Shown here one piece after another: positions 1-36,440 of a DNA stretch of 36,440 nucleotides; position 1 is the stretch's first letter, and the number at the start of each line of letters is the position of its first letter. The notes below the pieces were generated by a model, which searched no databases, had not been told where the DNA came from, and worked only from the letters and a program-made list of their open reading frames with translations. The stretch covers positions 1 through 36,440 of the forward strand of contig JADGPS010000031.1 in assembly GCA_017882285.1 (NCBI GenBank), written 5' to 3'. The position numbers were made by a program, and so were the translations under genes. This stretch comes from Paludibacter sp. GTDB taxonomy: Bacteria > Bacteroidota > Bacteroidia > Bacteroidales > Paludibacteraceae.

Positions 1-643
1 AACCCAATTGAAATCCGTAAATCCATAAAAATGAATGAGCATCAAGTAAAGATACATTATTAAATCGCTGTGATAAGAGTTTTCTAAATTGTTTTATTAT
101 CTCATTGTATTCTAAATAGTTTCCCCACGAGCAATTATGACTTGTTTTAAATTCTATACCCAAAGAATCAAATATTATATCAAATTGATCTTGTGAAATA
201 GGCATATATTTTTGAGAATTTTTGATAAAGAATAAATACGCAATAAGTTGGTAAGAAAAGCCAATTTCGTAGAATTTATTAAACGCAGTTTCATCCGAAA
301 TTTTGGACTTAAAAAAGTCAAAAAGTAATTCTTCATTTTCTCGGTTCCCTTTCAATTTTTTAAAGTCGTCTTTCTTTCTCCAATCTATCAAATTGTTTAT
401 ATTTATGTTAATAGATTTTTTGATACAATCAAGAATTCTTCCTGTTCCGAAGTCTGTTTCTTTCCAAGTATTCGATATTAATTGATTTTTTGCCTCTTTT
501 AGAATGTCATATTTGTAATTCTCGTGTTTTACAATTAATGGGTGTTTCCTAAAATCAGAATTATGTTCAACTAAGTCATTATTTTCTAACTTATTAAAAC
601 CCAAATATGCAATCTCAAAGATTTTTTCATTCACGTCTATCAT
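1..643 (-). CDS. Hypothetical protein, cut by the left edge
   Basis: An open frame runs leftward from an ATG at 643 to the window edge without a stop, giving the first 214 residues of a longer protein. It starts MIDVNEKIFEIAYLG and is rich in Lys, Asn, Ile and Phe, with no signal peptide or membrane segment. The visible end reads LLDAHSFLWIYGF. From memory, similar DAHSFLW stretches occur in proteins tied to restriction-type nucleases, but the likely catalytic part would lie beyond the edge, so no function is assigned. Its upstream region (681-792) shares two sequence blocks with the region upstream of the small gene pair at 808-1388, which suggests co-regulation with that pair. Existence of the gene is well supported; function is unknown. 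Confidence 0.7.
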   Translation of the reverse strand, partial: MIDVNEKIFEIAYLGFNKLENNDLVEHNSDFRKHPLIVKHENYKYDILKEAKNQLISNTWKETDFGTGRILDCIKKSINININNLIDWRKKDDFKKLKGNRENEELLFDFFKSKISDETAFNKFYEIGFSYQLIAYLFFIKNSQKYMPISQDQFDIIFDSLGIEFKTSHNCSWGNYLEYNEIIKQFRKLLSQRFNNVSLLDAHSFLWIYGFQLG

Positions 644-680
644 ATTCTTCTCTGTTTTTTTACACTGACCACAAACACCC

Positions 681-792
681 AAATAACCCCAACCGGGTAT
701 ATTTCTCTTATACTTTCAACAATTCAGTAGGTTTATTCTCCAAATAATGGAATAAAAGTAACTTCTTTAATTTCACCCCTCAAAAATACTAC
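681..792 (-). promoter_or_regulatory. Upstream region, copy A of a duplicated leader
   Basis: Read on the minus strand, it holds a 49-nt block (744-792) that matches 1456-1504 with one mismatch, and nearer the gene a second block (681-711) with ACCC and GGGT half-sites around a short core. The outer edge of the 49-nt block contains TATTTTTG (complement of 781-788), which fits the Bacteroidota -7 consensus TAnnTTTG. No clear -33 TTG is seen at the usual spacing, so the promoter call is tentative. It would drive the gene starting at 643, leaving a leader of about 130 nt. Confidence 0.45.
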
Positions 793-807
793 CCCGTTCG
801 ACTGAGA

Positions 808-1152
808 TTATTGTCTTGTACCGATGACTAATTCATATTCCGTTTCCGATTTCTTATTGATATTTTGTCCCATCACAGGTTGCGTATAGACAGCTTGATC
901 TACTCCTTCCGCTTTACTATAACCGTTAGATTTTAGCCATTGTAAAATCTGATTTGCAAAACCAAATGCTTCTCCGTCTCCTAAAACTGCAACTACTCTT
1001 ACTACTGCAGATGTAGGAATGTTTTGTAATAACTGGTCTCCAAGTTGAGAATTCATTTGTCGAGCCTGTGGTCCGAAATTTACTGTATGTGCAGTCACTC
1101 CGCCCATTTGATTATGGCTTGTAATAAAAATGTTTTTGTTTTCTTCACTCAT
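808..1152 (-). CDS. Small protein with NQ-x-GG-x-TA N-terminal motif
   Basis: A 114-residue soluble protein. Residues 7-27 carry ITSHNQMGGVTAHTVNFG, which closely matches residues 4-22 of the product of the gene just upstream (ITSKNQSGGITAQNVSFG). The remainder (about 36-114) looks like a small alpha/beta domain containing VVAVLGDGEAFGFA and an amphipathic helix ILQWLKSNGY; I do not recognise the family. There is no signal peptide or membrane segment. Its ATG is only 2 nt after the stop of the upstream gene, so the two are almost certainly co-transcribed and translationally linked. The shared motif in a membrane-anchored and a soluble partner suggests that they assemble with each other or with a common third partner; that is inference. 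Confidence 0.75.
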   Translation of the reverse strand: MSEENKNIFITSHNQMGGVTAHTVNFGPQARQMNSQLGDQLLQNIPTSAVVRVVAVLGDGEAFGFANQILQWLKSNGYSKAEGVDQAVYTQPVMGQNINKKSETEYELVIGTRQ

Positions 1153-1154
1153 GA

Positions 1155-1388
1155 TTATTGGATTTTATTAAATGGAAATATACTGAAGTATTCTAAAAGC
1201 TTAACAACTGAAGCAAGAAAAGCAACTGTCCCTGTGATTATTAGGATTATTTTTTTCCATTTCGGTTGTTTTTTTTTGTCTTCGTCACTTGGCGGTTGAT
1301 TGGACAAGTTAATATTGTTGCCAAATGATACATTTTGAGCTGTAATCCCGCCACTTTGATTTTTCGATGTTATTTCTATTTTACTCAT
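1155..1388 (-). CDS. Small membrane-anchored protein with NQSGGITA motif
   Basis: A 77-residue protein starting MSKIEITSKNQSGGITAQNV. An upstream in-frame ATG at 1445 would add 19 residues, but that segment overlaps the repeated leader and its palindrome, and the motif in the partner protein also sits at the extreme N-terminus, so the start at 1388 is preferred. Residues 4-22 are the shared motif, 23-44 a polar linker with DEDKKKQPKWKK, and about 46-70 one hydrophobic helix. No signal peptide precedes the motif, so it should be N-in with the motif in the cytoplasm. It is the first gene of a two-gene unit with 808-1152. The family is not recognised. Confidence 0.7.
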   Translation of the reverse strand: MSKIEITSKNQSGGITAQNVSFGNNINLSNQPPSDEDKKKQPKWKKIILIITGTVAFLASVVKLLEYFSIFPFNKIQ

Positions 1389-1418
1389 ATTGTTTTTTGT
1401 TCTATTACCCCTTATCCT

Positions 1419-1504
1419 AAATAAACCCAATTGGGTATATTTCACTTATAGTCCGATAATGGAATAAAAGTAACTTCTTTAATTTCATCCCTCAAAAATA
1501 CTAC
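1419..1504 (-). promoter_or_regulatory. Upstream region, copy B of a duplicated leader
   Basis: Block 1456-1504 matches 744-792 over 49 nt with one mismatch, and block 1419-1451 matches 681-711. The latter contains a perfect 12-bp palindrome ACCCAATTGGGT (1425-1436), a plausible operator or leader hairpin. TATTTTTG (complement of 1493-1500) fits the -7 consensus. The region lies directly upstream of the gene pair starting at 1388. Confidence 0.5.
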
Positions 1505-1579
1505 AAATATTTATTCACTTAACCCTTTTTGCCAACTAATTTTAAACAATCTGAAAGAATGACTAAATTAGACAAAATA

Positions 1580-1611
1580 AAACCATCCAAACCTTTCGGC
1601 AGGGATGGTTT
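1580..1611. terminator. Rho-independent terminator downstream of the DUF6266 gene
   Basis: AAACCATCC (1580-1588) pairs with GGATGGTTT (1603-1611) across a 14-nt loop. T-rich flanks on both strands allow it to work in either direction; on the minus strand it follows the stop of the gene at 1639-2283 by about 28 nt. Confidence 0.75.
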
Positions 1612-1638
1612 TTAGTTGCATAGAGTAGGAGGGAGGTA

Positions 1639-2283
1639 TTATAACTGCACTTCTCCCAGGTACATACTATTCGAGTTCATTGTGCCGTTGGCTCGGGTAA
1701 AAAACAGCCAACTGTGCGCTTTGCCGCCTGTCCAGTTATCGGGCAAATCCACTTCCAGCGTTCCGTCCATACGTGTTACATCGGGTTCATAAAGCATGGC
1801 TTCGCGCAAGTCTTCGTTGAAGAAAACCACCGTTACCGTGTCGTTACCTTTTGCCGAATCGAACGGACTGTTGTGGATATTGCCGGTGTACCAGTCTACC
1901 TTTACAGTCGAACCTGAAGTCAGCGTTACCGCATGTGTGCCCGAAGCATACACACTTTCGCTGCCTACTGCCACTATCAGTTTGCTTACATCCATAGTCC
2001 AGTCGGGTGCTGAGCCCGTTACTGCATTTCTGAATGCATATGACACTGCCGTTTGATAACCGCCTTTGCCATTGAACGTGTATTTGAACAATTCACGCAA
2101 ACAGCTCATATAGGTTATGACAAATGTAAATTTAGTACGTACTGCCACCTGCTTTTCCGATTTTGGATTGCCGGGAGCTTTAAATATTCTCAGGATATTT
2201 CCGTTGTTTTGTGTTTTCGCAGCTACTGCGCCACCGTGACGACCGGATATTTCGCCAAAAGTGGTAGAATTAAAACGTGCCAT
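1639..2283 (-). CDS. DUF6266 family protein
   Basis: A 214-residue protein matching the DUF6266 pattern of Bacteroidota by eye: an N-terminal glycine-rich segment (FGEISGRHGGAVAA), then NPKSEKQVAVRTKF, a middle helix, YAFRNAVTGSAPDW, and a C-terminal half of alternating beta-strands ending LPDNWTGG, then SMYLGEVQL. Length is typical for the family (about 210). There is no signal peptide or membrane helix. Function of the family is unknown to me. It is monocistronic, with its own terminator at 1580-1611. Codons are richer in G and C than in the AT-rich neighbours on either side. A longer protein of similar N-terminal design lies at 5325-6140 on the opposite strand. Confidence 0.8.
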   Translation of the reverse strand: MARFNSTTFGEISGRHGGAVAAKTQNNGNILRIFKAPGNPKSEKQVAVRTKFTFVITYMSCLRELFKYTFNGKGGYQTAVSYAFRNAVTGSAPDWTMDVSKLIVAVGSESVYASGTHAVTLTSGSTVKVDWYTGNIHNSPFDSAKGNDTVTVVFFNEDLREAMLYEPDVTRMDGTLEVDLPDNWTGGKAHSWLFFTRANGTMNSNSMYLGEVQL

Positions 2284-2697
2284 ATATTTTTTTGTATTTT
2301 ATTATTAATTGTAAATTGAAAAAAAAATAATTTTGATTACTGTTAACTAACAAAGTTTTTTGAACGCAAATCATGCAAATAAAAGCATTTTTTTTTGTTA
2401 GTTCTGTTTTTTACTAAATCCAATATTCTCACTATCCAAAAGTCCCCCGCAGTTTATCCCGCTTGCGGGAGGGGATTTAGGGGGTCGCTGTTAACTGAAT
2501 CGGGCGGTGGTCGTATTTTTGCAATCTGCATAACTTTTTAGTTTTACGGGCTGCAAAAAAAAATGCAGCACAAGTTTTCGTTTGTGCTGCAAAGTAATAT
2601 ACTTTTTTTCTGCTAATAATCAAGCTTTTGCTTGTTTATTCTTGTATTCAAGAACAAACAAGTTCAGACAAGAGTAATCAAGATTAATCAAGAGTAA
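2284..2697. other. Gene-free stretch with repeat-like sequence
   Basis: No credible gene is seen. 2284-2440 is AT-rich and probably holds the promoter of the DUF6266 gene. 2441-2486 is a C/G-rich palindromic repeat (separate entry). 2618-2697 is low-complexity, with CAAGC-TTTT-GCTTG and three near-identical decamers of the form AGTAATCAAG that overlap the stop of the next gene. Confidence 0.6.
2441..2486. repeat. C/G-rich palindromic intergenic repeat
   Basis: Contains TCCCGCTTGCGGGA (2457-2470), identical to 24644-24657, inside an outer AGTCCCCC...GGGGGTC pairing. It belongs to the loose family of CCCC/GGGG palindromes seen at many intergenic sites in this window. Confidence 0.6.
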
Positions 2698-3900
2698 TCA
2701 AGCAATTTTATCCTTTTCAATCATTTTCAACAGATGATTTAATCGGATAGTTACACTGTCTATGTCGGCTCTATCCGTTGTTTTATTAATAGTATACCCA
2801 AAAACACCCTGATACGTACCAATATCTCTATTCATAAATAAACCCAATGACTTATGGAGTTCCTTCGCTTGTCTGCTGCTGATTGAAATCAATGGAGGTT
2901 GATATGCTTCCATAGCTTCCAACATTATTCTTATCGCTTTCCCTTTTTCTGTTGAAAATTCTTCTTTAACTGCTTCTGACAGTTTAAATTTATTTTCATG
3001 CAACAGATAATCAGGGAAAGCCTTACTTTGTTTTTTGCTTTTTTTCGCGGTATTCTCTGTTTTGGCTTGTATCAACGATTTCTTGATTTCCACAACTTCC
3101 TGTAAATCTTCATTCAACCATGTTCCGAACGCATCCAATACATATTCTTTCGTTAAGAACACGGCGGGATTTACCGGTTCAAATATATCATTATCAACCA
3201 TATCCGAAATCATTCGGATAAAATCGGCTCTCCTGTCCGAAGTTAATTTGAAATCAATAACCTGCTTATCATTATTTATTGATTTCTTGGTATTCAGGAA
3301 TTCAACTTCAAATTTTGCACGGTCCATTTCTGATTTGATATAGTGTAATAAACCTTTAATTTTATAGTATTCCAGTTCTACATCATTCATTTCAAATTTA
3401 CGGCTTTCATAATCGAATTTCAGATTTGTAAGATACGTTATTTTATTGTGTGGGTCAGTCGTATTCTTTAACGTTTCCTGAATCTTATCAATATCGAAAT
3501 AAAAAACCTTACTCATTTCTTGCCTTATTTCCTTATCGTCAAAAGTGCTCAACTCATGTCTGAAATCAACCAGTTGAATAATCAATATATTATATTGCTC
3601 TGCGTCAGGTGAATTACTTATTACACTAATTAGTAAATCAACGAATATCAACAAATCGGCATCATTAAATCCCCTCTCTTTAGCCAGTTCTTTTACTTTT
3701 GCTATGCATTTAAAAGGTTTTGTATAGTTATAATAGATAGCAAAGGAATAAGCTTCGTAGATTCCATCAATAAAATCTTCAAAAGGTTTCTTTGTCATAG
3801 GTTTATGATGATCCTTAAACAACAAATAAAATTTCTGAGCATATAGGTTAAAATGCTCATCGGATGTGCTTACATAAAAATCAAGGTCTCTCTTTTTCAT
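2698..3900 (-). CDS. Hypothetical protein, 400 residues
   Basis: A complete reading frame starting MKKRDLDFYVST. It looks mostly helical and cytoplasmic, with no signal peptide or membrane segment. The middle (about 175-200) reads YYKIKGLLHYIKSEMDRAKF, and a Lys/Ser-rich linker (about 280-295, NTAKKSKKQSK) separates a C-terminal domain with ISSRQAKELHKSLGLFMNRD, then GTYQGVFGYTINKTTDRADI. The N-terminal half is vaguely like helical regulators of Bacteroidota mobile elements (RteC type), but I cannot support that assignment. Its C-terminal codons overlap a low-complexity decamer repeat. It stands alone, far from the flanking genes, in a repeat-rich accessory region. Confidence 0.75.
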   Translation of the reverse strand: MKKRDLDFYVSTSDEHFNLYAQKFYLLFKDHHKPMTKKPFEDFIDGIYEAYSFAIYYNYTKPFKCIAKVKELAKERGFNDADLLIFVDLLISVISNSPDAEQYNILIIQLVDFRHELSTFDDKEIRQEMSKVFYFDIDKIQETLKNTTDPHNKITYLTNLKFDYESRKFEMNDVELEYYKIKGLLHYIKSEMDRAKFEVEFLNTKKSINNDKQVIDFKLTSDRRADFIRMISDMVDNDIFEPVNPAVFLTKEYVLDAFGTWLNEDLQEVVEIKKSLIQAKTENTAKKSKKQSKAFPDYLLHENKFKLSEAVKEEFSTEKGKAIRIMLEAMEAYQPPLISISSRQAKELHKSLGLFMNRDIGTYQGVFGYTINKTTDRADIDSVTIRLNHLLKMIEKDKIA

Positions 3901-3966
3901 TGTAATAAAATTTAGTATTCAAAAATATCTTATTTCAAAAACACATAAACCCACGCACCCAATAAA

Positions 3967-4485
3967 TGTCCCCTTCTTGCTCCCTCTCCTTTGGGAGAGG
4001 GCCGTGGTGAGGTCGGGGACGAGCGAAGCGGAGGGGTTTCTTGGTTTTTTATTTCACTTCAAATATTTCTTTATCTCTTCCAGCACCTGCATGGGATAAT
4101 TAAACACTTCCAGATTTTCAAACCGGATAACCGTAACACCTACCGAATTTAAATATTCGGTTCGTTTTTGGTTATATTTTCGTCCTTCCTCGGTAAAATG
4201 TCCAGCACCGTCAAGCTCAACAGACAGTTTGTATTTGTGACAATAAAAATCGACTACATAATGCCCGATGCTAAATTGCCGTAAGAAACGCTCACCCACC
4301 AGCTGTTTATTTTTAATCATTACCCACAATGCTACTTCGGCGGCTGTCATTTGCTTGCGTAGTTTGCGCCGGATGGGTTTCATTTCGGGCAGCGTGTTTA
4401 TATATTCAGGCATGGTATTGTGTTTTTTTGAAATAAATATAGAAATTTAACCCCTCCGCTTCGCTCGTCCCCTTAAAAGGGGACA
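3967..4485. mobile_element. Candidate non-autonomous or nuclease-carrying repeat element around DUF559 gene
   Basis: A perfect 24-nt inverted repeat, 4015-4038 and 4449-4472 (core CGAGCGAAGCGGAGGGG), encloses the DUF559 gene. Outside it, TGTCCCCTT (3967-3975) and AAGGGGACA (4477-4485) form an outer inverted pair. The left end also contains the CCCTCTCC...GGGAGAGGG hairpin that recurs at 17089 and 27648. The layout resembles a gene mobilised with its bracketing palindromes, as known for RAYT/REP pairs, but no target duplication was found. That it is mobile is inference. Confidence 0.45.
4054..4413 (-). CDS. DUF559 family endonuclease-like protein
   Basis: A complete 119-residue protein matching DUF559 (PD-(D/E)xK/Vsr-like fold). 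Family landmarks visible: RRKLRKQMTAAEVALW (14-30), RFLRQFSIGHYVVDFYC (42-58), then KLSVELDGAGHF (62-73), and VTVIRF (93-98). Likely metal/catalytic residues are Asp55, Glu66, Asp68 and His72. The length is full for the family. It has no partner methylase nearby, so it is not an obvious restriction-modification gene. It is enclosed by inverted repeats related to the intergenic repeats found elsewhere in the window, which suggests a role in the spread or repair of those repeats. DUF559 substrates are not established. Confidence 0.85.
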   Translation of the reverse strand: MPEYINTLPEMKPIRRKLRKQMTAAEVALWVMIKNKQLVGERFLRQFSIGHYVVDFYCHKYKLSVELDGAGHFTEEGRKYNQKRTEYLNSVGVTVIRFENLEVFNYPMQVLEEIKKYLK

Positions 4486-4834
4486 ATTATTAGGTTCAAG
4501 ATGATTTACATTTAATTATTCGTACTGCAATAATAAGCTTGCTCAAATTATTCTTGTTCAAATTATTCCTGCAATAAGCTAAAACAAGTTATTGAGATCA
4601 AATTATTCTTATTTAAATTATTCTTGGTCAAATTCTATTTAATACTGAAACCTCCAGCATCTAATAAATCTTCCCTTTTTAAGGGAAGTACCCGCAGGGG
4701 GAAGGGTTTCTTATATTTTATTACATTCCACAAAATTATAAAATTATTTTTACAATTTTCTTTTTTAGTTAAACTTTTTTCAACAGGTTACTTTTTTTTG
4801 TTATTTTTTTACTCATGATATGTTTTTTCTCTTT

Positions 4835-4867
4835 ATTCGGGGTGCGACTTAAAGTCGCACTCCGAAT
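4835..4867. repeat. Hairpin, 15-16 bp stem
   Basis: ATTCGGGGTGCGACTT pairs with AAGTCGCACTCCGAAT with a single G-T mismatch and almost no loop. No gene end is close, so it is more likely a dispersed palindrome than a terminator. Confidence 0.6.
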
Positions 4868-5153
4868 AGGCTAAAATTTCCTGAAATTGATTCTGAAACC
4901 CCCGCTGGCACAACTTTGCAAATCCGCATCTGCCAGATGGAGTGGGAGAGAGGGAATAAAAAGTTAGGTTGTGAAACTGCGGTAGTTTCTAAAGAAATTA
5001 ATACCCGCAATTGAAAATTGCGAAAACCCAACTACCAACTACTTACTAATAACTATAAACCAACAACTTTTTCACGGTTATATTACGGTTATTACACGAT
5101 TCAAACACGATAACGACATGAACTTATATGAGATCGTAATATATCCTTATTAG

Positions 5154-5184
5154 TTGCATAGTTCATTCGAATAATGTACCTTTG
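5154..5184 (+). promoter_or_regulatory. Bacteroidota-type promoter
   Basis: TTG at 5154-5156, a 20-nt spacer, then TACCTTTG at 5177-5184 match the -33 TTG / -7 TAnnTTTG consensus. It would start a transcript near 5190 that carries a leader of about 135 nt to the gene at 5325. Confidence 0.7.
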
Positions 5185-5209
5185 CATGTTGGAAGATAAT
5201 AAGAACAAA

Positions 5210-5312
5210 CCCTAACCCCTACAGGGGAAAAAGAAATGAATAGTTCAATATTTTAATATAAACAAATTTGGAGATGACGCTAACTCCAGCTCTCCTTTAG
5301 GGGTTGGGGGTC
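5210..5312. repeat. Pair of inverted CCCCT repeats in the 5' leader
   Basis: CCCTAACCCCTACAGGGG (5210-5227) and CTCCTTTAGGGGTTGGGGG (5292-5310) are inverted copies of the window's dispersed palindrome. Both lie between the promoter and the ATG at 5325, so the transcript can fold into a long stem ending about 13 nt before the start codon. Confidence 0.6.
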
Positions 5313-5324
5313 ATAAATAATTCT

Positions 5325-6140
5325 ATGGCAATCGTAAAAGGAGCACTGCAGGTTACAGGCAGTATAAAAGGAGTAACGTTTTACTCCCGCGTGGGAAGTG
5401 ATAAAGTTATTATGCGCACTAAAGGCGGACCCAGTAAGCAACGCATGGCCAAAGGTCCTGAGTTCGAAAAGTTACGCGAACATCAACAGGAGTGGGGTGC
5501 CTGTGTGCAATTTGCCCGCTCAATACGTCAGGCTGTGGGGGAGAATTACCGTTTGTGCGATTTTAATCTTTCACCGGTATGGACAGGAATCGGCAAGAAC
5601 CTGATGAAAATGGATCAGGTGAATAAACAGGGCAAACGGAGTTTGTACCTGAGTACGTACCACCAGGCGCTGGAGGGATTTAGTTTTAACCGTAACTATC
5701 CATTGAACAGTGTGTTACGTGTATTGCCAACTTGCCGGGTGAACCGTGAAACACTCGAAGCCAGCGTTACTTTTCCTCGTATTAACACCACTACCGATCT
5801 GCTGAATGTGCAGCGTTTGCCATATTTCAGGCTGATTGTATGCCTTGGAACCGTTTCGGATATGGTGTATAATCCACTAAATCTGTTTTATAACTTTGAA
5901 CCGGTGGTAGATTTGATGCAAGGAGCATCTGTAAATCATGTAACCGAATGGTTTTCAGCCGATAATTTGCTAAAAGAACAGATCCTAAACCTGCAAATGA
6001 ATGAAGAACTACGTGAATTTATGACTGAAAATGTAAGTATATTGCTCAGTATCGGCATTGAATTCGGAAAAGTGGGCTTTGGGGGTGAAATTACTGAGGT
6101 AAAACATGCCGGAAGTGCTAAAATAGTGACAGTTAATTAG
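5325..6140 (+). CDS. Conserved Bacteroidota hypothetical protein (DUF6266-like N-terminus)
   Basis: A 271-residue protein starting MAIVKGALQVTGSIKGVTFY. A TTG at 5304 is in frame but lies inside the repeat, so the ATG at 5325 is used. The N-terminus (TGSIKGVTFYSRVGSDKVIMRTKGG) has the short Gly-rich opening also seen in DUF6266 proteins; then comes a helical part (KGPEFEKLREHQQEWGACVQFAR), a central SLYLSTYHQALEGFSFNRNYP, and a beta-rich C-terminal half with LNVQRLPYFRLIVCLGTVSDM and VEFGKVGFGGE. I recall close relatives in several Bacteroidota but no known function. There is no signal peptide. It has its own promoter and a structured leader, and is followed by another repeat. Confidence 0.8.
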   Translation: MAIVKGALQVTGSIKGVTFYSRVGSDKVIMRTKGGPSKQRMAKGPEFEKLREHQQEWGACVQFARSIRQAVGENYRLCDFNLSPVWTGIGKNLMKMDQVNKQGKRSLYLSTYHQALEGFSFNRNYPLNSVLRVLPTCRVNRETLEASVTFPRINTTTDLLNVQRLPYFRLIVCLGTVSDMVYNPLNLFYNFEPVVDLMQGASVNHVTEWFSADNLLKEQILNLQMNEELREFMTENVSILLSIGIEFGKVGFGGEITEVKHAGSAKIVTVN

Positions 6141-6141
6141 T

Positions 6142-6191
6142 TGACCCCTAAATCCCCTAAAGTTTGCCCCTAAATCCCCTAAAGGGGACTT
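6142..6191. repeat. Tandem CCCCTAAATCCCCTAAAG repeat
   Basis: Two direct copies of CCCCTAAATCCCCTAAAG, the second completed by GGGGACTT, sitting just downstream of the stop at 6140. Same family as 6930-6956, 8829-8850 and 29417-29506. Confidence 0.7.
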
Positions 6192-6869
6192 AAAGAAAGG
6201 TTATTATCATTCGAATGATTTAAATTAAAAAACAGATAAAGTAATAAGAGTATACTTTATTAAGTAGCTATTTTAAGTTAATTATTTGACCGAAATAAAT
6301 CTGTAAAAGGAGTGGAGCAGACAAAAAATAATCCCCTACACGATTATAGGGCAAAATCAGCAAGTGATAAATCAATTTGGATTTTATTTTCCGTTTAGGA
6401 TAATGTACTAAAGTTCAAAATCCGGATAATGACCATCGGTTTAGCTAAACCTCAGTTTCAACAATCAAACGCACAAATCAAAACTGAATTGGTTTTTCAA
6501 AAGTTTTTTCATTTATAATTTCATTTGTAATTTCCTGAGAATATAATTTTGCTTCATAACTTTCCAACTGATTTCAAATACGCGATTCTCAGAGCTTCTA
6601 ATTCGCTCTATAATCCCGACAGCTAATCCATTTCCTATCACTATCATAGCATATTCAAATCATAGGCATAATAATCCTATAATTTATATTATGTATAATA
6701 GAAATGATTGACTTATTCCTATTAACCATTTGTTTCTGCTCTCCCATCACTTCTTCAAATTTTAATCTATTTCCGGCAAACGGGTTTTGCGATTTTTTAA
6801 TCGCACTCATAGATAAATTTACGCGATTGGAAATCGCGAAACCCGAAACAAAGACTTAATTCATACAAT

Positions 6870-6904
6870 AAAAGCCGCTAAACATTTCTGTTTAATCGGC
6901 TTTT
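6870..6904. terminator. Terminator downstream of aspS
   Basis: AAAAGCCG (6870-6877) pairs with CGGCTTTT (6897-6904), extended by an inner TAAACA/TGTTTA stem. On the minus strand it lies about 25 nt after the aspS stop and ends in CTTTT. Confidence 0.75.
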
Positions 6905-6929
6905 GTATTTATTCCCCTCAGTTCTTCTT

Positions 6930-6956
6930 TTAAGCCCCTTTAGGGGTTTGGGGCTT
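6930..6956. repeat. Palindromic repeat overlapping the 3' end of aspS
   Basis: AAGCCCCTTTAGGGGTTTGGGGCTT: the same CCCCT/AGGGG unit found intergenically. Here it encodes the last residues of AspRS (KPQTPKGA) and the stop codon. Confidence 0.75.
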
Positions 6957-8702
6957 GATATCAATCACCAGATTTAATTCGTCTAATTGTGATTGATCAA
7001 TTTTTGAAGGTGCATTAGCCATTACATCCCGTCCTGAATTATTTTTAGGAAAAGCAATACAATCACGAATGCTGTCGAGTCCTGCAAATAATGAAACCAA
7101 ACGATCCAGCCCAAAAGCCAGTCCCCCGTGTGGCGGTGCTCCATATTGAAAAGCGTTCATCAGAAAGCCAAACTGCGCCTGTGCCTTTTCAAGCGTAAAT
7201 CCAAGCAATTCGAACATTTTGTTTTGAAGTTGGCTGTCGTGAATACGAATTGACCCACCTCCCAATTCTATTCCATTGATTACCATATCATAAGCTGTTG
7301 CCCGCACTTTTCCTGAATCGGTATCCAACAGATGAATATCGTCCGGATTTGGTGATGTAAACGGATGATGAGTAGCATAATAGCGTTGAGTTTCATCGTC
7401 CCATTCAAACAACGGGAAGTCAATAACCCACAGCGGTGCAAATACGTTCTTTTCACGAAAACCTAACCTCGCTCCCATTTCTAATCGTAATTCGCATAAA
7501 GCCTTCTGTGTTTTGATTTTATTTCCGGCCAACAACAGAATTAAATCGCCTGATTGAGCATTAAACTTAGCAGCAATGGCTTTTAAATCATCAGTTGAGT
7601 AGAATTTATCAACAGAAGATTTGAATGTACCGTCGGCTTCACAGCGGATATATACCAATCCCTTCGCTCCTATTTGCGGACGTTTAACAAAGTCGGTCAG
7701 TTCATCTAATTGTTTGCGGGTATAACCTGCACAACCCCCGACACATATACCACCTACATAGGGTACACTGTCGAAAACAACAAAATCGTGTCCCGAAACA
7801 GCTTCTTTAAGCTCTACCAGCTTCATATCGAATCGGATATCCGGTTTATCCGAACCGTAGTACTTCATAGCATCGTGCCAGGTCATACGGGGAAACGGGT
7901 TGTCAAAATCAATATTTTTAATGAATTTGAATAACTGCTTCATCATCCCTTCAAAAATGACTAATACATCTTCCTGTTCAACAAAAGACATTTCACAATC
8001 TATTTGGGTAAATTCAGGCTGACGGTCAGCACGCAGGTCTTCGTCGCGAAAGCATTTGGCTATCTGAAAATAACGGTCGAAACCGGAAACCATCAACAGT
8101 TGTTTGAACAACTGTGGAGATTGCGGCAACGCGTAAAATTCTCCCGGATTCATACGTGAAGGTACCACAAAATCGCGTGCTCCTTCGGGCGTAGAACCAA
8201 TGAGAATAGGCGTTTCCACTTCCAGAAAGTTCATTTGGTCAAGGTACCGGCGTATTTCGAAGGTGATCCGGTGGCGTAATTCAAGATTTTCACGCACATT
8301 ATTCCTGCGTAGATCCAGATAGCGGTATTTCATGCGGATATCATCACCGCCATCAGTATTATCTTCGATGGTGAACGGTGGTGTTTTCGATTCGTTCAGC
8401 ACCTGTAGTGCCGATACAAGTATCTCTATTTCACCTGTTTCAATATTACGATTTTTATTGATGCGTTCGGCAACTTCACCTGTAGCCTGAATGACAAATT
8501 CGCGTCCCAGTTTATTGGCTTGTTCCCATAATCCGGCATTTACATCCTGATTAAAAACCAATTGGGTAATACCATACCGGTCACGGATATCAACGAAAGT
8601 CATTCCGCCCATTTTGCGGGTGCGTTGTACCCAGCCCGATAATATTGTGTGCTGTCCTGCATTAGCAATGCGTAACTCGCCGCAAGTGTGTATTCTAAAC
8701 AT
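6930..8702 (-). CDS. aspS: Aspartyl-tRNA synthetase
   Basis: Class II aminoacyl-tRNA synthetase charging tRNA-Asp with aspartate in the cytoplasm. Order seen: an N-terminal OB-fold anticodon-binding domain (about 1-110; [24 protein letters not shown]), then the catalytic domain with motif 2 ([18 protein letters not shown], around 220) and motif 3 ([14 protein letters not shown]), interrupted by the GAD insertion typical of bacterial AspRS (about 285-410). At 590 residues it is full length. It is monocistronic with its own terminator. The odd point is the C-terminus: the final codons and stop lie inside a dispersed palindromic repeat, so the last seven or so residues are probably not ancestral. 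The catalytic core is unaffected. Confidence 0.97.
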
Positions 8703-8790
8703 AATTAGATAATTTCCAATTCTTTAATTTTCAATTTTCAATGAAGTACAAAAGTACAAAAAAAAGTCTTAACCTAAACCAATAGAAACA

Positions 8791-8824
8791 AAAAGATGCA
8801 ATGAATTGAACCGTTGCATCTTTT
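8791..8824. terminator. Terminator downstream of fabD
   Basis: AAAAGATGCAA (8791-8801) pairs perfectly with TTGCATCTTTT (8814-8824) over 11 bp; on the minus strand it follows the fabD stop by about 30 nt and ends in T residues. Confidence 0.75.
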
Positions 8825-8828
8825 CTTG

Positions 8829-8850
8829 TTCCCCTTTAGGGGTTAGGGGC
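8829..8850. repeat. CCCCT/AGGGG palindrome after fabD
   Basis: TTCCCCTTTAGGGGTTAGGGGC lies between the fabD stop (8857) and its terminator, another member of the dispersed family. Confidence 0.65.
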
Positions 8851-8856
8851 CATTTG

Positions 8857-9729
8857 TTATGCTGTAATCGCTTCCGGGCTGATTTTCTTAATCAACCCTT
8901 TCAATACATCACCCGGACCAAGTTCAAAAAATTCAGTAGCACCGTCAGTCACCATGTTTTTTACGGTTTGAGTCCAACGAACAGGAGCTGTAAGTTGTGC
9001 AATCAGATTTTGTTTGATGGCTTCTGCTTCAGTTTGAGGATATGCATTAACGTTTTGATAGACAGGACAAACAGGAGTGCTGAAAGTCGTTGCATTGATA
9101 GCAGCTTGAAGTTCTTCGCTGGCAGGTTGCATCAATGGTGAGTGAAAAGCCCCCCCCACAGGAAGTTTCAATGCTCGTTTCGCTCCTTTTTCTTTCAACA
9201 ATTCACAAGCCCTGTCAATTCCTTCGATAGAACCTGAAATAACCAATTGTCCTGGACAGTTATAATTCGCAGGCACAACGATTAAACCTTTTAAGCTATC
9301 GCAGACTTCTTCTACATCCTCGTCGCTTAAACCAATAACTGCAGCCATAGTCGAAGGTTCTGTCTCACAGGCTTTTTGCATTGCCATGGCACGTGCATAC
9401 ACCAACTTTAATCCATCTTCGAACGATAAAGCACGAGCAGCTACCAAAGCCGAAAACTCACCCAAAGAGTGACCTGCTACCATTTCGGGTTTAAAATCAT
9501 CTCCCAATACGAAGGCAGAAATCACTGAATGCAGGAAAACAGCCGGTTGAGTTACGTTGGTTTGTTTCAAATCTTCTGGAGTTCCATCAAACATCAAATC
9601 GGTAATCCGAAATCCGAGAATTTCGTTTGCTTTTTCGAAATATTCTTTTGCTAAAGGAGATTTATCGTACAGGTCTTTGCCCATTCCTACAAACTGAGCA
9701 CCCTGACCGGGAAAAACGTAAGCTTTCAT
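8857..9729 (-). CDS. fabD: Malonyl-CoA:ACP transacylase
   Basis: Transfers malonyl groups from CoA to acyl carrier protein, the entry step of fatty-acid elongation. The 290-residue sequence begins with the family's FPGQGAQFVGMG and has the nucleophile Ser88 in GHSLGE, Arg113 in YARAMAMQ that binds the malonyl carboxylate, His196 in GGAFHSPLM as the partner base, and a C-terminal ELGPGDVLKGLIKKI. Length is normal. It lies alone rather than with other fab genes, with a terminator just downstream. Confidence 0.97.
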   Translation of the reverse strand: MKAYVFPGQGAQFVGMGKDLYDKSPLAKEYFEKANEILGFRITDLMFDGTPEDLKQTNVTQPAVFLHSVISAFVLGDDFKPEMVAGHSLGEFSALVAARALSFEDGLKLVYARAMAMQKACETEPSTMAAVIGLSDEDVEEVCDSLKGLIVVPANYNCPGQLVISGSIEGIDRACELLKEKGAKRALKLPVGGAFHSPLMQPASEELQAAINATTFSTPVCPVYQNVNAYPQTEAEAIKQNLIAQLTAPVRWTQTVKNMVTDGATEFFELGPGDVLKGLIKKISPEAITA

Positions 9730-9998
9730 ATTTTTTTAGTTTCAAGTAAAGAGTTACAAGTTACAGGTCAATAAATAAACAGGAAACAAGTAATCGATGA
9801 ATAATAATCAACACATAATTCTTTAAAAAATCGATGCAAAGATAATATTTTTAAAGAATACTACCTAATTCCTTATTCATAATTGCTTTTTTTAAAACCT
9901 ATATATCTGATTATGAAAGCTATACGATTTATATCAAATAAGAGGAAAAATAATGACCTATTGTTCATAGACTATTTTCAGATATAGATTTTTTCTTG

Positions 9999-10006
9999 TA
10001 AATTTG
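9999..10006 (+). promoter_or_regulatory. Probable -7 element for rsmG
   Basis: TAAATTTG fits TAnnTTTG and lies 21 nt before the rsmG ATG. No clear TTG is at the -33 position, so the call is moderate. The rest of 9730-10027 is AT-rich with nothing else recognisable. Confidence 0.4.
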
Positions 10007-10027
10007 CGACTGATTAAATGAAAATTA

Positions 10028-10648
10028 ATGGAACTGATTCTGAAATACTTTTTGAATTTAACAAGTATTCAAAAAGCTCAATTTGAAGCACTTTATGATT
10101 TGTATTTCGAATGGAACTCAAAAATCAACGTTATTTCGCGTAAAGATATTGAAAATCTGTACTTACATCATGTATTACATTCCCTGGCGATTGCAGAAAT
10201 TATTCATTTTCAACCCGGTACAACTGTTTTGGATGTAGGAACAGGAGGTGGCTTTCCGGGAATACCGTTGGCAATCCTTTTTCCTGATTCAACATTCGTT
10301 TTGATTGATTCCATCGGCAAAAAGATTAAAGTGGGAACGGAAGTAACAACCGCTATCGGCTTAAAAAACATAACTTTAAAACATTTGCGTGTTCAGGCAG
10401 AAAAAGGCAAATATGACTTTGTTGTGAGTCGTGCCGTTATGCCTTTGGACGATTTAGTAAAACTTGTAAAGAAAAATATCAGTAAAAAACAGTTGAATGC
10501 ACTTCCAAATGGACTTATCTGCTTGAAAGGAGGTGAGCTGCAACACGAAATCCTTCCTTACAAAAATATAGCCGAACTCTTTGAAGTAAGCGATTTTTTT
10601 AATGAAGAGTATTTCAAAACGAAGAAGGCGGTGTATGTTCCATTATAA
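10028..10648 (+). CDS. rsmG: 16S rRNA (guanine-527-N7)-methyltransferase
   Basis: RsmG (GidB) puts an S-adenosylmethionine-derived methyl on N7 of G527 of 16S rRNA. The 206-residue product has the family opening FEALYDLYFEWNSKINVISRKDIENLYLHHVLHSL, the SAM-binding motif VLDVGTGGGFPGIPLAI (about 69-85), VLIDSIGKKIK (motif II), and VVSRAVMPLDDLVKL (motif IV region). Length is normal. The weak Bacteroidota promoter element just upstream suggests its own transcript. Confidence 0.95.
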   Translation: MELILKYFLNLTSIQKAQFEALYDLYFEWNSKINVISRKDIENLYLHHVLHSLAIAEIIHFQPGTTVLDVGTGGGFPGIPLAILFPDSTFVLIDSIGKKIKVGTEVTTAIGLKNITLKHLRVQAEKGKYDFVVSRAVMPLDDLVKLVKKNISKKQLNALPNGLICLKGGELQHEILPYKNIAELFEVSDFFNEEYFKTKKAVYVPL

Positions 10649-10668
10649 AAGGTTTTAAGTTCATTAGT

Positions 10669-10753
10669 TAACTGGTTAATTAGTCAAGAATAAGAATCAA
10701 ATTCCAGTAAACAAATGAACCGATGAACTAATTAACTATTCAACCAATTAACC
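10669..10753. repeat. Low-complexity inverted arms between rsmG and the hydrolase gene
   Basis: TTCATTAGTTAACTGGTTAATTAG (as arms, 10669-10685) and an AACTAATTAACT...AACCAATTAACC stretch (10717-10753) are roughly complementary, so the spacer can fold back on itself. A similar AACCAATT-rich stretch precedes the gene at 27786. Confidence 0.4.
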
Positions 10754-10758
10754 AAAAT

Positions 10759-11391
10759 ATGACAATTAAAACATTCACATTCAATCCTTTTCAGGTTAAT
10801 GCTTACCTTGTTTACGATGAGACAAAAGAAGCAATTCTAATAGATGCCAGTTGTTATAGTGAAGAAGAACAACAAATTTTAAAGCACTTTATTGAACAGA
10901 ATGAGTTGATTTTAAAACGGGTACTTAATACTCATTTACACCTTGACCATCAGTTTGGCAATAAGTTTATTTTTGATACCTACAAAATAAAGCCTGAAGC
11001 AGGTGAAGATGATGAATTTATGATTAAATCCTTTGTTAATCAGGCGTTATTTTATCGGCTTTCGGTAAATGAAGCTCAACCTCTTGAAAAATACATTATT
11101 GATAATGAAGAGATTAAGTTTGGGAATTCATCACTTGTTGCACTTCATGTTCCGGGTCATTCACCTGGAAGTATGGCTTTTTATTCGGAAAAAAATGGTG
11201 TATTATTTTCAGGGGATGTACTCTTTCAGGGTTCAATTGGCAGAACTGATTTGCCTCAGGGAGATCATGCCACACTGATATCGTCAATAACAAAAAAATT
11301 GCTTCCCCTACCCGATTCCACCGTGGTTTACTGTGGTCATGGACCTTCTACGAACATTGGAATCGAGAAAAAAAACAATCCGTACTTATAA
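10759..11391 (+). CDS. Metallo-beta-lactamase-fold hydrolase, glyoxalase II-like
   Basis: A 210-residue hydrolase of the hydroxyacylglutathione-hydrolase-like group. Metal ligands visible in order: THLHLDH (about 58-64), PGHSPGS (His around 134), SGDVLF (Asp around 152), and YCGHGPST (His around 194). The fold starts FNPFQVNAYLVYDETKEAILIDA. Such proteins hydrolyse thioesters or related esters, but whether this one acts on a methylglyoxal-derived thioester is not shown. The mgsA gene for methylglyoxal synthase is in the same window but 11 kb away. It is convergent with nadD, with a one-base gap between the stop codons. Confidence 0.88.
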   Translation: MTIKTFTFNPFQVNAYLVYDETKEAILIDASCYSEEEQQILKHFIEQNELILKRVLNTHLHLDHQFGNKFIFDTYKIKPEAGEDDEFMIKSFVNQALFYRLSVNEAQPLEKYIIDNEEIKFGNSSLVALHVPGHSPGSMAFYSEKNGVLFSGDVLFQGSIGRTDLPQGDHATLISSITKKLLPLPDSTVVYCGHGPSTNIGIEKKNNPYL

Positions 11392-11392
11392 A

Positions 11393-12004
11393 CTACTGGT
11401 AGAGATTATTATCAATAATAAATTGATATACAGAAGGATGCAACCAAGAACTTACATCCTTTTTTTGTGCAATGAACTCGCGAATTTGGGAGGAAGAAAT
11501 ATCGTAAAAAGGAGTTTTAAGTAATTGCATTTGTGGGTATACATCAGCTACTTCAATAAAATCGTAGCATCGACGAGGATAAACCAAAACAGGAAACTCT
11601 TTCAGAATTTGTAAGGGGTTTTTCCACTGATCGAAAACCAGTGCATTATCGCTTCCAATGATTAATATAAATTGATAATCAGAAAATTGCGATTCCAGTT
11701 CATGCAAAGTATCAATGGAATAAGATGGAATGGGCATGGTAAATTCAACGTCGGATGCTTTGAAACCCGGATGGTTTTGTATAGCCAACATCAACATATC
11801 TAACCGTACATACTCGTCTATTAAATCGGACTGGTTTTTCAACGGATTGCAGGGTGAAACAACAAACCAGACTTCATCAACTAATTGATTTTCAATTAAA
11901 TGTTCAGCTATTTTCTGATGACCCAAATGAATGGGATTAAATGATCCGGAATAAATTCCGATTCTCTTTTTTAAGTGATTTTCAGTTCCCTGCTCCGATT
12001 TCAT
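11393..12004 (-). CDS. nadD: Nicotinate-mononucleotide adenylyltransferase
   Basis: Adenylylates nicotinate mononucleotide to deamido-NAD in NAD synthesis. The 203-residue protein has GIYSGSFNPIHLGH (about 15-28) with the nucleotidyltransferase HxGH motif, WFVVSPCNPLK, IIGSDNALVFDQW, and the C-terminal ISSSQIREFI signature. It is last in a yicC-gmk-nadD run on the minus strand, 15 nt after gmk, an arrangement I recall as common in Bacteroidota. Confidence 0.95.
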   Translation of the reverse strand: MKSEQGTENHLKKRIGIYSGSFNPIHLGHQKIAEHLIENQLVDEVWFVVSPCNPLKNQSDLIDEYVRLDMLMLAIQNHPGFKASDVEFTMPIPSYSIDTLHELESQFSDYQFILIIGSDNALVFDQWKNPLQILKEFPVLVYPRRCYDFIEVADVYPQMQLLKTPFYDISSSQIREFIAQKKDVSSWLHPSVYQFIIDNNLYQ

Positions 12005-12019
12005 CGTTTAAAAATCTGA

Positions 12020-12586
12020 TTATTTGCTTAAAAATTCACAAATAGCATTTTCAGCTTCTTTTTTGGCTTTTTCCAAATCGTCATTTACAATTACCAAATC
12101 AAACTTTGGAGCAAAAGTCATTTCAAAATCAGCCTTTGCAACTCGTTTAGCAATCATTTCAGGAGAATCGGTTTTTCGATTTACCAAGCGTTGGTGTAGA
12201 ATATCAATGCTTGGAGGAGCAACAAAAAGTGCCAAAGCCTTATCGCTATACTGTTTTTTTATATTCAATCCGCCTGCCACATCCATATCAAATACAATGT
12301 TTTTACCTTTGCTTGTAATACGTTCTATTTCAGTGCGAAGTGTGCCGTAGTAAAAGTTATGATACACTTCTTCGTATTCAATAAATTCTTGATTATCAAT
12401 TTTTTGTCTAAACTCTTCAGGCGAGAGGAAATAATAGTCAACTCCATGCCTTTCAGTGCCTCGTGGAGCACGACTCGTAGCTGAAACCGAGAATTCAAGA
12501 TTGAATTCACAACCCAAAACATGGTGAACCAGGGTACTTTTCCCTGCTCCGGAAGGTGCTGAAAATATAATTAATTTGCCGGACAT
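12020..12586 (-). CDS. gmk: Guanylate kinase
   Basis: Phosphorylates GMP to GDP with ATP. The 188-residue protein has the P-loop FSAPSGAGKST (8-18), the GMP-binding segment SATSRAPRGTERHGVDYYF (about 36-54) and EEVYHNFYYGT, then VFDMDVAGGLNIK and the lid region RQ/RLVNRKTDSPEMIAKRV. Full length for the family. It lies between yicC and nadD; the 186-nt gap to yicC is filled with a fold-back low-complexity sequence. Confidence 0.96.
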   Translation of the reverse strand: MSGKLIIFSAPSGAGKSTLVHHVLGCEFNLEFSVSATSRAPRGTERHGVDYYFLSPEEFRQKIDNQEFIEYEEVYHNFYYGTLRTEIERITSKGKNIVFDMDVAGGLNIKKQYSDKALALFVAPPSIDILHQRLVNRKTDSPEMIAKRVAKADFEMTFAPKFDLVIVNDDLEKAKKEAENAICEFLSK

Positions 12587-12591
12587 TTCTT

Positions 12592-12770
12592 TAGTCGGTA
12601 GTTTATAGTTTATAGTCGGTAGTCGGTAGTTTATAGTCGGTAGTCAGTAATTGGTTATATAAGTAATTGAGAGTTTTTAACAGGAGGGAGTTTATAAATA
12701 GTAATAACTATTCTTCTTAGTATCAACTACCTACTACTAACTACCTACTACTAACTACCCACTATTACTG
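12592..12770. repeat. Low-complexity fold-back spacer between yicC and gmk
   Basis: The left arm (12592-12650) repeats TAGTCGGTAGTTTA units; the right arm (12722-12770) repeats CTACCTACTACTAA units. The arms are roughly complementary, so the intercistronic RNA can form a long hairpin within the presumed operon. Confidence 0.5.
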
Positions 12771-12772
12771 AC

Positions 12773-13648
12773 TTAAAGAACATTCAATACTTGCTCTTTA
12801 ATCTGTTCCAAATCATCTTTCATCAAAACTACAATTTTTTGCATTTCGCTGTGATTTGATTTAGAACCAAGTGTATTTACCTCACGTCCAATTTCTTGAG
12901 CAATAAAACCAAGTTTCTTACCGGGAGATTTTTCGTGCTGCATAGTTTCCATGAAATAATCCAAGTGATTACGCAAACGTACCTTTTCTTCGTTTACATC
13001 GAGTTTTTCTATATAAAAAATCAATTCTTGTTCCAGGCGATTTTTGTCGTAGTCGATTTTATCGGATATGGCTTGCAGGCTTTCTTCAAGTCGAGCTCTG
13101 ATTTTTTCAACTCGCTCAGCTTCAAAAGGTGCTGTTTGATCCAGTAACTGTCCGATATGAGCTATCTTTTCATTAAATACAGCTTCCAACGATTTTCCTT
13201 CCTGTATCCTAAACACAGTAAGCTGTTCAACTGCCAATGCAATAGCTTTACGAATTTCAAGCCATTCATTTTCATCCAATTCCACAGTTTCAGTCTTCAT
13301 TGTATCGGGCAAACGGAGTAACACATCAAACCAATTGACCGGCACATCAATTTCCATTTTATCAGACAACATCTTGATTTGTTGATAGTAAGACTCAACG
13401 ACAGATTGATTGATTTGTGTTACCGACTCTTTACCGGAATTGTCAACATACAGGGAAAGATCAATTTTACCCCGTTCGAGTTTTTGTGATAGTTCGTTAC
13501 GGATTTCGATATCTTTTTCGCGATACAATCCTGAAATGCGTGTTGATACATCCAACTGTTTGCTGTTAAGTGATTTAATTTCAACCACAATTTTTTTATT
13601 TCCGTATTCGCAAGTGGCTTTTCCGAAGCCGGTCATCGATTGTATCAT
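12773..13648 (-). CDS. yicC: YicC/YloC family endoribonuclease
   Basis: A 291-residue protein of the YicC family, described as an endoribonuclease in other bacteria. Typical N-terminus MIQSMTGFGKATCEYGNKKIVVEIKSLNSKQLD in pieces (SMTGFG, EIKSLN), a long helical middle, and the C-terminal DUF1732-type end with GKKLGFIAQEIGREVNTLGSK followed by the helix ending EQIKEQVLNVL. Full length. It is the first gene of the yicC-gmk-nadD group. TATTTTTG on the minus strand about 60 nt upstream (complement of 13710-13717 region) could be its -7 element, but I saw no matching -33. Confidence 0.92.
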   Translation of the reverse strand: MIQSMTGFGKATCEYGNKKIVVEIKSLNSKQLDVSTRISGLYREKDIEIRNELSQKLERGKIDLSLYVDNSGKESVTQINQSVVESYYQQIKMLSDKMEIDVPVNWFDVLLRLPDTMKTETVELDENEWLEIRKAIALAVEQLTVFRIQEGKSLEAVFNEKIAHIGQLLDQTAPFEAERVEKIRARLEESLQAISDKIDYDKNRLEQELIFYIEKLDVNEEKVRLRNHLDYFMETMQHEKSPGKKLGFIAQEIGREVNTLGSKSNHSEMQKIVVLMKDDLEQIKEQVLNVL

Positions 13649-13840
13649 TATTTTTGGGTGATTTAGTGATTTGTTTCTCTGTTTTCCAGTAACCCTTTTA
13701 CTTGATTATGCAAAAATACAATTTTTATTTTAAAGAATCGATTTTGTAGTATACTCTGTCAATTTTATTGTTTAAAGCACTATTTTAAAACAAAACAATA
13801 AAAAAATGTCGAAATTGTTTCAGTTCTACAAAATTGTTTT

Positions 13841-13848
13841 TATCTTTG
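13841..13848 (+). promoter_or_regulatory. -7 element of the trp leader promoter
   Basis: TATCTTTG fits TAnnTTTG. The nearest TTG (13815-13817) is 23 nt upstream, slightly longer than the usual spacing. The transcript would begin around 13853, just ahead of the leader peptide. Confidence 0.55.
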
Positions 13849-13869
13849 CCATCCTAAAAATCAAAAGAA

Positions 13870-13929
13870 ATGAACTTTACAGACTCATTATTGTATTGGC
13901 GTTGGCAAAACTATTGTTGTAAACAATGA
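13870..13929 (+). CDS. trp leader peptide
   Basis: A 19-residue frame: MNFTDSLLYWRWQNYCCKQ then TGA. Two Trp codons (13897-13899 and 13903-13905) separated by one Arg make ribosome progress depend on charged tRNA-Trp. The W-R-W-x-N-Y-C-C pattern is one I recall from Bacteroidota Trp leaders. The codons after WRW overlap the RNA segment that forms the antiterminator, so a ribosome stalled on Trp would leave that segment (13917-13926) free. It is too short for routine gene callers. Together with the hairpin at 13974-14014 it forms a transcription attenuator ahead of trpB. Confidence 0.85.
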   Translation: MNFTDSLLYWRWQNYCCKQ

Positions 13930-14014
13930 GGTTTGGTTTGGCGTAAGTATACAAAAACGAATAATCCAGCATAACAGCCTGTTGTTTACAATAAACGACA
14001 GGCTGTATTTTTTT
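13917..14014 (+). promoter_or_regulatory. Trp attenuator: antiterminator and terminator
   Basis: Terminator: ACAGCCTGTTGTTTA (13974-13988) pairs with TAAACGACAGGCTGT (13992-14006), 15 bp with one G-U, loop CAA, followed by A then seven T. Antiterminator: TTGTAAACAA (13917-13926) is exactly complementary to TTGTTTACAA (13982-13991), which overlaps the 5' arm of the terminator. When the ribosome moves on to the leader stop codon it covers 13917-13926, letting the terminator form; when it stalls at the Trp codons the antiterminator wins. Confidence 0.85.
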
Positions 14015-14059
14015 ACGAAATATATTAAATTCAATATTTACTAATAATTTTACGACATC

Positions 14060-15424
14060 ATGGAAAAAACGAAAAAATTTCTGTTGGCCGAAAAAGAAAT
14101 ACCTACAAAATGGTACAACATTGTAGCCGACATGCAAAACAAACCGATGCCAATGTTGCATCCGGGAACAAAACAACCTATTAAGGAAGAAGATTTGTAT
14201 CCATTATTTGCAAAAAAGTTGGCACATCAAGAACTGAATCAAACAGATCCCTGGATAGAAATTCCGGAAGAAGTGCGCGAAAAATACAAAATTTATCGCC
14301 CTACTCCATTAGTTCGTGCCTATAATCTGGAAAAAGCATTGGATACGCCTGCTCATATTTATTTTAAAAATGAAAGTGTAAGTCCGGTTGGTTCTCACAA
14401 ACTCAATTCTGCATTGGCTCAAGCCTATTATTGCAAAGAAGAGGGTGTAACAAATATTACTACCGAAACAGGTGCAGGTCAATGGGGAACCGCATTATCT
14501 TTGGCAGCAAAAATTTTTGGTTTGGAATTAGCGGTTTATATGGTGAAAATCAGTTACGAACAAAAACCATATCGTCGCTCATTGATGCAAACCTGGGGAG
14601 CGCAAGTTATTCCTTCACCCAGTATGTCTACCAAAGCAGGAAGAAAAACAATTACAGAACATCCTAATTATCAGGGAAGTTTAGGAACAGCAATTTCCGA
14701 AGCCATTGAACTGGCGATGTCAACTCCAAATTGCAAATACACGTTAGGAAGTGTGCTGAATCATGTTACTTTACACCAAACTGTTATCGGCTTGGAAGCT
14801 GAGAAACAAATGGAAATGGCGGGTGAATATCCTGATGTTATTATAGGTTGCTTTGGTGGAGGTTCTAATTTTGGTGGAATTTCGTTTCCATTTATGCGCC
14901 ACAACATCAAAGAAGGTAAAAAAACACGTTTTATTGCTGCAGAACCGACTTCATGTCCCAAATTGACTCGTGGCAAATTTGAATATGATTTTGGTGACGA
15001 AGCCGGATATACACCGCTTTTACCCATGTTTACACTTGGTCATAATTTTGCTCCGGCACATATTCATGCCGGTGGACTTCGCTATCACGGTGCAGGAACT
15101 ATTGTAAGTCAATTGATGAAAGATGGTTTAATGGAAGCAGTTGATATTGAACAATTAGATTCGTTTAAAGCCGGTGTTTTGTTTGCACAAACCGAAGGAA
15201 TTGTACCCGCTCCCGAATCGGCTCACGCCATTGCTGCTGCCATAAACGAAGCATTAAAATGCAAAGAAGAAGGAACAACCAAAACGATTTTGTTCAATCT
15301 TTCGGGACATGGATTGGTGGATATGTCTGCTTATGATCAATATTTAGCCGGCGATTTGGTAAATTATTCATTATCAAATGAAGATATTGCAAAGAACACT
15401 GATCAGCTGGAACATTTAGTTTAA
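14060..15424 (+). CDS. trpB: Tryptophan synthase beta chain, type 2 (TrpB2)
   Basis: PLP enzyme that joins indole (or another nucleophile) to serine to make tryptophan. The 454 residues, long N-terminus and PSPS motif mark it as the TrpB2 type rather than the ~400-residue TrpB1. Visible: PLP lysine 114 in GSHKLNSA, catalytic-type Glu136 in TETGAGQWG, phosphate-binding GGGSN (266-270), and a C-terminal FNLSGHGLVDM. No trpA or other trp gene is adjacent, so it may work with free indole, since TrpB2 proteins generally lack the TrpA contacts. The Trp attenuator immediately upstream argues strongly that its physiological role concerns tryptophan. It ends in a terminator shared with the convergent ndh gene. 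Confidence 0.95.
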   Translation: MEKTKKFLLAEKEIPTKWYNIVADMQNKPMPMLHPGTKQPIKEEDLYPLFAKKLAHQELNQTDPWIEIPEEVREKYKIYRPTPLVRAYNLEKALDTPAHIYFKNESVSPVGSHKLNSALAQAYYCKEEGVTNITTETGAGQWGTALSLAAKIFGLELAVYMVKISYEQKPYRRSLMQTWGAQVIPSPSMSTKAGRKTITEHPNYQGSLGTAISEAIELAMSTPNCKYTLGSVLNHVTLHQTVIGLEAEKQMEMAGEYPDVIIGCFGGGSNFGGISFPFMRHNIKEGKKTRFIAAEPTSCPKLTRGKFEYDFGDEAGYTPLLPMFTLGHNFAPAHIHAGGLRYHGAGTIVSQLMKDGLMEAVDIEQLDSFKAGVLFAQTEGIVPAPESAHAIAAAINEALKCKEEGTTKTILFNLSGHGLVDMSAYDQYLAGDLVNYSLSNEDIAKNTDQLEHLV

Positions 15425-15446
15425 AAGAATGATATTTTATAAGACA

Positions 15447-15479
15447 AAAAAACGGTTTCCAACAAGGAAGCCGTTTTTT
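15447..15479. terminator. Bidirectional terminator between trpB and ndh
   Basis: AAAAAACGGTTTCC (15447-15460) pairs with GGAAGCCGTTTTTT (15466-15479) with one G-T mismatch, loop AACAA. A-rich and T-rich flanks suit both converging transcripts; the ndh stop is only 3 nt beyond. Confidence 0.85.
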
Positions 15480-15481
15480 GT

Positions 15482-16777
15482 TTATAAATCAGTTACTTTT
15501 TCTTTTTTGTAATCAATTGCTGTTATTAACCTGAGTGAAGTATCTTTAGTCCAATAACTCCACGCCCAGTTAAAAAATATAACTATCTTATTCCGGACAC
15601 TTAAAATCAACATTAAGTGGAGAAACATCCATATATACCAGGCCAACGCACCACGAAATTTAATGAACGGCAATTCCACGACTGCTTTATGTTTTCCAAT
15701 TGTTGCCATCATTCCTAAGTCGTTATATTCATATTCAACGGGTTTAAAACTCTCATCTTTAAGCGATTTAAGAATATTTCTACTCAGATTTTTGGCTTGA
15801 TTAATTGCTACATTAGCTACTTGAGGGTGACCTTTTGGATATTTTGGAGTTTCCATGTACGCCACGTCGCCCAAAGCATAAATATTGTCGAATCGTTTCA
15901 ATTTATTTGTACGATCAACTATATACCTGTTTTTAAAAATATCCTGAGGTTCCAAACCTTCAATTATATTGCCAATTACTCCTGCCGCCCAAATCACATT
16001 TTTAGTTGGAATTTTCTCACCGGTGTTTAATTCAGCAACATTTCCATCGAACGATACTAACAATGTTTCGGTCTTTACAATTACACCCATTTCTTCGAGA
16101 TATTTTCTGGAAGCATCTTTCGATTCTTCACTCATATTATTTAAAGTGTTTTTACTCCCTTCCAACAGAATAATATTGAACTTAGAAAAATCAATATCGT
16201 GATAATCTTTAGGTAAAACATATTTTTTCAGTTCGGCAAAAGCTCCCGAAAGTTCAACTCCGGTTGGGCCTCCACCTACAATTACAATATTCATCCAGGC
16301 TTGTTTCTCTTCCGGTTTGGCAAAAATTTCTTTTTCAAAACTAAATAAAATCTTATTTCTAATAGCAATAGATTCTTCCGTAGTTTTCATCGAAAAAGCA
16401 TTTTCACTTATTGCTTTGTTTCCAAAGAAATTAGTTTGACATCCGGTAGCAATAATCAATTGATCATAGGTAATTGTTCGATCATAACTTGTCATTATTA
16501 TCTTTTCGACAGGATTAATGCTAATAATGTCAGCCATACGGAAATCAACGTTTTTACTTTTTTGAAAGATTTTACGAAATGGAAATGAAATACTGGATGG
16601 CTCGAGCCTGCCGGTTGCTATCTGGTAAAACAAGGGTTGAAACTGATGGTGATTTTGTTTATCCACCAAAATGACTTTTAAATCGGCTTTACATAAATTC
16701 ATTGCTAAATGTAATCCCGCAAATCCACCTCCAATAATAACAACTTTATCACCCTTTTCAAAACCTAAATTACTCAT
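15482..16777 (-). CDS. ndh: Type II NADH:quinone oxidoreductase
   Basis: Single-subunit, non-proton-pumping NADH dehydrogenase that passes electrons from NADH via FAD to quinone at the membrane. The 431-residue protein has the N-terminal FAD motif VVIIGGGFAGLHLAMNL (11-27), the NADH motif IVIVGGGPTGVELSGA (about 165-180), the FAD-contacting YALGDVAYM (about 300), NVAINQAKNLSRNI, and a C-terminal hydrophobic anchor WYIWMFLHLMLILSVRN typical of NDH-2. Length is normal. It is monocistronic and convergent with trpB. A TACTTTTG on the minus strand (complement of 16821-16828) may be its -7 element. Confidence 0.93.
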   Translation of the reverse strand: MSNLGFEKGDKVVIIGGGFAGLHLAMNLCKADLKVILVDKQNHHQFQPLFYQIATGRLEPSSISFPFRKIFQKSKNVDFRMADIISINPVEKIIMTSYDRTITYDQLIIATGCQTNFFGNKAISENAFSMKTTEESIAIRNKILFSFEKEIFAKPEEKQAWMNIVIVGGGPTGVELSGAFAELKKYVLPKDYHDIDFSKFNIILLEGSKNTLNNMSEESKDASRKYLEEMGVIVKTETLLVSFDGNVAELNTGEKIPTKNVIWAAGVIGNIIEGLEPQDIFKNRYIVDRTNKLKRFDNIYALGDVAYMETPKYPKGHPQVANVAINQAKNLSRNILKSLKDESFKPVEYEYNDLGMMATIGKHKAVVELPFIKFRGALAWYIWMFLHLMLILSVRNKIVIFFNWAWSYWTKDTSLRLITAIDYKKEKVTDL

Positions 16778-16929
16778 TTTTATTCTTATTAATGAATTTG
16801 AATACTATAAATACTAACAACAAAAGTATTAAATTGTTGACCAATAAAGAAATTGTCCATAAATTAAGATTTTAAATTGCACATAAATCATTGTATTTGA
16901 AATAGATAATAAATATAAAATATTATCTC

Positions 16930-16937
16930 TATCTTTG
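16930..16937 (+). promoter_or_regulatory. -7 element of rnpB
   Basis: TATCTTTG fits TAnnTTTG and lies about 8 nt before the presumed 5' end of the RNase P RNA. No TTG at the expected -33 position was found. Confidence 0.5.
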
Positions 16938-16944
16938 CAGTCAA

Positions 16945-17363
16945 ATAGTAGGTCGGTTTGTCGCTTTTCCCTTGTGGAATAGAGGAAAGTCCGGGCAACG
17001 CAGAGCACCATATTTCCTAACGGGAAGCTGTTTGTAAGGGCAGAGTAGCGTAACAGAAAAAAACCGCTTCAAATGACAATTCCTTGTTCCCTCTCCCTTG
17101 GAGAGGGTGTCTCGTCACAAGCGAGACAGGAGAGGTCGTCGGAGTAAGGGTGAAAAGGCGAGGTAAGAGCTCACCGGTTCGGGTGGTAACATTCGAAGCC
17201 GTACGTCTTATGGGTTGCAAGATCATGTACACCGACGCATGTAGGGTTGCTCGCCCGATGTCGGGGGGTAGATTGCTAGAGGCATAAGGTGACTTATGTT
17301 CGAGATAAATGACAAACACTTTGCGCAAGCAAAGCACAGAACCCGGCTTACAGACCTGCTATT
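16945..17363 (+). ncRNA. rnpB: RNase P RNA (bacterial type A), with an expanded internal stem
   Basis: The catalytic RNA that matures tRNA 5' ends. Recognised from GAGGAAAGTCCGGGC (16982-16996), AACAGAAAAAAACCGC, GTAAGGGTGAAAAGGCGAGG (17145-17164), GGTAAGAGCTCACCGG, GAGATAAATGACAA, and the 3' block CAGAACCCGGCTTACAGACC (17337-17356). The ends pair as P1: AGTAGGTC near the 5' end with GACCTGCT near the 3' end. A run of nine T follows (17362-17370). Compared with the short hairpin present in E. coli between ACCGC and GTAAGGGTG (P12 region), here about 70-80 nt are present, containing two hairpins and sequence related to intergenic repeats (see 17081-17140). Ends are approximate. Confidence 0.93.
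17081..17140 (+). repeat. Repeat-derived insertion in the P12 region of rnpB
   Basis: CCCTCTCC-CTT-GGAGAGGG (17089-17107) and TGTCTCG...CGAGACA (17108-17128) form two hairpins, followed by GGAGAGGTCGTCGGA. The order CTTG-n-TCCCTCTCC, GAGAGGG, G-n-GAGGTC matches the intergenic elements at 3974-4014 and 27646-27682, with the second small hairpin unique to this copy. Confidence 0.65.
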
Positions 17364-17406
17364 TTTTTTTGAAAATTCTTGTAGAACATTATATTCACCT
17401 TTCATT

Positions 17407-18732
17407 ATGTCGAAATTAAATGATTTTTTCGTTCGAATAATTGATTTTTTTCGTTATGAAATTTGGCAGATTTCCGAATATGAATTACCACCTGCAAAAC
17501 GTTATTCTCATCGTTTTATTAAAATCATAATGTTGGCTATAAGAGGCTTTGTTGCAGATAATTTAATTATCAGAGCCTCAGCACTCACCTACTCCATCCT
17601 TTTTGCCATCGTTCCTTTTATTGCACTTATCATGTCCATTGCCAGGGGATTTGGAGTTGAAACATTGATTGAGAGTTCATTGCAACAATCAATGATTGTT
17701 CAACCCGATTCGATACCTATCATCATGGGTTTTATCGACCGTTATCTGAAAACGGCACAGGGAGGAATTTTTATCGGTGTGGGTCTGGTGATTTTGTTTT
17801 GGTCGGTAATGAGTTTTCTACGGCATGTTGAAGGTTCTTTCAATAGCATTTGGCAGGTTAAGAAATCAAGGTCAATGGTTCGGCAATTTTCAATTTATTT
17901 TTCATTTATACTGATAATTCCGGTATTAATTGTTTTTTCGAGCGGATTATCCATTTTCGTTAATTCGGCCGTTACGCATTCTTATGTATATGGAGTTTTA
18001 AACCCTTTGATGCGGTTTGGCGTGAAATTTACTCCTTACATTATTAACTGGCTTGTTTTCACGATATTATTCATGCTGATACCCTATACTCGTGTACGTT
18101 TTAATCATGCTTTATTTGCCGGATTTATTACAGGTACTGTTTTTCAACTATTTCAGTTGATATATATTCATGGTCAGGTTTATCTTTCAAGATACAATGT
18201 GGTATATGGGGGATTTGCTGCCATTCCTTTATTGTTTCTCTGGTTGCAGATTTCATGTCTGATTGTTTTGCTGGGTGCCGAAATATCCTATACTTCGCAA
18301 AATATTCATAATTTTGATTATGAGCTTGATACAAATAATATCAGTACTCGATATAAAAATTTCCTGACGCTTTTTATAACCTTCATTATTATTAAACAAT
18401 TTGAAAATCAGAAGTCTGCATTTACTTCCAATCAGATAGCAATGAATTATAAGTTGCCCATCCGTTTAGTAAATCAGATAATTACTAAGTTGGTAGAAGT
18501 AAATGTGTTGATTGAGGTTGTGTCAGAAACTTCAAAATCAAAAACCTACATTCCGGCTTTTGATATTAATAAACTATCTGTAAGTCTTTTGTTTTCAAAA
18601 CTCGACAATCATGGTTCGGAAATGTTTTTAACTAATAAAAATGCATTGTTGGATTCATTTTGGCAGAAAACACTTGATCTGAAAGAAAAATCGGACGAAA
18701 CTATTAAACACATTCTAGTAAAAGATTTATAA
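17407..18732 (+). CDS. yihY: YihY/BrkB family membrane protein
   Basis: A 441-residue inner-membrane protein of the YihY/UPF0761 family, once called RNase BN by mistake; its transport or other role is unsettled. The ATG at 17407 (MSKLNDFF) is chosen because the longer frame starting at 17296 would lie inside rnpB. Family marks: ASALTYSILFAIVPFIALIMSIA (first helix), GGIFIGVGLVILFWSVMSFL, a FNSIWQVKKSRS loop, YIINWLVFTILFMLIPYTRVRFNHALFAG, VYGGFAAIPLLFLWLQISCLIVLLGAEISY. About six membrane helices to residue 300, then a soluble C-terminal winged-helix-like extension of about 130 residues (NQIAMNYKLPIRLVNQIITKLVEVNVL). It follows rnpB by 40 nt; its last codons overlap the convergent gene. Confidence 0.92.
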   Translation: MSKLNDFFVRIIDFFRYEIWQISEYELPPAKRYSHRFIKIIMLAIRGFVADNLIIRASALTYSILFAIVPFIALIMSIARGFGVETLIESSLQQSMIVQPDSIPIIMGFIDRYLKTAQGGIFIGVGLVILFWSVMSFLRHVEGSFNSIWQVKKSRSMVRQFSIYFSFILIIPVLIVFSSGLSIFVNSAVTHSYVYGVLNPLMRFGVKFTPYIINWLVFTILFMLIPYTRVRFNHALFAGFITGTVFQLFQLIYIHGQVYLSRYNVVYGGFAAIPLLFLWLQISCLIVLLGAEISYTSQNIHNFDYELDTNNISTRYKNFLTLFITFIIIKQFENQKSAFTSNQIAMNYKLPIRLVNQIITKLVEVNVLIEVVSETSKSKTYIPAFDINKLSVSLLFSKLDNHGSEMFLTNKNALLDSFWQKTLDLKEKSDETIKHILVKDL

Positions 18733-19323
18733 ATCCGAGTCGTTGGATTCAGATTGAACTGTCGGTTTGTCGACTCCTTTCCCGAAAAGAAATTTCACGG
18801 TTTTCACTGAAAGCCAAGTTATTACAAAATAATAGACAAGAACCAGTAAAATCCAGTGAAGATAAAAATTGCCCACATCATCGGTTAAAAACTTCCCATT
18901 CTCAAAATTCCCGCCAATCGGAAAGTAAAGGTATAAGATATCTATCAGATACTGACCGCAGTAACTTAGGTATTTTAAACCAATATCATCGAATGAAGAA
19001 ATGAAATGAAGCCCATTGTGAATTGCCAGATTTAAAATAAGTATAATATGAAAAATAAGAAATTGAAAAGCTACAAAAACATAATAAGCTAAACCCTTCT
19101 TTTTCATAAACATAAATGCAATTGTTATGCATATACTGAACAAAATACTTTGAAAGAGAATAGGAGCAACAAATTCGTTGAGTATATTCTCTGGATAAAC
19201 ATAATCTGCTACGTTTAAAAGCTTCGTTAACCACAAACCAAAAAGATTTGCTGCAAAATTTATATATATCCAGCTAAGAATGATTTGAATCAGATACTTA
19301 ATTTCCGACTTTGATATTTTCAT
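18727..19323 (-). CDS. Hypothetical multi-pass membrane protein
   Basis: A 198-residue protein with about five hydrophobic segments (approximately residues 9-32, 52-73, 77-101, 118-136 and 152-174) and a hydrophilic C-terminus ending DKPTVQSESNDSDL. No domain is recognised. The spacing of aromatic residues and the lack of charged residues within the helices suggest a small integral membrane protein. Its last 6 nt overlap the end of yihY on the other strand. It could share a transcript with folC upstream (21 nt apart on the same strand), which gives no functional hint. Confidence 0.8.
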   Translation of the reverse strand: MKISKSEIKYLIQIILSWIYINFAANLFGLWLTKLLNVADYVYPENILNEFVAPILFQSILFSICITIAFMFMKKKGLAYYVFVAFQFLIFHIILILNLAIHNGLHFISSFDDIGLKYLSYCGQYLIDILYLYFPIGGNFENGKFLTDDVGNFYLHWILLVLVYYFVITWLSVKTVKFLFGKGVDKPTVQSESNDSDL

Positions 19324-19344
19324 ATACTAAAAATTTATTCCTTT

Positions 19345-20634
19345 CTACTTATTTTTCAAATAAACCAACGCTTCCCCAACTACAAAATTACTTCCAGCAA
19401 TAAGTATAAAATCATTCGTTGAAGATTCCAATAGAGCCGATTTTATTGCTTGTTTTACAGACAGATATGCGCACCCATTTAAACCATGACTTTGGGCTTT
19501 TTGTTGCAATAATTTTGCTGAAAGTGCCCGTTCAATTTTTGCTTGTGTAAAATAATAATGAGCCTCTTTTGGTAACAAAGCCAACATAGCAGAAATATCT
19601 TTATCGTTAACTACACCAAATATTATTCGCAATTGATTATAAGTAAATGTCTTCAACTGTTCAACAACAAATTGAATACCTGCTGCATTGTGGGCGGTAT
19701 CAGCAACAAGGATCGGCTTTTGTTGTAAAACCTGCCATCTACCTTGTAAACCGGTTATTTCAGAGACATTTTCAAATCCTTCCTGCAAATGAGTATCTGA
19801 AATTTCAAAATTCAATCGATTCAACTGCTCAATTACTGTTAGCGTTGTAGCGATATTTTTTAATTGGTACATACCGCATAAACCGACCACAAATGTTTTA
19901 TTATCAGATGTTTCGACAATCATTTTATGATCTTTGTATTCTTTGAAAAAAACTTGAATTCGTTCTTCAGCAAAATAAATGGGCGCATTTTCAATCTTTG
20001 CCTTTGCCTCAAAAACGGAACGTGTTTCCGGAAGTGTTTCTCCAATTATTACCGGAGTTTTTGCTTTGATAATGCCGGATTTTTCGAATGCAATCTTTTC
20101 GAGTGTATCGCCCAGAAAACCAACATGGTCGAAACTGATATTTGTAATTACCGATAATTCGGGTTGAATTATATTGGTGCTGTCCAAACGTCCTCCTAAT
20201 CCTACTTCAATTACCGCTATATCCACCTCACAATCAGCAAAGTAATTAAATGCCATAGCCATAGTTGCTTCAAAAAACGAAGGATTAATTTCAGCAAATA
20301 AATTTTGATGTTGCTCAACAAAATCAACGACATACTGTTTTTCAATCATTACTCCGTTCACCCGAATCCGTTCCCCAAAATCAACTAAATGAGGCGAAGT
20401 ATATAAACCTACTTTATAACCTGCCTTTTGCAAAACAGCTGCCAGAAAATGCGATACAGATCCTTTTCCATTCGTTCCTGCAATGTGAATGCTGCGAAAA
20501 CGTGTATGTGGATTATTCAGTGCATTCATTAACCGAATCGTATTATCTAATCCCGGTTTGTATGCTGAACCACCCACCTGATGAAAAACGGGAAGACGGT
20601 CATAAAGATATTGAATGGTTTCGGAATAATTCAT
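19345..20634 (-). CDS. folC: Bifunctional folylpolyglutamate/dihydrofolate synthase
   Basis: Mur-ligase-type enzyme that adds glutamate to dihydropteroate and to reduced folates using ATP. The 429-residue protein shows the ATP loop HIAGTNGKGSVSHFLAAVLQ (50-69), the SPHLVDFGERIRVNG motif that follows it, VIEVGLGGRLDSTNII (about 141-156), ITNISFDHVGFLGDTLEKIAFEKSGIIK, and GLQGRWQVL...LVADTAHNAAGI in the C-terminal ligase domain. Full length. It is downstream of the nitroreductase gene with a 36-nt gap and probably in the same transcript. Confidence 0.96.
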   Translation of the reverse strand: MNYSETIQYLYDRLPVFHQVGGSAYKPGLDNTIRLMNALNNPHTRFRSIHIAGTNGKGSVSHFLAAVLQKAGYKVGLYTSPHLVDFGERIRVNGVMIEKQYVVDFVEQHQNLFAEINPSFFEATMAMAFNYFADCEVDIAVIEVGLGGRLDSTNIIQPELSVITNISFDHVGFLGDTLEKIAFEKSGIIKAKTPVIIGETLPETRSVFEAKAKIENAPIYFAEERIQVFFKEYKDHKMIVETSDNKTFVVGLCGMYQLKNIATTLTVIEQLNRLNFEISDTHLQEGFENVSEITGLQGRWQVLQQKPILVADTAHNAAGIQFVVEQLKTFTYNQLRIIFGVVNDKDISAMLALLPKEAHYYFTQAKIERALSAKLLQQKAQSHGLNGCAYLSVKQAIKSALLESSTNDFILIAGSNFVVGEALVYLKNK

Positions 20635-20670
20635 CTTAAAAGCTATCTTTGCTTTTTTGGGGATAAAGGG

Positions 20671-21213
20671 CTAATATTTCTCCCAACTTACAATCTCGTC
20701 TTTTGATTTTCGTTTTTTATTTCTCAAAGACTGAGATGAATATCCCAACAAAATAACGAGCATAACACGTTTATTTTTAGGTATTTCAAGTACTTTTTGT
20801 ATCTTCTTTTCATCACACCAACCAATAATGCATGAACCAAGCCCTTCGTCAGTTGCTGCAAGACTGATATGAGCAGCCACAATACCTAAATCTATATGCG
20901 GATAATGCTTATTGGTTGCCCAACCCCCTGCATTTGAAGTAAAGTTGGCACTTTCTTCCAAAATAACCAACTGAACTGGTGCCTGTTTAGTAAAATGGTT
21001 CATAGACAGTAGTTTACTCTCTGTTGCTTCGGCAACCTGCATTCGTTTTTCAGGGTCAGTCACCACGATAATTTTCCAAGGTTGTGCATTACATGCTGAT
21101 GGAGCTAAACGAGCAGCTTCGAGAATTCGATCAAGTTTCTCTTTTTCAACCGGTTTGTCTAAATAAGCCCTGTCACTTTGACGTGATTTTACTAATTCTA
21201 AGAATGAATTCAT
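20671..21213 (-). CDS. Nitroreductase family flavoprotein
   Basis: A 180-residue FMN-dependent oxidoreductase of the nitroreductase fold. The ATG at 21213 (MNSFLELVKSRQSDRAY) is preferred over a GTG six codons upstream because it starts right at the family's first helix. Visible: KSRQSDRAYLDKPV (FMN phosphate-binding Arg/Ser region), ARLAPSACNAQPWKIIVV, and near the end GLGSCIIGW (FMN contact) followed by VLEIPKNKRVMLVILLGYS. Physiological substrate cannot be read from sequence. It is divergent from tilS. Confidence 0.88.
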   Translation of the reverse strand: MNSFLELVKSRQSDRAYLDKPVEKEKLDRILEAARLAPSACNAQPWKIIVVTDPEKRMQVAEATESKLLSMNHFTKQAPVQLVILEESANFTSNAGGWATNKHYPHIDLGIVAAHISLAATDEGLGSCIIGWCDEKKIQKVLEIPKNKRVMLVILLGYSSQSLRNKKRKSKDEIVSWEKY

Positions 21214-21413
21214 AATGTCTAAATAAAACACATTACCCTAAAAGGAGGATAGTGAGTTGTTTTGAATTTCTTGTTCTATAAAAAAAATATATCTTTGTAA
21301 AAGAATTTATCAATATCATTGCCCATTTTCTAACTGAACAAATTTTACTTCCTTTTGAGGATGAAAGTTGTTTTTTAGGAGCACACAAAGATACTTCAAT
21401 TTACACTATTATT

Positions 21414-22751
21414 ATGCAACAAAAAGTACAAACTTACATTCATAAACACCAATTATTGACTCCAAAAGGACAGATTATTGTAGGTGTAAGTGGTGGAACT
21501 GATTCAGTCGTATTGTTGCATATACTTGTTTCGCTTGGATATGACTGTGTTGCAGCACATTGTAATTTTCATCTGAGAATGGAAGAATCCAATAGAGACC
21601 ATGAGTTTGTTCGCAACTTAGCTCACTCCTACTCTATTCCGTTCTATCACATTGATTTTGAAACAACTAAATATGCCAAAGCTCATAAAATTTCTATTGA
21701 AATGGCTGCCCGCGATTTGCGCTATTCCTGGTTTTATGATTTACTTGAAAAACTTGATGGACAAGCCATTGCAGTGGCTCATCAAGCCGATGATAATGTT
21801 GAAACTATGTTAATGAACTTGGTTCGCGGGACAGGACTTCGCGGTCTGACCGGCATTCCAAAACGTAATAAAAAAGTTGTTCGCCCTTTACTCCGTTGCA
21901 ACCGTTCAGAGATAGAGAATTATCTCCTCGAACACGATCTTGAACACGTTGAAGATTCAACAAATGCTGCAAATAATTACCTTCGAAATAAGTTTCGGAA
22001 CGAAGTTCTGCCTGTTTTGACTGCAATAAATCCTACCGTTCGGGAAAATTTGTATAATTCAATCGAAAATTTAGAGGGCAATCTGGCAATTTATCAACAA
22101 GCTATCGATAATATTCAGGAGCTGATTATTCATAAAAATGATAATATTATCAAAATGGATATTGATCTTATCAAGCAACAGGTTCATGTACCGACCGTTA
22201 TGTATGAACTGCTTTATCCCTATGGTTTTAATTCAGCTCTTATTGAGCAAATTACTGAGTGTTTGGATGCCGAACCGGGAAGAATATTCTACTCCGATGC
22301 ATACCGTTTGATTAAAGACAGAAAGTGCTTGATAATTAGCGAAAAAGATCATATTAAAACTGAATATTACACTATTGAACAAACAGACAAGGAGATAGAC
22401 TTCCCTATAAAATTGAAAATCAACAAACTATTAGTTACTCCAGATTTTCAGGTTTCAAAAAAAAGATTTTGTATTCATGTTGATGCTTCAAAACTTACTT
22501 TCCCGCTGCAATTGCGTCGGTGGAAGGTTGGTGATTGGTTTTTCCCTTTTGGAATGACCAAAAAAAAGAAAATCAGTGACTTTTTTATCGATAATAAACT
22601 CAGTTTAGCCGAAAAAGAACAAAGTTGGTTGCTTATTTCAGGCAATGATATTATTTGGATAATAGGTCAACGCCTGGATAACCGATTTAGAGTAACTGCT
22701 GAAACGAAAGAGGTTTATGAGATTGTTTTTGAAGAAATTTTTTTAAAATAA
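21414..22751 (+). CDS. tilS: tRNA(Ile)-lysidine synthase
   Basis: Essential enzyme that converts C34 of the CAU-anticodon tRNA-Ile to lysidine using ATP and lysine. The 445-residue protein has the PP-loop VGVSGGTDSVVLLH (23-36), HCNFHLRMEESNRDHEFV, AVAHQADDNVETMLMNLVRGTGLRGLTGI (about 122-150), VRPLLRCNRSEI, and DSTNAANNYLRNKFRNEVLP, plus the C-terminal TilS domain (LRRWKVGDWFFPFGM...KKKISDFFIDNKL, then WLLISGNDIIWIIGQRLDNRF). All expected domains are present. TATCTTTG at 21290-21297 may be its -7 element, though no well-spaced -33 TTG was found. Confidence 0.96.
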   Translation: MQQKVQTYIHKHQLLTPKGQIIVGVSGGTDSVVLLHILVSLGYDCVAAHCNFHLRMEESNRDHEFVRNLAHSYSIPFYHIDFETTKYAKAHKISIEMAARDLRYSWFYDLLEKLDGQAIAVAHQADDNVETMLMNLVRGTGLRGLTGIPKRNKKVVRPLLRCNRSEIENYLLEHDLEHVEDSTNAANNYLRNKFRNEVLPVLTAINPTVRENLYNSIENLEGNLAIYQQAIDNIQELIIHKNDNIIKMDIDLIKQQVHVPTVMYELLYPYGFNSALIEQITECLDAEPGRIFYSDAYRLIKDRKCLIISEKDHIKTEYYTIEQTDKEIDFPIKLKINKLLVTPDFQVSKKRFCIHVDASKLTFPLQLRRWKVGDWFFPFGMTKKKKISDFFIDNKLSLAEKEQSWLLISGNDIIWIIGQRLDNRFRVTAETKEVYEIVFEEIFLK

Positions 22752-22778
22752 TCAGTAAAAACATTTTTTCAAAAGGTT

Positions 22779-23246
22779 TTACCGTTCAAATTTAATATAG
22801 CGTGGTTCGCTTGGTACATAATCTTCATTGTCCCACAATGTGCTGGTAATCATTAAATCAGCACTATAACGGTTACAGGCAATCGGCACATTGTGTATTC
22901 GACATTGACGAAGCAACATTTGAATATCGGCTTCGTGCGGTTGTGAATTCAAATCGTCAATCAAAAAAACAGCCAGATTAATTCGTTTTCGAACTACCAG
23001 AGCAGCTATTTCAGCATCACCTCCGAGTGGACCTGAATTCATACAAGTGATTTCGACTTCTACACCTTTTTCTTTCATTGCTTTTTGAATTAGTCCACCG
23101 GTAGTTCCGGTACAAACCAATTTATGTTTCGATAACATGTCAGCATTAAAAACTGCCCAATCTACCATATCGGCTTTTCGTCTGTCGTGTGCAACAAGGG
23201 CTATAGTTAATTGTTTATTCATACGTTGGATATTTTGATTATTCAT
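22779..23246 (-). CDS. mgsA: Methylglyoxal synthase
   Basis: Converts dihydroxyacetone phosphate to methylglyoxal and phosphate, a bypass of lower glycolysis. The 155-residue product contains ALVAHDRRKADMVDW (His20), the phosphate loop CTGTTGGLIQKA (45-56), the catalytic Asp77 in SGPLGGDAEIAALV, and QPHEADIQML (His104, Asp107). These correspond to His19, Asp71, His98 and Asp101 of the E. coli enzyme. A second possible start (MNKQLTIALV, at 23222) would remove eight residues and cannot be excluded. It is divergent from the gene at 23396. Confidence 0.95.
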   Translation of the reverse strand: MNNQNIQRMNKQLTIALVAHDRRKADMVDWAVFNADMLSKHKLVCTGTTGGLIQKAMKEKGVEVEITCMNSGPLGGDAEIAALVVRKRINLAVFLIDDLNSQPHEADIQMLLRQCRIHNVPIACNRYSADLMITSTLWDNEDYVPSEPRYIKFER

Positions 23247-23319
23247 GCTTCAAAGTTACGGGATTTTAGCTAAGAAACAATGTATTGTTACAAAAGTTCT
23301 TGATTATTTAATTATCAGG

Positions 23320-23349
23320 TTGTGGATAGATGATTTTTATTTACTTTTG
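23320..23349 (+). promoter_or_regulatory. Bacteroidota-type promoter of the DUF1343 gene
   Basis: TTG at 23320-23322, a 19-nt spacer and TACTTTTG at 23342-23349 fit the -33/-7 consensus, with the ATG 47 nt downstream. Confidence 0.65.
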
Positions 23350-23395
23350 TGAGATAATGCAAAGGTTTATATAATCTATTTTATTCATAGAAACC

Positions 23396-24622
23396 ATGAT
23401 GAGAAAAATTGCAGTTTTATTATCAATTATCTGGACTTTAAGCATTTCAGCCAAACAGATAAAGACCGGGATTGAAGTTTTACGTGATCAGAACTTTAAA
23501 ATACTGGAAGGAAAACGTGTCGGATTAATTACAAACCCTACAGGTGTTGACAGTCGGTTAAAATCTTCAATTGACATATTATTCGAAGCTAAAAATGTAA
23601 AACTTGTGGCACTTTTCGGACCTGAACATGGTGTACGTGGCGATGCTCATGCCGGCGATAAAGTTGATAATATTAACGATCCCAAAACCGGCCTTCCTGT
23701 ATATTCACTCTATGGCAAAACGCGAAATGCTACTCCGGAAATGCTGAAAGATATTGATGTGCTGGTTTATGATATTCAGGATATTGGTTGCCGTTCGTTT
23801 ACTTTTATCAGCACAATGGGTTTAGCCATGGAAGTTGCAGCTGAAAACAATATAGAATTCGTTGTGCTTGATCGACCTAATCCACTTGGCGGCGAAAAAA
23901 TTGAAGGAAATGTAACCGAAGAACCCTTAATTTCATTTGTGAGTCAATTTAAAATTCCGTATATTTATGGTCAGACTTGTGGCGAACTGGCACGCATGCT
24001 GAACGAGGAAAACATGTTGAAAAAAAAATGCAAATTAACCGTTGTAAAAATGAAAGGTTGGCATCGCAGTATGACATGGGAACAAACAGGACTGGAATGG
24101 GTTTTAGCATCTCCCCATATCCCAAATAAGAATTCGTCTTATTTCTATCCGGTAACCGGTATTTTGGGCGAATTGGGTTACTTATCAATTGGGGTTGGAT
24201 ATACATTACCTTTTCAAATTATTGGTGCACCATGGATAAATGCAGAGCAACTCGCAACTTCCATGAATAATCTTAAACTGCCTGGATTAGAATTCCGACC
24301 TATCTATTTCAAACCATTTTACGCTGTATTTAAAGACGAAAATTGTCAGGGCGTTCAGATTCATATTCTGAATTACCGGAAAGCCAGACTATCGGAAGTA
24401 CAATTTTATCTGATGCAGGAATTGAACAAGCTGTATCCTGATAAAGCCGTTTTTAATAATGCGAATAAAGATAGGTTCAACATGTTCGACAAAGTGAGTG
24501 GAAGCGATCAGATTAGATTGTTATTCGCTAAAAACAATTCATTTGAAGATATAAAAGATTATTGGTATAAAGATGTTGAAAATTACCGGAAGTTATCAAA
24601 GAAATATTATTTGTACAGATAG
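23396..24622 (+). CDS. namZ: DUF1343 protein, NamZ-type exo-beta-N-acetylmuramidase
   Basis: A 408-residue exported protein with a short signal peptide (MMRKIAVLLSIIWTLSISA). The family, DUF1343, includes NamZ, which releases N-acetylmuramic acid from the non-reducing ends of peptidoglycan fragments. Landmarks: GIEVLRDQNFKILEGKRVGLITNPTGVD (in two pieces, 24-52), LFGPEHGVRGDAHAG (candidate active-site Glu/His), PVYSLYGKTRNATPEML, YDIQDIGCRSFTFISTM, VVLDRPNPLGG, and QTGLEWVLASPHIPN. The length is normal. With the GH10-like gene at 27786 it fits cell-wall or glycan recycling. The activity itself is assigned by family only. Confidence 0.88.
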   Translation: MMRKIAVLLSIIWTLSISAKQIKTGIEVLRDQNFKILEGKRVGLITNPTGVDSRLKSSIDILFEAKNVKLVALFGPEHGVRGDAHAGDKVDNINDPKTGLPVYSLYGKTRNATPEMLKDIDVLVYDIQDIGCRSFTFISTMGLAMEVAAENNIEFVVLDRPNPLGGEKIEGNVTEEPLISFVSQFKIPYIYGQTCGELARMLNEENMLKKKCKLTVVKMKGWHRSMTWEQTGLEWVLASPHIPNKNSSYFYPVTGILGELGYLSIGVGYTLPFQIIGAPWINAEQLATSMNNLKLPGLEFRPIYFKPFYAVFKDENCQGVQIHILNYRKARLSEVQFYLMQELNKLYPDKAVFNNANKDRFNMFDKVSGSDQIRLLFAKNNSFEDIKDYWYKDVENYRKLSKKYYLYR

Positions 24623-24635
24623 AGCCAATGGAACG

Positions 24636-24660
24636 AAGTGACATCCCGCTTGCGGGAGAA
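24636..24660. repeat. Short palindromic repeat
   Basis: TCCCGCTTGCGGGA (24644-24657) is identical to 2457-2470. It lies in the 101-nt gap before the next start codon, and an in-frame ATG upstream of it (24628) is therefore unlikely to be the true start. Confidence 0.6.
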
Positions 24661-24723
24661 CCAAGACAAAAGACAAAAGATACAAATTCGTGTAATTCGT
24701 ATTTAATTCGTGAAATTAGTACA

Positions 24724-27543
24724 ATGAAATCATTTCTAAACGACATACAAAAACATATTCCAAGCGATCGGATTTATACCGATGATATGCAACTGTTGGC
24801 TTGGGGAACTGATGCAGGTTTTTATCGGCTTCTTCCACAAGTAGTTATTCAATCAGCCAACGAAAAGGAAATTATTGAAATACTTAAAGCTGCTGACAAA
24901 TACAACCTACCGGTAACCTTTCGTGCTGCAGGAACAAGTCTTTCGGGACAGGCTATTAGTAATTCCATTCTGGTTGTAGCCGGGAAAAACTGGGAAAAGT
25001 ACGAAATTGCACCCGACAGCAATTCCATTCGTTTACAACCCGGTATTATTGGGGAAAGGGTGAATGAAATTCTGAAACCGTTAGGTAAAAAATTTCCGCC
25101 CGATCCTGCTTCAATAAAATCGGCTATGGTAGGCGGAATTATTCAGAATAATGCATCCGGAATGAGTTGTGGTATTCGCCAAAACAGCTATAAAATGCTG
25201 CTTTCCGTTCGGCTGATTCTGGCTGATGGCACTTTGCTCGATACCGGAGACGAAGAAAGCAAAGAAGAATTCAGACAAAGCCATCCGTCATTTATCCGTC
25301 GTATATCTGATTTACGGGATCGGGTTCAAACCAACAAAAAACTTAGCGAATTGATTCGTCGGAAATACAGTATTAAAAATGTAACCGGTTTATCAATCAA
25401 TCCTTTTGTTGATTTCCACGATCCGTTTCAAATTATTGCCAATCTGATAGTGGGTTCTGAAGGCACACTGGCATTTTTGGCAGAAGCCACCATGAAAACT
25501 GTCGTCGATTATCAGTATAAAGCAAGCGCTATGCTTTATTTTGCCGATACACGAACTGCCTGCGAAACAGTCATTTCATTAAAAAACAGTCCGGTAACGG
25601 CAGTTGAATTTTTCGATCGAAAAGCATTGCATTCTATTGAAGATAAACCCAATGGGTTGCCCGAACTCAAATCCTTACCTGAAAACGGTTCTGCCTTACT
25701 TATTAAAACGGAATCAGAAAATAAAAAAACACTTCAGGAAAATATTGCCAAAATATCTTCCATCCTTTCGAATTTCAACACCCTCTACCCTACCCGATTC
25801 ACGGATGTAGAAGCAGAATATAACGCTTATTGGGAAATGCGTTCAGGCATTTTTCCGTCAGTTGGAAGTATGCGTCCTATTGGAACAACTTGTTTGATTG
25901 AAGACGTGGCATTTCAGATTGCAGATATACCTCAGGCAACTGAAGATTTACATGCTATTCTGGTTCGTAACGGATATGAAGATGCCGTAATTTACGGTCA
26001 TGCACTTGAAGGAAATTTTCACTTTATTATCAATCAACGTTTTGACACTCCAAAAGCAGTTGCTCAATACGAAAATATGATGAACGACGTCATTGATCTG
26101 GTTGTAGACAAATACCACGGATCGTTGAAAGCAGAACACGGTACAGGCCGGAATATGGCGCCATTTGTTCGCAGGGAATGGGGCGAAGAAGCATTCAATC
26201 TGATGTGCGAAGTGAAAAATCTCTTCGATCCAAAAGGATTGCTCAATCCCGGGGTTATTTTCAACGATGATCCGACATGTCATCTAAAGAATTTCAAACC
26301 GTTACCCATTACACATCCTTTGATTGATAAGTGCATTGAATGTGGATTTTGCGAAGTAAATTGTGTCAGTTGCGGATTTACACTTTCATCCCGTCAACGG
26401 ATTGTTATTCAACGGGAAATTGTCCGTCTGAAAAACACAGGAGAAGATCCGTTGAAACTGGAATCGTTGGAAAAAAGTTTCAAATATGCCGGTGAACAAA
26501 GTTGTGCCGGTGATGGACTTTGCTCTACTTCCTGCCCTGTTGATATTAATGTGGGTGATTATATTCATTTCCTTCGGGAAGAAAATATCCGGGATAATAA
26601 AAGAGCACAACAAATCGGAAATTGGTCGGCAGAACATTTCAGTGTTTTAGAAACCGGATTAAAAACTACACTTTGGGCTGTTAATGCAACAAGAACTGTT
26701 ATTGGCAACACAGCCATGAGTGCATTTACAAAAGGATTACGATATATAAGCGGAAATACAATTCCACGCTGGACACCATCAATCCCAAAACGGGCAAAAA
26801 GAATCAGGAAACAGACTGTAACTGAAAATCCTCTGAAAGTAGTTTATTTTCCAAGTTGTCTGAATCAAATGATGGGTGCCAGTCCAAACGATCCCGATCA
26901 GACTCCTTTGGTTCAAAAAACAATTTCATTCCTCAATAAAGCCGGATATGAAGTTATTTTCCCTGAAAATAGGAGCAATCTTTGTTGCGGTACGATTTGG
27001 GAAAGTAAAGGAATGCCTGAAATTGCCGACCAGAAATCTGCTGAACTGGAAAAAGAACTTTATCTCGCTTCTGCAAACGGACTTTACCCTGTATTGTGCG
27101 ACCAAAGTCCTTGTTTGAGCCGTATGCGACACTGTATGAATAATCTGAATCTTTATGAACCGGCGGAATTTATTGATCAGTTTTTGCTTGACAAACTCAA
27201 TTTTCACCCGACAGATGAATCAATCACAGTGCATGCAACATGCTCTACTATCAAAATGGGTTTAAAACCGACCTTGGTAAAAATAGCCCGAATGTGCAGC
27301 AACAATGTATTGGTTCCTGAAGAAATCGGTTGTTGCGGTTTTGCAGGTGATAAAGGGTTCACCTTACCCGAACTGAACGAATACGGATTGCGAAAACTCC
27401 GTCCGCAAGTAGAGAAAGCACATGCCAAAACAGGTTATTGCAATAGCCGGACATGCGAAATCGGGTTAAACACACATAGCGGCATTCCGTATATGTCTAT
27501 TGTTTATCTGGTTGATAAATGTACAACTGCTAAAAAAATGTGA
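24724..27543 (+). CDS. FAD-binding and Fe-S oxidoreductase (D-lactate/glycolate dehydrogenase type)
   Basis: A 939-residue fusion of a GlcD/DLD-like flavoprotein and a GlcF/CCG-type iron-sulfur protein, oxidising a 2-hydroxyacid such as D-lactate or glycolate and delivering electrons to the respiratory chain. The start at 24724 (MKSFLNDIQKHIP) is preferred to 24628, whose extra 32 codons run through a repeat. Order: FAD-binding PCMH-type domain with TFRAAGTSLSGQA (about 64-76) and VGSEGTLAFL; C-terminal FAD oxidase cap with GHALEGNFHF and KAEHGTGRNMAPFV; two 4Fe-4S clusters at CIECGFCEVNC (537-547) and CAGDGLCSTSCPV (594-606); two CCG domains with NLCCGTIW (about 752) and IGCCGFAGD (about 868). 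The first cluster's last cysteine is followed by VSCGF rather than the usual P. The exact substrate is uncertain. Confidence 0.9.
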   Translation: MKSFLNDIQKHIPSDRIYTDDMQLLAWGTDAGFYRLLPQVVIQSANEKEIIEILKAADKYNLPVTFRAAGTSLSGQAISNSILVVAGKNWEKYEIAPDSNSIRLQPGIIGERVNEILKPLGKKFPPDPASIKSAMVGGIIQNNASGMSCGIRQNSYKMLLSVRLILADGTLLDTGDEESKEEFRQSHPSFIRRISDLRDRVQTNKKLSELIRRKYSIKNVTGLSINPFVDFHDPFQIIANLIVGSEGTLAFLAEATMKTVVDYQYKASAMLYFADTRTACETVISLKNSPVTAVEFFDRKALHSIEDKPNGLPELKSLPENGSALLIKTESENKKTLQENIAKISSILSNFNTLYPTRFTDVEAEYNAYWEMRSGIFPSVGSMRPIGTTCLIEDVAFQIADIPQATEDLHAILVRNGYEDAVIYGHALEGNFHFIINQRFDTPKAVAQYENMMNDVIDLVVDKYHGSLKAEHGTGRNMAPFVRREWGEEAFNLMCEVKNLFDPKGLLNPGVIFNDDPTCHLKNFKPLPITHPLIDKCIECGFCEVNCVSCGFTLSSRQRIVIQREIVRLKNTGEDPLKLESLEKSFKYAGEQSCAGDGLCSTSCPVDINVGDYIHFLREENIRDNKRAQQIGNWSAEHFSVLETGLKTTLWAVNATRTVIGNTAMSAFTKGLRYISGNTIPRWTPSIPKRAKRIRKQTVTENPLKVVYFPSCLNQMMGASPNDPDQTPLVQKTISFLNKAGYEVIFPENRSNLCCGTIWESKGMPEIADQKSAELEKELYLASANGLYPVLCDQSPCLSRMRHCMNNLNLYEPAEFIDQFLLDKLNFHPTDESITVHATCSTIKMGLKPTLVKIARMCSNNVLVPEEIGCCGFAGDKGFTLPELNEYGLRKLRPQVEKAHAKTGYCNSRTCEIGLNTHSGIPYMSIVYLVDKCTTAKKM

Positions 27544-27645
27544 TAATTTGAAAATTTGAAAATGGGTAGAAGTGATAAACTTTTAAGGAAATAAGTTATG
27601 GGAACTAAATAATGTCGTATAATTTTCATAGTTGCACCCAACAAA

Positions 27646-27682
27646 GTCCCTCTCCTTGGGAGAGGGATTTAGGGAGAGGTCT
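27646..27682. repeat. CCCTCTCC/GGAGAGGG intergenic element
   Basis: GTCCCTCTCCTTGGGAGAGGG followed by ATTTAGGGAGAGGTC; this is the intergenic form of the hairpin found in rnpB (17089-17140) and at the left end of the DUF559 element (3974-4014). The rest of 27544-27785 is AT-rich with AACCAATT-type low-complexity just before the next gene. Confidence 0.65.
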
Positions 27683-27785
27683 GAATCAGAAATACGATAT
27701 AATATTTGTCTAACTACTTAAACTAATCAACCAATTAACCAATTAACCAATCAACTTAATAAACCAATCAACCAATTAGTATTTT

Positions 27786-29312
27786 ATGAGAAAATCAATT
27801 ATTATTCTTCTTCTTTCATTCGTAGTTAGCATTTCAAATATTACGGCTCAACATCCTAAGCGTGAAATGCGTGCGGTATGGATTGCCACTGTTGCCAATA
27901 TCGACTGGCCAAGCCAACGGAATCTGACATCTAAAGCTCAACGCGAAGAAATGCGTGCTATGTTAGATGAGTTTGCCCGAAACAATATCAACGCCATCGT
28001 GTTGCAAATTCGCCCTACAGCTGATGCTTTTTACCCTTCGGCACTCGAACCCTGGTCGAACTGGCTAACAGGAAAACAGGGACAAAAGCCCAATCCTTTT
28101 TACGATCCGCTACAATTTATCATTGATGAAGCCCACAAACGCTGCATGGAAGTGCATGTATGGTTAAATCCGTATCGAGTGACCAACTCTGATAATGTTG
28201 AAATGCTGAACAAAAACCATTTATATTTTAAAAACAGAGATTTATTTGTCAAATATGGTGGCAAAACGTACTTTGATCCAGGCCTGGACGAAACGCGTGA
28301 GTTTCTGAACCGCGTGGTGGAAGATGTGGTGGAACGCTATGACATTGATGCCATAAATTTTGATGATTATTTTTATCCCTATCGTGTAGCCGGTGAAGAA
28401 TTTCCGGATGAAGCCACTTTCAGAAAATATCCACGTGGCTTTGCACCCTATCAAAAAGGTGATTGGCGACGTAATAACGTAAATATGGTCATTGCCGAAC
28501 TCCAACAAACCATCAAAAGTATTAAACCCTGGGTAGAATTTGGCGTTTCACCTTTCGGTGTATGGCGCAACGATAATGTAGATACACGAGGTTCAGCAAC
28601 CCGTGCCGGTGTACAAAACTACGACGACCTCTATGCAGATATTCTGAAATGGCTCAAAGAAGGAACTATCGACTATGTTGTTCCTCAACTTTACTGGGAA
28701 ATTGGCAAAAAAGTAGCCGATTATGAAGTATTGGTCAAATGGTGGAGCGAAAATGCTTATGGTAAAAATCTCTATGTCGGGTTGTATGCCTCTCAACTGG
28801 GCTCACCCGAAGCCAATTCGGCTTGGCGCAAGGGCAATGAATTGGTACGTCAACTGAATATGAACAAACGTTTTCCACAAATTGACGGAGCCGTTTATTT
28901 CAGTGCCAAAGGCTTTCTGAAAAACAAACAGGGACTCACAGACAGTCTGCAAAACAACTTTTATAAATATCCTGCTATTTGTCCGATAAACCGCAATATT
29001 CAAGGTGAACCTTCGGCACAACCGCAAAATATCCGCGTCCTGCGCGATGGTAAAGATGCTTATTTACTTTGGGACGAAGTGAACGAAGAAGGAGGTTGTC
29101 AGGTAGCCTATTACATCGTTTATGCTTTCAAAGGGAAAAAAGTGGGCGACCTGAATGATCCGGCTAACATTCTTGTTTGCACTACCGAAAATTGTATCAA
29201 TCTTCGCGAACTAAATCAGAAATTCAGAGGAAATTTTACCTTTGTAGTAACCGCTATAAACCGCTACAAACACGAAAGCGTGCCGACGCAAGGCGTGATA
29301 AGAAGAATGTAA
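27786..29312 (+). CDS. GH10-like (GHL10) secreted glycosyl hydrolase
   Basis: A 508-residue exported protein: signal peptide MRKSIIILLLSFVVSISNITA, then a TIM-barrel domain of the GHL10 (glycosyl-hydrolase-like 10) family with MRAVWIATVANIDWPSQ, NAIVLQIRPTADAFYPS, VHVWLNPYRVTN, YDIDAINFDDYFYP, and FGVSPFGVWRNDNVD, ending in WWSENAYGKNLYVGLYASQLG (about residues 25-400). The C-terminal ~100 residues (PQNIRVLRDGKDAYLLWDEV, then YYIVYAFKGKKVG, TFVVTAINRYKHES) resemble a fibronectin-III domain. Members are predicted to cleave glycans, and an association with peptidoglycan-type substrates has been proposed for relatives. Substrate here is unknown. Confidence 0.92.
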   Translation: MRKSIIILLLSFVVSISNITAQHPKREMRAVWIATVANIDWPSQRNLTSKAQREEMRAMLDEFARNNINAIVLQIRPTADAFYPSALEPWSNWLTGKQGQKPNPFYDPLQFIIDEAHKRCMEVHVWLNPYRVTNSDNVEMLNKNHLYFKNRDLFVKYGGKTYFDPGLDETREFLNRVVEDVVERYDIDAINFDDYFYPYRVAGEEFPDEATFRKYPRGFAPYQKGDWRRNNVNMVIAELQQTIKSIKPWVEFGVSPFGVWRNDNVDTRGSATRAGVQNYDDLYADILKWLKEGTIDYVVPQLYWEIGKKVADYEVLVKWWSENAYGKNLYVGLYASQLGSPEANSAWRKGNELVRQLNMNKRFPQIDGAVYFSAKGFLKNKQGLTDSLQNNFYKYPAICPINRNIQGEPSAQPQNIRVLRDGKDAYLLWDEVNEEGGCQVAYYIVYAFKGKKVGDLNDPANILVCTTENCINLRELNQKFRGNFTFVVTAINRYKHESVPTQGVIRRM

Positions 29313-29352
29313 TTTCAGTTATCAGTGAACAGTTATCAGTTACCAAATAAGG

Positions 29353-29561
29353 GGGTGTCCAAAAAAGGTCATCCCCTTTTCTTAAAAGTTTCAATTTGAA
29401 AGTTGTTGTTTTATTTCCGCCCCTAATTCCCCTAAAGGGGACTTGTTGAGTGCAAAAAAACACCATTTCAACACTATCTTACATCCCCTTTAGGGGCTTG
29501 GGGCGGATGCTATTTACAGTTTGTAACTTTTTGAAATTGTCAAATAACTTTTTGGACACCC
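29353..29561. mobile_element. Candidate MITE with GGGTGTCCAAAAA terminal inverted repeats
   Basis: GGGTGTCCAAAAA (29353-29365) and TTTTTGGACACCC (29549-29561) are perfect inverted repeats 209 nt apart end to end. Between them lies a nested pair of CCCCTAAAGGGG palindromes (29417-29442 and 29483-29506). No transposase and no convincing target duplication are visible. Confidence 0.4.
29417..29506. repeat. Inverted pair of CCCCTAAAGGGG repeats
   Basis: CCGCCCCTAATTCCCCTAAA (from 29417) and its near-reverse-complement ending GGCTTGGGGCGG (to 29506) form an arm-loop-arm of about 90 nt; same family as 6142-6191 and 6930-6956. Confidence 0.65.
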
Positions 29562-29984
29562 ATATTCTTATTTTCTCTAAGTTCATAATTTTTTTTTTAC
29601 AAAACTCCCATTAACAAAGCTTTTCATAAACTATTAATATTTATTTTCCAAAAATATTGAATTTATTTCATTATTATTGTGATTGATTAAAAATTTATAT
29701 TTATATTTGCGCGTTTTAAATAATGTTTTCACTTTTCTTTCGAATATTGTCCTGAAGATTATCTGTTTTTTGTTAAAAATTCTTTAATCTCTAATTGGAT
29801 ATATGGCTTTGATGTTTCAACACATCCTGTTCCAAGCCGATTCAACATGCAATGTCATGTGGATTAATTCCTCTTGCAGGTTCCAAAAAGGAGAATCCAT
29901 TCCGAAGCACATACTTAGCTTCAACCCTTATTCAACTTCACTTTACCTTTCCCGCAATCCCTTTTCACTTTGCAATCGTTCAGT

Positions 29985-30110
29985 GCCGGAATTACAGCTT
30001 AATGCGACGGAATCACATCTTTCGTACCCGGAATCGCAGGATAGGATGCCGGATTTACATCTTGCAGTACAGGAATGGCATCTTACTCTCTGGAATGGCA
30101 AGATACCAAA
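29985..30110. repeat. Degenerate 21-nt tandem repeat
   Basis: Six units built on CCGGAATNNCATCTT, starting near 29985, 30006, 30027, 30048, 30069 and 30089; spacing is 21, 21, 21, 21 and 20 nt. In one frame the units read C/R/T-R-N-x-I-x-x heptads. Similar repeats occur, from memory, in other Bacteroidota intergenic DNA. Confidence 0.6.
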
Positions 30111-30130
30111 CCGGCAGAATAACAATCTTT

Positions 30131-30158
30131 GTAAAGACGCAATGCATTGCGTCTCTAC
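30131..30158. repeat. AGACGCAATGCATTGCGTCT palindrome
   Basis: A perfect 20-nt palindrome (30135-30154), extended by GTA/TAC with one mismatch. GAGACGCAAT/ATTGCGTCTC palindromes are, from memory, dispersed repeats in several phyla. Confidence 0.65.
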
Positions 30159-30480
30159 TCTATATAAACGGAACATCCCCGAAAATCCGAAACAGAGTAG
30201 GGAGCGGAAGCCGAAAAGCCAGAGAGTAGGCACAAAATGAAATTGAAAACGCCCTCTAAGAAGCATTAAATAGCCTTTGCAAGGAATTAATGGTGAATCC
30301 ATATCGCAAATTGATATCAACGAATCGATTCTTCTTGAACACTGTCAACCTGAAGTGAATACAAAAGATTAAAAATAGAAAAGTCTTAGTAGCGTATCTT
30401 CAAAGGTTGAAACTTACTACCAACTTACCAAAACATTTAATAAATAAATACGTATTACCTTTATTTTAAATAAAAATGAC

Positions 30481-31056
30481 ATGAAAAAGAAAAGCAGATT
30501 TTTGATTTACCCATTAATGATAATGGGAATGCTATTAATGCTTGCAAACAGTTGTAATTGGAAGGAAGAGGAGAAAACTGTAACTGTTCCGATTACAATT
30601 AGTGATGATAACTTTTATAAACAAATTGGTTATTCATTAGTTAGTTGCTATATCGACATTTATAATCAAAACTTAGCAGGACATCCTGTAGGGTATCAAA
30701 ATATAACTGTCAATGGTCCTATGGGGGGAACAGTTATTATTACCGGTACTGATGGTTATAGTAGTAACAATGGTATAACAACAACAGATTTAATATTTTC
30801 TATGACTTCTGTTAAATATGTCACCAATGCTAGCGGCTTTGAAACAGAAATAACCTTAACAGGTGCAACCACATGTACTGGAAGTTTCTCAAGTAGTTAT
30901 ACAAGCGAAAATTATCAATCGAACAATTTGCATATATCAGGTTCGGTTACACATAATGACATCGTACGGAAAATTGATAGGACGGGAATAGTAAGTATAA
31001 ACAGATTAACATCATCAATATCAGCCACTATCTTTGGGAATACAGTGTCCTGGTAA
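30481..31056 (+). CDS. Putative lipoprotein, unknown family
   Basis: A 191-residue protein with a lipoprotein signal peptide (basic KKKSR, hydrophobic core, LANSC with Cys25 as the lipidation site). The mature part is rich in Ser, Thr, Gly and Asn and looks beta-stranded (NITVNGPMGGTVIITGTDGY, ISGSVTHNDIVRKI). Only Cys44-region and one later cysteine besides the lipobox are visible (SCYIDIY, TTCTGSF). No domain is recognised. First gene of a five-gene co-directional cluster; the next gene starts 10 nt after its stop. Confidence 0.75.
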   Translation: MKKKSRFLIYPLMIMGMLLMLANSCNWKEEEKTVTVPITISDDNFYKQIGYSLVSCYIDIYNQNLAGHPVGYQNITVNGPMGGTVIITGTDGYSSNNGITTTDLIFSMTSVKYVTNASGFETEITLTGATTCTGSFSSSYTSENYQSNNLHISGSVTHNDIVRKIDRTGIVSINRLTSSISATIFGNTVSW

Positions 31057-31066
31057 ATATAAAATT

Positions 31067-31978
31067 ATGTTTGAAAAAGGAATTTTAAAAGTTTACTCCA
31101 TAATAATAGGAGTGTTATTTATTATTTCAGGATTAGGAAAAGTTATTGATACTTCAGGATTCAGTAATTTGATTAGTCAATACGGTTTAGGCTATTTAAT
31201 GATATTGTCGCCAATAATTGTTGTGTTTGAAATATTATTAGGATTATTTTTAGTTCTATTAATCAATCCAAAATTCTATGCGATGATTTCTTTTGGCTTA
31301 TTAACAATATTCACTGCATTATTTACGTTTGCTCATTTTAAATATGGAGTAAATAACTGTGGTTGTTTTGGTACTGTTCAACATATGAATTTTCCTCCAT
31401 TTTTTTCATTTATTCGTAATTTTATTTTAATTGCAATGTCACTTATTGTATGGATTAAATATCCCAAAGAAAAAACAGAAATTATCAATTGGAAGAAATA
31501 TTTAATTTTCATAGTAATGGGCATTTCAATATTCACTGCTGGTTTTACATTTAAAACGCCATACTTTTTAAGAAGCAAATCAAAAATTCATAAATTTCAA
31601 GGTCAAAATATAAAAAATACCGAATTATCAAACTATCTTAAAGCATCACCTGATAGCACGTATTTGTTTTTTGTTTTTTCATATACTTGTCCTTATTGTT
31701 TGAATTCAATTGAAAACTTACGTCAATATCAAAAAAGCGGTACTGTAGATAGAATGGTTGCTTTTGCAATTGGTGAAGAAAAAAATAAACTTATTTTTGA
31801 TAAAAATTTTAAACCTGATTTTAGTATTAAAGATTTATCTGCCGTTGAAATGGATAAACTAACTGATTCATATCCAACTGCATTTTATGTTGAACACGAT
31901 TCGGTGAAATTTGTTTTACAATCCGAATTACCTTCGCCATTCATTTTTAAAAAATTATATATAGATAATCTCAAATAA
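31067..31978 (+). CDS. MauE/DoxX-like membrane protein fused to a thioredoxin-like domain
   Basis: A 303-residue protein. An ATG 11 codons upstream overlaps the previous gene, so 31067 (MFEKGILKVY) is preferred. Residues 1-130 carry four hydrophobic helices of the MauE/DoxX type with FIISGLGKVIDTSGF and the NNCGCFG pair (Cys98, Cys100). A further helix at 145-163 precedes a thioredoxin-like domain (about 175-303) with the redox motif TCPYC (Cys208, Cys211) and SYPTAFYVEHD, the last resembling the cis-Pro loop region. In this topology quinone-linked membrane cysteines could recharge or discharge the periplasmic CxxC, as proposed for MauE-type and VKOR/DsbB-type systems. It is followed 2 nt later by a lipoprotein gene and then a very Cys-rich lipoprotein gene. 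Confidence 0.85.
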   Translation: MFEKGILKVYSIIIGVLFIISGLGKVIDTSGFSNLISQYGLGYLMILSPIIVVFEILLGLFLVLLINPKFYAMISFGLLTIFTALFTFAHFKYGVNNCGCFGTVQHMNFPPFFSFIRNFILIAMSLIVWIKYPKEKTEIINWKKYLIFIVMGISIFTAGFTFKTPYFLRSKSKIHKFQGQNIKNTELSNYLKASPDSTYLFFVFSYTCPYCLNSIENLRQYQKSGTVDRMVAFAIGEEKNKLIFDKNFKPDFSIKDLSAVEMDKLTDSYPTAFYVEHDSVKFVLQSELPSPFIFKKLYIDNLK

Positions 31979-31980
31979 CC

Positions 31981-32397
31981 ATGAAAGAATTTAAATTCAT
32001 TTTTTTATTGTTATTTTCAGTAGTATTAACAGGAATATTTTCTTGTTCAACTTCAAGTGAAAAAAAATATATAGCATATCATGTTAAATATTTTACAATT
32101 AAAAATGGCACTTCTGATAATTTGTGGGTTAATATAATGACATTACCAGATTCTGCTTTTTTTGGAGAATTTTATTTAGTTGCGGGTGATTCTCATAAAT
32201 ATGCAGTACCTGAAGGTAGTATTACACCGTGGGCAACAAATAAAGCCGACTATAAAACCAATACTTGGAGTTATCCACTTCAACCGATTAATTTTACTAA
32301 TTGTGATGAAATGTCATTTACTTGGACAACTGCACTTGTAAAAGATAATAGCAGAAGCGTAATTAAAAAATTAAAACAATGTTCAGTATCATTTTAA
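31981..32397 (+). CDS. Putative lipoprotein, unknown family
   Basis: A 138-residue protein with lipoprotein signal LTGIFSC (Cys22). The mature region is beta-rich (IAYHVKYFTIKNGTSDNLWVNI, then FYLVAGDSHKYAVPEG) with a late pair of cysteines (Cys108 in FTNCDEM and Cys134 near the C-terminus) that could form one disulfide. No family recognised. Starts 2 nt after the MauE-thioredoxin gene, so the two are probably translationally coupled. Confidence 0.78.
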   Translation: MKEFKFIFLLLFSVVLTGIFSCSTSSEKKYIAYHVKYFTIKNGTSDNLWVNIMTLPDSAFFGEFYLVAGDSHKYAVPEGSITPWATNKADYKTNTWSYPLQPINFTNCDEMSFTWTTALVKDNSRSVIKKLKQCSVSF

Positions 32398-32424
32398 AAA
32401 TAAAATAAATTAATATCAATTATT

Positions 32425-32853
32425 ATGAAAAAAAGACTATTAAAATTTGTTCTACCCATTAGTTTGGGTTTAGTGTTATCAATGATTACACTTTTTGGAC
32501 TTATCTCAACAACTTTTGTTAGTTGCGGACTATTTGATAACTGCTCTTCGGGAGAACTAAAAGGCACTGATGGTAACTGTTACGCTTGTGTGGGTAGTGG
32601 TGGTCACATGACATATACATATGAAGGTGCAGGTTGTAGTGATGGAAGTAATGGCGTATATTGTTGTCCCGGTGTTGGCAGTGGTGGTGGTGGCGGGGGT
32701 GGTAGTACTGGATGTCAGCCAAAAACAGGATGTCCTACATATGCTTCTTGGTTAGGTGGTGATGGATATTGTTATGCAACTTCTTCTGCATGTCTTGCAG
32801 GTCGTACATCTGATTATCATGATGATAATACTCTATGCAGACAATGTAATTAA
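32425..32853 (+). CDS. Cysteine-rich secreted lipoprotein
   Basis: A 142-residue protein with lipobox FVSC (Cys34) and twelve further cysteines at 40, 52, 55, 71, 80, 81, 97, 103, 116, 123, 138 and 141. Two cysteine modules, GTDGNCYACVGSGG...NGVYCCPG (47-83) and GCQPKTGCPTYASW...LCRQCN (96-142), are joined by a Gly-rich linker (84-95). The even number suggests six disulfides. No family is recognised. In Bacteroidota such surface lipoproteins are normally periplasmic or cell-surface exposed. Its position one gene after a thioredoxin-type redox protein suggests that protein may fold or reduce it. Confidence 0.8.
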   Translation: MKKRLLKFVLPISLGLVLSMITLFGLISTTFVSCGLFDNCSSGELKGTDGNCYACVGSGGHMTYTYEGAGCSDGSNGVYCCPGVGSGGGGGGGSTGCQPKTGCPTYASWLGGDGYCYATSSACLAGRTSDYHDDNTLCRQCN

Positions 32854-32891
32854 TTTTTAATAAAAATTATTAACTATTTAAATTTATAAAA

Positions 32892-33242
32892 ATGAAAACA
32901 CTTATTAAAATCGCATTTTTGTTAATGATTGCACTTAGCATGAATTCTTGTGCAACCACTGAAAAATACACGGCAAAAGTCAATACATGGAATGGGTGGG
33001 ATATTAATAAACTTATCACATCGTGGGGTCCACCAAGTGATGAATATACTATGCCTAATGGAAACAAAATGTACACATGGTTGCGTCTTGGTGGTACTGT
33101 AGTAAGATCAAATTATGATTATTTTTTAAATCAGACCACATCAAAATCTGATGAATATTGGTGCAAAACTACCTTTACAGTTAATACGTCTGGTAAAATT
33201 ATAGGTAATACGTCGAGAGGGAATGCCTGTGTTTCATATTAA
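32892..33242 (+). CDS. Small lipoprotein with W-G-x-P motif
   Basis: A 116-residue lipoprotein (lipobox SMNSC, Cys20). The mature part has WNGWDINKLITSWGPPSDEY and PNGNKMYTWLRLGG, a pattern found in many small bacterial lipoproteins distantly like SmpA/BamE, whose roles are mostly unknown. Two cysteines late in the protein (YWCKTTF and NACVSY) could pair. Last gene of the cluster beginning at 30481, 38 nt after the cysteine-rich gene. Confidence 0.78.
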   Translation: MKTLIKIAFLLMIALSMNSCATTEKYTAKVNTWNGWDINKLITSWGPPSDEYTMPNGNKMYTWLRLGGTVVRSNYDYFLNQTTSKSDEYWCKTTFTVNTSGKIIGNTSRGNACVSY

Positions 33243-33608
33243 AAAATAAATTGAAATAAAATATTATATCCGGGAATCCCCCAGCTCCCGCTCTGGATTG
33301 TATCGCGTGGGAAAAAGGAAAAAGGACTTGAGTAATGGTATTGCTATAATGGATTGCCACACGATAGAATTCGTGCGGCAGCGTTTGGGACCGTTGGTTC
33401 CGATTCTGTCAGCAGAGAAAGAAGACAGAGTTGGAACCTACCTACCGAAGGCAGGCTCTCTTATCCCGGTCAGAAACTCCAGCTCCCGCAGATTTGCAAT
33501 CTGAGCGAAAAGACAGGATAGAATGTCTTGGTTCACAATCCCGAGTCAGCCTTGGGAAACGGAATAATTGAAGAAGTTCATGTAAAAAACATTCAAATAC
33601 TACACAGT
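33243..33608. other. Gene-free stretch with decayed repeat
   Basis: After an AT-rich tail, 33270-33530 is more G/C-rich than the genes around it, with two CAGCTCCCGC copies (33283-33292 and 33480-33489). No gene is credible; it looks like an old repeat or remnant. The presumed leader of the next gene starts near 33560. Confidence 0.5.
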
Positions 33609-36440
33609 ATGAAAAAGAAAGATTTATTTTCTCATTTAATCAGTATCACTCTGTTTTTAATGCTATTTGTATCATTAAAAAGCTACGCATTAGATTACAC
33701 AATTACCTTTACCGGTACAGGAGCAAGCACAACGGTAGAGAGCGTAATCGTTCAAAATCTCACAAAAGGCACTACGGTAACCGTACCTGCCGGAAACGTT
33801 TTGAATTTGAATGATGGACCAAATGCTGTTGAACAGCTGAATGCAAATGATGAATTTATACGCATTTATCCCAACCTTGTAGAAGGAAAATCTATTGTAT
33901 CATTTTTTGCAAAGCAAGCTGGTAGCACCCAAATCAATGCCTTTAGCATAGACGGCAGAAAAATAGCCGGAATAACTGAAAATTTGCAAACAGGAAGTAA
34001 TTCGTTTCTACTTTCGTTGCCAACAGGTGCTTTTTCCATTCAGGTAGTAGGAAACGGATATACATATACGGCCAAAATGATAAATCAAACCGGTACAGCA
34101 AGAAAACCTGAAATAGCTTATATTGGTACTGTAAAACCGGCAACTTCCAATCCACAAAAAAGCAAAAGTTCCGCTCTCGGTACAACTACAATGACATACA
34201 CCACCGGTGACCAATTGCTTTATAAAGGGACTTCAGGCAATTACAGTACCATTATTACCGATGTGCCAAACGGAAGTAAAAGTATTAATTTTGTCTTTGT
34301 TGACTGTACTGATGCAGATGGGAACTATTATACTATTGTTACCATTGGTACTCAAACATGGATGGCTTCCAACCTGCGTGTTACCCATTACCGCAATGGA
34401 GAAAGCATTACCAACCTTACAGTGGATGCCGACTGGACTGGTGCCACTTCTGGTGCCTGGTGCGATCAGTTCAACTTGGCTGCCAATGGTATCAAATACG
34501 GACATCTCTACAACTGGTATGCCGCAAGCGATAGCCGCAATATTGCTCCTGTGGGCTGGCATGTAGCCACCGATGCCGAATGGACAACCCTTGAAAACTA
34601 CCTGGTAGCGAATGGATATAATTACGATGGCACTACCACCGGTAACAAAATAGCCAAATCCTTAGCTGCTACTACCGATTGGTATTACGATACAGGCACC
34701 GGTACTATCGGTAATGATTTAACAAAAAATAACACCTCTGGTATTACAGCTCTGCCGGGTGGTTACCGCAATTTCGATGGTACATTCTTCTACATTGGGA
34801 TCGGCGGTGACTGGTGGAGTTCTACCGAGTACTATCTCGACCTCGCCTGGTTCAGGGGCATGGACTACTACTACAGCAGCGTGAGCCAGTACTACCTCTT
34901 TAAGGTGAGTGGTTTCTCTGTGCGCTGCCTTATTGGTGATATTCCGGTTTTATCAACTACAACTGCTTCAACAATTACTTCCACTTCAGCAATTAGTGGA
35001 GGAAATGTAACAGCAGATGGAAATGCAACTGTAACAACCCGTGGAGTATGCTGGAATACAACCGGCAATCCAACAATTGCTGATAACAAAACAACTGATG
35101 GTAGCGGTAGCGGAACTTTTGTTTCTAACCTTTCCAATTTAGCAAGCGGAACCACTTATTATGTACGGGCGTATGCAACTAATAGTCTTGGTACAGGGTA
35201 TGGTTCTCAGGTAAGTTTTACAACTCCCGATATTGTACGACTTGTATCTGCATGTGGATCAATTACCCGTTCGTATGCTAAAGCTTCTCAAAATGTAAAA
35301 TCAAATACCCAAACAGATATAACAGCTCAAACAGATGTTTATTTGTCCAAAAATAGTTCACCGTCTTATCCAAAATTACCACAAACACTCATTGCTGCAA
35401 AAACATTGACTGTAACTGATCCAACGGTTGTTACATTACCTTATGGTACATCGCTTAATTTAGTTGATAATGTAATTGCAATTTATAATTCTGTTGGATT
35501 TGACATTGCTGGATATGGATTGAACTATAAGTTTGACCTGTTAGATGAAAGTGGAAATACAATTGTTTATATAACAGGTTCTACTGCTACTAATCAACAA
35601 CAGTTTATTCGGATAAATGATGCAGCAAGAGGTACTATTCAAGCTCCAGATGCAACTGCTGCACAGGGCACTACTCCGATTGTACGTGTAACAATGTATA
35701 ATCCTCAGAATCCTACTTGTTCTGTACTTATGTCATTTATTAAAATATATATGGCAGTTAAACCACTTCCAACTCCTGTTATTTTACCTTTTTCTTTTTC
35801 ATATGCAGTAGCTTCCTGTTCCGATGTAACCGGTGTGCTTACAACTCAGCAAATGTCACAAATTTATGTTGCGACAGGTTTAAGTATGACAGAATTCAAT
35901 CAATTATATATAATGTTGTATTCAGGTGAAGGAGCTGTTACACAAACTGCCAGCACATACCTGTTGAACTGGACTTTGACAGCAAACCAAATATGGACTA
36001 AGGTGATGGCTTCTGATCCTGCTACATTTACGGCTACAGCAGTTTATACCCCATCAGTTCCTACGCTATACCCAACGGTAACTGTTACGTTAACGCGCAG
36101 ATTTACTAAACCTGCTTCATTGAATATATCATCAACTATGAGTATTTTTTGGTATCCTGTTGCTCCTAATGTAACAAATACTCCTTCAACGAGTGCTAGT
36201 ACACCAATGCCTTGGAATTATGTAAAACATACCATTTATCTTCCAAGTACGGGTGAAACTAATAGTGCCTTAGCGGTTTTTCAGAATAACATTAATCAGG
36301 CATTCGTGCAAAATGCTAATATGAGCCTAAATGGGTTAACAAATTATGAGTACTATTTCATACCAAATACAGGAGCAGCAACTAATGGACTATATTTAAA
36401 TGATAATAGTCAACCAATTATGACTGTAAATGGTGTAACA
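33609..36440 (+). CDS. Secreted FISUMP-domain protein, cut by the right edge
   Basis: Open from the ATG at 33609 to the window end (944 codons, no stop). Order: signal peptide (1-27, LKSYA); residues 81-158 resemble a type IX secretion tail or Ig-like fold (FIRIYPNLVEGKSIVSF, SLPTGAFSIQVVG) although far from the C-terminus; FISUMP/C-type-lectin-like domain at 231-440 (VDCTDADGNYYTIVTIGTQ, TWMASNLRVTHY, GYRNFDGTF, GFSVRC); a fibronectin/Ig-like repeat at 445-535 (TRGVCWNTTGNPT, TYYVRAYATNSLGTGYG); then over 400 residues of unrecognised Ser/Thr-rich beta sequence. Residues 393-434 are dominated by Tyr, Ser, Asp, Leu and Phe with mostly NNC codons, matching diversity-generating retroelement target segments. 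Function is probably surface ligand binding. Confidence 0.85.
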   Translation, partial: MKKKDLFSHLISITLFLMLFVSLKSYALDYTITFTGTGASTTVESVIVQNLTKGTTVTVPAGNVLNLNDGPNAVEQLNANDEFIRIYPNLVEGKSIVSFFAKQAGSTQINAFSIDGRKIAGITENLQTGSNSFLLSLPTGAFSIQVVGNGYTYTAKMINQTGTARKPEIAYIGTVKPATSNPQKSKSSALGTTTMTYTTGDQLLYKGTSGNYSTIITDVPNGSKSINFVFVDCTDADGNYYTIVTIGTQTWMASNLRVTHYRNGESITNLTVDADWTGATSGAWCDQFNLAANGIKYGHLYNWYAASDSRNIAPVGWHVATDAEWTTLENYLVANGYNYDGTTTGNKIAKSLAATTDWYYDTGTGTIGNDLTKNNTSGITALPGGYRNFDGTFFYIGIGGDWWSSTEYYLDLAWFRGMDYYYSSVSQYYLFKVSGFSVRCLIGDIPVLSTTTASTITSTSAISGGNVTADGNATVTTRGVCWNTTGNPTIADNKTTDGSGSGTFVSNLSNLASGTTYYVRAYATNSLGTGYGSQVSFTTPDIVRLVSACGSITRSYAKASQNVKSNTQTDITAQTDVYLSKNSSPSYPKLPQTLIAAKTLTVTDPTVVTLPYGTSLNLVDNVIAIYNSVGFDIAGYGLNYKFDLLDESGNTIVYITGSTATNQQQFIRINDAARGTIQAPDATAAQGTTPIVRVTMYNPQNPTCSVLMSFIKIYMAVKPLPTPVILPFSFSYAVASCSDVTGVLTTQQMSQIYVATGLSMTEFNQLYIMLYSGEGAVTQTASTYLLNWTLTANQIWTKVMASDPATFTATAVYTPSVPTLYPTVTVTLTRRFTKPASLNISSTMSIFWYPVAPNVTNTPSTSASTPMPWNYVKHTIYLPSTGETNSALAVFQNNINQAFVQNANMSLNGLTNYEYYFIPNTGAATNGLYLNDNSQPIMTVNGVT
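34785..34910 (+). other. Candidate diversified segment (VR-like) of the FISUMP domain
   Basis: Of 42 codons, 24 end in C, including TAC (eight), AGC, GAC, CTC, TTC and GGC, all reachable from AAC by changing adenines only. Within it, WWSSTEY and AW are conserved family positions, while the intervening ones are the variable sites. No AAC or AAT codon remains. The template repeat and reverse transcriptase needed to prove diversification are not in the window. Confidence 0.45.

Follow-up and report, generated by a model that had tools for sequence, protein, structure and literature searches.

The gene that runs off the right end of a Paludibacter sp. contig raises the question as to whether a codon-biased segment in its interior was written by a retroelement, and whether the genome that carries it can still rewrite it. 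The window analysed here (36,440 nucleotides) is the whole of contig C14 in a draft assembly of 3.18 Mb, 143 contigs and 98.3% completeness. The gene lies on the forward strand, with an ATG at 33609 picked by eye and a reading frame that reaches the contig end without a stop; the features of the locus are as follows.

33424..33466, no strand assigned: dispersed repeat 5′ of the gene (pairwise alignment), of which a copy in inverted orientation immediately precedes the reverse transcriptase (RT) remnant on contig C70
33609..34337, + strand: N-terminal scaffold, start codon placed by eye, with a Por_Secre_tail-like region at 33864-34082
34338..34931, + strand: FISUMP / Fib_succ_major domain (PF09603, E=4.7e-39; TIGR02145)
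34758..34931, + strand: variable-repeat (VR)-like segment with an adenine-template signature (template comparison, codon counts)
34932..36440, + strand: post-VR continuation in the same reading frame (translation), 503 codons to the contig end

In a profile search the domain scores 135 bits against PF09603, for which the curated cut-off is 33.9, while the scaffold matches PF18962 and TIGR04183 weakly and below the curated cut-off of both; the Por_Secre_tail-like match, itself sub-cut-off, lies in the N-terminal part and not at the C-terminus. The initial annotation had described a FISUMP domain with a diversification-type codon pattern, and this pattern is real and extends slightly further than claimed. 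It had also placed the segment internally, with more than 500 residues after it, which is correct. The C-type-lectin-like fold that it ascribed to FISUMP domains stands weakly backed: the window domain perhaps has this fold, and a search of PDB sequences with its profile returned no match.

The codon pattern was scored at 25 aligned codons that encode Asn in either of two template repeats. At these positions the window VR is NNY in 25/25 cases and NNC in 21/25, while C-ending codons (among C- and T-ending) make up 9/20 at the remaining VR positions, 47/100 in the domain upstream of the VR, and 133/511 of the NNY codons in the gene outside the VR (Fisher p=6e-9). When 58-codon stretches are ranked by their content of C-ending codons, the four richest start at 34755-34764, which is the window VR. 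The window genome has 15 FISUMP matches, one of them (C44) below the cut-off, and the codon test took in 13, with the partial C41 and C44 left out. Four domains (C16, C91, C4 and C24) are without the signature, with NNC counts of 4/25, 1/25, 3/24 and 2/15 among them, and C115a has it weakly (7/25); the seven remaining paralogues have NNC at 14-18 of 25 positions.

Searches with the VR DNA matched 12 of 100 genomes and searches with the RT matched 45 of 100, and both converge on one contig of a genome of the same genus (G022:C7; CAIUTB010000007.1, uncultured Bacteroidales bacterium isolate AM-2014_bin-1918; identical at the RT). This contig carries a canonical diversity-generating retroelement (DGR) composed of a FISUMP target with a VR at its end, the accessory gene bAvd (PF22296, phrog_3206), a template rich in AAC and an RT (PF00078, phrog_1423), and its neighbours are phage-like genes, among them head-protease- and terminase-like ones. 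The G022 VR differs from its own template at 32/65 adenines and at 0/115 other positions. A FISUMP domain is present in six of 15 loci examined, G022 included, with 17-32 adenine mismatches and 0-3 others; for the five besides G022 the figures are 17-30 and 0-3, and the domain ends 2 residues before the stop codon. A scan of 46 loci for templates found an AAC-rich stretch in 32, many of them not FISUMP-type, and scored highest in G022 (207) and L114 (206).

A second genome of the genus, G030, has a template and an intact RT directly 5′ of a gene that we read by eye as mfd. A template repeat of this genome (L168:80-334, G030:C34) is without about 30 bases that are present in the VRs on G030:C77, and because it lies at the contig start the missing bases may be an assembly fault. 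Relatives of the G030 RT (E<=1e-20) occur in 29 of 358 family genomes, five of which are in the genus; the RT is nearly whole in G030 and G022 (69%), with G005 at 38%, G001 holding a part (34%) and G034 a bare tail. The last is a lone C-terminal tail of a DGR RT at a contig end (L203:1486-1695, G034:C182). Two pattern scans of viral contigs gave no match; used as queries against viral contigs, the RT picked out 14 loci (best 33% identity), the template peptide 4 (58%) and the window domain 9 (42%). RT relatives among phage and plasmid records (113 and 1799 records) are all below 60% identity, and the window domain was matched by one phage record. We also note a viral contig (IMGVR_UViG_3300023216_001569, L146:4586-6580) with three FISUMP domains in tandem.

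Compared with the G022 template, the window VR has mismatches at 36/64 adenines and at 22/114 other positions (p=6e-7; this and the other Fisher values assume independent bases and serve only as a guide). Seven of its paralogues are more sharply divided: C115c differs at 29/65 adenines and 4/115 other positions, C1 at 34/65 and 5/115, C115b at 33/65 and 7/115, C70 at 29/65 and 7/115, C48a at 39/65 and 9/115, C48b at 33/64 and 9/114, and C115x at 37/65 and 16/115. The bias is weak in C44 (30/59 and 28/109, p=0.001) and C115a (31/65 and 34/115, p=0.012), and there is none in the signature-free controls C16 (29/65 and 54/115) and C91 (31/65 and 63/115). Counting that of the window, eight FISUMP VRs of the window genome are clearly adenine-biased, and several of these are internal. 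Paralogue differences fall preferentially at template adenines, the reverse of the observation that the initial annotation had named as counting against its proposal of retroelement-driven diversification. As an account of how the pattern arose, that proposal is supported: the changes follow the adenines of templates from two congeners, and paralogues are scrambled at these positions.

None of the templates compared gives rise to the window VR through changes at adenines only, there being 22/114 other mismatches to G022 and 12/79 in the 3′ half to G030. The 5′ half differs from the G022 template at 12/22 adenines and 1/32 other positions, while the 3′ half differs from that of G030 at 25/45 and 12/79 and from that of G022 at 24/42 and 21/82. 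Since the two halves fit different templates, with G022 matching the 5′ half and G030 the better match to the 3′ half, the window VR's own template would be of a third, unseen type. We regard it as probable that the segment is a DGR-made FISUMP VR which reached an older scaffold as a cassette and is now stranded after its DGR was lost or broken.

The internal position bears on the second part of this reading. In all six FISUMP cassettes tested the VR ends 2-3 residues from the stop codon. An exact stem of at least 6 is absent from the 120 bases 3′ of the window VR, a weakly discriminating test: the same search finds stems in five of the six cassettes, none in L121 and none downstream of C48a or C48b, whose VRs are C-terminal, and four of the five cassette stems also arise in 19-21% of shuffles. 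Homologues of the scaffold occur in 29 of 48 genus genomes, that of the window included. Of 30 scaffold loci fetched, 17 have a scorable FISUMP VR, two of which (C14 and C1) are from the window genome, and 13 have none. In the 15 foreign loci with a scorable VR, NNC counts are low in 12 (1-8 of 20-22), some of which are internal, and intermediate in three (L208, L217 and L221, with 15, 13 and 10 of 22). Five of the 15 also reach p<0.05 in the adenine-bias test, three of them (L215, L228 and L229) with few NNC codons, so weak values of that test taken alone mean little.

Alignment with a C115 paralogue shows where the scaffold and the domain part company. DNA identity in 100-column blocks is 82-92% as far as 34252, 77% in the block to 34352 and 48-58% thereafter, apart from the block at 34741-34838, which reaches 70%; the drop thus falls near 34340. 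The window domain itself shares more with C115 domains 2 and 3 (124/203 and 132/203 identical) than with the C115 domain in the same place (89/202). The drop in homology at the domain start, together with the closer kinship to C115 domains at other positions, suggests that a FISUMP cassette was put into an older internal slot, a swap that we draw from one paralogue comparison.

A variant without a cassette swap, in which a DGR that tolerates internal targets rewrote the internal VR in place, is rather unlikely, although other VR-like domains are internal too, four in C115 (one weak) and one in G030 (17/47 adenine and 7/82 other mismatches), and a stem-loop is described as not strictly needed for BPP-1 retrohoming (PMC12875486). 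It sits poorly with the near-terminal VRs of all six FISUMP cassettes and with a loss of paralogue homology that sets in where the domain begins, about 400 bases upstream of the VR.

Two genes on contig C115 of the window genome (G000:C115) are observations in their own right. One (L086:10108-13980) encodes three tandem FISUMP domains followed by Big_5 and InlB-like repeats, with the adenine signature in the second and third domains and hardly in the first. The other (L086:5419-9954) has an internal FISUMP VR (C115x) and a terminal FGE-sulfatase domain (PF03781) with a final stretch that resembles, by eye, another kind of DGR-diversified C-terminus.

The initial annotation had proposed a search for a near-identical template copy and an RT, and neither was found in the 98%-complete draft beyond an RT remnant that bears a stop codon; such an absence, which it had named as the other observation against its proposal, holds as far as the draft reaches. 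The RT profile PF00078 has no match among the 143 contigs of the window genome (and matched in 3 of 14 control genomes), and DNA searches for a template, one using the VR and one the G022 template, gave VR-like copies and short matches (E 0.15-6.4 and 0.28-0.99). The bAvd profile PF22296 has no match in the window genome and likewise none in the 14 controls; PF05635, which is not Avd-specific, has five. The remnant, found by protein search, is an RT tail of 36 residues on C70 (36810-36917), interrupted by a TAG, and at 111 of 128 columns it is identical to the RT gene of G030 at its 3′ end. It adjoins the 3′ side of a FISUMP VR gene, which itself follows a gene that by eye we presume to be mfd. 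Current diversification of the window site by the window genome is not supported.

Three other candidates for DGR components were rejected. A C93 match to the RT (E=0.0032, two TAA codons) overlies a gene pair that by eye we presume to be a toxin-antitoxin system and was taken as chance. The PF05635 protein on C70 was discarded as an Avd candidate, its sole Pfam match being 23S_rRNA_IVP. C44 is not the missing template: it is not AAC-rich, it contains a stop and it has a 12-base gap relative to the G022 template, and it is therefore a VR fragment. It lies near a contig end (L085:12047-12230) as an orphan, with the rest of the domain absent and the stop internal.

An intact DGR might instead act on the window VR in trans, having been missed by assembly or binning, for example on a prophage. 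The congener DGR does lie among phage-like genes and the draft is in 143 contigs; phage-like sequence is of the kind that bins may drop. Remote VRs, moreover, are described in other systems (PMC4891356, PMC8144416). A live remote VR is nonetheless improbable, given that profile and protein searches found no RT and DNA searches no template, besides short matches at E 0.1-10, that the RT piece which is present is broken, and that the window VR is internal with many differences at positions other than adenines. A stranded VR remains the reading that we prefer.

Homogenisation among the paralogues was examined with six VRs (C1, C48a, C48b, C70, C115b and C115c; 15 pairs). Differences amount to 12-40% in the upstream domain, 7-14% at non-adenine VR columns and 48-66% at adenine columns. 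C1 and C70, for example, differ at 37%, 8% and 56% respectively, and such a strong contrast is typical of distant pairs; in the closest pair, C115b and C115c (12%, 10% and 61%), the contrast between upstream and non-adenine columns is nearly absent. The window differs from the six by 28-40% upstream, 21-23% at non-adenine columns and 52-73% at adenine columns, consistent with only mild homogenisation. Purifying selection could also keep the non-adenine columns alike, yet 47% of them differ between C16 and C91, which are without the signature. That no DGR was involved, and that positive selection or gene conversion between paralogues at surface-exposed residues combined with local codon bias to make the pattern, is very hard to credit and largely contradicted: the FISUMP variable positions do vary in paralogues whether or not these have the signature, and the paralogues look mosaic, but the variable codons keep C or T as third base where neighbouring codons mix, the differences sit at adenines of DNA copies that lie beside the RTs of relatives, and signature-free paralogues have no such bias.

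The adenine-restricted scrambling, the templates and RTs of congeners, the seven further VRs and the decayed RT end on C70 thus point to a VR written by a DGR. In the sequence of events that we envisage, the FISUMP domain encoded by the DGR template was of the G022/G030 type, and an RT would have copied this template and misread its adenines, turning AAC into NNC. By mutagenic retrohoming the mutagenised copy would then have been written over the VR in a FISUMP gene, and the diversified domain may later have been transferred, as a cassette, to an older scaffold gene in which the FISUMP position is internal. The lineage would subsequently have lost or broken its DGR, so that the window VR and its siblings would now be either frozen or reliant on a DGR elsewhere. 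The protein probably presents a face for ligand binding in which 20-odd residues were randomised. More tentatively, a DGR that was possibly phage-borne may have made randomised lectin-like cassettes which recombination then spread through many chromosomal genes for surface proteins, also at tandem and internal positions, giving the species a combinatorial binding repertoire that outlasts loss of the RT. Since eight adenine-biased VRs occur in a draft in which no DGR RT was found, the DGR footprint in bacterial surface proteins may exceed what RT counts show, and the window locus is a testable case of diversified domains spreading by recombination.

Fib_succ_major is already listed as a DGR target domain (PMC4159848, PMC8934634, PMC8143477), and in the available text of these sources it is the target in DGRs of the human microbiome and of Bacteroides uniformis phages, as in the window; a literature search pairing DGR with the name 'FISUMP' found no paper. 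The window differs from these systems, as far as they are described there, in that its genome yielded no RT or template, its VR is internal and it has several paralogous VRs. The G022 DGR (loci L084 and L113) is also close in kind, with a template that accounts for the 5′ half of the window VR, the 3′ half being closer to the G030 type. Roux et al. describe a near-universal modular DGR organisation in which the VR is typically C-terminal and tied to cis elements for retrohoming, and note that the approach of their large survey would miss remote targets (PMC8144416). Adenine-scrambled VRs without an RT, as seen here, are described for nanoarchaeal VR fragments and for remnant target genes in isolates of Treponema denticola, and have been interpreted as fossils or as remote targets (PMC4372165, PMC4891356). 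In those accounts, as available, the hosts are others, and the window case differs in consisting of FISUMP domains that are both tandem and internal, with a break in homology between scaffold and domain.
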